A stretch of DNA of 64,000 nt, taken from contig CADAGX010000004.1 of NCBI GenBank assembly GCA_902787575.1, positions 83,684-147,683 on the forward strand. The letters are read 5' to 3'. Each line of letters opens with the position of its first letter. The stretch's first letter is position 1. Made by a program: the position numbers and the translations under genes. The notes beneath the pieces are model-generated. The model saw only the letters and a program-made list of their open reading frames with translations. It did not search any database and was not told where the DNA came from. Origin of the DNA: an uncultured Bacteroidales bacterium (GTDB lineage Bacteria; Bacteroidota; Bacteroidia; Bacteroidales; Bacteroidaceae). Positions 1-64,000 of this stretch are shown here, one piece after another.

Positions 1-1
1 A

Positions 2-952
2 TACGGCGTGACACGCGAGGATATTTTTTCCGTGTCCTACGGCTACGGACTTTTCACGGGCGGTCTGGGAGCGCACAACGGCGTCGAGAAAATCGGGGCG
101 TCTGTGGTGCCGGCTTCGACAGGCAACACCGAAAAGCACGCCAAACTGATTCGCGACCTCGGCATTACGGGCATTGCCTGCACCCCGTCGTATGCGCTAT
201 ATCTGGCCGAGACGATGGACAAACTGGGCATCACCAAAGAGCAGATAAAGCTTCGCGTCGGTGCCTTCGGCGCTGAACCGTGGACCGAGAACATGCGACA
301 GGAGATACAGCAACGGCTGGGACTGAAAGGTTTCAACCTCTACGGTCTGAGCGAGATAATGGGCCCGAGCGTAAGCTACGAGTGCCAGCAGCAGCACGGC
401 TCGCACATCTGCGAAGACCACTTCTACCCCGAAGTCATCAACCCCGTCACACTGGAGCCGCTGCCTTACGGACAGACCGGCGAACTCGTATTTACTACGC
501 TGACAAAGGAGGGAATGCCAGTGCTGCGCTATCGCACGCGCGACCTCTGCTCGCTGATGGACGGCCAGTGCGAGTGCGGACGAACGGCAGTGCGCATGAG
601 CCGCATAGAAGGTCGCAGCGACGACATGCTTATCATACGCGGCATCAACGTATTCCCCTCGCAGGTGGAAAGCGTCGTGCTCAGCATGCCCGAGTTTGCA
701 CCGCGCTACATGCTGATTGTGGACCGCGGCTCCAACAACCTCGACACGTTGCAAGTGCAGGTCGAACTGCGACAGGAATATTTCACCGCCACGTTCGACA
801 CGCCAGCAGCCATCGACGAACTGGAACGCAAGCTCGCAAACAAACTGAAGAGCGTGCTAAGCATCGCTGCCAAAGTGCAACTCAAAGCGCCCAACACCAT
901 CGAACGCAGCCAAGGAAAGAGCGCACACGTAATTGACAAACGCAAACTCTAA
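2..952 (+). CDS. phenylacetate-CoA ligase family protein, 5' end outside the window
   Basis: An adenylate-forming enzyme that would activate an aryl or indole carboxylic acid to its CoA thioester through an acyl-AMP. The reading frame is open to the window edge and 317 codons remain, against about 435 in the family, so the missing part includes the P-loop. Visible are YGLSEIMGPS (acyl-adenylate site), YRTRDL, and the hinge region GRSDDMLIIRGINVFPSQVE that starts the C-terminal domain. It aligns along its whole length with the next gene, 11 bases downstream, so the two are tandem paralogues in one operon. In Bacteroidales such ligases often sit beside indolepyruvate:ferredoxin oxidoreductase genes, which may lie just upstream. 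The substrate cannot be read from the sequence. Confidence 0.9.
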   Translation, partial: YGVTREDIFSVSYGYGLFTGGLGAHNGVEKIGASVVPASTGNTEKHAKLIRDLGITGIACTPSYALYLAETMDKLGITKEQIKLRVGAFGAEPWTENMRQEIQQRLGLKGFNLYGLSEIMGPSVSYECQQQHGSHICEDHFYPEVINPVTLEPLPYGQTGELVFTTLTKEGMPVLRYRTRDLCSLMDGQCECGRTAVRMSRIEGRSDDMLIIRGINVFPSQVESVVLSMPEFAPRYMLIVDRGSNNLDTLQVQVELRQEYFTATFDTPAAIDELERKLANKLKSVLSIAAKVQLKAPNTIERSQGKSAHVIDKRKL

Positions 953-963
953 ACTTTCACACT

Positions 964-2280
964 ATGGAATATTCTCCCTATTACAATCCTGAATTGGAAA
1001 CCATGCCCCGCAAGGAGCTGGAACGCCTGCAGTTGGAACGACTGCAACACACGGTACGGCACTGCATGAACGCCGAATTCTACAGAAAGAAGTTCGCCGA
1101 GCTGGGTATCACGCCCGACGACATCAAGAGCCTCGACGACGTACGCCGCCTGCCATTCACCACAAAAGAAGATCTGCGCGAGAACTATCCGTTCGGTTTG
1201 GCTTGCGTACCGATGCGCGACTGCACGCGTCTGCACTCCTCGAGTGGCACAACCGGAAATCCGACCGTCGTTCTGCACACAAAGAAGGACCTCGACGAGT
1301 GGGCGACAGCCGTGGCCCGCTGTCTGTGGATGGTGGGAAGTAGGCCGGAAGACGTGTTCCAGAACTCTGCCGGCTATGGTATGTTCACCGCCGGCCTGGG
1401 ATTCCAATACGGCGCCGAGGCGGTAGGTATGCTTACCGTGCCCGCCGCTGCCGGAAACACCACGCGACAGATTAAATTCATCCGCGACTTTGGCACCACC
1501 GTACTGCACGCAATTCCAAGCTATGCCTCCAGAATCTACGAGGTGATGCGCGAGGAAGGCGTCGACCCGCGTCGCGACACTAAACTCCGCGTGCTCTGCA
1601 TCGGTGCCGAGCCGCACAGCGAGGAACAACGACAGCGCATCGAGGAGAATCTGGGCGTGAAGGCCTACAACAGTTACGGTATTTCCGAGATGATGGGACC
1701 TGGCGTGGCCTTCGAGTGCCCGCAGCAGAACGGCCTCCACATCTGGGAAGATTATTTCATCGTGGAGATTATCGACCCCGTAACGCTGGAACCACTGCCT
1801 GACGGCGAACTGGGCGAATTGGTGCTGACCACCATCAACCGCGAGGCCATGCCGCTGCTGCGCTACCGCACGCGCGACCTCACGCGCATCCTGCCGGGCG
1901 AATGTTCCTGCGGCCGCTGTCACCGCCGCCTCGCCCGACTGCAAGGCCGCAGCGACGACATGATAATCCTGAAGGGTGTGAATATCTTCCCGATACAGAT
2001 AGAAAAGACGCTGCTCAAGTTCCGCGAGCTGGCTACCGACTATCTCATCACGCTCGAGACGAAAGAGGAAGGCGATACCATGACCATCGACGTGGAATTG
2101 GCAGCCGACTTCTCGACCGACGACTTCAAGGCGCTGCTCGCGCTCGAGAAGAATGTCACACGCCTGCTGAAGGACGAAATCCTGATAACGCCGAAGATTC
2201 ACCTCGTGCCCAAGGGAACGCTGACCGTAAGCGACGAAAAGAAGGCCGTGCGTGTGAAAGACCTGCGCAAGCTGTTCTGA
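964..2280 (+). CDS. phenylacetate-CoA ligase family protein, second copy
   Basis: Complete 438-residue member of the PaaK family. It makes an acyl-AMP and then a CoA thioester of an aryl or indole acid in the cytoplasm. The ATP-binding P-loop is SSSGTTGNP at residues 92-100. The adenylate motif YGISEMMGPG, the YRTRDL motif and the hinge GRSDDMIILKGVNIFPIQ follow in the usual order. The length is normal for the family. It lies 11 bases after a paralogue and 54 bases before an ACT-domain gene, a ligase-ligase-ACT order that fits aromatic amino-acid or arylpyruvate metabolism. Which acids the two copies take is unknown; calling it strictly phenylacetate-CoA ligase would go beyond the evidence. 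Confidence 0.93.
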   Translation: MEYSPYYNPELETMPRKELERLQLERLQHTVRHCMNAEFYRKKFAELGITPDDIKSLDDVRRLPFTTKEDLRENYPFGLACVPMRDCTRLHSSSGTTGNPTVVLHTKKDLDEWATAVARCLWMVGSRPEDVFQNSAGYGMFTAGLGFQYGAEAVGMLTVPAAAGNTTRQIKFIRDFGTTVLHAIPSYASRIYEVMREEGVDPRRDTKLRVLCIGAEPHSEEQRQRIEENLGVKAYNSYGISEMMGPGVAFECPQQNGLHIWEDYFIVEIIDPVTLEPLPDGELGELVLTTINREAMPLLRYRTRDLTRILPGECSCGRCHRRLARLQGRSDDMIILKGVNIFPIQIEKTLLKFRELATDYLITLETKEEGDTMTIDVELAADFSTDDFKALLALEKNVTRLLKDEILITPKIHLVPKGTLTVSDEKKAVRVKDLRKLF

Positions 2281-2334
2281 AAAACAGCTACCGCACGAAA
2301 CAAATACAAAACATAACGATAAAAATAAAACAAC

Positions 2335-2757
2335 ATGACAATCCATCAATTATCCATCTTCCTGGAAAATACCACAGGAACGCTCATTCAGGTGCTGCGG
2401 CACTTGAAGGAAGCAAAAGTGCAGCTCGTATCCACCACGATTGCCGACACAGCCGAGTACGGCATCCTCCGAATCATCTGCTCCGAGCCGCTGCGCGCCT
2501 GCGAGGAACTGAAGAAAGCCGGCGTTGCCGTGGCACTTTCTGACGTCTTCGCGTTGCAGATAGACAACAACCCGGGGGCAGCCGCCGATGTAGTGGAACT
2601 TTTCAGCCGCGCCGGCATAGGCCTGACGTACATCTACACGTTCCTGCTCCGCAACAAGGGCATTCTCGTGTTCCGTACCGACAAACCGGAACTAACTGCA
2701 AAGACAATTGAGGACAACCACCTGCCCACAATCTCGGAAGAGGAGCTCACCGTCTGA
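2335..2757 (+). CDS. tandem ACT-domain protein
   Basis: A 140-residue protein made of two ACT-like halves, roughly residues 3-68 and 71-138. The first opens with IHQLSIFLENTTGTLIQVL, a typical ACT beta-alpha start with a turn for amino-acid binding. No catalytic domain is attached. In Bacteroidales stand-alone double ACT proteins of this size commonly follow PaaK-type ligases, where they presumably sense an amino acid. That role is inferred from context only. It is the last gene of the operon: a strong hairpin follows directly. Confidence 0.85.
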   Translation: MTIHQLSIFLENTTGTLIQVLRHLKEAKVQLVSTTIADTAEYGILRIICSEPLRACEELKKAGVAVALSDVFALQIDNNPGAAADVVELFSRAGIGLTYIYTFLLRNKGILVFRTDKPELTAKTIEDNHLPTISEEELTV

Positions 2758-2780
2758 ATTCCAGACGGTGGAAAACAATC

Positions 2781-2813
2781 AGTGGGCGTGCTTCCGCGAG
2801 AAGCACGCCCACT
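2781..2813. terminator. bidirectional hairpin terminator
   Basis: A perfect 13-bp stem (AGTGGGCGTGCTT with its complement) around a 7-base loop, followed by TTTCT on the plus strand. It lies between the ACT gene (+) and the converging transporter gene (-), so it may stop transcription from both sides. Confidence 0.8.
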
Positions 2814-2850
2814 TTCTATGATGCGACGCACGAAAAGCCACCCACCGAAG

Positions 2851-4188
2851 TCAAGCTTCGTGGATGTAACCGTCGTCCTTGATATTCCAAAGCACGGAAA
2901 CCGTCAGACCGCCAATGACGGCCACGCCTGCCATGAGGATGAAAAGCGAATCCCACCCGAAGTGGTCTGAATACCAACCGAGTCCGGCACCGGTGAAGAT
3001 GACGGAGACATAGCTGGTGAGGCCAATCAGTCCGACAGCCGACGAGGCAGCTTTCTTTGTCACCTGATTCGACGCAATTACGCCGAGCAGCGCCTGCGGT
3101 CCGTAGAGGAAGAATCCAGCCACGGCCAGCAATATCAGCACCAGCACACTGCTGGCATCGGCCGGCAACAGGTGAAGTCCCACAAGGCAAAGTGCCACAA
3201 GTGCCATTTCGATGGCACAGACACGCTGTGCCTTGCCGCCAAAGAAGCGATCGGACACCCAACCGGCACACATCATACCTGCGCAACCGGCAATCTCGAA
3301 GATGGCAATCGTCCAGCCCGCCAGTTGCGGCGAAAGCGGCACAGCGCGGTTCTGCAAAAACGTCGGGCCCCAGTCGAGGACAGCAAAGCGGACAATATAC
3401 ACAAACAGGTCTGTGAGCGCCAGCATCCACACAATGGGATTCTGGAAAACACGCTTGCGGATGAAAGCTTTGAAGGCCTCGGGCGAGTCGTCGCCATCAA
3501 GTTCTGTCTTTGTATCGGGCAGTTCCGGCAGTCCCACAGAGCTGGGCGTATCGCGCAACGTGACGATGATAAAGAATACACCTATGGAAGCAATGATGGC
3601 GGGCAGCCAGAAGCACCACTGCCACGGCTGTGTACTGCCAATACTGAACTGGCTGCCAATGATGTAACCGCAGAGCACCGACACCAGTCCGGCTCCTATG
3701 GAGTGCGACACGTTCCACATGCTCATTTTCGTGGCCAGTTCACGAGGTGGCACCCAGTGAACCATCAGTCGGTTGCACGGCGAAAATCCGCAGCCCTGAA
3801 AGATATTATTCAGCACAAGCAGCACGGCCATGATGATTACCATGAGGTTTACGAAGTCCGGGCCGTCGCCGATAAGCATGCGGCTGAGGTCGGCACTGAA
3901 ACCGAAGGCATAATTCAGCAGAGCGCAGGCCGTAAGTCCGATTACCAAGTGCCAGCGGGCATTGGCGCGGTCGGCGATAAATCCGTTGATGAACTTCGAA
4001 ACGCCGTAGATGATGCCCACCAGCGAGAGTATCACGCCAAAACTGGTGTTTGTGATACCATATGCCTCACTCAGCGCAGGCATGGCGAACGAAAAGTTCT
4101 TGCGCACGAAATAAAACATGCTGTAGCCGATCATCGAGCACACGATGACGCGCCACTGCCAGTGGCGAAAGCTATGTTGTGTCTTCAT
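2851..4188 (-). CDS. MFS transporter of the organophosphate:phosphate antiporter type (GlpT/UhpT-like)
   Basis: A 445-residue inner-membrane protein with about 12 hydrophobic segments. The first membrane segment runs into YFVRKNFSFAMP, the signature arginine-containing segment of the OPA family, which exchanges sugar phosphates or glycerol-3-phosphate for phosphate. A second typical stretch is FQGCGFSPCNRLMVHW. It starts 10 bases after the stop of a glycerol-3-phosphate dehydrogenase gene, so the two are one operon, which favours glycerol-3-phosphate as substrate. A hexose-phosphate carrier cannot be excluded. Confidence 0.85.
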   Translation of the reverse strand: MKTQHSFRHWQWRVIVCSMIGYSMFYFVRKNFSFAMPALSEAYGITNTSFGVILSLVGIIYGVSKFINGFIADRANARWHLVIGLTACALLNYAFGFSADLSRMLIGDGPDFVNLMVIIMAVLLVLNNIFQGCGFSPCNRLMVHWVPPRELATKMSMWNVSHSIGAGLVSVLCGYIIGSQFSIGSTQPWQWCFWLPAIIASIGVFFIIVTLRDTPSSVGLPELPDTKTELDGDDSPEAFKAFIRKRVFQNPIVWMLALTDLFVYIVRFAVLDWGPTFLQNRAVPLSPQLAGWTIAIFEIAGCAGMMCAGWVSDRFFGGKAQRVCAIEMALVALCLVGLHLLPADASSVLVLILLAVAGFFLYGPQALLGVIASNQVTKKAASSAVGLIGLTSYVSVIFTGAGLGWYSDHFGWDSLFILMAGVAVIGGLTVSVLWNIKDDGYIHEA

Positions 4189-4198
4189 GGGCGTGGGA

Positions 4199-5254
4199 TT
4201 ACTTCAGGTGCTCGAAAGTAAACGACTCCCACGGCAGGTCGGCGTCGGCTGCGCCTTTGTCGAGGATATCCACGATATGCATCAAAAGAGGGAAGTCGCG
4301 CAAATCCACAAGTCCCAATTCAGCCTTGCGACGAATGGCATTTCCCATGACGCGTGTAATGACAAGGCTCTCCAGTGTGATACCGGCCAGCGCCTCTGTC
4401 ACTTCGTCGTAGTTGAGGCCCTGCCCCATCAGCACGCCGCACCGGCGCGTACGTCCGCTGAATATTGTCACATAAAGGTCGCCCAGTCCGATGCATTCCG
4501 ACTCGAAGGTGCCACCCTGCATCAGCATCAGTGCGTGAGTCTCGCGCACGGCCTGTGTGAAAGTGCCTGCCTGAGAATTATAATGCTGTGGCTCGTTCTC
4601 GCCATGCCAGCGAGTATTCAGGCCAACGGCCAACGTAACGGCCATGGCATACGCATTCTTCAGAGCAACGGCGCTCTCCAGTCCGATTACGTCGTTGGTG
4701 AGCGAAATATGGTAGTACGGGCGCTGCATTGCCTCCTTCATCATGCGCAGTGCGTCGTTGTCGCGGCCGCAGAACGCCACTTCAGACGGATCCATGAAGA
4801 CGAGCTCGTAGCTGGTGCAGGGGCCGCCAATGGCACAGATGGTACGATGGATGCCACGTTTTGCCAGCTCGCTTTCCCAGAAGCCAGGGTAAGAAAGCAA
4901 CGTGCCATCTTCCGTGGCGCGCAAACCCTTGGTGACGCTGAGCACTGGCATGTGCGGATCGAGCTGCATCAGCACTTCGTCGAGGAACCAATCAACGCCG
5001 AAAGACGAAACTCCGCCAATTACAAAGTCGCAGTCCTGCACTTGTTTTTTCCAGTCGCTGAAGTAGTGGAACGAGACATTCTCGGGAAATGCCCGGCAAA
5101 ACTTCTCGTGCTTGCGCGTCTTAATATAGCCGTCGATTATCTCATCGTCGAGACAAGTACCAATGATTCTAACTTCGTTTCCGTTTTCTGCTGCAGGAAA
5201 TGCCAGGGCCGAGCCCATCATGCCTGCGCCAAGAATAGCAATTTTACGTTTCAT
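4199..5254 (-). CDS. gpsA: glycerol-3-phosphate dehydrogenase [NAD(P)+]
   Basis: Interconverts dihydroxyacetone phosphate and glycerol-3-phosphate, the start of phospholipid synthesis. The 351-residue protein opens with the nucleotide-binding loop KIAILGAGMMGSALA, has VTKGL in place of the common ATKG, the catalytic-lysine region ESAVALKNAYA, and GLGDLYVT with GRTRR, which bind the substrate phosphate in this family. An in-frame extension of 22 codons upstream was rejected because MKRKIAILGAG is the usual N-terminus and the promoter lies inside the extension. It is followed after 10 bases by an OPA transporter. Confidence 0.93.
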   Translation of the reverse strand: MKRKIAILGAGMMGSALAFPAAENGNEVRIIGTCLDDEIIDGYIKTRKHEKFCRAFPENVSFHYFSDWKKQVQDCDFVIGGVSSFGVDWFLDEVLMQLDPHMPVLSVTKGLRATEDGTLLSYPGFWESELAKRGIHRTICAIGGPCTSYELVFMDPSEVAFCGRDNDALRMMKEAMQRPYYHISLTNDVIGLESAVALKNAYAMAVTLAVGLNTRWHGENEPQHYNSQAGTFTQAVRETHALMLMQGGTFESECIGLGDLYVTIFSGRTRRCGVLMGQGLNYDEVTEALAGITLESLVITRVMGNAIRRKAELGLVDLRDFPLLMHIVDILDKGAADADLPWESFTFEHLK

Positions 5255-5290
5255 GTTATTTAATTTAGATGTTACTTTGTTAATTTCCCG

Positions 5291-5321
5291 CAAAATTAGC
5301 TGTTTTTCGCGAGAAAACAAA
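5291..5321 (-). promoter_or_regulatory. promoter of gpsA and the OPA transporter
   Basis: On the minus strand TTTG (5321-5318) is followed by exactly 19 bases and then TAATTTTG (5298-5291), matching the Bacteroidetes sigma-ABfr consensus. Transcription should begin about 30 bases before the gpsA ATG. Confidence 0.85.
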
Positions 5322-5362
5322 GAAAGCTTTTTCGGAATTGTACTTATTAACCAGAAAAATGC

Positions 5363-5370
5363 TAATTTTG
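5363..5370 (+). promoter_or_regulatory. -7 box of the promoter for the EEP phosphoesterase gene
   Basis: TAATTTTG matches TAnnTTTG and lies 30 bases before the ATG at 5401. The -33 element is weak (ATTG at 5337-5340, a longer gap than usual), so the call rests on the -7 box and position. Confidence 0.55.
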
Positions 5371-5400
5371 CAAAACAAAATGACCTAAAAGATTCTTCGT

Positions 5401-6471
5401 ATGAAAGCCTTCAGACTACTCGGCACACTCATTTTCTGCCATGCCATAGCGCATGCACAAACCACCACGCGCAGCATGATAAACATCGACCGCTGCGACA
5501 CCACGTCGCAAGGCGTCCTGCTCAGAGACATACAGCAAATTCAGACCACGAAACGCACGGACGCCACCGACCGCTGGCAGCTGAACGTGGAGACAACGAC
5601 ACCGGAGAAAAACATCAGCCTGCCCACCGACAGCATACGCCAGCTACGAATCACACAACTGCAAGTACCCGACTCCACCACCGTAGGCCTGCGCATTATG
5701 CAGTTCAACATCCGTGAAGACAAGCAGACAGAACCCGACTACAACACCTTCACCGGCGTACGCGCTGAGGCCATAAAACAAATGCTGAAGGACGTAAAGC
5801 CCGATATCGTATGTCTGCAGGAGTGCCGCAAGACGCAGGCGCAGTATTTGGCCACGGCGCTGCCCGAATACACACAGATACTTTTCCCGAAAGACGGCAT
5901 AGAGAAAAATGGCGGACAGCGCGACGTGATACTCTACGACAACAAGAAAGTGCGACTGCTCACGTGGAGCAAATTCTGGTTCAGCGAGACGCCAACCGTC
6001 TCCAGCATGAGTTGGGATGCCAGCACGCCAAAACTGACTATCTACGCTAAGTTTCGCAGCCGCGAAGACACGACGAAGGATTTCTACGTCTACTGTACCC
6101 ACTTCCCTCCCTCGGCACCGGAAGCCATGGGCCACGCAGTGACAATGATAGAAGAAAGCATCAACAAAACGACCAGCGGCACGCTGCCCGTCTTCCTCTG
6201 CGGCGACCTAAATCTCGACTACCACAACGCCATCCTCGCGCCGCTCGAAGAATATATGTACCACGCAGCCAGCACGGCACTCGAGTCTGACGGCGTGGAT
6301 GCCATCACCTACAACGGCTACCGCGACACAAACCTGAAGACGCTCGACCATATTTTCTACCGAAACGCCATCGTGGACACCTATCACGTGAAAAATAAAA
6401 CCTATCAGTACGGCACGAACTGCAAGTGGATTTCTGACCACTATCCGCTCTACTCAGACGTGCGATTCTGA
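5401..6471 (+). CDS. secreted endonuclease/exonuclease/phosphatase-fold protein
   Basis: A 356-residue protein with a signal peptide (MKAFRLLGTLIFCHAIAHAQ) and a short linker region before an EEP domain from about residue 98 to the end. The domain shows LRIMQFNIRED, IVCLQECRKTQ (metal-binding Glu), YCTHFPP, FLCGDLNLDY (Asp and Asn of the active site) and the closing SDHYPLYSDVRF (catalytic His). The family includes DNases, sphingomyelinases and inositol phosphatases, so only phosphodiester or phosphomonoester hydrolysis outside the cytoplasm is supported. Monocistronic, converging on aspS. Confidence 0.88.
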   Translation: MKAFRLLGTLIFCHAIAHAQTTTRSMINIDRCDTTSQGVLLRDIQQIQTTKRTDATDRWQLNVETTTPEKNISLPTDSIRQLRITQLQVPDSTTVGLRIMQFNIREDKQTEPDYNTFTGVRAEAIKQMLKDVKPDIVCLQECRKTQAQYLATALPEYTQILFPKDGIEKNGGQRDVILYDNKKVRLLTWSKFWFSETPTVSSMSWDASTPKLTIYAKFRSREDTTKDFYVYCTHFPPSAPEAMGHAVTMIEESINKTTSGTLPVFLCGDLNLDYHNAILAPLEEYMYHAASTALESDGVDAITYNGYRDTNLKTLDHIFYRNAIVDTYHVKNKTYQYGTNCKWISDHYPLYSDVRF

Positions 6472-6530
6472 ACGCTGAAATTCCACCAACACACCACGGG
6501 CTCGGAATCCATCCGTCAGATTTCGGAATG

Positions 6531-6618
6531 CCACGCGTCGCATCGCTCAATGCCACACGTCGCAAAGCTCAACACCACACGTCGCAACTCACAACACCAC
6601 GCGTCGCATTTATTTCGC
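6531..6618. repeat. four 22-bp tandem repeats
   Basis: Units start at 6531, 6553, 6575 and 6597, an exact 22-base period. Each begins with the 12-base core CCACRCGTCGCA, alternating G, A, A, G at the fifth base; the next 10 bases vary but keep GCTCAA-like content in the first three. Intergenic, between two converging genes. No reading frame with homologues was recognised across it. Confidence 0.85.
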
Positions 6619-6637
6619 ATCGTGCAACTAAAATGAA

Positions 6638-6668
6638 TGTGGGATGCACCAGTTTGGCGCATCCCACA
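6638..6668 (-). terminator. hairpin behind aspS
   Basis: A perfect 10-bp inverted repeat, TGTGGGATGC and GCATCCCACA, with an 11-base loop. On the minus strand it is followed by TTCATTTTAGTT, which suits termination of aspS; it may also slow transcription coming from the plus-strand gene. Confidence 0.65.
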
Positions 6669-6700
6669 CAGAAATCTACTTGCGACGTCCGACTCGGAAA

Positions 6701-8467
6701 TCACTTCTCCTCGGGCAGACGAAGCTCGAGGCAGAGTTCGTCGAGCTGACTCTTGTCGAGCGCACCAGGTGCATCGAGCATCACATCGCGTCCGCTGTTG
6801 TTCTTGGGGAACGCAATGCAGTCGCGAATGCTGTCGAGGCCGGCAAACAGACTTACCCAACGGTCGAGACCGTAAGCCAAGCCGCCGTGAGGAGGTGCGC
6901 CATACTTGAAAGCATTCATCAGGAAGCCAAACTGCTGCTGTGCCTTCTCGGGCGTGAAGCCCAATATCTCGAACATTTTGGCCTGCAGCGCCTGATCGTG
7001 AATACGGATGGAGCCGCCGCCCACCTCTACGCCGTTGCAAACCATGTCATACGCGTCTGCGCGAACGGCTGCGGGGTTTGTATCCAGCAGTGGGATGTCT
7101 TCGTTTTTCGGATGCGTGAAGGGGTGATGCATGGCCATGAGGCGTCCTTCCTCCTCGCTCCACTCGAACATCGGGAAATCCACCACCCAAAGCAGCGAGA
7201 ACTTATTCTTGTCACGGAGACCCATGCGGCTTCCCATTTCGAGGCGGAGCTCGCAAAGTTGCTTGCGCACACGCATGGCATCGTCGCCGCTAAGTATGAG
7301 AATCAGGTCGCCGGCCTTGGCATTCATCTTGTCGCGCAGACGATTCAGGACTTCCGGTGTGTAGAACTTATCGACACTACTCTTCACGCTGCCGTCCTCT
7401 TGCACGCGAGCATAGACAAGTCCCTTTGCTCCGATCTGGGGCCGCTTGACGAAATCTGTCAACTGGTCGAGCTGCTTGCGGGTATATACTGCCTGACCTT
7501 CGGCGCAGATGCCTGCTATGAACGCTGCATCGTTGAAGACTGAGAATTCGCCCGTGCCCTTCAGCTCGTCCATTAGTTCGACAAATGGCATACCGAAGCG
7601 CGTATCGGGTTTGTCGGAGCCATAGAGTCGCATGGCCTCATCCCAACTCATGCGCGGGAAAGGTTCTGTCAACTCCACGCCACGCAGTTCGCGGAAAAGA
7701 TGCTTGGCCATTCCTTCGAAGAGTTGGATGATATCCTCCTGCTCGACGAACGACATTTCGCAATCTATCTGTGTGAACTCGGGTTGGCGGTCGGCACGCA
7801 AATCCTCGTCGCGGAAGCACTTCACAATCTGGAAGTAGCGGTCCATGCCGGCAACCATGAGAAGTTGCTTCAGCGTCTGCGGACTTTGCGGCAACGCATA
7901 GAATTGTCCGGGATTCATGCGGCTGGGCACCACAAAGTCGCGTGCACCTTCGGGAGTAGAACCGATGAGCATCGGAGTTTCTATCTCCAGGAATCCTTTG
8001 CTGTCGAGGTAGCGCCGCACTTCCATCGTCATGCGGTGACGCAATTCAAGGTTCTTACGAACCACTGGGCGCCGCAGATCCAGATAGCGGTACTTCATAC
8101 GGATGTCGTCGCCGCCGTCACTTTCTTCCTCGATGGTGAAGGGCGGCGTCAGGCTCTCGTTCAGAATCGTCAGTTCCGAGACGAGAATCTCGATGTCGCC
8201 AGTCGGCAAATTCTTGTTCTTGGAGTAGCGCTCCTCCACAACACCTGTGGCCTGCACCACAAATTCACGTCCCAGCTTACCAGCCTGGCGCTTCAGCTCT
8301 TCGGGAGCGTCCTCGGTGAAAGCCAACTGCGTGATGCCGTAGCGGTCGCGAAGGTCAACGAAAGTAAGGGCCCCGAGATTGTGAACGCTCTGAACCCAAC
8401 CAGCCAACGTGACTCGTTGGCCTTTATCGGCAAGACGAAGCTCGCCGCATGTTTTTGTTCTATACAT
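6701..8467 (-). CDS. aspS: aspartate--tRNA ligase
   Basis: Class II aminoacyl-tRNA synthetase, 588 residues, the usual bacterial length. An N-terminal OB-fold anticodon-binding domain (residues 1-105, with [20 protein letters not shown]) is followed by the catalytic core: motif 2 [18 protein letters not shown] and motif 3 [11 protein letters not shown] near the C-terminus, with the bacterial GAD insertion between them. A tRNA-Lys gene lies 67 bases upstream on the same strand behind a good promoter; no other promoter was found in the gap, so tRNA-Lys and aspS may share a transcript. Confidence 0.97.
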
Positions 8468-8498
8468 TATATATATTATTAATACTTTCTGAAACGAA

Positions 8499-8527
8499 GA
8501 AGGATGAACTCTTCAAGTCCATCCTTC
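8499..8527 (-). other. hairpin between tRNA-Lys and aspS
   Basis: GAAGGATG and CATCCTTC form an 8-bp stem that can extend inward to about 12 bp with one G-U pair. It lies between the tRNA 3' end and the aspS start. It could end tRNA transcripts partly or guide processing; no clear U-run follows. Confidence 0.5.
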
Positions 8528-8534
8528 ATTTAAG

Positions 8535-8607
8535 TACGCCCTCAGGGGCTCGAACCCTGGACCCATTGATTAAGAGTCAATTGCTCTACCAACTGAGCTA
8601 AGGACGC
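8535..8607 (-). tRNA. tRNA-Lys (anticodon CTT)
   Basis: A 73-base cloverleaf. The 7-bp acceptor stem begins GCGTCCT, the D-stem is GCTC/GAGC, the anticodon arm ATTGA-CTCTTAA-TCAAT carries CTT, and the T-arm contains GGTTCGAGCCC-type bases. The discriminator base is A and CCA is not encoded. Confidence 0.96.
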
Positions 8608-8632
8608 ATGTTACTTTCTGTTTTTTGCGCTG

Positions 8633-8664
8633 CAAAGGTACAGACTTATTTTGTGACGGCCAAA
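8633..8664 (-). promoter_or_regulatory. promoter of tRNA-Lys (and possibly aspS)
   Basis: Minus-strand TTTG (8664-8661), a 20-base gap, then TACCTTTG (8640-8633). The start point would be about 20 bases before the tRNA. Confidence 0.75.
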
Positions 8665-8687
8665 TTTTTTGGCGTCTTTTTTTCACA

Positions 8688-14077
<5,390 letters not shown>

Positions 14078-14094
14078 GTCACGACAGTTTTTTC

Positions 14095-16350
14095 TCAGAA
14101 GGGGAGACCGACGGCAAAGTGGAGATTGAAGTCGCGGCCAAAGTCGGGATGAATTATCGGGTAATGGCGCCGAGCATCGGTGTATGCCGGATGCACGGCC
14201 TTCATGCCGCCGTCGAGACGTAGAATGAAGTAATCGAAATTCAGACGGATGCCAAGTCCGTACGCCACGGCAATCTGCTTGTAGAACTCGTCGAGTCGGA
14301 ATTGTCCGCCGGGCTGATCGGCATATTCACGCATCGTCCATATGTTTCCCGCGTCCACAAAAGCAGCGCCGTCCAATTTCCAGAACAGGTGGGTGCGGTA
14401 CTCGGCACTCATGTCGAGCTTCATATCGCCGGTCTGATTGATGAAATCGATACGTCCGTCGTTTCCCATGAAAGAGCCGGGGCCCAGACCGCGAACACTC
14501 CAGCCGCGAACGCTGTTGGCGCCACCGCTGAAATATCGTTTCTCGTACGGCAGAATCGTGGTATTGCCGTAGGGATATGCCAATCCGAAGCCCAGATGTA
14601 TAGCCAGCGAGTTGCGGTCGTCGAAGCGGAAACTCTTGGAAAAATCGAAATCGCACTTGGCATATTGCGCGTAAGCTATGTTAAAGAGCGTATACTGGTT
14701 CATGGAATTCTTTGCCGTGCCGAAGAGCGTTGAAAGCCCGTAGAGGAAATTTCCCGACGTCTCGGCGCCGACGCGAATGGTATAGGCATTTGTGCCGTAA
14801 TTGAGCGTGCTACCGTTGAGCACCTGCGAGCTGTAGGTGAAATTGTAGCCCCACTTCATGATAAACAGGTTCTCGTAGATGTAGCGCAGAATGGCGTTTC
14901 GGCTTTCCGGATTGTCGAGATAGCGCGAACGGAACGTGGAACTGATCCACGGCATGAAGACGTAGTCGAGATCCAGCAGGTCGATTCTGTGCTGACGGCG
15001 GCGGCCGGCATTTCCCCAACGGTAACGCCACGCGGCGGTGACCACGCGGCGGTGAAATTCCGGACGGTCCTGGAGGTCGAACATCAGGTTGACTTCGCTC
15101 GTGGCTTGTGCGGCATGTCGGAAGCGCTCGCTCAGGAACGGAAATTTGAAGTCCGGAAACGTCAGTCCTGCCTCGGCGCTGTACTCGATATAATCCTGAT
15201 CAATGTAGCCACTCAAGCCCTTAATTGCCTCAAACGCGCCTCGCAAACGCACGCTCAATTGCTCGGAACCGCGAAAGATATTGCGGTTGAGGTACGAAAG
15301 CGAGAGTGCCGCTCCGAAATCGCCAGCCGAATTGGTGCCTTCCGGCTCGAGGGAGAAACTGTTGCGACGTGTGGGAATCAGCGTTATCTGCGTATGAAGC
15401 TTTGTGCTGTCGTGTGCATCCTCCTGAAACCGGATGTTGGCACTCTGCACGGCGCCCAACCGCATCAGCCTGTTGTAGGTGTCCTGCACATCGCTCTCGC
15501 GATAGAGATTGCCTTCGTGCAGTTCCGTATTGCGCTGTATCACCTTGTCGCGCACAAACGGCAGGCCGTTGTCTGTCTCGTGGCGGAAACTGACCTGCCC
15601 GATGCGGTAAGTTTGATGCGGCCGTACAGCCCCCACTCCACCTGCGCGGAATGGCAGCACCTGCATGTCGAGGTCAACGCGATGGCGCCCCACGGCAGTA
15701 TCGGCCTCGAAGTGGACGTAATCTTTGTGGAACCTGTAGTATCCGTGGTTGGCAAGGAACGTATTCAGGCGGCTGCGCTCGGCATCGAGGACGTTGAGGT
15801 CGAAGTCCATGCCCGGCGACAGTCGCGTCTCGAATCCGTCCTCACCTCGCATCAGCGAGTCGATAGCCGCGTCGCGTATGTCGGTCTGCAGCAGACGAAC
15901 GGTGTATCGGTCGCGAGGATGTATGTGATAATGCAGCCGTACCTTGCGTCGTTTCCGCACTTCCGTCATCTCGACGTCAGCATTCAGATAGCCCAAATTG
16001 CGGACGGCAGACTCCACGTTCTGGCGCGTCTTCTGTGCCAACACAGCATCGTAGACCACCGGTGCCTCGCCGAGCCGTCGCACGAAGCGATTGATGCGTC
16101 GCGTGCTGTCGCGCCCCGAAAGGGAATAGATGCCCAGCGGCACCTTTACGAGCGAGAACCACTTGCTGTTGGGATGCTGACGTATGTAACCTTCCAGTGG
16201 CGCTGTCTTCAGCGTGGCGCTGTCGGAATGTAGCCGAACTTGGTCGAGCAGCAGCTCGTCTTCGGCCAGAAACCGATTGACGCTGCAACCCGACAGCAGC
16301 CACACGAGCTGCAGGTTCAGAAGAAAGAAAAGGCCACGCTTGCAATTCAT
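14095..16350 (-). CDS. TamA/BamA-family outer-membrane lipoprotein (TamL type)
   Basis: A 751-residue outer-membrane protein. The N-terminus MNCKRG... leads to LLSGC with Cys22 as lipidation site, which marks the Bacteroidetes TamL branch rather than BamA. POTRA-like repeats occupy roughly residues 25-330, and the rest forms a 16-stranded D15-type barrel, with GGANSVRGWSVRGLGPG as the conserved lid-loop motif and a final aromatic residue (VGLPF). It should help insert or export outer-membrane components together with a TamB partner, which is not in the window. It is divergent from a SpoU-type methyltransferase gene, an arrangement often seen in this order. Confidence 0.88.
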   Translation of the reverse strand: MNCKRGLFFLLNLQLVWLLSGCSVNRFLAEDELLLDQVRLHSDSATLKTAPLEGYIRQHPNSKWFSLVKVPLGIYSLSGRDSTRRINRFVRRLGEAPVVYDAVLAQKTRQNVESAVRNLGYLNADVEMTEVRKRRKVRLHYHIHPRDRYTVRLLQTDIRDAAIDSLMRGEDGFETRLSPGMDFDLNVLDAERSRLNTFLANHGYYRFHKDYVHFEADTAVGRHRVDLDMQVLPFRAGGVGAVRPHQTYRIGQVSFRHETDNGLPFVRDKVIQRNTELHEGNLYRESDVQDTYNRLMRLGAVQSANIRFQEDAHDSTKLHTQITLIPTRRNSFSLEPEGTNSAGDFGAALSLSYLNRNIFRGSEQLSVRLRGAFEAIKGLSGYIDQDYIEYSAEAGLTFPDFKFPFLSERFRHAAQATSEVNLMFDLQDRPEFHRRVVTAAWRYRWGNAGRRRQHRIDLLDLDYVFMPWISSTFRSRYLDNPESRNAILRYIYENLFIMKWGYNFTYSSQVLNGSTLNYGTNAYTIRVGAETSGNFLYGLSTLFGTAKNSMNQYTLFNIAYAQYAKCDFDFSKSFRFDDRNSLAIHLGFGLAYPYGNTTILPYEKRYFSGGANSVRGWSVRGLGPGSFMGNDGRIDFINQTGDMKLDMSAEYRTHLFWKLDGAAFVDAGNIWTMREYADQPGGQFRLDEFYKQIAVAYGLGIRLNFDYFILRLDGGMKAVHPAYTDARRHYPIIHPDFGRDFNLHFAVGLPF

Positions 16351-16354
16351 AGCA

Positions 16355-16362
16355 CAAAGGTA
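16355..16362 (-). promoter_or_regulatory. possible -7 box for the TamL gene
   Basis: Minus-strand TACCTTTG lies only 5 bases before the ATG. If used, the transcript would be almost leaderless. There is no matching -33 element. Confidence 0.35.
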
Positions 16363-16384
16363 TGATTATTTCGCCGAAAATCCT

Positions 16385-16392
16385 TAACTTTG
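16385..16392 (+). promoter_or_regulatory. -7 box of the promoter for the RNA methyltransferase gene
   Basis: TAACTTTG fits the consensus and lies 20 bases before the ATG. The -33 element is not recognisable. Confidence 0.55.
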
Positions 16393-16411
16393 CCAGCGAA
16401 ATTTCGAGAAA

Positions 16412-17167
16412 ATGCTCACCAAAAACAGAATACGACTCATACGCTCGCTCGAAACGCGTCGCCACCGGATTGAAGAAGGCCTCTTCGTGGCCGAGGGCCC
16501 GAAGCTCGTGGGCGAGTTGCTGACTGCGATGTCGCCACGCTACGTCGCCGCACTGCCGCAGTGGATTGAGGCAAACGCAGCCCTGCTGCCGGCAACGACA
16601 GAAGTGGACGCCATCGGGCAGGAAGAGCTGCAGCGAATCAGTTTTCTGCGTGCGCCTCAGCAGGTGCTGGCCCTCTTCGACCTACCTCGCTGGACGTGGG
16701 ATGCCGCGTCAGCACGCGAGGAACTCTGCCTGGCGCTCGACGGCGTGCAGGACCCGGGCAACCTGGGCACGATATGCCGCGTGGCAGACTGGTTCGGAAT
16801 CCAGGATATTCTGTGCTCACACGAGACGGCCGACATTTTCAACCCCAAAGCTGTACAAGCCACGATGGGCGCGCTGGCCAGAGTGCGTCTCCACTACGTG
16901 GACTTGCCCCAGACGCTGGCTGCCGAGGGTGTGCCCGTATTTGGCACGTTTCTCGACGGCAAAAGCATCTACGGCCAGACGCTCAGCAGCAATGGTATCA
17001 TCGTTATGGGCAATGAGGGCAACGGCATCTCGCCCGCTGTGGAACAACATGTCACGCAGCGGCTGCTGATTCCCAACTTCCCGGCAGGGCGCCAAACGAC
17101 GGAAAGTCTAAACGTGGCCATTGCCACCAGCATTGTCTGCGCGGAATTTCGTCGCCGACAGGCGTAG
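16412..17167 (+). CDS. TrmH/SpoU-family RNA 2'-O-methyltransferase
   Basis: A 251-residue SPOUT enzyme that methylates a ribose 2'-OH in tRNA or rRNA using S-adenosylmethionine. An N-terminal substrate-binding part (LTKNRIRLIRSLETRRHR) precedes the knot domain with ALDGVQDPGNLGTICRVADW (motif 1), IIVMGNEGNGI (motif 2) and LIPN...ESLNVAIATSIV (motif 3). Its 3' end overlaps the converging symporter gene by 60 bases. Both C-termini look native: the SLNVAIA motif here lies inside or beside the overlap. Confidence 0.93.
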   Translation: MLTKNRIRLIRSLETRRHRIEEGLFVAEGPKLVGELLTAMSPRYVAALPQWIEANAALLPATTEVDAIGQEELQRISFLRAPQQVLALFDLPRWTWDAASAREELCLALDGVQDPGNLGTICRVADWFGIQDILCSHETADIFNPKAVQATMGALARVRLHYVDLPQTLAAEGVPVFGTFLDGKSIYGQTLSSNGIIVMGNEGNGISPAVEQHVTQRLLIPNFPAGRQTTESLNVAIATSIVCAEFRRRQA

Positions 17168-18568
17168 AAGCAAGAACGTCAGCAGACCGTTCATCATCAA
17201 CAGTTCGTAACCGAACTTGTAACCTGTGGCATGAAAAACGGCACGGTCGATAACGAAGCATACCACGGGTGAGAAAATACAAATCACAGGCACAAATTTT
17301 TCGCGCGGCTTGCACTTTGTTAGCAGACCGCAGGCAAATAGTCCAAGCAACGGCCCGTAGGTGTAACCGCACACCACGTACACGGCGTCGATGACGCTGG
17401 TGTTGTTGAGCGCCCGCACAATCATTATAAAAACAAAGAAGCAAAGCCCCACACACGGATGCACCCAGCGGCGCAACCGCTCGTCGTCGGGACGGCGCAT
17501 AAGGTCGACGCAGAAACACGTGGTGAGGCTTGTCATGGCAGAATCGGCGCTGCTGAACGCGGCAGCTATCATACCCAGCGTGAAGAGCACCAAAGCCAAC
17601 TGCCCGAGCACCCCCGAGCCGCAAAGCGTGGGCAGCAGCGCGTCGCCGGCAGCCGGCACGTCAACGCCCGTCTGTTGGCAGAAGTGATACAGCAGTACAC
17701 CGAGCGCCAGAAACAGCAGGTTCACAGGCAAATACAGCATCCCGTTCACGCACATGTTGAGCTGGCTCTGGCGCAGCGTGCGGCAGGTAAGATTCTTCTG
17801 CATCATATCCTGGTCGAGGCCCGTCATGACCACCACAATGAAGATGCCGCTTACAAATTGCTTCCAGAAGTACTGACGGCTCGCAGGGTCGTCGAAAACA
17901 AAAACGCGGCTCATCGGACTGCCTCGCACAACGTCAACGGCTTGCGGCAACGTGAGGCCGAGTTGGCCACAGACCTGCACAAGGATAAGTGTCACGGCCG
18001 CCAAGAGAACTATCGTCTGCAGGCAGTCGCTCCACACGATGGTGCCAATGCCGCCGCGACGCGTGTAAAGCCAGATGAGCAACAGCACCACAAACGACGT
18101 GACAGGAAAACTGATGCCATACTGCCCGAAGACTACGTGCTGCAGGATGAAGCATACCAGATAGAGACGGATGCTGGCACCAATCAGCTTGCTAAACAAG
18201 AAAAGTACGGCACCTGAGCGGTAGCTCATCAGGCCGAAGCGTCGGTCGAGATACGTGTAGATGCTCGTCAGGTTGAGCCGGTAATACACCGGCAGCAGCA
18301 CGAAAGCCACGGAGGCATACCCCAGCACGAAACCCATGCAGGTCTGCAAGTAGGTCATCTGCACGTCGCGCACCATGCCTGGCACGCTGACAAAAGTGAC
18401 GCCACTCACGCTAGCGCCAATCATGCCAAAGGCAACCGCCCACCAAGGCGAGCGCCGACCGGCACGAAAGAAGGCATCGTTGCTTGCACCACGACTTGTC
18501 AGCCGCGCAAGCAGAAGCAGCAGAGCAAAATACCCTGCTGCTATAAACATTAACACCGCACCGCTCAT
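17108..18568 (-). CDS. sodium:solute symporter family protein
   Basis: A 486-residue inner-membrane protein with about 13 hydrophobic segments and the SSS-family layout: FMIGASVSGVTFVSVPG in the first core helices, and the later VVVMTGLDQDMMQKNL and AAAFSSADSAMTSLTT stretches that line the sodium site. The solute cannot be predicted. It begins 19 bases after a gene for an acidic protein and so shares its promoter. Its last 60 bases overlap the end of the opposite RNA methyltransferase gene. Confidence 0.88.
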   Translation of the reverse strand: MSGAVLMFIAAGYFALLLLLARLTSRGASNDAFFRAGRRSPWWAVAFGMIGASVSGVTFVSVPGMVRDVQMTYLQTCMGFVLGYASVAFVLLPVYYRLNLTSIYTYLDRRFGLMSYRSGAVLFLFSKLIGASIRLYLVCFILQHVVFGQYGISFPVTSFVVLLLIWLYTRRGGIGTIVWSDCLQTIVLLAAVTLILVQVCGQLGLTLPQAVDVVRGSPMSRVFVFDDPASRQYFWKQFVSGIFIVVVMTGLDQDMMQKNLTCRTLRQSQLNMCVNGMLYLPVNLLFLALGVLLYHFCQQTGVDVPAAGDALLPTLCGSGVLGQLALVLFTLGMIAAAFSSADSAMTSLTTCFCVDLMRRPDDERLRRWVHPCVGLCFFVFIMIVRALNNTSVIDAVYVVCGYTYGPLLGLFACGLLTKCKPREKFVPVICIFSPVVCFVIDRAVFHATGYKFGYELLMMNGLLTFLLLRLSATKFRADNAGGNGHV

Positions 18569-18587
18569 CTGCCGCTCACACTTTTTT

Positions 18588-19391
18588 CTATTCCTCGATG
18601 GGGAAACCTTCTTCGTCCTCGTTCTTTACAGCGGCCTCCTCGGAGTAACTGCTGTAGAACGTCTCGTCGCTCTCCTCCTCTGTGTCATCGTCCTCGTCGT
18701 CATTCTCGTCTGGCAAATCCTCATCTTCGTCGACGAGGTCGGCATCTTCGTCATCATGTTTGTAGAACGGACTTTCGAAGCGGAGTTTCTCCACGGGATC
18801 TTTTTTCTTGGCAAAAATGGCCTCTATCCACGTGCCCTTTGCAATCTCCAGCACGTCGAAACCCTGCTGCACCTTGCGCTCCACTGTGCCGCCGGGCGCA
18901 TGAATGCGACTTGCGGGCAGCTGCGTGGTGCTGATGTCGAATCCGCTCTCGATTATGTCCTTTATCTGCAGCGAAATGGAGTCCCATCCGCCGCCAAAGT
19001 TGCGGTCAATCAGTTCCAGCAGCGTGGCAGCCGAAATGTGCTTCACGTTCTCGTAGCTGAGGTCGGTGATGCGACTGATGGTGCGACGGCGAATGGCCAC
19101 AAAACCACGCTCGGGCTTGCAATGACTGAACTGCGCCCAGTCACCTCCGCCGTATCGCGCCATTTCGCGCTCGTCGTCGGGATTATAATGCACCACGTCG
19201 AATGCCAAGCGGATAATGTTCAGAAGTTTGTCCTCGCTAAGCGAGAAATCTTCTTCCGCCTTCTCTGCCTCCCAAAGTTCGGCAATCTGGAACTCATTCA
19301 GCGTCCAGACATTGTTGCTGTTAAGGTCCAAAATAGATTCCACGGAGAAGCCAGTACGCTTTTCTTCCGTGTTGTTTGTTGATTCACTCAT
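18588..19391 (-). CDS. conserved hypothetical protein with an extremely acidic C-terminus
   Basis: A 267-residue protein I do not recognise. Residues 1-195 look folded, with RGFVAIRRRTISRITDLSYENV, a tryptophan-rich GGGWDS stretch and mixed helices. Residues 196-267 are mainly Asp and Glu in several runs. No signal peptide or membrane segment is present, so it should be cytoplasmic. The acidic tail suggests binding to a basic partner or ion buffering, but this is guesswork. The chosen start (MSESTNN) removes 17 upstream codons that would cover the promoter. First gene of an operon with a sodium symporter. Confidence 0.8.
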   Translation of the reverse strand: MSESTNNTEEKRTGFSVESILDLNSNNVWTLNEFQIAELWEAEKAEEDFSLSEDKLLNIIRLAFDVVHYNPDDEREMARYGGGDWAQFSHCKPERGFVAIRRRTISRITDLSYENVKHISAATLLELIDRNFGGGWDSISLQIKDIIESGFDISTTQLPASRIHAPGGTVERKVQQGFDVLEIAKGTWIEAIFAKKKDPVEKLRFESPFYKHDDEDADLVDEDEDLPDENDDEDDDTEEESDETFYSSYSEEAAVKNEDEEGFPIEE

Positions 19392-19412
19392 AATGTTTTG
19401 CGTTTTCGCGTG

Positions 19413-19442
19413 CAAAATTACTAAATATAACGAAACGCGCAA
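19413..19442 (-). promoter_or_regulatory. promoter of the acidic-protein and symporter operon
   Basis: Minus-strand TTG (19442-19440), a 19-base gap, then TAATTTTG (19420-19413), about 20 bases before the start codon. Confidence 0.75.
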
Positions 19443-19655
19443 GTTAATAAAACTTAAAAAATCGAAAATACAGCATTACGCACACACGCGCAAACATTTT
19501 AGAAATTTCCGACCATGCGTATCACGCTGGCTGTCACGGCCAAAAACCGCGATGTGCACATTTGGTGTATGGCTTCTGACTTGACCTGCGTCAATTATTT
19601 ACGCATTGAAAAACAAAAAACACTCGTGCAAAAAAGGATTCGACATTTTTTTTCG

Positions 19656-19663
19656 TACGTTTG
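19656..19663 (+). promoter_or_regulatory. -7 box of the promoter for trpB2
   Basis: TACGTTTG fits TAnnTTTG and lies 39 bases before the ATG. The -33 element is not clear. Confidence 0.5.
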
Positions 19664-19702
19664 CAATGCTGTTCACTTATTAAACACCCAATATTTGAGA
19701 TT

Positions 19703-21067
19703 ATGAGCAAGCAGAAAAAATTCATCCTACAGGAAAGCGAGATTCCTACGCAGTGGTACAACATCCAGGCCGACATGGTAAACAAACCGTTGCCGCCGCT
19801 GAATCCTGCCACCAAGCAGCCGCTGACGGCCGAAGACCTCTCACATATCTTCGCTGCCGAGTGTTCGAAACAAGAACTCGACACGGAGCACCGATGGATT
19901 GACATTCCGGAAGAAGTGCTCGACAAGTATAAATACTATCGCTCCACGCCGTTGGTTCGCGCCTACGCTTTGGAGGAGGCGCTCGACACGCCGGCACATA
20001 TTTATTTCAAGAACGAGTCCACCAATCCGCTCGGCTCACACAAGATTAATTCTGCACTGCCGCAGTGTTACTACTGCAAGCAGGAGGGTACGACGAATGT
20101 CACCACGGAGACGGGCGCCGGCCAGTGGGGTGCGGCACTCTCTTACGCGGCTAAGATATTTGGTTTGGAGGCTGCCGTCTATCAGGTGAAAATTTCGATG
20201 CAACAGAAACCATACAGGTCGAGCATCATGCGTACATTCGGCGCAGCCGTGACGGGTTCTCCCTCGATGTCCACACGCGCCGGCAAGGACATTCTGACCG
20301 TCGACCCCACACATTCCGGCTCGCTGGGCACCGCAATCTCAGAAGCTGTGGAGTTGGCCACCACGACACCGGGCTGCAAATATACGCTCGGCTCTGTGCT
20401 CAACCATGTGTCGCTCCACCAGAGCATTATCGGCCTCGAGGCTGAAAAGCAGATGGCCATGGCCGGCGAATATCCCGACACGGTAATTGCATGCTTCGGC
20501 GGCGGCTCCAATTTTGGCGGCCTGGCATTCCCGTTCATGCGCCACACAATCGTAGAAGGTAAGCAGACAGAATACATCGCAGCCGAGCCAGAGAGCTGCC
20601 CGAAGCTGACACGCGGTAAATTCCAGTACGATTTCGGCGACGAGGCAGGCTACACGCCACTGCTGCCCATGTACACGCTGGGGCACCAGTTTAAGCCGGC
20701 CAACATCCACGCGGGCGGTCTGCGCTACCACGGCGCAGGAACCATCGTGAGTCAGCTCATCAAGGACGGTTACATGCACGGCGTGGACATTCCGCAGCTC
20801 GAGAGCTTCAAGGCCGGCATGTTGTTTGCGCGCACCGAAGGCATCATACCAGCTCCGGAGAGCAACCATGCCATCGCTGCCACCATTCGCGAGGCACTGA
20901 AGTGCAAGGAGAGCGGCGAACAGAAGGTCATCCTTTTCAACCTGTCGGGCCACGGGCTCATCGACATGACGGCTTACGACCAGTTCATCAACGGCGACTT
21001 GCAGAACTACAGCATCAGCGACGAGACGATTCAGAAGAACGTTTCCGAATTGGAACAGATTATCTGA
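19703..21067 (+). CDS. TrpB2-type tryptophan synthase beta chain
   Basis: A PLP-dependent enzyme of 454 residues, longer than TrpB1 (about 400), in keeping with the TrpB2 branch that works without a TrpA partner. The PLP lysine is Lys114 in NPLGSHKINSA. CFGGGSNFGGLAFPF is the glycine-rich phosphate-binding loop, and HGGL-type residues appear in the domain interface. It should join indole and serine to tryptophan in the cytoplasm. No trpA is nearby and it is transcribed alone, ending in two hairpins. An upstream in-frame ATG was rejected because it falls within the promoter. Confidence 0.92.
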   Translation: MSKQKKFILQESEIPTQWYNIQADMVNKPLPPLNPATKQPLTAEDLSHIFAAECSKQELDTEHRWIDIPEEVLDKYKYYRSTPLVRAYALEEALDTPAHIYFKNESTNPLGSHKINSALPQCYYCKQEGTTNVTTETGAGQWGAALSYAAKIFGLEAAVYQVKISMQQKPYRSSIMRTFGAAVTGSPSMSTRAGKDILTVDPTHSGSLGTAISEAVELATTTPGCKYTLGSVLNHVSLHQSIIGLEAEKQMAMAGEYPDTVIACFGGGSNFGGLAFPFMRHTIVEGKQTEYIAAEPESCPKLTRGKFQYDFGDEAGYTPLLPMYTLGHQFKPANIHAGGLRYHGAGTIVSQLIKDGYMHGVDIPQLESFKAGMLFARTEGIIPAPESNHAIAATIREALKCKESGEQKVILFNLSGHGLIDMTAYDQFINGDLQNYSISDETIQKNVSELEQII

Positions 21068-21084
21068 CATCCCTAATACGTTTC

Positions 21085-21112
21085 ACGCGAGAGAGTTGCA
21101 CTTCTCTCGCGT
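21085..21112 (+). other. hairpin behind trpB2
   Basis: ACGCGAGAG and CTCTCGCGT form a 9-bp stem just before the main terminator. Confidence 0.55.
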
Positions 21113-21122
21113 AGAACCGCAC

Positions 21123-21155
21123 AACGCCCTGCCGAAACGACAGGGCGTTTTTTTT
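21123..21155 (+). terminator. Rho-independent terminator of trpB2
   Basis: A 9-bp stem AACGCCCTG/CAGGGCGTT with a 9-base loop runs straight into a stretch of eight or more T. Confidence 0.92.
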
Positions 21156-21194
21156 CTGCCACACGTGCTTACGCAGGTTTTGACGGGTCGAAAA

Positions 21195-21226
21195 TTTGGA
21201 AGAAAAGGGAGAAATATGTAAATTTG
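21195..21226 (+). promoter_or_regulatory. promoter of the WbuC cupin gene
   Basis: TTTG (21195-21198), a 20-base gap, then TAAATTTG (21219-21226), 25 bases before the ATG. Confidence 0.8.
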
Positions 21227-21250
21227 CAGTGCAGAAAAAACGAAAAAGAT

Positions 21251-21628
21251 ATGCTTATTGACGAAAAGACACTGGACGACCTGCTTGCCGAAGCGGCACG
21301 TTCGACTCGTCTGCGCATGAATCTGGACTTGCGCGACACGCCACAAGACCAGTCGCAGCGTATGCTCAATGCACTGTTGCCCGGTACGGAACTTCCCATA
21401 CACCGCCACGTGGAAACGTCGGAGACGGTGACCATACTCAAAGGCGAGATGGACGAGATTTTCTACGACGGACCGCAGGGCAAGGAGGTGGAACGCCACA
21501 CGCTCAACGCCACACTGGGACACTACGGCCTCAGCATCCCGAAGGGCGTGTGGCACACGGTGGAAGTGAAGAAGCCCACCGTCATCGTGGAAATGAAAAA
21601 CGGTCCGTACGTGCCGCGCGAGGCATAG
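21251..21628 (+). CDS. WbuC-family cupin metalloprotein
   Basis: A 125-residue single cupin domain. PIHRHVETSETVTILKGEMDEIF gives the metal-binding His and Glu, and IPKGVWHTVE the second His. WbuC proteins are named from O-antigen clusters but have no settled reaction. The start at 21251 gives the normal N-terminus MLIDEKTLDDLL; the nine upstream codons overlap the promoter. A HerA-like ATPase gene follows after 58 bases and may be co-transcribed. Confidence 0.85.
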   Translation: MLIDEKTLDDLLAEAARSTRLRMNLDLRDTPQDQSQRMLNALLPGTELPIHRHVETSETVTILKGEMDEIFYDGPQGKEVERHTLNATLGHYGLSIPKGVWHTVEVKKPTVIVEMKNGPYVPREA

Positions 21629-21686
21629 CCCGACATGAAGCACACCGAGACATCACACAGGACAACACAAAAATAAAACGCACAAT

Positions 21687-23273
21687 ATGTACGATAACGA
21701 ACACGGGCTCTACATAGCCCACTGCGCCAACGGCGCTCTGAGTATCAAAGGTAAGATGGCAAACCGACACGGCCTCGTGGCTGGCGCCACAGGTACCGGC
21801 AAGACCGTGACGCTGCAGGTGATAGCCGAAAGTTTCTGTCAGGCAGGTGTGCCATGCTTCATGGCCGACATGAAAGGCGATCTCTCGGGTATCAGCCAAG
21901 CCGGCCGACTCTCGGGATTCATAGAGAAGCGTCTGCCCGAATTCGGACTGCAGGAGCCGCAGTTCCAGGCATGCCCCGTCCGATTCTTCGACGTGTATGG
22001 CGAGCAGGGACACCCCATGCGAGCTACCATTTCTCAGATGGGTCCGCAACTGCTCTCGCGCCTGATGGGTCTGAACGAGACACAGGACGGCGTGCTCAAC
22101 ATCGTCTTCCGCATCGCTGACGAACGTGGACTACTGCTCATCGACGTGAAGGATCTGCGCTCTATGCTCGACTACGTGTCGAAGAATGCCAAGGATTACA
22201 CCACAAAGTACGGCAACATCAGTGCCGCCACAGTGGGAGCCATACAGCGCGCGCTGCTGCAGCTGGAGAATCAAGGCGCCGACAAGTTCTTCGGCGAACC
22301 TTCCTTCGACATCCACGACCTCATGCAGACGCAGGGCGGCAAGGGAATAATGAACGTGCTGGCCGCCGACAAACTGATGATGCAGCCCAAACTCTACTCC
22401 ACCTTCCTGCTGTGGCTGCTCAGCGACCTGTATTCTCAACTGCCCGAAGTGGGAGACCTCGACCTGCCGAAGCTGATATTCTTCTTCGACGAGGCTCACA
22501 TGCTCTTTGAGGACACCAGCAAGGCGCTGACCGACAAGATAGAACAGGTAATCCGCCTTATACGCTCGAAAGGCGTAGGCATATATTTCGTGACGCAAAG
22601 CCCCACAGATATTCCCGAGAACATACTTGGCCAGCTTGGCAACCGTGTGCAGCACGCACTCCGCGCCTATACACCCAAAGACCAGCGCGCCGTAAAGACG
22701 GCGGCAGACACGTTCCGCCCGAATCCCGAGTTCAAGACCGACGAGGCCATCATGAATCTGGAGACTGGCGAGGCGCTCGTTTCCTTCCTCGACGAGAAGG
22801 GCGCTCCCTCCGTCGTGGAGCGCGCCAAAATACTGTTCCCGCTGAGCCAGATAGGAGCCGTCACCGAGGGACAGCGACTCGACATCATCAAGCAGTCCGA
22901 CCTCTACGGCAAATACGACACACCCATCGACCGTGAAAGTGCCTTCGAGCAACTCATCGCAGCAGCCGAGCAGCAAATGGCCGAAGCCGATGAAGAGCAG
23001 GCCGGCGCCGACAAGCAGGCCGATGCCGCACCAGAGAAGCCAAAGAGCAAGAAGCCCGGCATCATACAGAAGGTCATCAAGGCCATCATCACAGCCGTCA
23101 CCGCCACCCTGGCATCGATGGCCGGCACAATGGTGTCCGACGCCATCACCGGCAAGAAGACGAAATCTCGCACTTCGGCCACGGGAAAAATGGCAAAGAA
23201 CGCCACGTCGGCTGCCACTCGCACAATTACGCGCGAGCTGACGCGTGACATCCTGGGCAACCTCACCAAGTAG
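21687..23273 (+). CDS. HerA-like ATPase, DUF853 (YjgR) family
   Basis: A 528-residue hexameric-type P-loop ATPase. Walker A is GATGTGKT at residues 33-40, Walker B lies in [15 protein letters not shown], and the arginine-finger and sensor region in [19 protein letters not shown]. The last 100 residues are Lys-, Ala- and Thr-rich and hold a hydrophobic Gly/Ala stretch. The family resembles the HerA and FtsK DNA pumps, but no nuclease partner (NurA) is adjacent, and its function is unknown. Confidence 0.9.
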
Positions 23274-23287
23274 CCCTATCATCGGGA

Positions 23288-23310
23288 CGTGGCGCAGCAA
23301 CTGCGCCACG
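23288..23310 (+). other. perfect 10-bp hairpin behind the HerA-like gene
   Basis: CGTGGCGCAG and CTGCGCCACG flank a 3-base loop (CAA). There is no U-run after it, so it may act as a pause, an mRNA end protector or a weak terminator. Confidence 0.55.
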
Positions 23311-23357
23311 CTCCGACAGCAAAACCTCAGACAAAAACCAATTAACAACACATAAAA

Positions 23358-24482
23358 ATGGACAAAACTACAAAAAACGGCGCCAACGGACGCCTGCAAT
23401 CGCTCGATGCCCTGCGAGGCTTCGACATGTTCTTCATCACAGGCGGCTCCGGACTGCTGGTGGCACTGAGCAAATGGTTCCCGTGCACGTTTACAGAGAA
23501 GGTGGCCGAACAGATGTCGCACGTGGAGTGGCACGGTCTGCTGCATCACGACACCATTTTCCCGCTCTTCCTCTTCATTGCCGGCATCTCGTTCCCGTTC
23601 TCGCTCGCTAAGCAGCGCGAAAAGGGCCGTTCGGAACTGGGCATCCACGCCAAGGTAATATATCGCGGCCTGATGTTGGTGTTCCTCGGACTCATCTGCA
23701 ACGGACTGCTGTCGCTCGAATTTGAGAATCTCCGCTATGCGAGCGTACTTGCCCGCATCGGTCTGGCATGGATGTTTGCTGCACTGATATTCATTCACAC
23801 GGGTTGGAAAACCAGGGTGGCCGTCACCGCCGTGCTGCTGATAGGCTATTGGCTCGTGGCCGGCTTCATTCCCGCGCCCGACGCAGACGGCGCCGACATA
23901 TTCAGCGCGCGAGGCTCCATCGTCGGATACGTGGACCGTATGTGGCTGCCAGGTCGCGTCCTCTACGGCGACATCGACCCCGAAGGAATTCTTAGCACCA
24001 TACCTTCCATCGGCACAGCCATGCTGGGAATGCTTACAGGCGAATGGGTGAAAAACGAAAGCCGCGGCCTGACGGGCAACAAGAAGGTACTCGGAATGGT
24101 GCTGGCCGGCATTGTGATGCTGGTGCTCGGTCTGCTGTGGAACGAAGTGTTCCCGATAAATAAGAAGATGTGGACCAGCTCGTTCGTGCTCGTGGTAGGT
24201 GCATACAGCATACTGATGTTTGCACTTTTCTATTGGGTGATAGATGTACTTGGCTGCCGTCGGTGGACACTTTTCTTCACCGTCATCGGCATGAACTCCA
24301 TTACGATTTACATGGCGCCACGCTTCATCAACTTCTCATACATGTCCGACAAGTTGTTTGGCGGCTGCATCAAGTTGCTGCCCGAGGTGTCGCAACCGTT
24401 CTTCTCGAGCGCCGCATACATCACATGCTGCTGGCTGTTCCTCTATTTCCTATATCGTAAACGCGTATTCCTGAAGATATAG
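23358..24482 (+). CDS. DUF5009 membrane acyltransferase (HGSNAT-like)
   Basis: A 374-residue inner-membrane protein with about 10 hydrophobic segments. It carries SLDALRGFDMFFI at the start of the first helix and HVEWHGLLHHDTIFPLFLF, the family signature containing the conserved His. Relatives include heparan-alpha-glucosaminide N-acetyltransferase, which moves acetyl groups across a membrane onto glucosamine, so it may acetylate a sugar in the periplasm. It is the first gene of a cassette with two metallophosphoesterases and a FAD enzyme. Confidence 0.85.
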   Translation: MDKTTKNGANGRLQSLDALRGFDMFFITGGSGLLVALSKWFPCTFTEKVAEQMSHVEWHGLLHHDTIFPLFLFIAGISFPFSLAKQREKGRSELGIHAKVIYRGLMLVFLGLICNGLLSLEFENLRYASVLARIGLAWMFAALIFIHTGWKTRVAVTAVLLIGYWLVAGFIPAPDADGADIFSARGSIVGYVDRMWLPGRVLYGDIDPEGILSTIPSIGTAMLGMLTGEWVKNESRGLTGNKKVLGMVLAGIVMLVLGLLWNEVFPINKKMWTSSFVLVVGAYSILMFALFYWVIDVLGCRRWTLFFTVIGMNSITIYMAPRFINFSYMSDKLFGGCIKLLPEVSQPFFSSAAYITCCWLFLYFLYRKRVFLKI

Positions 24483-24534
24483 CCTAAAAGCTACGTGCTG
24501 AAACCATAGAAACAAACGTTTGAATAAGAAGAAG

Positions 24535-26013
24535 ATGAAAAGAAGAGAATTTCTACGCAGCTCGGCCATCATTGCTGCAGCCACTGGTACAGGAAGTGTC
24601 CTGCCACAAAACGTAAAAGCAGCGCCCACACCCGAACAGACGGGCACCGAAAACCCGCGTCGGGCAGCCGGCTCGCTAATCACGTCGGCCCCGATGCTAC
24701 AGAACTATGCTGCCACATCCATGGGCATCGCGTTCTGCGTCAGCGACATGGCCAATGGTTTCGTGCTCTACAGCGAGGACTCCAACATGAGCGACGCCAA
24801 GAAAGTGAAGTGCGGCGGCTTCCGCGTCACGGACATGAACGACAAAGTGATGCTCATCCGCCTTACGAAACTGAAACCCGCCACCACGTATTACTACCAG
24901 ATAGGCGCAGATCACATCGAATATAAGGGCGGCTACAAAATGAAGGTGCTGTCCACCGAGATGGATGACCGCATTTATAAATTTACCACGGCCGGTGAAG
25001 ATGCCGTGGCACACTTCTGCGTCATCAACGACACGCACGTGAAATGGCCGACCATCACAGCCGCCATCGAGAAGATTGCACAACTGCAACCCTCGTGCGT
25101 CATCTGGAACGGCGATGCGAGCAATACCGAGGAATCCATCGAGGCATTGCAGACAATGTTCCTGAAGCCCGAGATAGACCGCAAGGACTATGCCGCCGAG
25201 ACACCTTATCTTTTCTGCCCCGGCAACCACGACCAGCGCGGTATGGGCAATCGCCACCTCGAGCGCGTATGGATGTTTCGCCAGCCCGAAGAGCGGTCGG
25301 CACGCGACTGGGACTTGGGACGCAACTTTGCGGTGCGCATGGGCGAAATTGCCTTGATTGGTCTCGACACGGGCGAAGACAAGTTGGACGACGACACACG
25401 CTTCGCAGGCCTCTTCAATAACGAGGCATACCGCGTGGCACAGACCGATTGGCTGGCCGATGCACTTCAGCAGCCCGAAATTGCCAGTGCGCCGTTCATG
25501 GTGGCGTTCTGCCATATTCCCCTCTACGATACGCGCGAAAACGCCAATCCGGGCGACGTGCCGCAGGATCAGGCGGGCGCCTACTCCTCCGACTACGCTT
25601 CCTGGCAGCGCACCTGTGCCCAGCTGTGGACACCGCTGCTGGAGAAAGCCGGTTGCCAGCTGATTATCACGGCCCACCAGCACCGCTATCGCTACGACAA
25701 GGCGGACAGCAAACGCTCGTGGGCACACATCGTTGGCGGCGGCCCCGATATGGCGTCCAGCACGGGCTTCCCCACGGTTATCGAAGGCAAAGTGAAGTCT
25801 GGCCGAATGCTAATTACCGTTTACAACGTGGCAACAAATACCATAAAGGCCATGTTCGTCTTCAATTCGAAGGCCACCGCCGTAGAAAGTGTCAGCATGG
25901 AGCCACAGAACGCACCCGAGGGATGGTACACCTTAGACGGCCGTAAACTCGACACCATGCCCACAACGCCCGGCATTTACGTCTGCAACGGACGGAAGGT
26001 GGCCATCAAATAA
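24535..26013 (+). CDS. Tat-exported metallophosphoesterase, first copy
   Basis: A 492-residue calcineurin-like phosphoesterase. The N-terminus MKRREFLRSSAIIAAATG is a twin-arginine signal. Residues about 45-145 form a purple-acid-phosphatase-type Fn3 domain. The metal motifs follow in order: VINDTHV (DxH), WNGDASN (GDxx), CPGNHDQRG (GNHD), FCHIPL and TAHQHRYR. The protein ends in a short tail, PGIYVCNGRKVAIK. A TTG 15 bases upstream is in frame, but the ATG matches the paralogue. The 26046 gene is a tandem duplicate whose first 60 bases are almost identical. Substrate unknown. Confidence 0.9.
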   Translation: MKRREFLRSSAIIAAATGTGSVLPQNVKAAPTPEQTGTENPRRAAGSLITSAPMLQNYAATSMGIAFCVSDMANGFVLYSEDSNMSDAKKVKCGGFRVTDMNDKVMLIRLTKLKPATTYYYQIGADHIEYKGGYKMKVLSTEMDDRIYKFTTAGEDAVAHFCVINDTHVKWPTITAAIEKIAQLQPSCVIWNGDASNTEESIEALQTMFLKPEIDRKDYAAETPYLFCPGNHDQRGMGNRHLERVWMFRQPEERSARDWDLGRNFAVRMGEIALIGLDTGEDKLDDDTRFAGLFNNEAYRVAQTDWLADALQQPEIASAPFMVAFCHIPLYDTRENANPGDVPQDQAGAYSSDYASWQRTCAQLWTPLLEKAGCQLIITAHQHRYRYDKADSKRSWAHIVGGGPDMASSTGFPTVIEGKVKSGRMLITVYNVATNTIKAMFVFNSKATAVESVSMEPQNAPEGWYTLDGRKLDTMPTTPGIYVCNGRKVAIK

Positions 26014-26045
26014 AACAAACCATTAAACAATAAACTACATACAAC

Positions 26046-27413
26046 ATGAAGAGAAGAGAATTTCTACGCAGCTCAGCCATCATCGCTGCAGCCACTGGTG
26101 CTGGCAGCGTCCTACCGCAATCTGCAAATGCTGCGCCAACCCCACAGCCGGCCGAAGAGGAAAAGAAAGAAGCCAGCGGCAAACTGATTACATCGGCTCC
26201 CATGCTGCAGAACTACGCAGCCACTTCCATGGGCATAGCGTTCTGCGTCAGCGACATGGCCAACGGCTTTGTGCTCTACGGCGAAAAGCCCGACCTGAGC
26301 GACGCCCAGATAGTAAAGTGCGGCGGCTTCCGCGTCACAGACATGAACGACAAAGTGATGCTCATACGCCTCACCGAACTGAAGCCCGCCACCACTTATT
26401 ATTATAAGATAGGTGCCGACCGCATCGAGTACAAGGGCGGCTACAAAATGAAAGTGCTCGGCACGGAGACCGACGAGCGGATCTATAAATTCACCACGGC
26501 AGGCGCTGACGCTGTGCCCCACTTCTGCGTTATCAACGACACGCACGTGCAATGGCCGACCATCACAGCCGCCATAGAGAAGATAGCACAGCTGGCGCCC
26601 TCGTGCGTCATCTGGAACGGCGACGCCAGCAACACCGAGGAGACCATCGAGGAGCTGCAAACCATGTTCCTGAAACCAGAAATGGACCGCAAGGACTATG
26701 CCTCCGAGACGCCCTACCTGTTCTGCCCCGGCAACCACGACGAGCGCGGCATGGCAAATCGCCATCTCGAGCGTGTGTGGATGTTCCGACAGCCCGAAGA
26801 ACGTCTGGGCCGTGACTGGGATTTGGGTCGTAACTTTGCCGTCCGCATGGGCGACATAGCCATGATTGGACTCGACACGGGCGAGGATAAACTGGACGAC
26901 GACAAGCGCTTCGCAGGCCTCTTCAGCAACGAGAAATACCGCGTGGCACAGGCTCGGTGGCTCACGGACGCCCTAAAGCAGAAAGAGATAGCCAGCGCGC
27001 CCTTCATGGTGGCATTCTGCCACATCCCGCTGTTCGACGCGCGCAAGAACGTAAATCCGGGCGACGTAACGCCGGAACAGGCCAAGGGCGTGTATTCGTG
27101 CGACTTTGCCGGATGGCAGCGCACCTGCGCCCAGTTGTGGACTCCGCAGCTCGCGAAAGCCGGATGCCAGCTCATCATCACAGCTCATCAGCACGGCTAC
27201 CGCTACGACGCGCCGACGGCCGAACGTCCGTGGGCACATATCGTGGGCGGCGGCCCCAACATCAAATCAGAGAAGGGATTCCCCACAGTTATCGAAGGTG
27301 AAGTGATAGACGGCAAACTCAGTGTGACGGTTTACAACGTGGCGAAAGATCAGAAAGTCGACTCCTTCACTTTCAACCCGCGCAAGGGAAAGAAGAGCCG
27401 CCGCAAGTCGTAA
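26046..27413 (+). CDS. Tat-exported metallophosphoesterase, second copy
   Basis: A 455-residue paralogue of the preceding gene with the same Tat signal, Fn3 domain and metal motifs (VINDTHV, WNGDASN, CPGNHDERG, FCHIPL, TAHQHGYR). It differs by lacking the GIYVCNGRK tail and ends in a basic run, RKGKKSRRKS. The gap to the first copy is 32 bases and to the next gene 15 bases, so the genes form one operon. If the C-terminal tail is a sorting signal, the two copies would end up in different places. Confidence 0.9.
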   Translation: MKRREFLRSSAIIAAATGAGSVLPQSANAAPTPQPAEEEKKEASGKLITSAPMLQNYAATSMGIAFCVSDMANGFVLYGEKPDLSDAQIVKCGGFRVTDMNDKVMLIRLTELKPATTYYYKIGADRIEYKGGYKMKVLGTETDERIYKFTTAGADAVPHFCVINDTHVQWPTITAAIEKIAQLAPSCVIWNGDASNTEETIEELQTMFLKPEMDRKDYASETPYLFCPGNHDERGMANRHLERVWMFRQPEERLGRDWDLGRNFAVRMGDIAMIGLDTGEDKLDDDKRFAGLFSNEKYRVAQARWLTDALKQKEIASAPFMVAFCHIPLFDARKNVNPGDVTPEQAKGVYSCDFAGWQRTCAQLWTPQLAKAGCQLIITAHQHGYRYDAPTAERPWAHIVGGGPNIKSEKGFPTVIEGEVIDGKLSVTVYNVAKDQKVDSFTFNPRKGKKSRRKS

Positions 27414-27428
27414 CACTTTTCGCCCCAC

Positions 27429-29300
27429 ATGCGCTACCGCATCCTCACTGCCCTGCTGCTGGCAATCTCGCTCTCGGCGCACGCCAGCAGCTTGTGGGTG
27501 GAGGCTGAAGCCTTCGCCCACAAGGGTGGATGGGTCGTGGACCAGCAGTTCATGGACATGATGGGCTCGCCCTACCTGCTGGCGCATGGCATGGGAGTGC
27601 CCGTGCGCGATGCAAAAACCACGTGTCGTTTTCCCGAAAACGGCACGTACTTTATTTACGTCCGCACGTACAATTGGACGTCGCCGTGGTACGAAGGTGC
27701 CGGCCCAGGCCGCTTCTACCTGTTGGTAAACGGCCGTCGCACCACCTCCCGACCGCTGGGAGCTGACGGCGACGCATGGTGCTGGCAGGCAGCTGGCCGT
27801 GTCAGCGTGAAGGACGAGGCCGAGATTGCCCTGCACGACCTGACGGGCTTCGAGGGCCGCGTGGATGCCATCTACTTCACTACCGATGCAGCCGACCTTC
27901 CGCCACAGGACGACACACAGCTCCGCACATTGCGCCGCCGGATGCTGAACCTGCCAGACCAAGCGCCCAGTGCAGGAGTGTTCGACCTCGTGGTCTGCGG
28001 AGCCGGAACAGCAGGCATCAGCGCAGCCGCGGCAGCAGCCCGTCTGGGACTGAAGGTGGCACTGGTGAACGACCGTCCCGTGCTGGGCGGAAACAACAGT
28101 TCCGAAATTCGTGTCCACATGGGTGGGCACATCAACATCGGCCCGTACGAGCGGCTGGGCGACCTGCAGAAGGAGTTCAACCCAAGCAGCGGCGGCAACG
28201 CCAAGCCTGCCGAATACTACGAGGATGCGCGCAAGATGGATTTCGTCAAGTCCGAACCCAACATCAGCCTCTTTGCGCCCTACCACGTCTGCCGCGCTGA
28301 TACGGCAGGTGGACGCATCACGTCGGTGACCGCACAGCACATCGAGTCGGGTTGCGAAGTGCGGCTCGTGGCTCCCCTCTTTGCGGACTGCACGGGCGAC
28401 GGTGCCGTAGGCTATCTGGCAGGCGCAGACTACCGCATGGGGCGAGAGGCGGAAAGCGAATTCCACGAATCACGTGCACCGAAGGAGGCCGACACCTACA
28501 CACTGGGAGCCTCGGTAATGTGGTATTCCGAGGAGACAGACGAGCGGACCACGTTTCCCAAGTTCGAATACGGTGTTCGTTTCACCGATGCCTCGTGTGA
28601 GCGTGTAAAAATGGGCGAGTGGACGTGGGAGACTGGCATGCAGACCGACAAGACACGGCAGCTGGAACGTGTGCGCGACTACGGCATGATGATAATCTAT
28701 AGCAACTGGAGCTACCTGAAACGGCACATGCCCGACTCGCTGGGATACGCCAAACGCCGGCTGGCATGGGTCTCTTTCATGGCTGGCAAGCGCGAGAGCC
28801 GCCGACTGCTGGGCGACTACATCCTGAAACAGGACGACGTAACGCGCTATCTGTTGCACGAAGACGGCACTGCCGCCCTGTCGTGGCCCATGGACTTGCA
28901 CTACCCCGACCCGAAGAACACACGCTATTTCCCGGGCGCAGAGTTCAAGACCATCAACAAGAACACGCACATTTATCCCTACCCCATTCCGTATCGCTGC
29001 CTCTACTCGCGCAACGTAGAGAATCTCTTCATGGCAGGCCGCTGCATCAGCGTGACGCACGTGGTGCACGGCAGTGTCAGAGTGATGCGTACCACGGGCA
29101 TGACGGGCGAAGTGGTGGGCATGGCTGCCAGCCTGTGCCGTCGCCACGGCATCCTGCCGCGCGAAATCTACCGCAACCATTTGCCGGAACTAAAAGAACT
29201 GATGACGCGCGGTGTCGGAAAGCCCGAGCTGCCAAACAATCAGACGTACAATCTAAACCGCCTTTTGCCGACGCCGCCCCAAGTGAGCACGGCAAAATAA
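27429..29300 (+). CDS. secreted FAD-dependent oxidoreductase
   Basis: A 623-residue protein with a signal peptide (MRYRILTALLLAISLSAHAS). Residues about 20-160 resemble the carbohydrate-binding or xanthan-lyase-like N-terminal module found in such enzymes. From residue 178 comes a FAD domain of the FAD_oxidored family with FDLVVCGAGTAGISAAAAAA (dinucleotide loop) and LGGNNSSEIRVHMGG. Relatives appear in polysaccharide-use loci; some oxidise sugar hydroxyls, which would supply 3-keto-sugars. It is the last gene of the cassette and ends 5 bases from the converging gene. Confidence 0.85.
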   Translation: MRYRILTALLLAISLSAHASSLWVEAEAFAHKGGWVVDQQFMDMMGSPYLLAHGMGVPVRDAKTTCRFPENGTYFIYVRTYNWTSPWYEGAGPGRFYLLVNGRRTTSRPLGADGDAWCWQAAGRVSVKDEAEIALHDLTGFEGRVDAIYFTTDAADLPPQDDTQLRTLRRRMLNLPDQAPSAGVFDLVVCGAGTAGISAAAAAARLGLKVALVNDRPVLGGNNSSEIRVHMGGHINIGPYERLGDLQKEFNPSSGGNAKPAEYYEDARKMDFVKSEPNISLFAPYHVCRADTAGGRITSVTAQHIESGCEVRLVAPLFADCTGDGAVGYLAGADYRMGREAESEFHESRAPKEADTYTLGASVMWYSEETDERTTFPKFEYGVRFTDASCERVKMGEWTWETGMQTDKTRQLERVRDYGMMIIYSNWSYLKRHMPDSLGYAKRRLAWVSFMAGKRESRRLLGDYILKQDDVTRYLLHEDGTAALSWPMDLHYPDPKNTRYFPGAEFKTINKNTHIYPYPIPYRCLYSRNVENLFMAGRCISVTHVVHGSVRVMRTTGMTGEVVGMAASLCRRHGILPREIYRNHLPELKELMTRGVGKPELPNNQTYNLNRLLPTPPQVSTAK

Positions 29301-29305
29301 ATCCC

Positions 29306-30202
29306 TCACAACAGACCAGCCAAAAACGGGCGCAGACGCTCCACGCTCTCGCCTCGCCGCTGTGCGTAATCGCGCAGTTGGTCCTCACCGATGTGTCCCA
29401 CAGCAAAGTGTCGGCAGGCAGGATGCGCCAGCATGAGGCCGCTGGTGCTGGCATGTGGCCGCATGGCTCCGGTTTCGGTGAGTGAAATGCCGAGCGACGT
29501 AAAGTCGAGCACCCGTTCCAGCAGGAAGTTCAGGCTCTGGTCGGGCAAGGAAGGATAACCAACGGCCGGACGCCGCCCCACATACTGCTCGCGGAAGAGT
29601 TCGTCGGGCTGCAGATTCTCGTCAGGCGCATAGCCCCACAGACTGCGCCGCACCTGCTGATGCCCGGCCTCGGCGGCAGCCTCAGCCAGTCGGTCGGCCA
29701 GCGTCTGCGAAAGCATACGTCGGAATTCGTCGTCCTCGTCCCACCGTTCGGCACGCGACTCTACGGTGGAAGCAAACACACCCACGCGATCCTCGGCACC
29801 ACCCTTGCTTTTCGGACGAACGAAGTCGGCCAAGCAGAGACACACGCCGTCGTGTGCCACTTGCTGACGCAGCATGGGCAGGCGCAGACCGCTCTCGAGC
29901 AGAAGAATGTCGTCGCCCTCGCTGTTTGCCGCCTCGAGGCAGACACGAAAGCGCACCTCTATGCCGGCCGCGTCCCACTCTGCAAGCAGACGCTGAGCCT
30001 CGTCATAGAGTTTCATGGCCTCGGCAACGCGAGGTCGCTCCTCGTCGGGAAAACGCTGCTGCCAGTTGGTACGACACGCCACACAGCCATGCACGCGCGA
30101 TATGGCCGCATAAGAAGACGGGAAGTGCCATGCGTGAAAAAAATAAAGCCAGTTCACGTAGGCAGCAACGTCGCGTACCTTATATATAATAGTGTGTGTC
30201 AC
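29306..30202 (-). CDS. stand-alone methionine synthase reactivation domain (MetH activation domain-like)
   Basis: A 298-residue protein that aligns with the C-terminal S-adenosylmethionine-binding domain of MetH, which re-methylates oxidised cobalamin. Matching motifs are VNWLYFFHAWHF, LADRLAEAAAEAGHQQVR, SLWGYAPDE, GRRPAVGYPSLPDQ (the AdoMet loop) and LTETGAMRPHASTSG, with the family end QLRDYAQRRG. There is no cobalamin, homocysteine or folate domain, so it must work on another protein. The start is GTG, overlapping the TGA of the preceding acyltransferase gene as GTGA, so the two are translationally coupled. Confidence 0.85.
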   Translation of the reverse strand: MTHTIIYKVRDVAAYVNWLYFFHAWHFPSSYAAISRVHGCVACRTNWQQRFPDEERPRVAEAMKLYDEAQRLLAEWDAAGIEVRFRVCLEAANSEGDDILLLESGLRLPMLRQQVAHDGVCLCLADFVRPKSKGGAEDRVGVFASTVESRAERWDEDDEFRRMLSQTLADRLAEAAAEAGHQQVRRSLWGYAPDENLQPDELFREQYVGRRPAVGYPSLPDQSLNFLLERVLDFTSLGISLTETGAMRPHASTSGLMLAHPACRHFAVGHIGEDQLRDYAQRRGESVERLRPFLAGLL

Positions 30203-30957
30203 TGGTCCGGGTTCTCTACGTATCCCTGATACTTCGTCGGGAGGGCCTGCATGATGGTGTCATAGCTCTGTTGCATCAGCCGACTGACGTTGTCAGCACC
30301 TTTGCCTTCGGGTTCGAGAGGCTTATGAATAATCATTCGCAGCGGATGCCACGTCAGGAAGCTGACGCCCTGCTGACGCTTCAGCACGTCGAACGAGCCG
30401 TCTATCGTGACGGGCACGACCGGAAGCCCCAACTCGTCGGCCAGCATGAAGGCGCCACGACGGAAGACACCCATGTGGCCAGTGAAAGTGCGTGCACCTT
30501 CGGGGAAGACCACCAGACTGGTGCCGCCACGGAGCACACGGCGTCCCTGCTCGTAGGTGTGCTGCACGCCTTTGGGCCCGCTCTTATCTACCATGATGTG
30601 GCCCGCACTGCGGCAAGCGCTGCCGATAAGCGGCAGTCGGCCCAATGCTTTCTTCATCATCCACTTGAAGTTTCGTCCCAGGAACCCGTACACAAGAAAA
30701 ATATCATACGGCCCCTGATGGTTGGCCACAAAGACGTAGGAAGTCCGCTCGTGCAGATACTCGCGTCCCTCCACATGGACGGGAAGCAACATCACCCAGC
30801 ACATCAGGCGGCTCCACAGCATAGGCGGATAGTAGCCCCAGAAATGGGCACTGCCAACGGTGCAACCCACAATGGTGACAAGGGCCGTGAGTACGGTGGC
30901 GAGCACCAGGATGGGCGCTGCCACCAGAAGTTGATATGTGCGGTAGAGGTATTTCAT
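30199..30957 (-). CDS. 1-acyl-glycerol-3-phosphate acyltransferase family protein
   Basis: A 252-residue membrane acyltransferase of the PlsC type that adds an acyl chain to lysophosphatidate. The catalytic HX4D motif is NHQGPYD, the glycerophosphate-binding motif FPEGART, and an N-terminal hydrophobic segment (LLVAAPILVLATVLTALVTI) anchors it. ATG at 30957 is preferred over an upstream TTG. It follows a DUF4369 lipoprotein gene by 17 bases and overlaps the MetH-domain gene by 4. Confidence 0.9.
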   Translation of the reverse strand: MKYLYRTYQLLVAAPILVLATVLTALVTIVGCTVGSAHFWGYYPPMLWSRLMCWVMLLPVHVEGREYLHERTSYVFVANHQGPYDIFLVYGFLGRNFKWMMKKALGRLPLIGSACRSAGHIMVDKSGPKGVQHTYEQGRRVLRGGTSLVVFPEGARTFTGHMGVFRRGAFMLADELGLPVVPVTIDGSFDVLKRQQGVSFLTWHPLRMIIHKPLEPEGKGADNVSRLMQQSYDTIMQALPTKYQGYVENPDQ

Positions 30958-30974
30958 CGGCAACAGCTCGCAGC

Positions 30975-31670
30975 CTACTGCGAACGCATCTTCTCCATGT
31001 TTGCCTCGGCCGCCCGGATATAATCCTTCACGTAGGGATTACCCAGAAAATACGGCGAAGCATGGGTTATAATCTCTTCTATCTGCGGTGTCAGCACGGG
31101 ATATTGCAGACGGTTGGTCAGAATCATGAAGATGCCGGGGCCGAGCACATTATTGTAATTGGAACGAATGAAATTGGTGACGAGCCGATCGTTCTTTTCG
31201 GCCAGGTCGCGTGCTTCACGGTCCAGCACCTCGTTGATTTCCTGCAGGTCGTAGCCCTCCATGATAAGGCGGCTCTGGCGGTGCGGCAGTTCGGAGAGCT
31301 GGTCGTCGAGCTGTGTTTTGCGGCGGATAAAGTTCGAAAGGCTGTCGTTGAGCGGCGTACCGGTGGCGCTCTGCATGGTTTCGTCGATCTGAAGCGTCAC
31401 TTTCCCGCTCTCGATAACGATAGGCATGACGCTCTGTTCGCCAAAGAAAACATTACCCATCATCACAGAGTCAAGAAGGCCGTTGAAACGGAATTTGCCG
31501 TGCACCACGCCCGACGAATCGATGGTGCGCATCTCGTCGTTGTCGAAGACTTTCAGGTACAGCGTCTTACCTTCGAGACTCTGCACGCTCGAATTTCCGT
31601 TCACGAGGTATTGTTCCGAACACGACGCTGCAAGAAAAGCCAACATGGCAAGTGCCTGAGAGATTTTCAT
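30975..31670 (-). CDS. DUF4369-like lipoprotein
   Basis: A 231-residue lipoprotein with the lipobox LAASC (Cys17). Residues about 22-125 resemble the DUF4369 domain common at the N-terminus of Bacteroidetes thioredoxin-like proteins, but no thioredoxin CxxC domain follows; a helical region takes its place. An unusually strong ribosome site, AGGAGG (minus strand, 31678-31673), lies just before the start. First gene of the PlsC operon. Function unknown. Confidence 0.75.
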   Translation of the reverse strand: MKISQALAMLAFLAASCSEQYLVNGNSSVQSLEGKTLYLKVFDNDEMRTIDSSGVVHGKFRFNGLLDSVMMGNVFFGEQSVMPIVIESGKVTLQIDETMQSATGTPLNDSLSNFIRRKTQLDDQLSELPHRQSRLIMEGYDLQEINEVLDREARDLAEKNDRLVTNFIRSNYNNVLGPGIFMILTNRLQYPVLTPQIEEIITHASPYFLGNPYVKDYIRAAEANMEKMRSQ

Positions 31671-31694
31671 CGCCTCCTAAATGTTTTCTTACAG

Positions 31695-31702
31695 CAAAGA
31701 TA
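31695..31702 (-). promoter_or_regulatory. -7 box of the promoter for the DUF4369-PlsC-MetH-domain operon
   Basis: Minus-strand TATCTTTG lies 24 bases before the ATG. The -33 element is imperfect. Confidence 0.6.
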
Positions 31703-31740
31703 AAGCATTCCCGCACGACGCGGAAATAATTTAGCACTTC

Positions 31741-32115
31741 TTAAGACTTTTTTGATTTTTCTAATTCTGCGGGTATGCGCCAAGCCGTGTAAAGTTCGAG
31801 TACGCAGCCGATGGCCAGCGCCACAACCCATTCGTTGCGACGCAGTATGCCGTAGTTAAGAACCTGCATACTCATGCACGCCACAGAGAGCAGAAAAAAG
31901 ACACACGCCAGCAACTGCTGACGGCGCAGGCGAACAATGACTGTGTCGCGGCCCAGATATTCGGCACGCACCTGCATCAGGCAAAAGAGCAACACGCCGA
32001 TGCCATATACATACAGCCCGGCGTGGGCATCGAACATGCGAGCCACCAGTCCGCAGAGCATCAGCACAGCGCCGAGGCGGAACAGAAAATTTTCCATACG
32101 GGTAAGCGTCTTCAT
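31741..32115 (-). CDS. small membrane protein of unknown function
   Basis: A 124-residue protein with four predicted membrane segments (about residues 13-32, 35-50, 66-85 and 95-112) and a charged C-terminus (EKSKKS). I do not recognise the family. It follows the FtsB-like gene after 16 bases and so is likely co-transcribed with a divisome gene. Confidence 0.7.
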   Translation of the reverse strand: MKTLTRMENFLFRLGAVLMLCGLVARMFDAHAGLYVYGIGVLLFCLMQVRAEYLGRDTVIVRLRRQQLLACVFFLLSVACMSMQVLNYGILRRNEWVVALAIGCVLELYTAWRIPAELEKSKKS

Positions 32116-32131
32116 GCCCTTAGTCGCATCA

Positions 32132-32464
32132 TCATTGCAGCGAGTCGGCCTCGGCCGGCTGCTCGGACAATTCGTCCACCAGCACGAAGAGGTCTTCGTT
32201 GTCTCGTTTCATAAAATACTTCTCGCGAGCCAACTTCTCCACTGCTGCAAGATTCTCCAATTCACGCAGGCGGCCATCGGCATAGGCATATTCCTGCTTG
32301 TAGCGTTCTATCTCGGTTCGCATCTGCTCCATGTGCACGCTGCGTTTGTGGCGGTTCAGCAGACTATTGTCGTCCAGCACAACCACAATCAGCAGGATGA
32401 AGGCCATCACCACCACATACTTGAAGCGGCAAATCAGCTCCCACAGCGAATAAAGTTTGCTCAT
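32132..32464 (-). CDS. FtsB/DivIC-family septum formation initiator
   Basis: A 110-residue bitopic membrane protein. One membrane helix (FKYVVVMAFILLIVVVLDD) is followed by an extracytoplasmic coiled coil (about residues 40-75) and the family end LAREKYFMKRDNED. FtsB-like proteins bind FtsL and FtsQ in the divisome. Size and layout are typical. It has its own perfect promoter, divergent from dnaX. Confidence 0.88.
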   Translation of the reverse strand: MSKLYSLWELICRFKYVVVMAFILLIVVVLDDNSLLNRHKRSVHMEQMRTEIERYKQEYAYADGRLRELENLAAVEKLAREKYFMKRDNEDLFVLVDELSEQPAEADSLQ

Positions 32465-32490
32465 CAGTCAGGTTTTTAAATTCTTTGCTG

Positions 32491-32521
32491 CAAAGATAAT
32501 TCTTTTTTGCTGCACTTCAAA
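32491..32521 (-). promoter_or_regulatory. promoter of the FtsB-like gene
   Basis: Minus-strand TTTG (32521-32518), exactly 19 bases, then TATCTTTG (32498-32491). Confidence 0.88.
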
Positions 32522-32589
32522 ATTTGTCACAAGGAAGTTTTTCAGAAAAAACATCGGGCAACCGAAAAAGATAATTCTGCGTCTGAGAT

Positions 32590-32620
32590 TTTGCACTCTG
32601 AATTATTCTGCGTAACTTTG
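32590..32620 (+). promoter_or_regulatory. promoter of dnaX
   Basis: TTTG (32590-32593), exactly 19 bases, then TAACTTTG (32613-32620), 28 bases before the ATG. Confidence 0.88.
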
Positions 32621-32648
32621 CACAGACACAAAAACAGAGAACAAGACT

Positions 32649-34367
32649 ATGGACGAATACATCGTATCGGCAAGAAAATACAGGCCGCTGACGTTCGACT
32701 CCGTGGTGGGCCAGCGACCGCTGACCACGACGCTGAAGAATGCCATTGCCACAGGTAAGTTGGCACACGCCTACCTCTTTTGCGGCCCACGCGGCGTTGG
32801 TAAGACCACGTGTGCGCGCATCTTTGCCAAGGCCATCAACTGCCTCAATCCGCAAGCCGACGGCGACGCCTGCGGCGAGTGCGAGAGCTGCCGCGCCTTC
32901 AACGAGCAGCGCTCAATGAACATTCACGAACTCGACGCTGCGAGCAACAATTCGGTGGAGGACATACGTGAGCTGTGCAAGCAGGTGCTCATCCCACCTC
33001 AGATAGGACGATACAAAGTATTCATCATAGACGAGGTGCACATGCTCTCGAGTGCTGCCTTCAACGCGTTCCTAAAGACGCTCGAAGAGCCGCCATCGTA
33101 CGTCATCTTCATCCTGGCCACCACCGAGAAGCACAAAATTCTGCCCACCATATTGAGCCGCTGTCAGGTTTACGACTTCCAGCGCATCACCACACAGGAC
33201 ACAATCGAGCATCTGCAGGGAGTAGCCGCCAAAGAGGGCTACTCGGCAGAAACGGAGGCCCTGAGCCTGATAGCGCAGAAGGCCGACGGCGGAATGCGAG
33301 ACGCCCTGTCGATTTTCGACCAGATGGTAAGCTTCACGGGCGGCAATCTCACCTACGACCTCGTCTGTCAGAACCTAAACGTGCTGAGTGCCGAGTATTA
33401 TTTCCGCCTCGTGGACCACTTCTTGAAGAACGAGGTGGAGCCGTGCCTGCTGCTACTCAACGAGATACTGCAGAAGGGATTCGACGGCGGCAACTTCATT
33501 GCCGGACTGGCCAGCCACATGCGCGACCTGCTGGTGAGCCGCGACGCACAGACCCTACCGCTGCTCGAAGCCAGTGAGCAGATGCGCCAGCGATACCACG
33601 AGCAGGCCATCCGCTGCCAGCCGCGCTTTCTCTATCGTGCCATCAAACTTTGCAACGACTGCGACCAGGCCTATCGCACCAGCCGCAACAAACGTCTGCA
33701 ACTGGAGATATGCCTCATACAAGCAGCGCAGTTGACCGAAGACGACAAGCCTGGCGCGGGGCTTCGGCCCGAGAAGATACTTAAACCCATATTCGAGCGA
33801 CTGACGGCCTCTCGCAAGAACGACGAGGCACCGTCGCCCGCACCGGCAACGCCAAAGGCGATGCCCACTGCAGCCATGCCCACCAAACCGGCCAGCACGG
33901 CTGCGCGCATGAATTTGCCCAAAGTACATCTGAAAGCCTTCAGCACACAAAAACAGCAACAGACGGCAGACAACATCGCCGAGCCGCCGCGCGAGAAACA
34001 AGCTGAGCCGCTGCAGCCCGAGAAGGTCTATGCAGCCTGGCTCTCATTGGCCAATCAGATGCCGCAGGAGTGCAAGTTCATGGCCGTACGCATGAAGAGT
34101 ATGAAACCCGTCATCGTGGACGAAAAGACACTGCAGGTGATGGCCAACAGCGAACAGGTGAAGGACGACTTCGGACCGCTCCTACCCCTCATTATCGGCC
34201 GTCTGCGCCAGCTTTTGCACAACGACTTTGTGGAACTCGACATTCAGGTGGCCGAAGCCGAAGTGGTGCGACGCATTTACAGCAAGCCGGAGCGACTCCG
34301 CCACCTGATGGAGAAGAATCCTGCCATCAAGTTGCTCACCGAGTCGCTGGGCCTGGAACTCGACTGA
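32649..34367 (+). CDS. dnaX: DNA polymerase III subunit gamma/tau
   Basis: Clamp-loader ATPase of 572 residues. Walker A is GPRGVGKT (46-53), followed by the zinc cluster with CLNPQADGDACGECESC, Walker B DEVHMLS and the sensor SRC. Residues about 370-460 are an Ala/Pro/Thr-rich linker, and the C-terminal domain would bind the polymerase. No A6G or similar slippery site was seen, so a separate gamma product by frameshifting is not supported. It converges on queF with 11 bases between. Confidence 0.96.
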   Translation: MDEYIVSARKYRPLTFDSVVGQRPLTTTLKNAIATGKLAHAYLFCGPRGVGKTTCARIFAKAINCLNPQADGDACGECESCRAFNEQRSMNIHELDAASNNSVEDIRELCKQVLIPPQIGRYKVFIIDEVHMLSSAAFNAFLKTLEEPPSYVIFILATTEKHKILPTILSRCQVYDFQRITTQDTIEHLQGVAAKEGYSAETEALSLIAQKADGGMRDALSIFDQMVSFTGGNLTYDLVCQNLNVLSAEYYFRLVDHFLKNEVEPCLLLLNEILQKGFDGGNFIAGLASHMRDLLVSRDAQTLPLLEASEQMRQRYHEQAIRCQPRFLYRAIKLCNDCDQAYRTSRNKRLQLEICLIQAAQLTEDDKPGAGLRPEKILKPIFERLTASRKNDEAPSPAPATPKAMPTAAMPTKPASTAARMNLPKVHLKAFSTQKQQQTADNIAEPPREKQAEPLQPEKVYAAWLSLANQMPQECKFMAVRMKSMKPVIVDEKTLQVMANSEQVKDDFGPLLPLIIGRLRQLLHNDFVELDIQVAEAEVVRRIYSKPERLRHLMEKNPAIKLLTESLGLELD

Positions 34368-34378
34368 CCGCACGGCCG

Positions 34379-34837
34379 CTAAAGGTCGTGATGCAGGAGG
34401 CGAAATTCGGCCATCTCTGCATACTTTGTGCCGGGCCGTCCGTAGTTGGCATAGGGATAGATGCTGATGCCGCCGCGCGGAGTGAAGAGTCCCGTCACTT
34501 CGATATATTTCGGGTCCATCAGCTTTATCAAATCCTTCATTATCTTATTGACGCAATCCTCGTGGAAATCGCCGTGATTGCGGAAAGAGAAGAGATACAG
34601 CTTTAGGCTTTTGCTCTCCACCATGCGGCGGTCGGGCAGATAGCTGATGCGTATCTCGGCGAAATCGGGCTGCCCCGTAATGGGACAGAGCGAAGTAAAC
34701 TCGGGGCAGTTGAATCGCACCCAATAATCGTTCTCGGGATGTTTGTTCTCGAATGCTTCCAGCACCTCCGGTGCATAGTCCTGGCTGTACTGCGTCTTCT
34801 TTCCCAGAGCCTGCAAGCCCTCTTCCTTACGTTCCAT
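34379..34837 (-). CDS. queF: NADPH-dependent 7-cyano-7-deazaguanine reductase
   Basis: Reduces preQ0 to preQ1 in queuosine synthesis. At 152 residues it is the short type I form. The catalytic Cys51 lies in [13 protein letters not shown] with Asp58 after it, and ESKSLKLYL is the QueF signature. It follows queC after one base, so the two are tightly coupled. Confidence 0.96.
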
Positions 34838-34838
34838 C

Positions 34839-35513
34839 TTATAACTTTTTACTCAGATATTTCTCCAGTCCTCGTCTCCGAAGTTGGCAGGCCGGACAGT
34901 GGCCGCAGCCGTCGCCCACTATGCCGTTGTAGCACGTCAGCGTCTTGTATCTCACGATATCCATCACGCCAAGCCGGTCGGCCAGCGCCCAGGTTTCTGC
35001 CTTGTCGAGCCACATCAGCGGCGTATGGATGCGGAATTCCTCGTCGGTGGCCAAGTTGAGCGTCACGTTCAGGCTCTTCACAAATGCGTCGCGGCAGTCG
35101 GGATATCCGCTGAAGTCAGTCTGGCTGACGCCTGTCACGAGGTCGTAGATGCCTCGCTCGCGTGCAAAGATGGCCGCGATGCTCAGAAAAAACATATTGC
35201 GGCCCGGCACAAAGGTGGTGGGACACGCATCGGCCGGCTTCTCCTCCTCAATTGTCAGACTGCTGTCCGTCAGACTGCATCCCGAACTCAATCCGCCCAC
35301 AAAAGGCACGTCCATCACGCTCCATTCCACGCCTGCTTCCGCAGCCAGCTGCCGTGCCATCTCCACTTCCAGCACGTGCTTTTGTCCGTAAGTGAAGCTC
35401 AACGCCACCACTCTCTCAAATCGTGTCTTGGCCCAATACAGGCAGGTGGTACTGTCCTGACCGCCCGAAAAAACCACCAGTGCACTCCCCTTTTTCTCCG
35501 TCTCCATCTGCAT
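34839..35513 (-). CDS. queC: 7-cyano-7-deazaguanine synthase
   Basis: Turns 7-carboxy-7-deazaguanine into preQ0 with ATP and ammonia. 224 residues. The PP-loop is [12 protein letters not shown] (SGGQDS at 16-21), and the zinc site near the C-terminus is [16 protein letters not shown]. Middle gene of the operon transporter-queC-queF. queD and queE are not in the window. Confidence 0.96.
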
Positions 35514-35535
35514 AAATTATTACATGAGCAAGTAC

Positions 35536-36225
35536 TCAGACTTCGTTCACTTTGAGTGGATTATACGACAGGCCGTTGTCATAGACGTCGGTGTCGTCAA
35601 GTCGCTTTACCATGCGTACGACACGCGTAGTGAAGGGCAGCATCACCACCTCGTAGGCAGTCTTTGTGAAGACCTGAAACAGCATAAGTTTCAGTAGGTC
35701 GTTCACCGGCATCAAGCCGCCGAATGCCAACGGGAAGAAGATAACGCTGTCTGCTCCCTCGCCCCAGAGGGTACTCACAATGGCGCGCACCGAGAAGTGG
35801 CGTCCCTGCTGCCGAATCTTCATGCGGCTCATCACGTAGGCGTTGGTGAAACTGCCCACAAGGAAAGCCAGGAACGAGCTGGCCACGATGCGCGGAGCCA
35901 GTCCGAACACAAAATTGAAGTGCGGCTCGCTCTCCTTCCAGAAGTCGGCGCAAGGCAACATGACAGCAAGCTGGCCCAGAGCCACGACAAGGAAGTTCAT
36001 CAGGAATGCCAGCCAGATGATGAGACGCGCTTTGCGGAAGCCCCACACCTCGGCGATGCAGTCGTTCAGGATGTACGAAATGGGGAAACAGAGAACGCCC
36101 GCCGTCATCGTGAAGCGGCCGAACTGCAGAATTTTAGCCTCGAGAAGATTACTTGCAATCAGGCAAGTACAGAACAATATCCCCATAACCATGAAGGATA
36201 CGCTCACAGATTTTCGCTGTATCAT
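35536..36225 (-). CDS. queuosine precursor transporter (YhhQ family)
   Basis: A 229-residue inner-membrane protein with about six helices, of the vitamin-uptake-like YhhQ/COG1738 family that imports preQ0 or preQ1. Family stretches are SYILNDCIAEVWGFRKAR and the final membrane half with GEGADSVIFFPLAF. The ATG at 36225 was chosen because the longer frame opens with TTG inside the riboswitch. First gene of the operon, directly under a preQ1-I riboswitch candidate. Confidence 0.9.
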   Translation of the reverse strand: MIQRKSVSVSFMVMGILFCTCLIASNLLEAKILQFGRFTMTAGVLCFPISYILNDCIAEVWGFRKARLIIWLAFLMNFLVVALGQLAVMLPCADFWKESEPHFNFVFGLAPRIVASSFLAFLVGSFTNAYVMSRMKIRQQGRHFSVRAIVSTLWGEGADSVIFFPLAFGGLMPVNDLLKLMLFQVFTKTAYEVVMLPFTTRVVRMVKRLDDTDVYDNGLSYNPLKVNEV

Positions 36226-36264
36226 TTTCTTGTTTTTTTGAAAAGAGGTTACCAAGCACTCTTA
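36226..36264 (-). promoter_or_regulatory. preQ1-I riboswitch candidate
   Basis: The leader of the queuosine operon folds as an H-type pseudoknot. P1 is AAGAG (36263-36259) with CTCTT (36247-36243). P2 is CTTG (36256-36253) with CAAG (36232-36229). The loop between them ends GTAAC, whose C at 36248 stands where the preQ1-pairing C lies in the Thermoanaerobacter (Tte) aptamer. The third loop is A-rich (TTCAAAAAAA). The downstream half of P2 ends 4 bases before the ATG, so ligand binding would hide the start region. Confidence 0.82.
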
Positions 36265-36271
36265 ATGGCCG

Positions 36272-36302
36272 CAAAGTTACGGCAAAAAACGGAAACCGCA
36301 AA
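36272..36302 (-). promoter_or_regulatory. promoter of the queuosine operon
   Basis: Minus-strand TTTG (36302-36299), exactly 19 bases, then TAACTTTG (36279-36272). The start point falls near 36266, so the leader consists almost only of the riboswitch fold. Confidence 0.88.
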
Positions 36303-36397
36303 ATTACGGCCGCATTTTCTCACTCCACGTCATTTCGCAACTCTCTTGCAGCAAAAAAAGGACTCGACCACATACGACGGCCGAATCCCTAATCTTT

Positions 36398-38626
36398 TTA
36401 CCAAAGCACCTTGCGCGAGTTGGGGCCCCGCCGCACAATATAGAGGCCATGCGGCAGCGACTGGAGGCAGCGACCCACGTAAAGGCCGCTTGTCGTGAAA
36501 ATCTGCACGTTGCCAGCCGTGTCGTCGCAGCGGAACGGCGTCTCTACGCCGAGCAACTGCTGGTCGAAAATCTCGTCCCAGTGGCTGATGCCGAGCGTCG
36601 TCATGTAGGGCTGGAATACGGCATCCTCGCTGTCTGTGCCAGCTGCCTGCCAGACAAACCACACAGGCTTTCGTCCGTCGGGTTCTGTCTCGTCGTCGGA
36701 ATAGCGTCGCAGGCCGATGCGCAGTCCGTACTCGGCGCGGTTGTCGTGCCAGTTGTGCCACTGAATGCCGTCAATGCCGCGCAGAGCCGCCACCTTCTTC
36801 CACGCCCAGCAAGCACCTGCAGCCTGCAGCGTGAGTTGTGTCTGGCTGTAGTCGGGACTGTTGGTACCGTTCTCGCTAAGGAAGAGCAGGCGCTTGCCGC
36901 GGCCCGGACAGTAGTTTTCCTCGGCCAGTATCCAGGCGTTGAGGACTTCGAGGTTCTTGAACGTGACGTACTGCGTCTGCAGACTGTAGGTACTCTGCGT
37001 ATCGTTCGTCCAGAACTTTGGCTTTGTCAGGTCCTGCGGATAGGGATGCGCCGCCACGCCCCACGGGAAATCGCCTTCGGCAGCCGAGAAGAGTTGCGTC
37101 AGACGGAGCATATTATGCGTGCTGTATCCGGGGCCATCCGAGCTGCACGAGAGCCAACTGTGGGTGTACGAGCCCATGACCCATGCCTCCTGGTCGAACT
37201 GCCGTGCAATGTACGAAACGATGCGCATGGACTTCAGATACGTGTCCATGTAGACGCGCACCGGCTGGTCGCCCATGTTGGTCCACTCCTTGCCAAAGTC
37301 CACTTCGTTGTGCAGAATCCAGTGGTTGATGCGTCCGTTGGCATTGCGGCTGTAGCGGTCGGCCAGAAACTGCACGATGGCCGCATAGGCGCACGTGCCC
37401 TCGAGCGTGGTAAGATTGGGCATACTGTAGTTGCCTCCGTCGCATTCGGGATGTGTCATCAGTGTCGACATACCTGCCGGACAAGCCGATGGCGAAACGA
37501 GCAGGATGGCGCTCACCACGATGCCGCGGCGGGTGCATTCCTTCAGCGTCTGGTCGAGCGCGCTCACTTGCGCTTGGTCGATGTAATAGGAACGGCCGGC
37601 GTAAGTGTAGTTGATCGGGTTGCTGAACGAACTGTACTGCGTGCTTATCATGCTTGTGAGCACGATATTCACCGTCACACTCTGGATGCCCAGGTCGTCG
37701 ATGTCGGCCAAGTCGCCGTTGATCCAAAAACCTCCCAGACCCTTCTTGCCCTTCAGCGGCATGGAAGCAGCGGTGCGGCGCACATAAATGTCGTCGGCAT
37801 AGCGCGCATGGCAGGCCAGTTTGGGCGTATCGCCAGAACGGTCTATGATGGCCCACTTGCTGAGCATGCGATCGAAGCGCAGACTGCTGCGCAGGATGTT
37901 GCGTGGGATGCTAACCACCGTATCGCCGGCCGAGAGCGGAACTTCGAAGACGAAGGAGGTCAGTTCCGTCAGGTGCTGATATGGCGGCACCTCCACCAGC
38001 GCATATTTATTGTCGGCATCCACGTGGCAGCTCACCTTCACCTGCGTGCCCTCCACAGCCACATAGTCAACGCCGCACGCGTCCGAAAACGTGGTGGAGA
38101 GGTAGTTCTCCAGGTGATTCGAGAGGCGGTCTTTGGTCTCATCTGCCACATCGTTGGCGCGCCGTATCTTCAGGTTACGCACCTGTATGGTAAGACCGGA
38201 CTGCTGCCCGAAATCGAGCCGGATTCGGTGTCCCTTTGCTCCCCAGCCGAAAGCCGTGCGGTCGTCGCCCAAGTCGAATTCCATGGCTCGCCACTGAGAT
38301 TCGGAGCGCGGCAGGTTGCCGAAGATGTGCGAGCGCTCCTCTGTCCAACTGTTGCCGAAATAAGTCTGGAATCCAGCCACCACGCGCGAACATTTATATT
38401 CGAAGTAGAGATATTGCTCGTCGTCGTCCAGCGCACGGCTCAGTCCATTGGCATAGACATACGGGTCGGAACCGCTGGTCGTCAGCGTGTAGATGCCAGT
38501 CGTGCCGTCGTAAGCGTAGTTGAGTTGATTCTTGCCCGACGAAGTAAGCGTCAGATAATACACAGCACGCGTCGGAACGCAAAAAACCACAGCAAGAAAT
38601 AGGAAAAGTGCAAGTCGTTTCATCAT
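36398..38626 (-). CDS. secreted DUF5722 protein, glycoside-hydrolase-like
   Basis: A 742-residue exported protein. A signal peptide (LALFLFLAVVFCVPTRA) precedes a jelly-roll-like N-terminal region (about 20-260) and a TIM-barrel-like DUF5722 domain (about 270-680). Candidate catalytic acids are Glu in ILHNEVDFG and in LFLSENGTN, at the usual strand-4 and strand-7 places of clan A hydrolases. The end, HGLYIVRRGPNSRKVLW, resembles the GIYIVNGRK tail of other exported proteins. It starts 3 bases after the HD gene stop. Substrate unknown. Confidence 0.82.
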   Translation of the reverse strand: MMKRLALFLFLAVVFCVPTRAVYYLTLTSSGKNQLNYAYDGTTGIYTLTTSGSDPYVYANGLSRALDDDEQYLYFEYKCSRVVAGFQTYFGNSWTEERSHIFGNLPRSESQWRAMEFDLGDDRTAFGWGAKGHRIRLDFGQQSGLTIQVRNLKIRRANDVADETKDRLSNHLENYLSTTFSDACGVDYVAVEGTQVKVSCHVDADNKYALVEVPPYQHLTELTSFVFEVPLSAGDTVVSIPRNILRSSLRFDRMLSKWAIIDRSGDTPKLACHARYADDIYVRRTAASMPLKGKKGLGGFWINGDLADIDDLGIQSVTVNIVLTSMISTQYSSFSNPINYTYAGRSYYIDQAQVSALDQTLKECTRRGIVVSAILLVSPSACPAGMSTLMTHPECDGGNYSMPNLTTLEGTCAYAAIVQFLADRYSRNANGRINHWILHNEVDFGKEWTNMGDQPVRVYMDTYLKSMRIVSYIARQFDQEAWVMGSYTHSWLSCSSDGPGYSTHNMLRLTQLFSAAEGDFPWGVAAHPYPQDLTKPKFWTNDTQSTYSLQTQYVTFKNLEVLNAWILAEENYCPGRGKRLLFLSENGTNSPDYSQTQLTLQAAGACWAWKKVAALRGIDGIQWHNWHDNRAEYGLRIGLRRYSDDETEPDGRKPVWFVWQAAGTDSEDAVFQPYMTTLGISHWDEIFDQQLLGVETPFRCDDTAGNVQIFTTSGLYVGRCLQSLPHGLYIVRRGPNSRKVLW

Positions 38627-38629
38627 TGT

Positions 38630-39289
38630 CTAAGGTGCCGTTTTTAGGTTTTCGTCATAGAATCGGTCGAAGACGCGCCGCAATTCGTCAGGTTTGGCAA
38701 TCAGGGCGCGCAATTGGCGCAGGCGCTCCGTGTTGGGCGACGGCGAGAAAAGCAGCTTCAGGTAACCACCCTCGGCATACTTCTCGTGCAAATGCTGACA
38801 GAAGCGGACCCAATGTCCCTCGCGGTCGAGCTCGGCATAGTGTTTCATGCCAAACTGCACCGTGCGGCGGCAGACGCTCATCGGCTCCACGTCGCGATCG
38901 GCCTCGGCCACAATGCGACCGTAGATATTGCGCGGCGGCTGCGAAGCCGAGGCACGATGGTCTTCCACAGCCTCGCGCATAAGGCGCAGCTGCTCGTCTG
39001 TAAACCAGCGCCGCAACCTGACGTCGGCAGCCAACAACTCTCCGCTGAGCAAGTGATGCGTTTCTCGCGGACCGGAAAGTCCGAGGTCGTGATATGCAGC
39101 CACAGCCAGCGCCATGTCTGCATCGGCACCCTCCTGATGCGCCAACTCCAGCGAGCCGGCCATCACCCGCTCGGCGTGACTGCGCTGGTGCGCCGCATCG
39201 AAAGCATCGTAGCAGGGCAATATCTCGCGCTCGAGGAAGTCCTTTAGCGCGGCATTCAGCGATCCGCCGTTCGTGTCTGTCGTATTCAT
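38630..39289 (-). CDS. HD-domain phosphohydrolase
   Basis: A 219-residue cytoplasmic protein. The metal-binding residues appear as RSHAERVM (first His) and AAYHDLGL (His-Asp), with later EDHRAS and AEADRD in the order expected for HD hydrolases. The family cleaves nucleotides or phosphate esters; the substrate is not predictable. It is co-transcribed with the DUF5722 gene. Confidence 0.85.
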   Translation of the reverse strand: MNTTDTNGGSLNAALKDFLEREILPCYDAFDAAHQRSHAERVMAGSLELAHQEGADADMALAVAAYHDLGLSGPRETHHLLSGELLAADVRLRRWFTDEQLRLMREAVEDHRASASQPPRNIYGRIVAEADRDVEPMSVCRRTVQFGMKHYAELDREGHWVRFCQHLHEKYAEGGYLKLLFSPSPNTERLRQLRALIAKPDELRRVFDRFYDENLKTAP

Positions 39290-39321
39290 CGCATCGACGC
39301 GTTTTCTTCGTTATACCGATG

Positions 39322-39329
39322 CAAAGATA
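39322..39329 (-). promoter_or_regulatory. -7 box of the promoter for the HD and DUF5722 genes
   Basis: Minus-strand TATCTTTG lies 32 bases before the ATG. No exact -33 TTTG was found. Confidence 0.55.
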
Positions 39330-39431
39330 CGAATAAAATCTGTGCGAAACCTGCTTTCTCGGGTTTTATTTACATCTTTTTCATGAGCGAGAAAGCAAAA
39401 TCAGGACAGCCTGGGGAAAAACTGACGTTCC

Positions 39432-40261
39432 CTATTTCTTCTCTCTGAACTCAGAGGGAGAGATGCCCGCGTTGGCTTTGAAGAAGCGGCTGAAGGCAGA
39501 CTGATCGGGAAAGCCGAGGCGCTGCGATATCTGCTGGACGGCAAGTTGTTGCTCGTCGTGGAGCATCGTCTTGGCCTGAATCATTACGTAGTTGCTTATC
39601 CAATCGCTGGCCATGATGCCTGTCTGCTGCTTGATAACGGCTGCAAAATGCTTAGGCGAGAGGCAGAAGAGGTCGGCATAGAAGCGTACTTCGCGGCTTT
39701 CGCGGTAGTGTTCCACGATGGCCTGATGGAAGCGTATAAAAAGTTCCTGGCGACGAGTCATCGGCGGGTCGTTGTGTCCATTCTGGCGACGGTAGTCCAT
39801 CAGGAAAGTGGCCAAAATGTGCAACAGTCCCTTCAGTATGGATTCGCGGCTCGACATGTCGGACTCGCTGACGTTCTTTATCAATCGCATAAGACTGACG
39901 ATGTTGGCATGCTGCTCATCGGTGAGACGGAACTGAGGTTGCCACACATACTGATAAAAGCCCATAAAGACGGACGCGACGACATGACAAGCAGGATGGA
40001 ATGATAGTCGGGCGACGAGCTGATGGAAGAAATCGAATGGTTTACGTTGACGATGGCAACATCGTTCTTTTCGAAGCGCATATCCCGCATGTCGTATTCG
40101 AGGCGTGCCCATCCTTTCATATTCAGCGAGATAACAAAGTACGGAGCGATGTAAGGTTCACCGCAAACGGGTAGCCCATGAATATGGTCGAAAACCACCA
40201 CGCCGCGCTCGTTGATGAGCTCATCGTTGACCAGTATGGGATGAGGTTCCTTCTTTTCCAT
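39432..40261 (-). pseudogene. AraC-family regulator broken by a frameshift
   Basis: Two overlapping frames together make one AraC regulator. The N-terminal frame (from 40261, MEKKEPHPILVNDEL...) is an effector-binding cupin half that reads well to ILLVMSS near 39985. The sensible sequence then continues in the next frame as FYQYVWQPQFRLTDEQ and ends in an intact helix-turn-helix domain (VQQISQRLGFPDQSAFSRFF...GISPSEFREKK). The shift corresponds to a net loss of 1 base modulo 3. The join seems short by 10-15 residues against relatives, so a small deletion is likely; an assembly error is possible. It is divergent from the beta-helix gene, which it may once have controlled. Confidence 0.8.
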
Positions 40262-40281
40262 AATAGCACGTTTTTAGGTTG

Positions 40282-40289
40282 CAAATATA
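40282..40289 (-). promoter_or_regulatory. -7 box of the promoter for the AraC gene
   Basis: Minus-strand TATATTTG lies 20 bases before the start; the -33 TTTG sits 23 bases upstream of it. Confidence 0.5.
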
Positions 40290-40363
40290 AACATTCGCCT
40301 GCAAAGTTGCAACAAAAAACGGAAAAATTGCACAACAATACGGCCATCACGTTACGATTATTT

Positions 40364-40385
40364 AATGGAAAATCCATTAATTTTG
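40364..40385 (+). promoter_or_regulatory. inverted repeat and -7 box before the beta-helix gene
   Basis: AATGGA and TCCATT (40364-40378, 3-base spacer) form a perfect inverted repeat that touches the -7 box TAATTTTG (40378-40385). It could be an operator. The ATG follows 49 bases later. Confidence 0.5.
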
Positions 40386-40434
40386 CCCAAAGAAAAGATT
40401 TCATCAAGGCAAAATCTCCAAAAATACAAGCGAA

Positions 40435-42672
40435 ATGAAGAAACTGACTTTCATATTTATAGCCTTCGTACTGACAACTTTTGGCATGGCACAGACGCTG
40501 AACGTGCAGGTGGGCAACGTGTCCTACCTTTTCCCTGCCGCACAATCGGGCGAAATGACATACACCGACGGAACCACACTCACCATCATGGGACGGGCCT
40601 TCAGCATTGCCGAAATAGACAGCATCACGCTGGAAAAGACAAACGTGACGGACAACCTGGTGAGCGTTAACTACAGCGGCACGACGGCCACCTTACGCGT
40701 GGCAGGCAATGTGGCGCAGTACGTCTGGCCCAGCATCGGCGGAGCACACGTCTATATCTCGCAGACGAACACGGCAGACATGGACGGCGACGAGATAACC
40801 TATCAGATCAGCGGCACGACGACCGACGGCTCGCTGACGCTGGCAGGTTCCCACAAGTGCACGGTGTCGCTGGCCGGCGTGACACTGACAAATCCCGAGA
40901 GCGCCGCCATCAATATCACCAACTCCAAGCGCATACAGCTCAGCGCAAAAGCCGGAACCGTCAATACGTTGACCGACGGCAACGGCGCACAGAAGGCGTG
41001 CATATACTCGAAGGGACAGCTGCAACTGCAGGGCACCGGCACGCTCAACGTCGTTGGCCAGCTGAAGCACGCCATCAAGTCGGCCTCGTACATCACCGTA
41101 AAGAATTTGACGCTCAACATCACATCGGCCGTCGGCGACGGCATCAGCTGCGAGGAGTACTTCCAGATGAAGAGCGGCTCGCTCACCATCAGCGGCACGA
41201 GCGACGACGGCATCCAGTGCGACCTGAACGACGCCTCAGCCGCCACGGGTGAAACGGCCGAACACGCCGACGAAAACACGGGCAACGTCTATTTCGACGG
41301 CGGCACGCTCAACGTCACCACCACGGCGGCCGGCAGCAAGTGTGTGAAGTGCGATGGCAGCATAGCGGTGACCGGTGGCACACTGACGCTGAACGTCAAG
41401 GGCAGTGTCGACACGACGGATGCCACAGACCTCTCGTACGCCACGGGACTGAAGGCCGGTGGCAATTTCACGCAGAGCGGCGGCGACATCACTGTCACGG
41501 CGACCGGCGCATCGGGTTGCGGCATCAGCGTGGACGGCACGTTCTGCACCACACAAACAAGCAACGGCATGCTCACCATCACCAACAGCGGAGCGCTCAC
41601 CAGCTCGGGCACCGCATACTTTGCCACGTCCAAGGGCATCAGAGCCGGTTCGGTAGCCATCGAAGGCGGCACCATAGAAGTGACGATGACCAATGCTGCG
41701 CAGGCTGCCAAGGGCATTAAGGCCAACAGCAGCGATGGCACGGGCAATATCACCGTCAGCGGCGGCAACGTCACAGTCACCGTAGGCGGCGCCGGAGCCT
41801 ACGACGGAACGGAGAAGGATGCCAAGGGCGCAAGTTGCCTGAAGGCTGACAATAATATAAGTATCACCGATGGCACGCTGACGCTGCGAGCCACCGGAAC
41901 GGGCGGCAAGTGCATCAAGTCCGACGGCACGCTTGCCATCGGCGGCGGCAACATCACGGCCACCACCACTGGCAGCAAGTACAAATACAGCAGCAGCGTC
42001 ACGGCCTCGCCAAAGGCCATCAAGAGTACGGGCGCCATGACCATCAGCGGCGGCACGGTGAATGCCTCGTCGTCGGGCCACGAGGCCATAGAAACCAAGG
42101 GCACTCTCACCATTACCGACGGCACAGTCGTCGCCTTCAGCTCCTCCGACGATGCCATTAACTCGGCCAGCCACATGTACCTAAAGGGCGGCAACGTGAG
42201 CGGCACGAGCAATGGCAACGACGGCATAGACAGCAACGGCAATATGACCATCTCGGGCGGCACAGTCATTGCATGTGGCGCAAGATCCCCAGAGTGCGGC
42301 CTGGATGCTGCCGAACGATACTACCTATACATAACGGGCGGCACCGTCTTAGGCATGGGAGGCGGCAACAACTCTGTCACCTCCACCACAGGCTCGCAAT
42401 GCGTGCTTAGCACCACGGGCAGCGGGGCGGCAGGCACAGCAGTCTCCATTAAGAGCGGTTCCACGACGCTGGCCTCATTCAGTATCCCAGCGGGCTACTC
42501 GCCATCCGGCGGTGGAGGCGGAAGACCTGGTGGCGGCGGGAGCAGCGGAGGCACTTCGAGTTTCAGCTACCTGCTGAGCTGCCCGGGCCTAACATCTGGC
42601 ACCAGCTACTCCGTGAGCATCGGTTCCACCTCCACCACGTGCAAGGCAGCCACCAGCTACTCAGGAAGATAA
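40435..42672 (+). CDS. secreted beta-helix carbohydrate-binding protein (Cthe_2159-like, DUF4353)
   Basis: A 745-residue exported protein. After a signal peptide (MKKLTFIFIAFVLTTFGMAQ) and a region like that of other Bacteroidales surface proteins, residues about 75-690 are repetitive with rungs such as GGTLTLNVKG, GGNITATTTG and GGTVNASSSG, as in the Cthe_2159 family of right-handed beta-helices, reported to bind pectic polysaccharide. Near residue 690 a Gly-rich stretch with GGGGGRPGGGGSSGG, typical of that family, leads to a small end domain. It probably sits at the cell surface. Binding is better supported than catalysis. Confidence 0.82.
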   Translation: MKKLTFIFIAFVLTTFGMAQTLNVQVGNVSYLFPAAQSGEMTYTDGTTLTIMGRAFSIAEIDSITLEKTNVTDNLVSVNYSGTTATLRVAGNVAQYVWPSIGGAHVYISQTNTADMDGDEITYQISGTTTDGSLTLAGSHKCTVSLAGVTLTNPESAAINITNSKRIQLSAKAGTVNTLTDGNGAQKACIYSKGQLQLQGTGTLNVVGQLKHAIKSASYITVKNLTLNITSAVGDGISCEEYFQMKSGSLTISGTSDDGIQCDLNDASAATGETAEHADENTGNVYFDGGTLNVTTTAAGSKCVKCDGSIAVTGGTLTLNVKGSVDTTDATDLSYATGLKAGGNFTQSGGDITVTATGASGCGISVDGTFCTTQTSNGMLTITNSGALTSSGTAYFATSKGIRAGSVAIEGGTIEVTMTNAAQAAKGIKANSSDGTGNITVSGGNVTVTVGGAGAYDGTEKDAKGASCLKADNNISITDGTLTLRATGTGGKCIKSDGTLAIGGGNITATTTGSKYKYSSSVTASPKAIKSTGAMTISGGTVNASSSGHEAIETKGTLTITDGTVVAFSSSDDAINSASHMYLKGGNVSGTSNGNDGIDSNGNMTISGGTVIACGARSPECGLDAAERYYLYITGGTVLGMGGGNNSVTSTTGSQCVLSTTGSGAAGTAVSIKSGSTTLASFSIPAGYSPSGGGGGRPGGGGSSGGTSSFSYLLSCPGLTSGTSYSVSIGSTSTTCKAATSYSGR

Positions 42673-42689
42673 GAAAAGGCGGCTTTTCT
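42672..42689 (+). other. hairpin between the beta-helix and histidine phosphatase genes
   Basis: AGAAAAG and CTTTTCT pair over a GCGG loop, immediately before the -33 box of the next promoter. It may end transcription of the upstream gene and resembles the inverted repeats next to the promoters at 48.2 and 54.1 kb. Confidence 0.55.
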
Positions 42690-42690
42690 C

Positions 42691-42721
42691 TTTGCTTTCC
42701 GAGTCTTTATTCGTATCTTTG
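42691..42721 (+). promoter_or_regulatory. promoter of the histidine phosphatase gene
   Basis: TTTG (42691-42694), exactly 19 bases, then TATCTTTG (42714-42721), 28 bases before the ATG. Confidence 0.88.
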
Positions 42722-42748
42722 CGCTCAGAAACAAAAACTAACACAGAT

Positions 42749-44032
42749 ATGAAGAAAACTGCTTTCCTGCTGTGTCTGCTCGCCCTCGTCGTGCAGGCCA
42801 GCGCACAACTGAAGCGCGACGATGCTTTCCACCAGAAGTACAAACTCCGCGAGGCCGTAGTGCTGAGCCGGCACAACATCCGTTCGCCGCTCTCGTACAA
42901 CGGGTCGGCCATGTCGCGCATTACGCCGCACAAGTGGTTTGAGTGGACGTCGGCAGGCAGCGAGCTGTCGCTGCGCGGCGGCGTACTGGAGACGCAGATG
43001 GGCCATTTCTTCAAGAAGTGGCTCGAGAGCGAGGGACTGCTGCAACCCAACGAGCGACCCGATGCACGCGAGATGCGTTTCTACGCCAACTCTATGCAAC
43101 GCACCGTGGCCACGGCGCAGTATTTCTCGAGTGCCATGTTGCCCATTGCCAACGTCCCCGTAGAGCGCCACTGCGCGCTGAATGTCATGGACCCCACCTT
43201 CTACCCGCAGCTGACAATGGTCAGCGAGGCATTCCGCCAGCAGGCCATGCGCGAGATAGCAGCCATGGGCGGCGAGAACGGAATGCAGGGACTGGGCGAA
43301 CGAGTGAAAGAGAACCTCGTACTGCTGGAGAAAACACTCGACCTACGCAAGTCGCCGGCCTGCACGCAGGGCGACACCTGCAGTTTCCGCACCGACGACA
43401 CTGGCGTTTTGCTGGAGGTAAACAAGGAACCGGCCATGACAGGCTCACTGAAGCTGGCCAACCAGGCAGCCGACGCACTGATACTTCAGTACTACGAGGA
43501 GTCCGACCCACGGCGCGCCGCCTTCGGACACAAACTGAAACAGCGCGACTGGGAGAAAATTTCAGAGGTGAAAGACTGGTACGGCGACATCCTGTTCAGT
43601 TCGCGCAGCGTGTCCATCAACGTGGCACACCCGCTGCTCATATGCATGAACGAGGAACTGTCGCTCCCCTACCGCCGCTTCTCGTTTCTCTGCGGCCACG
43701 ACTCCAACATCGCCAGCGTGCTCTCCGCACTCGAGGCCGAGGAATACAGCCTGCCGCACACCATCGAGAAGAAGACGCCCATCGGCGTGAAGCTCGTCAT
43801 TGAGAAGTGGGCCGACCACGACGGCCGCGAGTTTGCGGCACTAAACCTCGTTTACCAGACAACGGCGCAGCTGCGCAACATCGAGATGCTCAGCCTCAAA
43901 AATCCGCCCATGGTGTTCCCCATCCGACTGAAAGGGCTAACACCAAATGCCGACGGTCTCTATCCGCTGCTCGACCTGCAGCAACGATTTACCACGGCCA
44001 TCACCGCCTACAACTACCTGCCACGCGACTGA
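42749..44032 (+). CDS. exported histidine-type acid phosphatase
   Basis: A 427-residue clade-2 histidine phosphatase. A signal peptide (KKTAFLLCLLALVVQASAQ) is followed by the catalytic SRHNIRSP motif (RHxxRxP), and CGHDSN supplies the HD proton donor near residue 310. Such enzymes include acid phosphatases, phytases and MINPP-like proteins. The substrate is not evident. The start was set at the Met beginning the signal peptide. The next gene begins one base after its stop. Confidence 0.88.
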   Translation: MKKTAFLLCLLALVVQASAQLKRDDAFHQKYKLREAVVLSRHNIRSPLSYNGSAMSRITPHKWFEWTSAGSELSLRGGVLETQMGHFFKKWLESEGLLQPNERPDAREMRFYANSMQRTVATAQYFSSAMLPIANVPVERHCALNVMDPTFYPQLTMVSEAFRQQAMREIAAMGGENGMQGLGERVKENLVLLEKTLDLRKSPACTQGDTCSFRTDDTGVLLEVNKEPAMTGSLKLANQAADALILQYYEESDPRRAAFGHKLKQRDWEKISEVKDWYGDILFSSRSVSINVAHPLLICMNEELSLPYRRFSFLCGHDSNIASVLSALEAEEYSLPHTIEKKTPIGVKLVIEKWADHDGREFAALNLVYQTTAQLRNIEMLSLKNPPMVFPIRLKGLTPNADGLYPLLDLQQRFTTAITAYNYLPRD

Positions 44033-44033
44033 T

Positions 44034-45011
44034 ATGAAACTGGTTATTCTGGACGGCTTTGCTGCCAACCCGGGCGACATAGACTCCGAGGCACTGCGCC
44101 AACTGCGCACAGCCGACGGGCAACCCGTGGAAGTGGAGATTTTCGACCGCACGCCACCCGAGCTCACCGCACAGCGTGCCGCCGATGCACAGCTGGTGCT
44201 CACCAACAAGACGGTGCTCGATGCCGCCACCATAGGCCAGTTGCCACAACTGCAGTACATCGGTGTGCTGGCCACAGGCTACAACGTGGTGGACACGGCA
44301 GCTGCCCGAGCACGCGGCATCGTGGTGACGAACATTCCGGCCTACAGCACCGAATCGGTGGCACAGATGGTCTTCGCCCACCTGCTCAACATAACTCAGC
44401 ACGTCGGTGCGCACAGCGATGCCGTACACGCAGGACGCTGGCAGACGGCCGACGATTTCTGCTTCTGGGACTATCCACTCACCGAACTCAGCGGCCAGAC
44501 CTTCGGCATCGTTGGTCTGGGTCATACGGGCCAAGCCACGGCACGACTGGCGCGCGCCTTCGGAATGCGCGTATTGGCCATGACCAGCAAGAGCGCTCAG
44601 GCGACGGCAGCCATGGGCATCGAGAAGGCGGCATCGATGGAGGCACTCTTCCGCGCCTCCGACGTGCTGAGCCTCCACTGCCCGCTGACAGCTGAAACGC
44701 ACCACCTCATACGCCGCGAGACGCTGCAGTGGCTCCGTCCCACAGCCATCCTCATCAATACGGGTCGCGGCCCACTCGTCTGCGAGGAAGACTTGGCCGA
44801 CGCACTGCGTCACGGGCGCCTCTATGCCGCCGGACTGGACGTACTCACGCAGGAGCCGCCGCGACTGGGCTCGCCGCTCATCGGACTCAAGAACTGCTAC
44901 ATCACGCCCCACATTGCTTGGGCCACGCAGCAGGCCCGCGCCCGCCTCTGGCAGATTGCGCTCCAAAACATACAGGCTTTCCTCGCGGGAAAGCCTGTAA
45001 ATACGGTGTAA
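44034..45011 (+). CDS. D-2-hydroxyacid dehydrogenase
   Basis: A 325-residue NAD(P)-dependent dehydrogenase of the glycerate/hydroxypyruvate reductase group. The Rossmann loop is FGIVGLGHTGQATARLA, the substrate-binding Arg lies in NTGRGPLV, Glu in TQEPPRLGS, and the catalytic His in CYITPHIAW. It is transcribed with the exported phosphatase (1-base gap), but there is no evident metabolic link. Hydroxypyruvate, glyoxylate or phenylpyruvate are possible substrates. Confidence 0.88.
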   Translation: MKLVILDGFAANPGDIDSEALRQLRTADGQPVEVEIFDRTPPELTAQRAADAQLVLTNKTVLDAATIGQLPQLQYIGVLATGYNVVDTAAARARGIVVTNIPAYSTESVAQMVFAHLLNITQHVGAHSDAVHAGRWQTADDFCFWDYPLTELSGQTFGIVGLGHTGQATARLARAFGMRVLAMTSKSAQATAAMGIEKAASMEALFRASDVLSLHCPLTAETHHLIRRETLQWLRPTAILINTGRGPLVCEEDLADALRHGRLYAAGLDVLTQEPPRLGSPLIGLKNCYITPHIAWATQQARARLWQIALQNIQAFLAGKPVNTV

Positions 45012-45053
45012 AAAATCAACGTCTTTGCTGCGCGCAGCAGCAGATGCCCTGCC

Positions 45054-47246
45054 CTACCGGATGAACAGCAGTTCGCGGTACTTGGGCAGCGGCCAGAGTT
45101 CGTCGTCCACGATGAGCTCCAGTTTGTCGGCATGGCTGCGGATAGACTCAAGCAGTGGCGCCACCGTGTCGTGATAGGCAATTGCCTTCAGCCGCACATC
45201 GGGTATATTGTTTGCCACCTTGCGCGCATCCACCAGCCGCTCCACGTGTTCGGTGATGTAGCTGCTGTGTTCGCTGATTTGCTGTATGAGACTCAGATTA
45301 TTGGCGCTCAGTTTGTCGGCTGTCTCAGCCGGGAAAATTTCTTTCACCTTATGCACGTTGTCGATGAGCTGACTCTGATAGCGCGTTGCCACGGGGACAA
45401 TATGATTGAGGCACAGGTCGCCCAAGACGCGAGCCTCTATCTGTATCTTCTTGGTGTACGTCTCCTGCTTGATTTCGAGTCGCGCCTCCAGTTCGGCTTT
45501 CGAGAGCACGTGCATCCGCTCGAACATTTCGATGGTCTGCGGGCGGACGTAGTTGTCGAGCATCAGCGGAGCGCTGTTCTCTACGTCGAGACCGCGGCGT
45601 TCGGCTTCGCAGCGCCACTCGTCGGAGTAGCCGTTGCCCTCGAAGTGTATGGGTTTGCAGGTTTTGATGTCCTGTCGCACCACTTGCAGGATGGCCTTGA
45701 ACTTCTCCATGCCGCCGGCCACGAGGGCGTCCACTCGCTCCTTGAAGTCGGTGAGCGCCTCGGCCACAGCTGTGTTGAGCACTATCATGGCTGCGGCACA
45801 GTTGGCCTGCGAGCCCACAGCGCGGAACTCGAAGCGATTACCTGTGAAGGCGAAAGGCGACGTGCGGTTGCGGTCGGTATTGTCGAGCAGCAGCTCGGGA
45901 ATCTGCGGGATATCCAGATGAAGCGACTTCTTGCCGGCCAGATTCAGCAGGTCGTCGGCGTCGGTCTCCTCGAGTTTCTGCAGCAGGTCCGTGAGCTGTT
46001 TGCCAAGGAAGCTGCTGATGATGGCAGGCGGAGCCTCGTTGGCGCCCAGACGGTGCGCATTGGTGGCCGAGATGATGCTGGCCTTCAGCAGTCCGTTGTG
46101 GCGATAGACTGCCATCAGCGTCTCCACCATGAAGGTGATGAAGCGCAGATTCTCCATCGACGACTTGCCGGGCGCATGCAGCAGCACGCCAGTGTCGGTG
46201 GATAGGCTCCAGTTGTTGTGCTTGCCGCTGCCGTTGATGCCGGCGAAAGGCTTCTCGTGCAGCAGGCAGCGGAAACCGTGCTTGCGTGCCACGCGGTGCA
46301 TCAGCGACATGATGAGCATATTGTGGTCTACGGCAAGGTTCATCTCCTCGAAGATGGGCGCCAGCTCAAATTGGTTGGGTGCCACCTCGTTGTGCCGCGT
46401 TTTGCACGGGATGCCCAGCTCGAGGGCCTGAATCTCCAGGTCCTTCATAAACGAGGCCACACGCTCGGGAATGGAGCCAAAGTAGTGGTCGTCCATCTGC
46501 TGGTTCTTGGCACTGTCGTGGCCCATCAGCGTGCGACCGGTCATCAACAGGTCGGGACGCGCGGCATAGAGGCCGGCATCCACGAGGAAATACTCCTGTT
46601 CCCAGCCCAGATTGGCCACCACCTTCTTTACGTCGGGATAGAAATAATGGCAGACGTCCGTCGCTGCACGGCTTACAGCATGGAGCGACTTTTTGAGCGG
46701 TGCTTTATAGTCGAGCGCTTCGCCCGTGTACGAGATAAAGACGGTGGGAATCATCAGCGTGTCGCCAATCACGAAGACGGGGCTCGCCGGATCCCAAGCC
46801 GAGTAGCCGCGGGCCTCGAACGTCGAGCGTATGCCACCGCTGGGGAAGCTGGAGGCGTCGGGCTCCTGCTGCACCAATTCCTTGCCGGTGAACTCCTCCA
46901 CCATACCGCCCTTGCCGTCGTGTTCCACAAAGCCGTCGTGCTTCTCGGCAGTGCCTTCTGTCAGCGGCTGGAACCAGTGTGTGCAATGGGTGGCACCCAG
47001 CTGCATGGCCCACTTCTTCATGCCTTCTGCCACAGCGTTGGCGGTAGCCATGTCCAGTTTTGTACCATTGTCCATGACGTCGCACATCTTGGCGTAAACG
47101 TCTGCCGGCAGGTATTGCAACATTTTCTGTCTGGTAAACACGTACTTGGCAAAGAACTCGCTGGGACGGTCTTCGCGATTAGGCACTTCTACGGGACGCT
47201 TCTCGAACGCCTCGCCTACCACATGGAATCGTAACGTACTGGACAT
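45054..47246 (-). CDS. glnN: glutamine synthetase type III
   Basis: A 730-residue ammonia-assimilating enzyme of the GSIII type found in Bacteroidetes and cyanobacteria, about 280 residues longer than GSI. Signature stretches are FEEMNLAVDHNMLIM, HEKPFAGINGSGKHNNWS and FTGNRFEFRAVGS. It follows dapF after 42 bases and probably shares the tandem promoters at 48.2-48.3 kb. No regulatory sequence specific for nitrogen control was recognised. Confidence 0.95.
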   Translation of the reverse strand: MSSTLRFHVVGEAFEKRPVEVPNREDRPSEFFAKYVFTRQKMLQYLPADVYAKMCDVMDNGTKLDMATANAVAEGMKKWAMQLGATHCTHWFQPLTEGTAEKHDGFVEHDGKGGMVEEFTGKELVQQEPDASSFPSGGIRSTFEARGYSAWDPASPVFVIGDTLMIPTVFISYTGEALDYKAPLKKSLHAVSRAATDVCHYFYPDVKKVVANLGWEQEYFLVDAGLYAARPDLLMTGRTLMGHDSAKNQQMDDHYFGSIPERVASFMKDLEIQALELGIPCKTRHNEVAPNQFELAPIFEEMNLAVDHNMLIMSLMHRVARKHGFRCLLHEKPFAGINGSGKHNNWSLSTDTGVLLHAPGKSSMENLRFITFMVETLMAVYRHNGLLKASIISATNAHRLGANEAPPAIISSFLGKQLTDLLQKLEETDADDLLNLAGKKSLHLDIPQIPELLLDNTDRNRTSPFAFTGNRFEFRAVGSQANCAAAMIVLNTAVAEALTDFKERVDALVAGGMEKFKAILQVVRQDIKTCKPIHFEGNGYSDEWRCEAERRGLDVENSAPLMLDNYVRPQTIEMFERMHVLSKAELEARLEIKQETYTKKIQIEARVLGDLCLNHIVPVATRYQSQLIDNVHKVKEIFPAETADKLSANNLSLIQQISEHSSYITEHVERLVDARKVANNIPDVRLKAIAYHDTVAPLLESIRSHADKLELIVDDELWPLPKYRELLFIR

Positions 47247-47288
47247 ATTGTGCTTGCTGATGAAAATATGATATAATCTGTTATTTGT

Positions 47289-48146
47289 TTACTGCTGAAT
47301 GCGTTTCTGCAACGGGAACGAGCCCTCAAAGACGGTCTCGGCCGGGCCGGTCATACGCACATGGCCGTCGTCTTCGTCCCAATGTATGTGCAGCGTGCCG
47401 CCATCGGTGATAATGTCGCTGCGGCGTCCGCGCAACCCATTCACACATGCAGCCACAGCCGTGGCACAGGCTCCGGTACCGCAGGCCAGTGTCAGACCGC
47501 TGCCACGCTCCCAACTACGCAGGCGGATGCCCTCGTTGGGAAGCAGTGTGGCGAACTCTATGTTGCATCGCTCGGGAAAAATCTCGTTGTACTCCAGTTG
47601 GCGCCCTTCGGCCACAACGTCAACGGCGTCGGCGTCCTCGGTGAAAATGACAAAGTGCGGGTTGCCCATGCTGACGAACGTGCCGCGAAATCCGCCCACC
47701 ACGCCGTATTGCATACTGCCATCGGGCGTACGCAGCTGCGCTCGGTTCTGGAGCATCGGCTTGCCCATGTCCACGGTGGCGCGATGTACCTCGCCCTCCT
47801 CGTTGATGTGTAGCATTATCTGTTTGATGCCCGAGAGCGTATCTACGGCAATCGTCGTCTTGTCGGTAAGCTGATGGTCGTAGAGAAACTTGCCGACACA
47901 GCGGATGCCGTTGCCGCACATCATGGCCTCCGAGCCGTCGTTGTTGAAGATTCGCATCGTGAAGTCGGCTTCCGGCACAAGGCTGCGGCCGATAAGTATG
48001 AGGCCGTCGCTGCCGATGCCGAAGTGCGGCTGGCTCCAGAGGCGGCTGGCCTCGGCGGCATTGAAGGCTGGGTTGTCGGGCGTATAGACGTAGATGTAAT
48101 CGTTGCCTGCGCCGTGCATTTTGGCAAAGTGTATGGTACGTGGCAT
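47289..48146 (-). CDS. dapF: diaminopimelate epimerase
   Basis: Makes meso-diaminopimelate for cell wall and lysine synthesis. 285 residues with the two active-site cysteines, Cys77 in MMCGNGIRC and the second in LACGTGACATA. Relatives in this order often lie near lysine genes; here the partner is glnN. The start MPRTIHFAKMHGAGND is the normal family N-terminus. Confidence 0.95.
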   Translation of the reverse strand: MPRTIHFAKMHGAGNDYIYVYTPDNPAFNAAEASRLWSQPHFGIGSDGLILIGRSLVPEADFTMRIFNNDGSEAMMCGNGIRCVGKFLYDHQLTDKTTIAVDTLSGIKQIMLHINEEGEVHRATVDMGKPMLQNRAQLRTPDGSMQYGVVGGFRGTFVSMGNPHFVIFTEDADAVDVVAEGRQLEYNEIFPERCNIEFATLLPNEGIRLRSWERGSGLTLACGTGACATAVAACVNGLRGRRSDIITDGGTLHIHWDEDDGHVRMTGPAETVFEGSFPLQKRIQQ

Positions 48147-48180
48147 CGCGCGCGATGATTATATGGTTTTAACTTGGCCG

Positions 48181-48211
48181 CAAAGTTACGAAAAAACGAG
48201 CGCAGAACAAA
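48181..48211 (-). promoter_or_regulatory. promoter 1 of dapF-glnN, within a repeat unit
   Basis: Minus-strand TTTG (48211-48208), 19 bases, then TAACTTTG (48188-48181). Just upstream is the inverted repeat AAAGAAAT/ATTTCTTT. The unit, 48181-48240, closely matches the one at 54168-54226. Confidence 0.88.
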
Positions 48212-48266
48212 AGAAATCTGAATTTCTTTTTTATGCCGAGTCGCAGTAACTTCGGCAAGTAGTTGT

Positions 48267-48297
48267 CAAAGTTACGAAAAAACGAGAGAAATGCAAA
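48267..48297 (-). promoter_or_regulatory. promoter 2 of dapF-glnN, within a second repeat unit
   Basis: Minus-strand TTTG (48297-48294), 19 bases, then TAACTTTG (48274-48267), 86 bases upstream of promoter 1. It is flanked by an imperfect 12-bp inverted repeat (GAAATGTAAAAG with one mismatch). Confidence 0.82.
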
Positions 48298-48404
48298 AGG
48301 ATAAGCCGCCTTTTCTTTTACATTTCCGAGTGAACGCGACTTTGGCAAATGCCAAAGTTCGAGAATTTCGCACATTTCGGTGCAGCAAAACTACATTTTG
48401 TAGC

Positions 48405-49283
48405 TTAGTCGCACAAAAACCGCTTCGTCAGCCCCTGAAACTCGTCGATGCGGCGGTCGCGCAGGAAGGGCCACCAGCGGCGTACGTTCTCCGACCGTTG
48501 CATATCTACGTCCACCACCAGGTTTTCCTCGTCCGTCTCGCTAGCTCGACAAAGCATCTCGCCCTGCGGACCGCACACGAAGCTGCTGCCCCAGAACTGT
48601 ATGCCATGCGTCTGGCCGCTCGGGTCGGGCTCGTGCCCTACGCGGTTAACGGCCACCAGTGGCAGGCCGTTGGCCACGGCGTGACCGCGCTGTATGGTGG
48701 TCCACGCCTCGCGCTGTCGCTGCTGCTCGTCGGGTGTGTCGCTGCTCTCGTAGCCAATGGCCGTGGGATAGATGAGCAGTTCGGCACCACGCAAGGCCAT
48801 CAGCCGCGCACCTTCGGGATACCACTGGTCCCAGCAGACCTGCACGCCAAGACGGCCGACACTGGTGTCAATGGGCTCGAAACCGAGGTCGCCGGGCGCA
48901 AAATAGAATTTCTCGTAGTAGGCAGGGTCGTCGGGTATGTGCATCTTGCGATAGCGGCCCGCTATGCTACCGTCACGCTCCAGCACGACGGCCGTATTGT
49001 GGTAGAGGCCGGCTGCACGGCGCTCGAAGAGGCTCACCACCAACACTACGCCGCAGCGGCGCGCCACGTCGCCAAAGAAATCCGTACTCGGGCCAGGTAT
49101 CGGCTCAGCCAAAGAGAAATTTTCCGTATCCTCTACCTGACAGAAATAGAGGCTGTTGTGCAGCTCCTGTAAAACCACCAGTTGAGCACCGCGTGCTGCC
49201 ACATCGGCAATGGCGACGGCCAGCCGCTGGCGATTCTCTTCTACGTTTGCGCAGCAACGCTGCTGTATGATTCCTATCTTCAT
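48405..49283 (-). CDS. aguB: N-carbamoylputrescine amidase
   Basis: A nitrilase-superfamily amidohydrolase of 292 residues that frees putrescine from N-carbamoylputrescine. The catalytic triad appears as Glu in VVLQELHNS, Lys in RYRKMHIPDD and Cys in LGVQVCWDQWYPE. The pairing with aguA, 27 bases upstream, supports the assignment. It is the last gene of a seven-gene operon. Confidence 0.93.
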   Translation of the reverse strand: MKIGIIQQRCCANVEENRQRLAVAIADVAARGAQLVVLQELHNSLYFCQVEDTENFSLAEPIPGPSTDFFGDVARRCGVVLVVSLFERRAAGLYHNTAVVLERDGSIAGRYRKMHIPDDPAYYEKFYFAPGDLGFEPIDTSVGRLGVQVCWDQWYPEGARLMALRGAELLIYPTAIGYESSDTPDEQQRQREAWTTIQRGHAVANGLPLVAVNRVGHEPDPSGQTHGIQFWGSSFVCGPQGEMLCRASETDEENLVVDVDMQRSENVRRWWPFLRDRRIDEFQGLTKRFLCD

Positions 49284-49310
49284 GTCGTGGGTCTGAATGT
49301 GTGTATCTCT

Positions 49311-50447
49311 CTATGATGTGCGCAGCGTGCCGGCCGGAAATTGCATGGCCGAGCAGTGGAGACTGCCGTGCTGCAGGATGAGCGTCTGGCTGTCGATACA
49401 AACCACCTCGTGGCGCGGGAAGGCGCGCTGCAGTTGCTCTCGCGCCAGCGCGTCGGTGTCGGGATGTCCGTAAGTGGGCATCAGCACAGCGCCGTTGATG
49501 ACAAGAAAATTGGCATACGTGGCAGGCAGTCGCTGGCCGTCGGCATCGTAGGCCGGCTCGGCCATCGGCAGCGGAAGGAGCGTGTAGGGCTTGTCGTCCG
49601 ACGTGCGGAAGGTGCGCAGTTGGGCTTCCATCTGCTGCAACTCGGCATAGTGTTCGTCGGACGGGTCGGTGCACTGCACGTAGGCAATTGTGTCGGCGGG
49701 ACAGAAGCGGGCCAACGTATCGATGTGGCTGTCTGTGTCGTCGCCGGCCAGATAGCCGTAGTCGAGCCAAAGCACGCGCTCGGCGTGGAAGAAGGCCTTC
49801 AGGCGCAGTTCTATGTCGGCCTGCGAGAGCGGTTGGTTGCGGTGCGGCGCAGTGAGGCAACGCGTGGTGGTGAGCAGCGTGCCGCGCCCGTCGCTCTCGA
49901 TGCTGCCGCCCTCGAGCACAAAGTCGAGGTGGTTTTCGTACGTTCCGCAGAAGATGCCTTGCTGCCAGAGGCACGCGTTGATGCGATTGTCCTTCTCGGC
50001 ACCGAATTTCTGGCCCCAGCCGTTGAACTGAAAGTCCAGCAGGTGCGGTCCGTCGTCGGCCAGCAGTGTGAGGAAGCCGTGGTCGCGTGCCCACGTATCG
50101 TCGGTTTCGGCCTGGTGTAGCGATATGTTGCGCAGTGCGGCCTGTGGCAGTTTTTCCTCCAGCTGACGGCGGAGCAGTTGTGGCTCGGGGGTAACAATAA
50201 TGAGCCGTTCGCGCTCGGCAATCTCCAGCGCCATGCGCATGTAGCAGCGCGTGACATCGCGCAGCACAGGCGCCCAGTCCGTCCCGTCGTGAGGCCACGT
50301 CAGCTGCACGCCACTCTGCGGAAACCATTCGGCCGGCAGGTGTGTGGCGCGGATGGACGTGTGTTCGCTGCCAGCGGGCTCGTCGAAGCGCAACTGAAGC
50401 GTCAGGTCGGCGGGTGTGGAGGCCGGAAGGTGTATCTGCAATGCCAT
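49311..50447 (-). CDS. aguA: agmatine deiminase
   Basis: Converts agmatine to N-carbamoylputrescine and ammonia. 378 residues of the guanidino-modifying fold, with TWARDHGFL, EGGSIESDG and HIDTLARF supplying substrate-binding and catalytic Asp/His, and the nucleophile Cys365 in SLHCSAMQFP. The start at MALQIHLPAS drops a 31-codon extension that would overlap the upstream small gene. Followed by aguB. Confidence 0.93.
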   Translation of the reverse strand: MALQIHLPASTPADLTLQLRFDEPAGSEHTSIRATHLPAEWFPQSGVQLTWPHDGTDWAPVLRDVTRCYMRMALEIAERERLIIVTPEPQLLRRQLEEKLPQAALRNISLHQAETDDTWARDHGFLTLLADDGPHLLDFQFNGWGQKFGAEKDNRINACLWQQGIFCGTYENHLDFVLEGGSIESDGRGTLLTTTRCLTAPHRNQPLSQADIELRLKAFFHAERVLWLDYGYLAGDDTDSHIDTLARFCPADTIAYVQCTDPSDEHYAELQQMEAQLRTFRTSDDKPYTLLPLPMAEPAYDADGQRLPATYANFLVINGAVLMPTYGHPDTDALAREQLQRAFPRHEVVCIDSQTLILQHGSLHCSAMQFPAGTLRTS

Positions 50448-50466
50448 GTGCTCTGGTTTTTGTCTG

Positions 50467-50676
50467 TTATCTCGTTTTCTGCTGCAGGAGTGGGTCGCCC
50501 TGCGGCACGCTGAATGCGATGCCGTCGGCGTCGGGCACAAATTCCACTATCTTGCCGTCCTGCGCCACCACCAGCGTCTGGTGGTTGAACTGGGCACGGT
50601 GCCACAGCCGCTCCTGTGCCACACGTATGCCCTCGTCGATGCGACGCTGCATGTCGCGTATCTCTTTGTCCGTCAT
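50467..50676 (-). CDS. small protein after the zeta-like kinase, possible partner or antitoxin
   Basis: A 69-residue protein, MTDKEIRDMQRRIDEGIRVAQ..., mainly helical at the start and with a beta-rich middle. Its ATG overlaps the kinase TGA (ATGA), which means translational coupling. The size and coupling resemble a toxin partner, but the order (kinase first) differs from epsilon-zeta, and no antitoxin family is recognisable. Confidence 0.7.
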   Translation of the reverse strand: MTDKEIRDMQRRIDEGIRVAQERLWHRAQFNHQTLVVAQDGKIVEFVPDADGIAFSVPQGDPLLQQKTR

Positions 50677-51284
50677 ACGTTGTCGCCCTCCTCCGGCTCG
50701 GTTTGGTATTGTGCGCGCAGAGCTTCGAAGCGGTCAGGCTCCAGCACGGTAATCTTTTTTCCCTTGCTGCCGTAGGCCAGTTTCACGGCGGGGCAGTTGC
50801 TATTGTCGTAGAGCGTCCAGTAATCCACGATGGGCATGTAGAGGCGGAAGAGGTTTTGCAGTCCTGCCTCGTAGCGGCGGTACACCACGTCGGTGGGAAT
50901 ATTGTGGCCACCCATGCTGACGCGTTTCTGCACGCGCAGCAATGCCTGCTCGGGACTAGAGAGCGAGAGGAAGATGAGCGTCACGAAGTAGCCGCGCCGC
51001 TGTGCCTGCTGTATGAGCTTCACGTACGAGCGTGTGGCCAACGTGGTCTCGAAGGCAAAGGTCTCGCCATCCTTCAGGAGGTTGATGATGCGGTCTATCA
51101 TCAGACGGCCGGCCTGCAGCGCCACGCCTTCGGGATTGAAGGGCGAGAGGCCTGCGGCTATCTCGTCGGCGTTCACAAACTCGCGGCAGCCCAGTTGTTC
51201 GGGCAGCACGGTGAACGAGGCCGTCGTCTTGCCGGCTCCGTTGCAGCCGGCAATGATGTAGAGATTCATTTTCTTCTGTTCCAT
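50673..51284 (-). CDS. zeta-toxin-like P-loop kinase
   Basis: A 203-residue P-loop protein. Walker A is GCNGAGKTT (13-21), followed by FVNADEIAAGLSPF (substrate-binding region of zeta and chloramphenicol-phosphotransferase-like kinases) and ETTLATRSY. Zeta toxins phosphorylate UDP-N-acetylglucosamine, but chromosomal relatives may act on other substrates. It sits in an operon between trmD and aguA, which suggests a housekeeping role or a recent insertion. Confidence 0.82.
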   Translation of the reverse strand: MEQKKMNLYIIAGCNGAGKTTASFTVLPEQLGCREFVNADEIAAGLSPFNPEGVALQAGRLMIDRIINLLKDGETFAFETTLATRSYVKLIQQAQRRGYFVTLIFLSLSSPEQALLRVQKRVSMGGHNIPTDVVYRRYEAGLQNLFRLYMPIVDYWTLYDNSNCPAVKLAYGSKGKKITVLEPDRFEALRAQYQTEPEEGDNV

Positions 51285-51309
51285 GGTGTATGATTAGCAC
51301 AAAAGATTA

Positions 51310-52020
51310 TCATTTCTGTTTCTTATTTTGGGCTGCTGCGGGCTCCTCTGCCAGCAGGTCGGGCCTGAGGCGGCGTGTGCGCTCCATGCTCTGCGAGAGT
51401 TCCCACTCCTTGATTTTCGCGTCGTGCCCCGAGAGCAGTATCTCTGGCACGCGCCAGCCCTTGTATTCGGCAGGTCGCGTATAGACGGGTGCCGCCAGCA
51501 GACCGTCCTGGAACGAGTCGGAGAGCGCGCTCTGCTCGTCGCCGATGACGCCTGGTATGATGCGCACGATGGCGTCGGTCATCACAGCGGCGGCCAGCTC
51601 GCCTCCCGTCAGCACATAGTCGCCGATGGAGATTTCCTTCGTGATAAGGTGCTCGCGGATGCGATAGTCGATGCCCTTGTAGTGGCCGCAGAGGATGATG
51701 AGATTCTGGGCCAGGCTCAGCGTGTTGGCCATGGGCTGCGTGAACTGCTCGCCGTCGGGCGACGTGAAGATGACTTCGTCGTACTCGCGCTCGGCCTTCA
51801 GCTCCGAGATGCAGCGGTCTATGGGTTCGCACTGCATCACCATACCGGCAAAACCGCCAAAGGGATAGTCGTCCACGCGCCGCCAGCGGTTGGTGCTGTA
51901 GTCGCGCAGGTTGTGGACGTGAATCTCGGCCAGTCCCTTCTTCTGTGCGCGGCCCACGATGCTCTCGCGCGTAAAATTCTCGAGCAGCTCGGGCAATACG
52001 GTGATAATGTCTATTCGCAT
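51310..52020 (-). CDS. trmD: tRNA (guanine-N1)-methyltransferase
   Basis: Methylates G37 of tRNAs reading CNN codons, with S-adenosylmethionine. 236 residues with the knot motifs [12 protein letters not shown] and [14 protein letters not shown]. The chosen start, [16 protein letters not shown], is typical; the 72-codon upstream extension is an artefact inside pyrD. The first 10 bases overlap the end of pyrD. Confidence 0.95.
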
Positions 52021-52916
52021 ATTCCTATGATGTCTTTTACGCTCGCGTAGCCGTGGCGGGTGAGATACTCGTCGATGCCGCGCACAATCTTCACGGAGAT
52101 GGCCGGGTCGAGGAAGTTGGCCGTCCCCACCTCCACTGCCGTAGCGCCGGCAAGGAGGAACTCCACGGCGTCGGTGGCCGTCGAGATGCCGCCCAGACCT
52201 ATGACAGGGATGGAAACGGCGTGTGCCACCTGCCAAACCATGCGTAGCGCCACAGGTTTTACAGCCGGGCCGCTCAGTCCGCCCGTGCCGATGCTCAGCA
52301 CTCGGCGGCGGCGCTCTGCATCGATGGCCATGCCCATCAGCGTGTTAATCAGACTTACGGCGTCGGCACCCGCAGCCTCCACAGCGCGAGCTATCGAGAC
52401 GATGTCCGTGACGTTGGGACTCAGCTTCACGATGAGCGTCTTGGGGTACGCCTGCCGCACCGCCTCCACTACACTGGCAGCCGCCTCGGGCGACGTGCCA
52501 AAGGCCATGCCGCCGTCACGCACATTGGGGCACGAGATATTCAGTTCTATGGCCCTGATGCGCTCCAGCCCTGCCACGCGGGCAGCGCACTCGGCATAGT
52601 CCTCGGGCGACGAGCCTGATACGTTCACCACGAACTGTGTGTCGTGCGTCAGCCGTGGGTATATGTGCTGGCAGAAGTAGTCCACGCCCTTGTTCTGCAG
52701 GCCCACGCAGTTGAGCATTCCCTGCGCCGTCTCGGCCATGCGCGGATAGGCGTTGCCCTGACGCGGCTGCAAGGTGGTACCCTTGACGATGACACCGCCC
52801 AGCTCCGAGAGGTCCACGAAGTCCTCAAACTCCAGCCCGTAGCCAAACGTACCGCTGGCCGTCAGCACTGGGTTGCGCAACTCCAGCGCACCGATGTTTA
52901 CTCTCAAATCTGCCAT
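52011..52916 (-). CDS. pyrD: dihydroorotate dehydrogenase, catalytic subunit (class 1B)
   Basis: Oxidises dihydroorotate to orotate with FMN in pyrimidine synthesis. 301 residues; [13 protein letters not shown] holds the catalytic Cys region, and [19 protein letters not shown] is the FMN phosphate site. It overlaps pyrK by 13 bases; the two proteins form the NAD-dependent heterotetramer. Confidence 0.95.
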
Positions 52917-53689
52917 TTCAGTCGTTCTATGTTAAAGACGGGGCCTTCGGTGCAGACGCACACGTGCCCTTCCGTCGTGTCCTCCACGCAGCAGAGGCAG
53001 GCTCCCACGCCGCAGGCCATCATATTCTCCAGACTCACCTCGCACGGCGTGCCCGAGCTCTTGGCATAGCGCGCCACGGCCACCATCATCGGCTTGGGTC
53101 CGCACACTGCGATACGGCTGAACCGCTCCGCCGACAGCAGGCTGTGCTGAGTGACGAAGCCACGCTCGCCGGCCGTGCCGTCCTCGGTGGTAACAAACAC
53201 ACGGCCGTACCGCTCAAACAGCGGCAACTGCAACAGGTCCTCTGCGCTACGCGCGCCCAGCAGGAACGTCACCTCCGCACCGGCTCGCTGCGTCTCCTTG
53301 CCCAACTGCAGCAACGGAGCCACGCCCACGCCACCGCCCACCAGCAGCAGGCGCTCGCCCTCCCGGGCCGGCGTAAAGCCGCGTCCCAGGGGCAGCACAG
53401 CATTCAGCGTGTCGCCAGCCGAGAGCCGAGCCAAGGCACGTGTGCCCTCGCCCACCGTCTGCACCAGAAACCACACCTCCTGCCGCTCCTCGTCCACGAA
53501 GTGTATGCTGATGGGCCTCCGCAGGAACGTACCCGCGCTGCCGTCCACCCTGAGTTGCGCAAACTGGCCCGCCATCATCGGCGGCAGCGCACCCTCGGGA
53601 TTAACGGCACGCAGCAGTACATACCGCTCGTGCAGCCGCTCCACGCCCGTGAGCCTCAAATCCAGAATCTGCTTTCCCTGTGTTCCCAT
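52904..53689 (-). CDS. pyrK: dihydroorotate dehydrogenase electron-transfer subunit
   Basis: A 261-residue FAD/[2Fe-2S] protein that passes electrons from PyrD to NAD. The FAD domain has RRPISIHF, the NAD domain [16 protein letters not shown], and the cluster is bound by [10 protein letters not shown]...CTEGPVF near the C-terminus. The start at 53689 ([11 protein letters not shown]) drops ten upstream codons. First gene of the seven-gene operon. Confidence 0.94.
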
Positions 53690-53716
53690 TATTATAAATA
53701 ATGTGTATTCTCGCGG

Positions 53717-53724
53717 CAAAGATA
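53717..53724 (-). promoter_or_regulatory. -7 box of the promoter for the pyrK operon
   Basis: Minus-strand TATCTTTG lies 27 bases before the pyrK start. No TTTG lies at the right distance upstream, so the -33 element is weak. Confidence 0.6.
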
Positions 53725-53812
53725 CAACATTTCCCCGATATGCACCCTCTCCCCGCCCGATTATTTACGTTTGCCGGCGTCAAGGCACACCCGTCTTGCC
53801 ACCACACTGTAG

Positions 53813-53971
53813 GGAATTTGCTTGTCAAATTCCGCCATCACGGTATTCCTTTAGGTCTTAGTCACAGAGCACGCACAAGACGAACGCCTGTTTTCGGAAT
53901 TTGACAAGCAAATTCCGTGTCAGGAACGTTCTGTCATGTCTTCGTGGTTTCGGAATTTGACAGCAAATTCC
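53813..53971. repeat. three copies of a GGAATTTG...CAAATTCC palindrome
   Basis: Perfect inverted repeats of 8 bp or more with 4-5-base loops: 53813-53833, 53895-53917 (9-bp arms) and 53952-53971. Two loops read ACAAG or ACAG and the first CTTGT, its complement, so copy 1 is inverted relative to copy 2. The outer arms of copies 1 and 3 also match each other across 14 bases, giving a possible larger fold. Intergenic. Confidence 0.85.
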
Positions 53972-54081
53972 CTACGGCGTGATGTGCACAAAGCCTTTTC
54001 TCGTTTTTTCTGCCGCAGGATTTGGCGCTAAAAAAATCGTGGCGGTGAAGCGAGCTAACGGGATGACGAAGCGAGAGCAAC

Positions 54082-54141
54082 GTCTCAGCATAAAAAAGAA
54101 ACGAGTTTCTTTTGTTCTGCGCTCGACTTTTCGTAACATTG
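54082..54141 (+). repeat. promoter-type repeat unit A (weakened)
   Basis: It has the same layout as unit B: inverted repeat AAAGAAAC/GTTTCTTT, TTTG (54111-54114), 19 bases, and TAACATTG (54134-54141), in which one conserved T of the -7 box is A. Confidence 0.8.
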
Positions 54142-54167
54142 GCTGCTACACCCCGAAGTTACTCCGT

Positions 54168-54226
54168 CTCGGCATAAAAAAAGAAACGAGTTTCTTTTGT
54201 TCTGCGCTCGACTTTTCGTAACTTTG
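54168..54226 (+). repeat. promoter-type repeat unit B, promoter of the SLC13 gene
   Basis: TTTG (54196-54199), exactly 19 bases, then TAACTTTG (54219-54226), 33 bases before the ATG. It starts with CTCGGCATAAAAAA and contains AAAGAAAC/GTTTCTTT, like the unit at 48181-48240 in the other orientation. Units A and B are 85 bases apart. Confidence 0.85.
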
Positions 54227-54258
54227 CAGCGTTTTAGGTATAAAATGCTGAGTAAGTC

Positions 54259-55893
54259 ATGACGTTTGGAATAGTATATGTGGCCATTATATTGGTTTTG
54301 ATGCTGGTGGCGCTGATGCGCGAGGCGCTACGGCCGGGCCTGGTATTGTTTACGGCCGTGGTGTTGCTGCTGTGCGCGGGCATCATCAATCCGGAGGAGG
54401 CGCTGAAGGGCTTCTCGAACAAGGGAATGATAACCGTGGCGCTGCTGTATCTGGTAAGCGAGGGCGTGAGGAAGAGCGGCCTGCTGGAGCGCATCGTCTT
54501 CCGCATGCTGCCGACGAAGAACGTGACGGTGACGAAGGCGGGACTGCGCTTCTACCCCATCGTGTCGTTCATCTCGGCTTTCTTCAACAATACGCCGGTG
54601 GTGGTCATCTTTGCGCCAATGATAAAGAACTGGGCGCGGAAGATGAAGCTGCCACCCACGAAATTTCTCATCCCGCTGAGCTATGCGACGGTGATTGGTG
54701 GTATCTGTACGCTGATTGGTACGACTACGAACCTGGTGCTGCACGGCATGCTGCTGCAGGAGCACAAGGACGAGATGACGGCCTTCGAGGAGTCGGCCGG
54801 ACAGGTGAAGGGCATCCTGCTGCAGAACGGCGTGGACGGGATGCACATGTTCGAGCTGACGAAGGTGGGCATCTTCATCGCGCTGGCCGGACTGGTGTAT
54901 CTGATTTTCTTCTCGCGCTACCTGCTGCCCGACGAGCGTCAGGCCGAGGAGGAGGCGGAGGACACGAACATCGCTCCGGGCATGACGCGCTTCGAGGTGA
55001 TGCTGAGCACGCGTTTCCCGGGTTTGGGCAAGACGCTCCACGAGTTTGACTTCTATCGCCACTATGGTGCGCACGTGCGGGCCATCCGCCGCGGCGGAAA
55101 CCTGCTGGAGGGCGACTACATGAATGCGCCGCTGGGCCACGAGGACACGCTGATTATCGATGCCGACGAGTCGTTTATGAAGACGTGGGGCGACAGCCGT
55201 GTCTTCTGGATGGTGAACCGCGTGGGCGACTACGAGCCGCCGATGGGCACGAAGAAGCGCTGGGCAGCGCTGGCGCTGCTGGTGATGATGATTATCGGTG
55301 CCACGGTGGGCGAACTGCCGATCGTTACGGAGCACTTCCGCTTCCTGAAACTGGATATGTTCTTCTTTGCCTGCGTGACGACGGTTATCATGGCTTGGAC
55401 GCGGATGTTTAACCCGCGCAAATATACGAAGTTCTTCTCGTGGGACGTGCTCATCACCATTGCGTGTGCCTTTGCCATCAGTGCGGCGATGACAAAGTCG
55501 GGCTTTGCAGACTTCGTGGCCGGATACATCATTTCGCTCACCGATGCGGTGGGCGGCAGCGCGTACGGTGTGTACATCATTCTGGCGGCGCTGTTCCTCA
55601 TCACCAACATCTTCACCGAACTGATAACTAACAACGCTGCGGCGGCACTGGCCTTCCCGCTGGCGCTGGCCGTGAGCGAGAAGCTGGGCGTGAACCCGAT
55701 GCCCTTTGTGGTGTGCGTGTGCTTCGCCGCCAGCTCGTCGTTCTCCACGCCCATCGGCTACCAGACGAACCTCATCGTGCAGGGCGTGGGCGGATATAAG
55801 TTCAAGGACTTCGCACGCGTGGGCATACCGATGAACATCATCGTCTTCCTCGTCAGCGTGCTGCTCATACCGCTCTTCTATAATCTTGTATAG
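54259..55893 (+). CDS. SLC13-family permease, probable sulfate transporter
   Basis: A 544-residue inner-membrane protein. N-terminal membrane segments hold FFNNTPVVVIFAP and GTTTNLVLHG (the Na+ and anion site loop), and a repeat of this in the second half is FTELITNNAAAALAFP with SSSFSTPIGYQTN. Between the halves lies a soluble TrkA-C-like part (about 255-315). SLC13 members with this insert often carry sulfate; the PAPS-forming genes downstream support that, although dicarboxylates are possible. Confidence 0.85.
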   Translation: MTFGIVYVAIILVLMLVALMREALRPGLVLFTAVVLLLCAGIINPEEALKGFSNKGMITVALLYLVSEGVRKSGLLERIVFRMLPTKNVTVTKAGLRFYPIVSFISAFFNNTPVVVIFAPMIKNWARKMKLPPTKFLIPLSYATVIGGICTLIGTTTNLVLHGMLLQEHKDEMTAFEESAGQVKGILLQNGVDGMHMFELTKVGIFIALAGLVYLIFFSRYLLPDERQAEEEAEDTNIAPGMTRFEVMLSTRFPGLGKTLHEFDFYRHYGAHVRAIRRGGNLLEGDYMNAPLGHEDTLIIDADESFMKTWGDSRVFWMVNRVGDYEPPMGTKKRWAALALLVMMIIGATVGELPIVTEHFRFLKLDMFFFACVTTVIMAWTRMFNPRKYTKFFSWDVLITIACAFAISAAMTKSGFADFVAGYIISLTDAVGGSAYGVYIILAALFLITNIFTELITNNAAAALAFPLALAVSEKLGVNPMPFVVCVCFAASSSFSTPIGYQTNLIVQGVGGYKFKDFARVGIPMNIIVFLVSVLLIPLFYNLV

Positions 55894-55927
55894 TATGAAA
55901 TACGACATAATAAAACTTAATAACACT

Positions 55928-57217
55928 ATGAAGAAAGCAAATCTGACGCTGCTTGCAACGGCAGCGATGTGTGGAATGTTCTGTGCCTGCCAGCCGAAAG
56001 ACAATACGCTGAGCCGGGCCGAGAAGGAAGCGGGATGGGAACTGCTGTTCAACGGCGAGGACCTCTCGGAGTGGCGAAACTTCAACGACACGGTGCTCTC
56101 CAACGGCTGGGCGGCAGTGGACGGCTGCATCCAGGCCAGCGGCGAGGGAGCCGACGAGTCGGGCTACATCGTGACGCGCCGCAAGTTCAAGGACTTTGAA
56201 CTCTCGTGGGACTGGAAACTCACCCACGGAGGCAACAGCGGCATGCTCTACCACGTGGTGGAGAACCCGGCCTTTGCGGTTCCCTACGTGACGGGCCCGG
56301 AATATCAGCTCATAGACAACGAGGGCTGGGAGGAAGTGAACGCTCCCACCAAACTGGAGGAATGGCAGAAGCTGGGTGTGGACTACGCCATGCACCTGCC
56401 CGACGCAGAGAAGATGCACGTGAATCCGGTGGGCGAATGGAACAACTCGCGCATCGTCTTCGACAACGGCCACGTGGAGCACTGGCTCAACGGCGAGAAA
56501 ATACTGGAATTCGAGGCTTGGACAGACGACTGGTTCGAGAAGAAGGGCAGCGGCAAGTGGGCACACGCACCCGAATACGGCCTGGCCGACGAGGGCGTCA
56601 TCTGCCTGCAAGACCATGGCGACCCGGCCTCGTTCAAGAACGTGAAGATTCGCCAGCTGCCTCACAAGGGCGGACAGAAGGAGAGCCTCTTCAACGGCAA
56701 GGACCTGACGGGCTGGGAGCCCTTCGGCGACGGCAAGTGGAGCGTGGACGCAGAAGGCAACCTCGTGACCGAGAACGGCGACAACAAGCAGTATGGCTAT
56801 CTCTGCACGCGTAAGTACTACAAGGATTTCGACCTCACGCTCGAGTTCAAGCAGGAGTCGAACGGCAACAGCGGCCTCTTCTTCCACTCGTTCATCGAGG
56901 GCTTCAACACCGTACACGGCTGGCAGTGCGAGGTGGCTCCGAAGGGCAGCGACACAGGCGGCATCTACGAGTCCTACGGCCGCGGCTGGCTGCAGCAGAT
57001 TGCCGACGAGAAGGAGGAAATCCTGAAGGAGGGCGAATGGAACACGCTGCGCCTGCGCGTGGAAGGAAACCACATTCAGACGTGGCTCAACGGCGAGCCG
57101 ATGGCCGACCTCGAGGACGAACTGATCGGCCGCACGCCGGGACGCCTGATGCTGCAGATACACGACGGCAACGACATAAAAGTGCTCTGGCGCAACTTCG
57201 AACTGACGCAACTCTGA
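55928..57217 (+). CDS. lipoprotein with two DUF1080 domains (3-keto-disaccharide hydrolase family)
   Basis: A 429-residue exported protein. The signal ends MFCACQ, a probable lipobox. Two laminin-G/concanavalin-like DUF1080 domains follow (about 30-215 and 225-428), marked by LFNGEDLSEW and LFNGKDLTGW. Family members have recently been assigned to hydrolysis of 3-keto-glycosides. It begins 35 bases after the SLC13 stop. Its link with sulfate activation is not clear. Confidence 0.85.
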   Translation: MKKANLTLLATAAMCGMFCACQPKDNTLSRAEKEAGWELLFNGEDLSEWRNFNDTVLSNGWAAVDGCIQASGEGADESGYIVTRRKFKDFELSWDWKLTHGGNSGMLYHVVENPAFAVPYVTGPEYQLIDNEGWEEVNAPTKLEEWQKLGVDYAMHLPDAEKMHVNPVGEWNNSRIVFDNGHVEHWLNGEKILEFEAWTDDWFEKKGSGKWAHAPEYGLADEGVICLQDHGDPASFKNVKIRQLPHKGGQKESLFNGKDLTGWEPFGDGKWSVDAEGNLVTENGDNKQYGYLCTRKYYKDFDLTLEFKQESNGNSGLFFHSFIEGFNTVHGWQCEVAPKGSDTGGIYESYGRGWLQQIADEKEEILKEGEWNTLRLRVEGNHIQTWLNGEPMADLEDELIGRTPGRLMLQIHDGNDIKVLWRNFELTQL

Positions 57218-57261
57218 TGCTGCGCGCAATGTAATTTTTTATGGTATAAGGAAAGAAAAAG

Positions 57262-58179
57262 ATGATTCGAATGAGAAAGATATTGATTCTGCTGGCTGTG
57301 CTCCTCATGGCAGGGGCAACGGCCGAGGCGCGCCGCAAGGCCAGCCACGTAGTAATAATAGGTATGGACGGCTGGGGCTCCTACAGTATGCCGAAGGCCG
57401 ACATGCCACAAGTGAAGCAACTGATGGCCGACGGCAGCTTCACGCTGAAGAAACGCTCGGTGCTGCCCTCGTCGAGCGCCGTCAACTGGGCATCGATGTT
57501 CATGGGCGCAGGTCCCGAGGTGCACGGCTACACGACGTGGAACTCCAAGGTGCCCGAAGCGCCGTCGTGGACGGTGTGCGAGCACGGCATCTTCCCCACC
57601 GTCTTCCACCTGCTGCGCGAAGCTGAGCCGCAGGCCGAGATGGGCGTCATGTACGAGTGGTCGGGCATCAAGTATGTGGTGGACACGCTGGCCCTCAACT
57701 ACTACGCCGAGGCCGTGGGCTACGAAGAGAAGCCCACGCTGCTGGCCGAGATGTCCGAGCGGTATATCGAGGAGAAGAAGCCGCGCCTCGTGGCCATCTG
57801 CTTCAACAACCCCGACCACGTGGGACATGCAGCGGGCCACGACACGCCCGAGCTCTACGACAAACTCCACGAACTGGATGGCTACGTGAAGCGCATCGTG
57901 GAGGCCACCAAGCGGGCCGGCATCTACGACGAGACGGTCTTCGTGCTCACCTCAGACCACGGCGGCAAGGACAAGGGACACGGCGGCAAGACGCTGCTCG
58001 AAATGGAGTCGCCCTTCATCATCTGCGGCAAGGGCACACGCCGCGGCCACGAAATCATGGAGCCCATGATGCAGTACGACGTGGCAGCCACGGTGGCCTA
58101 CGTGCTGGGCCTCGAGCAGCCGCAGGTGTGGACCGGACGGCCCATGCTGAGCGCTTTCGGCAAGAAAGGCAAGAAATAA
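57262..58179 (+). CDS. exported alkaline-phosphatase-superfamily hydrolase, first copy
   Basis: A 305-residue protein with a signal peptide and the type I phosphodiesterase/nucleotide pyrophosphatase fold. Metal residues appear as VIIGMDGWG (Asp), NPDHVGHAAGHD (Asp, His, His) and TSDHGGKDKGHGG (Asp-His and His). The nucleophile is expected in LPSSSAVNWASMFMG. The family cleaves nucleotides, phosphodiesters or sulfate esters; the substrate is unknown. A tandem copy follows after 31 bases. Confidence 0.87.
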   Translation: MIRMRKILILLAVLLMAGATAEARRKASHVVIIGMDGWGSYSMPKADMPQVKQLMADGSFTLKKRSVLPSSSAVNWASMFMGAGPEVHGYTTWNSKVPEAPSWTVCEHGIFPTVFHLLREAEPQAEMGVMYEWSGIKYVVDTLALNYYAEAVGYEEKPTLLAEMSERYIEEKKPRLVAICFNNPDHVGHAAGHDTPELYDKLHELDGYVKRIVEATKRAGIYDETVFVLTSDHGGKDKGHGGKTLLEMESPFIICGKGTRRGHEIMEPMMQYDVAATVAYVLGLEQPQVWTGRPMLSAFGKKGKK

Positions 58180-58210
58180 GAAAGAGCAAACACTTTAAAA
58201 CGATACTGAC

Positions 58211-59125
58211 ATGAACATTCGCAAGATTTCACTTCTCATCCTCGCGCTGGTGGCAGCCACGCTAGGCATCGAAGCCCGCCGCGCGGCCAGCCATGTCGTA
58301 ATAATAGGTATGGACGGCTGGGGCGCCTACAGCGTGCCGAAGGCAGACATCCCGCAGATGAAACAGATGATGGCCGACGGCAGCTTCACGTTGCACAAGC
58401 GTTCGGTGCTGCCTTCGTCGAGCGCACTCAACTGGGCCACCATGTTCATGGGCGCCGGCACCGAAGTGCACGGCTACACGGAATGGAACTCCAAGGTGCC
58501 CGAGGCTCCGTCGTGGACGGTATGCGAGCACGGCATCTTCCCCACCGTCTTCCACCTGCTGCGCAAGGCCGAACCGCAGGCCGAGATTGGCGTGATGTAC
58601 GAATGGGACGGCATCAAGTACGTGGTGGACACGCTGGCACTGAGCTACTACGCACAGGCGCCCGATTACGAGAAGAACCCGACGCTGCTCACCGAAATGG
58701 CCGAGCAGTACATCACCGAGAAGAAGCCGCGCCTCGTGGCCATCTGCTTTGACAACCCGGACCACGTGGGACACAAGGTAGGACACGACACGCCTGAGTA
58801 CTACGACAAACTCAAGGAGCTGGACGGCTACGTGAAGCGTATCGTGGAGGCCACCAAGCGGGCCGGCATCTACGACGAGACAGTCTTCGTACTCACCTCC
58901 GACCACGGTGGCAAGGGCAAGGGACATGGCGGCAAGACGATGCTCGAGATGGAGACGCCCTTCATCATCTGCGGAAAAGGCATACGTCAGGGCCACGAAA
59001 TCATGGAGCCCATGATGCAGTACGACGTGGCAGCAACCGTGGCCCGCGTGCTGGGCCTCGAGCAGCCGCAGGTGTGGACCGGACGCCCCATGAAGAGCGT
59101 CTTCGGCAAGAAAGGCAAGCGCTGA
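58211..59125 (+). CDS. exported alkaline-phosphatase-superfamily hydrolase, second copy
   Basis: A 304-residue paralogue of the preceding protein with the same motifs (VIIGMDGWG, LPSSSALNWATMFMG, NPDHVGHKVGHD, TSDHGGKGKGHGG) and a different signal peptide. The cores are very similar, so the duplication is recent or maintained by conversion. Its position just before cysC suggests a role with nucleotide or sulfate compounds in the periplasm, but that is inference. Confidence 0.87.
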   Translation: MNIRKISLLILALVAATLGIEARRAASHVVIIGMDGWGAYSVPKADIPQMKQMMADGSFTLHKRSVLPSSSALNWATMFMGAGTEVHGYTEWNSKVPEAPSWTVCEHGIFPTVFHLLRKAEPQAEIGVMYEWDGIKYVVDTLALSYYAQAPDYEKNPTLLTEMAEQYITEKKPRLVAICFDNPDHVGHKVGHDTPEYYDKLKELDGYVKRIVEATKRAGIYDETVFVLTSDHGGKGKGHGGKTMLEMETPFIICGKGIRQGHEIMEPMMQYDVAATVARVLGLEQPQVWTGRPMKSVFGKKGKR

Positions 59126-59159
59126 GAAAAAGAAGAAAGGAAACGCTGATACATCACAC

Positions 59160-59765
59160 ATGGCAGAGAACATCTATCCGATATACGACCGCATGATGAC
59201 GCGGCAGGACAAGGAAGCACTGCTTCGCCAGCACGGCATGCTGGTGTGGTTCACAGGCCTGAGCGGCAGCGGCAAGAGCACAGTGGCCATGGGCGTGGAG
59301 CGCGAGTTGCACAGCCGCGGCATCCTGTGCCGCATACTGGACGGCGACAATATACGCGCCGGAATCAACAACAACCTGGGTTTCTCGGCCGACGACCGGC
59401 GCGAGAACATACGGCGCATAGCCGAGGTGGGGCGCCTGTTTGTGCAGACGGGCATCGTCACGCTGGCATGCTTCGTCTCGCCCACCGAGGAACTGCGGCA
59501 GATGGCTGCCGAGATAGTGGGACGCGAGGACTTTCTGGAAGTCTATGTCAGCACACCGCTGGAGGAATGCGAGCGGCGCGACGTGAAAGGCCTCTACGCC
59601 CGAGCCCGCCGTGGCGAAGTGAAGGACTTCACGGGCGTGAGCGCGCCCTTCGAGGCACCCCGAGAGCCGGCGCTGAGCATTGATACGTCGCGACTGTCGC
59701 TCGAGGAGAGCGTGCGTGCCGTGGTGGAACTGATAACAAATCACAACAAAGAGATACTGAAATGA
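59160..59765 (+). CDS. cysC: adenylylsulfate kinase
   Basis: Phosphorylates APS to PAPS with ATP. 201 residues; Walker A is GLSGSGKST (33-41), and [20 protein letters not shown] binds APS. The later [21 protein letters not shown] holds the LYxxAR and FTG(I/V)xxP motifs. The ATG of cysD overlaps its TGA (ATGA). Confidence 0.95.
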
Positions 59766-60670
59766 AAGAATACAGTTTGAGCCACCTGCAGGAACTGGAG
59801 GCCGAGAGCATCCACATCATACGCGAGGTGGCGGCCGAGTTCGAGAATCCCGTCATGCTCTACAGCATCGGCAAGGACAGCAGCGTGATGGTGCGACTGG
59901 CCGAGAAAGCCTTTGCGCCAGGCAAGGTGCCCTTCCCGCTGATGCACATCGACTCGAAGTGGAAATTCCGCGAGATGATAGAGTTCCGCGACGCGTACGC
60001 CAAGCAGTACGGCTGGAACCTCATCGTGGAGTCTAACATGGAAGCCTTCCGCGCCGGCGTGGGACCCTTCACACACGGCTCGAAGGTGCACACCGACCTG
60101 ATGAAGACGAAGGCGCTGCTCGACGCGCTGAACAAATACAAGTTCGACGCAGCCTTCGGCGGTGCACGGCGCGACGAGGAGAAGAGCCGCGCCAAGGAGC
60201 GCATCTTCTCGTTCCGCGACCAGTTCAACCAGTGGGACCCCAAGAATCAGCGCCCCGAACTGTGGGACATCTACAACAGCCGCGTGCACAAAGGCGAGTC
60301 AATACGCGTCTTCCCGCTCTCGAACTGGACCGAGCTGGACGTCTGGCAGTACATCCGGCTGGAGAAGATACCCATCGTGCCGCTCTACTTCGCCAAGGAA
60401 CGCCCCTGCGTGGAGATTGACGGCAACATCATCATGGCCGACGACGACCGACTGCCAAAAGAACTCGTGCCGAAGATACGTCCGCGCATGGTACGCTTCC
60501 GCACACTGGGCTGCTGGCCGCTGACCGGCGCCGTGGAGAGCAACGCCACCACGATAGAAGAGATCGTGGAGGAGATGATGACCACCACCAAGAGCGAACG
60601 CACCACGCGCGTCATCGACTTCGACCAAGAGGCCTCCATGGAGCAGAAGAAGAGAGAGGGGTACTTCTAA
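59762..60670 (+). CDS. cysD: sulfate adenylyltransferase subunit 2
   Basis: The PP-loop ATPase subunit that makes APS from sulfate and ATP, driven by the GTPase CysN. 302 residues; [13 protein letters not shown] is the PP-loop, [20 protein letters not shown] the nucleotide site, and [12 protein letters not shown] and the C-terminal [10 protein letters not shown] are typical. A 0.49 kb unit separates it from cysN, which normally follows directly. Confidence 0.96.
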
Positions 60671-60705
60671 GCCTCTCCCCCAGCCCCTCCCCCAAAGGGA
60701 GGGGT
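60671..60705. repeat. left 35-bp inverted repeat flanking the DUF559 gene
   Basis: A C-rich repeat that starts at the first base after the cysD stop. It matches the complement of 61124-61158 at 30 of 35 positions. Inside, CCCCTCCC and GGGAGGGG form an 8-bp hairpin with a 5-base loop. Confidence 0.85.
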
Positions 60706-60720
60706 AAATAAGAAGTAAGG

Positions 60721-61104
60721 ATGGAAAAGGTGTTCTGGTATCAAACGGCGGCTCCCGACAGATATGCTCTGCTCAAGGAGTTTGCAAAAGAGAACCGGCG
60801 CCATCCGACCACGGCGGAGGCCATCTTATGGCGACATCTGACGCGCAATGAGACGGGGCAAAAATGGCGACGACAACACGTGATAGGCGACTACATCGCA
60901 GACTTTGTCTGTCTCTCTGAAATGTTGATAATCGAGGTGGACGGTGCATACCACACAGAGCCCCTGCAGAGGGAGGATGACGAGAGAAGGACACACCACC
61001 TACAACAAATGGGATTCCACGTGATACGCTTCACAAACGAAGAGATACTCTGCAATATAGAAGAAGTCATAGAAAAGATAAAAGCTAAAACAAATAACGT
61101 ATGA
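60721..61104 (+). CDS. DUF559 nuclease-like protein between cysD and cysN
   Basis: A 127-residue PD-(D/E)XK-type protein of the DUF559 family, related to very-short-patch endonucleases. The fold core is seen as [26 protein letters not shown] (Asp of the active site), [10 protein letters not shown] (Glu-x-Asp/His) and [13 protein letters not shown]. The DNA is more AT-rich than its neighbours and uses AGA and AAA codons freely, signs of foreign origin. It has a GTAAGG-type leader, its TGA overlaps the cysN ATG, and it is bracketed by inverted repeats. Target unknown. Confidence 0.88.
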
Positions 61105-62585
61105 AAGATAATATGCAAGGCTCACCCCTCCCTATTGGGGAGTGGCAAGGGGAGAGGCCGGCTGGGCTCGACATCAAAGCCTACTTGGACGCAGACGAGA
61201 AGAAGTCTCTTTTGCGACTGCTGACGGCAGGCTCGGTGGACGACGGAAAGAGTACGCTCATCGGCCGACTGCTCTTCGACAGCAAGAAACTCTACGAAGA
61301 CCAACTCACAGCACTGGAGCGTGACTCGCGGCGAGTGGGCAACGCAGGAGCAGGACAGATAGACTACGCGCTGCTGCTGGACGGACTGAAGGCTGAACGC
61401 GAGGAGGGCATCACCATCGACGTGGCGTACCGCTACTTCTCGACAAACCAGCGCAAGTTCATCATCGCCGACACGCCGGGACACGAGCAGTACACGCGCA
61501 ACATGATAACAGGTGGCTCGACGGCCAACCTGGCCATCATACTGGTGGACGCCCGCACGGGTGTCATCACGCAGACGCGACGCCATACGTTCCTCGTCTC
61601 GCTGCTCGGCATCAAGCACATCGTGCTGGCAGTGAACAAGATGGACCTGGTGGACTTCTCGGAAGAGGTGTTCAACAAGATTCGCGACGAATACCTCGCA
61701 CTCACCACACAGCTGGGCATCGAGGACGTCACCTGCTTCCCGCTCTCGGCACTCGAGGGCGACAACGTGGTGGAGAAGAGCCAGCGCACGCCGTGGTTCA
61801 AAGGCACCTCGCTGCTCGAGTTCCTCGAGACAGTGCCCATACACCGCGACCGCAACATGACCGACTTCCGCTACCCCGTGCAGTACGTCCTGCGTCCCAA
61901 CCTGGACTTCCGCGGCTTCTCGGGCAAGATAGCCAGCGGCGTCATCCGCAAGGGCGACGAAGTGGTGGCACTGCCCTCGATGAAGCGCAGCCACGTCAAG
62001 AGCATCGTCACCTACGAGGGCGAGCTCGACGAAGCCTTCTGCCCGCAGTGCGTCACGCTGACACTCGAGGACGAGATAGACATCAGCCGCGGCGAGATGA
62101 TAGTGCGGCCAGACAACCTGCCGAACATCGGACGCAACTTCGAGACCATGCTCGTGTGGATGGACGAGGAACCGATGGACCGCGGCAAGCAGTTCTTCCT
62201 AAAGCACAACACCAACACCACACGCGCCACCATCGACGCCATACCCTACCGCGTGGACGTGAACACGATGGAGCACCTCGAGGGACGCGACTTCCGGCTC
62301 AACGAGATAGGTTGCGTGCGCATCACCACAGCCAAGACGCTCTTCTTCGACGCCTACGCAAAGAACAAAGCCACCGGCGCCTTCATCCTCATCGACCCGA
62401 TTACCAACAACACCTCGGCCGTCGGCATGATTATCCGCCCGCTCGAGACTGAAGACATCAATCAGGCCGACATCCCCACCCTCGACCTGCCGCGCCTCGG
62501 CATTACGCCAGAGCACTACGAAGCCATCGAACAGGCAGTCAAAGAACTATCCCGACAGGGACTGGAAATCAAAGTAATAAAGTAA
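61101..62585 (+). CDS. cysN: sulfate adenylyltransferase subunit 1 (GTPase) with a repeat-encoded N-terminus
   Basis: GTPase partner of CysD. 494 residues; the G1 loop is GSVDDGKST (44-52), followed by DTPGHEQY and NKMDLVDF and the EF-Tu-like beta barrels. Residues 8-20 ([13 protein letters not shown]) are encoded by the right inverted repeat, and the usual family sequence begins only at about LDIKAYL (23). The start codon is the ATG that overlaps the DUF559 stop. No later Met lies before the G-domain, so the original start seems to have been replaced. Confidence 0.95.
61124..61158. repeat. right 35-bp inverted repeat, inside the cysN reading frame
   Basis: Complementary to 60671-60705 at 30 of 35 positions; the differences fall at repeat positions 11, 12, 16, 23 and 25. 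The 35 bases are translated as residues 8-20 of CysN. Confidence 0.85.
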
Positions 62586-62601
62586 ATCCGTAAATATCTC
62601 G

Positions 62602-63711
62602 ATGGGACTCATAGAATTCAGCAAACTGCCAGTCAACACCCTCGTGGGAGCCGACTGGAAAACATTCAAAAGCGTCACCCGAGGGCAATACATAGCACCC
62701 GAGAAACGCACCAAATTCCTACTCACAAAAGCCATCTGCCGCCTGCTCAGCGTCTGCGTGCCGCTGCAGGAACGCAAGTACCGCCAGCAGCTCGCCGACA
62801 AACCGCTGGAGAATGACCCACTCTTCATCCTCGGCCACTGGCGCTCGGGCACAACCTTCGTGCACAACATCTTCGCACAAGACAAGCACTTCGGCTACAC
62901 CACCACCTACCAGACCGTATTCCCACACTACATCATGGCGCTGCAAGGCTTCTTCAAGCCCACCATGGGATGGCTCATGCCCGACAAGCGACCCACCGAC
63001 AACATGGAACTGGCGCCCGACCTGCCACAGGAAGAAGAGTTTGCCATCAACAACACCTGCCCATTCAACTACTACAACTTCTGGTTCTTCCCACAGCGAA
63101 TGCAGGAATACTGCGACCGTTACCTCACCTTCCGCGACATCACAGACGAAGAACTCGCCGAGTTCAAACGCGAATTCGAGAAGCTCGTCAAAATTTCGCT
63201 CTGGAACACCGGCGGCACACAGTATCTCTCCAAGAACCCGCCACACACAGGCCGGCTGAAAGCTCTCACCGAGCTCTTCCCCAACGCCAAATACGTCTAT
63301 CTGATGCGCAACCCCTACACAGTATTCGAGAGCACGCGCAACTTCTTCCTCAACACCATACGTCCCCTCGAGTTGCACAGCATCCCCGTCGAGCAGATGG
63401 AACAAAACATCCTGCGCAACTACGTCGAGCTCTACCGCGCATACAAAGAACAAAAGCAATACGTGTCCACGGAGAACATCTTCGAAGTAAAGTTCGAAGA
63501 CATCGAACAGGACGCCCTCGGCATCACCGAAGCCATCTACCGACAGCTACGTATCCCTGGATGGGAAGAAGCACGCCCCGCCATCGAAGCCTACATCGGT
63601 CGCAAAAAAGGATACAAGAAAAACCACTACGAGTACGAGCCACGTACCATACAGCTCGTAAACGAACACTGGGGCCCCATACTCGACGAGTGGGGCTACG
63701 AGCGTCACTAA
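62602..63711 (+). CDS. PAPS-dependent sulfotransferase
   Basis: A 369-residue cytoplasmic sulfotransferase that moves sulfate from PAPS to an acceptor. The 5'-phosphosulfate loop is FILGHWRSGTTFVH (75-88), and the 3'-phosphate motif is LMRNPYTVFESTR (234-246); EEEFAINNTCPF is shared by bacterial members of the Sulfotransfer_3 type. It follows cysN after 16 bases. From memory, a sulfotransferase linked with PAPS genes in Bacteroides thetaiotaomicron (BT_0416) sulfonates sterols; whether this one does is unproven. Confidence 0.9.
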   Translation: MGLIEFSKLPVNTLVGADWKTFKSVTRGQYIAPEKRTKFLLTKAICRLLSVCVPLQERKYRQQLADKPLENDPLFILGHWRSGTTFVHNIFAQDKHFGYTTTYQTVFPHYIMALQGFFKPTMGWLMPDKRPTDNMELAPDLPQEEEFAINNTCPFNYYNFWFFPQRMQEYCDRYLTFRDITDEELAEFKREFEKLVKISLWNTGGTQYLSKNPPHTGRLKALTELFPNAKYVYLMRNPYTVFESTRNFFLNTIRPLELHSIPVEQMEQNILRNYVELYRAYKEQKQYVSTENIFEVKFEDIEQDALGITEAIYRQLRIPGWEEARPAIEAYIGRKKGYKKNHYEYEPRTIQLVNEHWGPILDEWGYERH

Positions 63712-63781
63712 GAACAGAGAACCACACACCCCGGAAATCGCGGATAACCTCGGGATTTCCGGGATTCTTATATTCTCTAGA

Positions 63782-63801
63782 AACTCTGACAACTCAGAGT
63801 T
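63782..63801 (+). other. hairpin behind the sulfotransferase gene
   Basis: AACTCTGA and TCAGAGTT with a 4-base loop, 70 bases after the stop. Without a U-run it is a weak terminator at most. Confidence 0.45.
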
Positions 63802-63802
63802 C

Positions 63803-63838
63803 TCCGAGTACTCTGATTATTCCGAGCACTCCGATTAC
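63803..63838. repeat. two 18-bp tandem repeats
   Basis: Two copies of TCCGAGnACTCnGATTAn directly in tandem, with 15 of 18 positions the same. They lie between the sulfotransferase hairpin and the rRNA terminator. Confidence 0.7.
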
Positions 63839-63863
63839 TCCCCCTTCCCACCAAAACACAAGA

Positions 63864-63894
63864 AGCCCCCGTGCAACATCCTTGCACGGGGGCT
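63864..63894 (-). terminator. rRNA operon terminator
   Basis: A perfect 13-bp stem, AGCCCCCGTGCAA with its complement, around a 5-base loop. On the minus strand it stands about 20 bases after the 5S 3' end and is followed by TCTTGTGTTTTGG. Confidence 0.85.
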
Positions 63895-63911
63895 CTCGCT
63901 TGAAAAAAGAC

Positions 63912-64000
<89 letters not shown>

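Follow-up and report, generated by a model that had tools for sequence, protein, structure and literature searches.

A small DUF559 nuclease gene enclosed by inverted BoxC/TM-type repeats behaves as a mobile unit

When analyzing a 64,000-nucleotide stretch (the window) of an uncultured Bacteroidales bacterium of the Bacteroidaceae (assembly GCA_902787575.1, contig CADAGX010000004.1), we found a DUF559 nuclease gene standing between two inverted repeats of the BoxC/TM kind, and we consider it probable that this unit of about 490 bp is a minimal mobile element. The association of gene and repeats, the behavior of the two as a mobile unit, in-frame insertion into other genes, and a shared history of nuclease and arms are directly observed. 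The best reading of these observations is a REP-like selfish element that would be spread by its own nuclease, whose catalytic role we infer. With somewhat less confidence, we lean toward a wider proposal: DUF559 and BoxC/TM repeats may form a class of mobile elements found in several phyla and without a known transposase, in which a bare Vsr/EDxHD-type nuclease would act on a triplex- or hairpin-forming repeat, which would land in frame in essential genes, and which would be the source of BoxC in E. coli and many other genomes.

The nuclease gene (60721..61104, plus strand, 127 amino acids) matches PF04480 with an E value of 4e-33 and 113.9 bits, the curated cutoff being 20.6; PF04480 and PF18741 are its only Pfam matches, with no match to Y1_Tnp. 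An initial annotation, made from the letters alone, had described a 127-codon nuclease-like gene richer in AT than its neighbors, and the GC content is indeed 48.7% versus 59.6% for both neighboring genes, which were identified from open reading frames and Pfam matches. The preceding gene, cysD (59762..60670, plus strand, PAPS_reduct), ends at 60670, and the left arm (60671..60705, minus strand) begins at the next base, as annotated; judged against the relative L036, the unit may start at 60669. A further 15 bp separate the left arm from the DUF559 start codon. On the other side, the ATG of cysN (61101..62585, plus strand) overlaps the DUF559 stop codon (ATGA) at 61101, the stretch from the nuclease gene to the right arm (61124..61158, plus strand) holds the first cysN codons, and the right arm is translated within CysN as a 12-residue peptide, also in agreement with the annotation. 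The cysN start differs in relatives. The enclosing 35-bp repeats are complementary at 30 of 35 positions, exactly as claimed, and their flank score of 22.5 was reached by none of 2,932 random placements in the window, where the maximum was 15. Elsewhere in the window, an apparent duplication at 57262-59125 consists of two closely similar genes in tandem, each of about 305 amino acids.

What lay beyond the reach of the initial annotation is that the repeat is of a known triplex-forming kind. Holder et al. described in 2015 a G/C-rich intrastrand-triplex motif called TM, formerly BoxC and also PIT, which in the available portion of their text runs from a pyrimidine stem through a loop, a purine stem, and a short spacer to a G-rich third strand (PMC4666352). 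The window arms have the same order of parts. Read on the minus strand, the left arm consists of a pyrimidine 5' stem, loop, purine stem, spacer, and G-rich tail, with the tail directed away from the nuclease gene, and it folds as a hairpin with a z score of -2.0 against shuffled sequences. The right arm also carries its G-rich tail outward; its hairpin is imperfect and folds no better than shuffled sequences. Both arms, tail included, are detected by a script that also detects the E. coli BoxC/TM example, and by sequence comparison the window repeat shares the BoxC/TM architecture. In that portion of the source, TM repeats of K-12 are always intergenic and their describers never found genetic-mobility activities beside them (PMC4666352), whereas here the repeats are the ends of a gene-bearing unit.

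A profile search found four DUF559 copies in the same genome: one at cysD-cysN, one next to argC, with which it shares an open frame, one upstream of leuC with its right arm within the first leuC codons, and a fourth with its frame broken near the start (the names argC and leuC are read from translations alone). Each of the four copies is bracketed by G/C-rich inverted repeats (16 to 35 nt) whose arms vary between loci, and the repeat pattern occurs at 39 places in this genome. Across the genus, 37 of 61 genomes have a DUF559 match. The flanks were complementary (score of at least 15) in 66 of the 72 copies tested, a level attained by 16.7% of mismatched left-right pairs and by none of 71 outward-shifted pairs, and a gene's own left-right pair ranked first at 34 of 72 loci. 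A motif finder that scores a pyrimidine-stem/purine-stem/G-tail pattern on each side of the gene was positive on both sides of 64 of the 72 copies and on at least one side of 70, compared with 8 of 284 control windows, so the initial annotation's concern that most DUF559 genes might lack such repeats was not borne out. The finder was negative on both sides of 2/72 genus, 3/29 Pseudomonadota, and 4/27 wider-phylum copies; most of these that were also scored for complementarity have other matching repeats, and one, L114, has none. The genus copies occupy about 53 different sites (a slight overcount), the gene downstream of DUF559 is codirectional in 66 of 71, the open frame extends at least 400 bp past the DUF559 domain in 15 of 72, and in 44 of 64 the G-rich tails are directed away from the gene. 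Genus counts omit L047, which is at a contig edge, L036 to L040, and fragmentary DUF559 matches.

The unit had been described as apparently inserted between two genes that normally adjoin, and the relatives agree. We examined all 43 genus genomes with a strong cysN match; the cysD end, recognized by its last codons, precedes cysN in 33 of them and not in 10. The unit is absent from 31 of these 33 junctions, so it is not a fixture at one place in all relatives. The remaining two are the window genome and G046, where the same junction, upstream of cysN, holds a decayed DUF559 unit whose arm sequence differs (L178). The relative L036 shares the window insertion with its DUF559 frame broken. One of the 10 genomes without the cysD end has, by eye, a lone repeat (L261).

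We aligned 12 pairs of copies with similar nucleases. One pair represents the same site; in the other 11, homology never extends more than about 10 bp past the arms, and in 4 of these different-site pairs, such as L072 and L080, a single alignment covers everything from one arm end to the other. Arm likeness grows with nuclease likeness, from a mean score of 12 below 50% nuclease identity to 29 or more in 8 pairs at 70% identity or above (Mantel P = 0.001). Synonymous sites are near saturation in the similar-nuclease pairs; the jumps are therefore old, and no recent jump was found among the pairs compared.

An allelic series was found in one LeuRS family, for which 50 of 60 genomes provided 50 alleles: 40 are empty, 3 have one arm, 2 have two arms, 2 have the whole unit, and 3 have other inserts. 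The empty, one-arm, two-arm, and full alleles meet at one codon, all in frame, and empty and full alleles are both present within one genus. No target-site duplication of the kind that marks a classical insertion sequence was obvious by eye at this site, with no close empty/full pair to compare. Because of the empty junctions, the homology that ends at the arms, and this allelic series, we conclude that the unit behaves as a mobile unit. Landing in genes without breaking their frame, as the initial annotation had surmised, was checked with Pfam in 15 chosen loci, where a shared frame is no proof of a long protein: DUF559 proved to share an open frame with LeuRS (two positions), MetH, HsdR, HsdM, GcpE, phosphoglycerate mutase, guanylate kinase, an epimerase, and a type ISP enzyme. 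At a second LeuRS position, after a GMIQG motif, other in-frame inserts were seen by eye (L229 to L237).

In an alignment of 59 DUF559 rows, E33, D61, E72, D74, H78, and D87 are among the invariant residues. The nearest folds to a structural model of the window nuclease (pLDDT of 87) are the DUF559 structure 3hrl, the homing endonuclease I-Bth0305I, and Vsr, and the predicted fold is thus like that of Vsr and EDxHD homing endonucleases. The E. coli homolog YcjD is already treated as a Vsr-like PD-(D/E)XK nuclease in the available part of an earlier study (PMC1189080). The median pN/pS in the similar-nuclease pairs is 0.26 (the copies with in-frame stops, L023 and L069, were omitted), and by this measure of coding divergence the nuclease is kept under selection.

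The initial annotation had asked whether distant DUF559 genes are repeat flanked as well, and the pattern does recur in Pseudomonadota and in the wider phylum of the window, where 68 of 200 and 78 of 148 genomes, respectively, have a DUF559 match. Taking the best-scoring copy from each of up to 29 further genomes per group, hence the strongest copies, the motif finder was positive on at least one side of 26 of 29 Pseudomonadota copies and on both sides of 14 (controls, 4/116), and on at least one side of 23 of 27 wider-phylum copies and on both sides of 19 (controls, 4/104). Plain flank complementarity (score of at least 15) was found in 17 of 29 and 14 of 24 copies, with 20% and 6% of mismatched pairs passing, respectively. 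L135, L138, L140, L145, and L151 were omitted from the complementarity counts for short flanks, and the motif-finder counts leave out L135 and L145 and also L038, which belonged to a small extra group; L142 is the same place as L037. Matching flanks also occur at loci in Stygiobacter and three alphaproteobacteria. The G-rich tails point inward in 7 of 14 Pseudomonadota copies and outward in none. In a plasmid collection with 30 matches, the finder was positive at 8 of the 9 loci examined, a count without control windows; the motif was on both sides at one of the nine, in Synechocystis, and on one side in Deinococcus. At the ninth, finder-negative locus (L191, Picosynechococcus pAQ6, 2293-3070), the DUF559 gene sits amid two families of C-rich palindromic direct repeats of 60 to 64 bp. 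In Neisseria gonorrhoeae (L188, 2319-3300), an 87-bp repeat with a BoxC-like hairpin inside it is present in three direct copies, and the DUF559 gene is situated among them.

The E. coli gene ycjD is a member of PF04480 (E value of 1e-49). A ycjD match is present in 3,365 of 5,426 E. coli genomes and lacking in 2,061; most of the sapF-ycjD-fabI stretch is present in 3,362 genomes, and in strains such as UTI89 the place next to fabI is taken not by ycjD but by an RND efflux locus (reported also in the accessible part of PMC12817139). The E. coli genome in the 14-genome control set of the family search gave no DUF559 match. The TM near ycjD in K-12 has the same letters as numbers 9, 16, and 19 of Table 1 in the source excerpt (PMC4666352). 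It lies 168 bp past the ycjD stop codon, a degenerate TM overlaps that stop codon, and the motif is on one side of the gene only. The map position of number 9 (29') fits fabI. Behind the gene, between the degenerate and the better BoxC motif (L195, 2836-2980), there is a second copy (90%) of a 39-bp piece of the ycjD 3' end, which looks like what a collapsed second unit would leave.

Repeat numbers follow the nuclease. In the 61 genus genomes, the hairpin pattern has 2,561 occurrences versus 138 for a reversed control pattern. The median per genome is 63 in the 35 genomes with DUF559 (best E value of 5e-10 or lower, G035 and G060 through partial matches) versus 4.5 in the 26 others (including G011 and G057 with only weak matches). 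The Spearman correlation, which ignores phylogeny, is 0.57 (P = 2e-6), and it is 0.49 after correction for the control pattern and genome size. Some genomes depart from this trend: five lack DUF559 yet exceed 25 hairpins (G018 reaches 170), and four carry DUF559 yet stay below 10 hairpins (G031 combines three DUF559 matches with 3 hairpins). In Pseudomonadota (200 genomes), 31 of the 45 genomes with a strong DUF559 match (E value of 1e-20 or lower) are repeat rich versus 10 of the 155 others (P = 4e-17, again ignoring phylogeny), and the control pattern differs without significance (P = 0.08). Weaker DUF559 matches are present in 23 of the 155, including G156, one of the ten repeat-rich genomes. 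Ten of the 41 repeat-rich genomes lack a strong match but most have one, and the repeat is not mostly a solitary and unrelated sequence, the outcome that the initial annotation had weighed against its interpretation of a very small mobile element, which our results support. Four genomes (G018, G205, G226, and G264) carry 95 to 177 BoxC-type hairpins and no strong DUF559 match; another mover, gene loss, or incomplete assembly are options for such genomes.

We propose that the nuclease would recognize the folded repeat, as a hairpin or intrastrand triplex, and would nick or cut at the outer end of the repeat, which by eye often reads GG[G/T]CT, or at a repeat already in the target. Host repair would then copy the whole unit or a single arm into the site. 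Solo repeats, including E. coli BoxC, would be nonautonomous offspring, as REPs are of REPtrons. Because just 15 bp lie between left arm and start codon, the nuclease gene probably depends on a host transcript, which would explain its co-orientation with the next gene and the occasional read-through into a host protein. Weighing against this proposal are the failure to see a target-site duplication or a recent jump, the lower rate of complementary flanks outside the genus, the copies without the motif, the repeat-rich genomes that lack a strong DUF559 match and the DUF559 bearers with few hairpins, the one-sided motif at ycjD and at most of the nine plasmid loci, and the opposite tail direction in Pseudomonadota.

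The strongest alternative is homing, in which the nuclease cuts resident solo BoxC/TM repeats, recombination through the arms copies the gene in, and the repeats themselves spread otherwise or long ago. The EDxHD homing-endonuclease fold would suit such a process, as would the fact that a gene's own arms match best at 34 of 72 loci, which gene conversion would give, and the strike of cysD-cysN by units of two different arm types. The LeuRS allelic series fits both homing and transposition. However, genomes with DUF559 tend to have more repeats, which suggests that the gene generates repeats in addition to using them and favors transposition to new sites, and we regard homing as possible but rather unlikely. 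It is still less likely that the repeats owe their movement to a different enzyme, for instance a Y1 transposase of the IS200/RAYT type, with DUF559 trapped between two repeats as a passenger. REPs are thought to move in this way, according to the part of the literature available (PMC8266576), and Y1_Tnp matches, many of them weak, occur in 23 of the 61 genus genomes. However, the number of hairpins does not track Y1_Tnp (Spearman 0.16, P = 0.23 over the 61 genomes; strong matches only, 0.05, P = 0.72), the same gene family would have to be a passenger across phyla, and the nuclease is maintained by selection. That DUF559 is a resident Vsr-like host repair enzyme kept beside triplex-forming repeats on which it acts, with nothing mobile, is very improbable: it would accord with the relation to Vsr (fold comparison and the consulted part of PMC1189080) and with ycjD being at one place in most ycjD-bearing E. 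coli genomes, but it is disfavored by the site diversity, by insertions inside LeuRS, MetH, HsdM, and other host genes, and by the existence of empty sites.

Under the preferred reading of a selfish element spread by its own nuclease, whose cutting reaction is presumed, the unit appears to be the mobile origin that has long been missing for the widespread BoxC triplex repeats, and a concrete, testable candidate is present in E. coli K-12 as ycjD. It would supply a function for DUF559, a large family of unknown role, and would show a selfish element surviving inside essential protein genes by keeping the frame. Among the matches listed in a search of the open-access literature, no report joined DUF559 to BoxC/TM repeats.

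Vsr is a mismatch repair enzyme encoded beside dcm, and it is not known to be bordered by repeat arms or to belong to a mobile unit. With EDxHD homing endonucleases the DUF559 protein shares a related catalytic domain; I-Bth0305I, in the portion of its description available, possesses additional DNA-binding regions and recognizes a very long target (PMC3943268), whereas DUF559 consists of the catalytic domain alone, with palindromes on either side. REPtrons resemble the window unit more closely: in the accessible text on them, a gene lies beside or between palindromes that are also found alone, and enzyme and palindrome evolve together (PMC8266576, PMC3733652). Likewise here, the gene is enclosed by inverted palindromes of a kind present elsewhere in the genome, and arms and nuclease have diverged together. 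RAYTs, however, are HUH (Y1) transposases, whereas the window protein is PD-(D/E)XK/Vsr-like. RPEs also land in frame in unrelated protein genes as palindromic DNA, and the part of their description that we cite gives a size of about 150 bp and mentions no nuclease gene of their own (PMC10969869), whereas the window unit carries one. Gene content and host, rather than a comparison of repeat sequences, set the nuclease-bearing unit of the Bacteroidaceae apart from this gene-free Rickettsia family. The unit thus works like a REPtron with RPE-like in-frame landing and, by its enzyme and gene content, is a member of neither.
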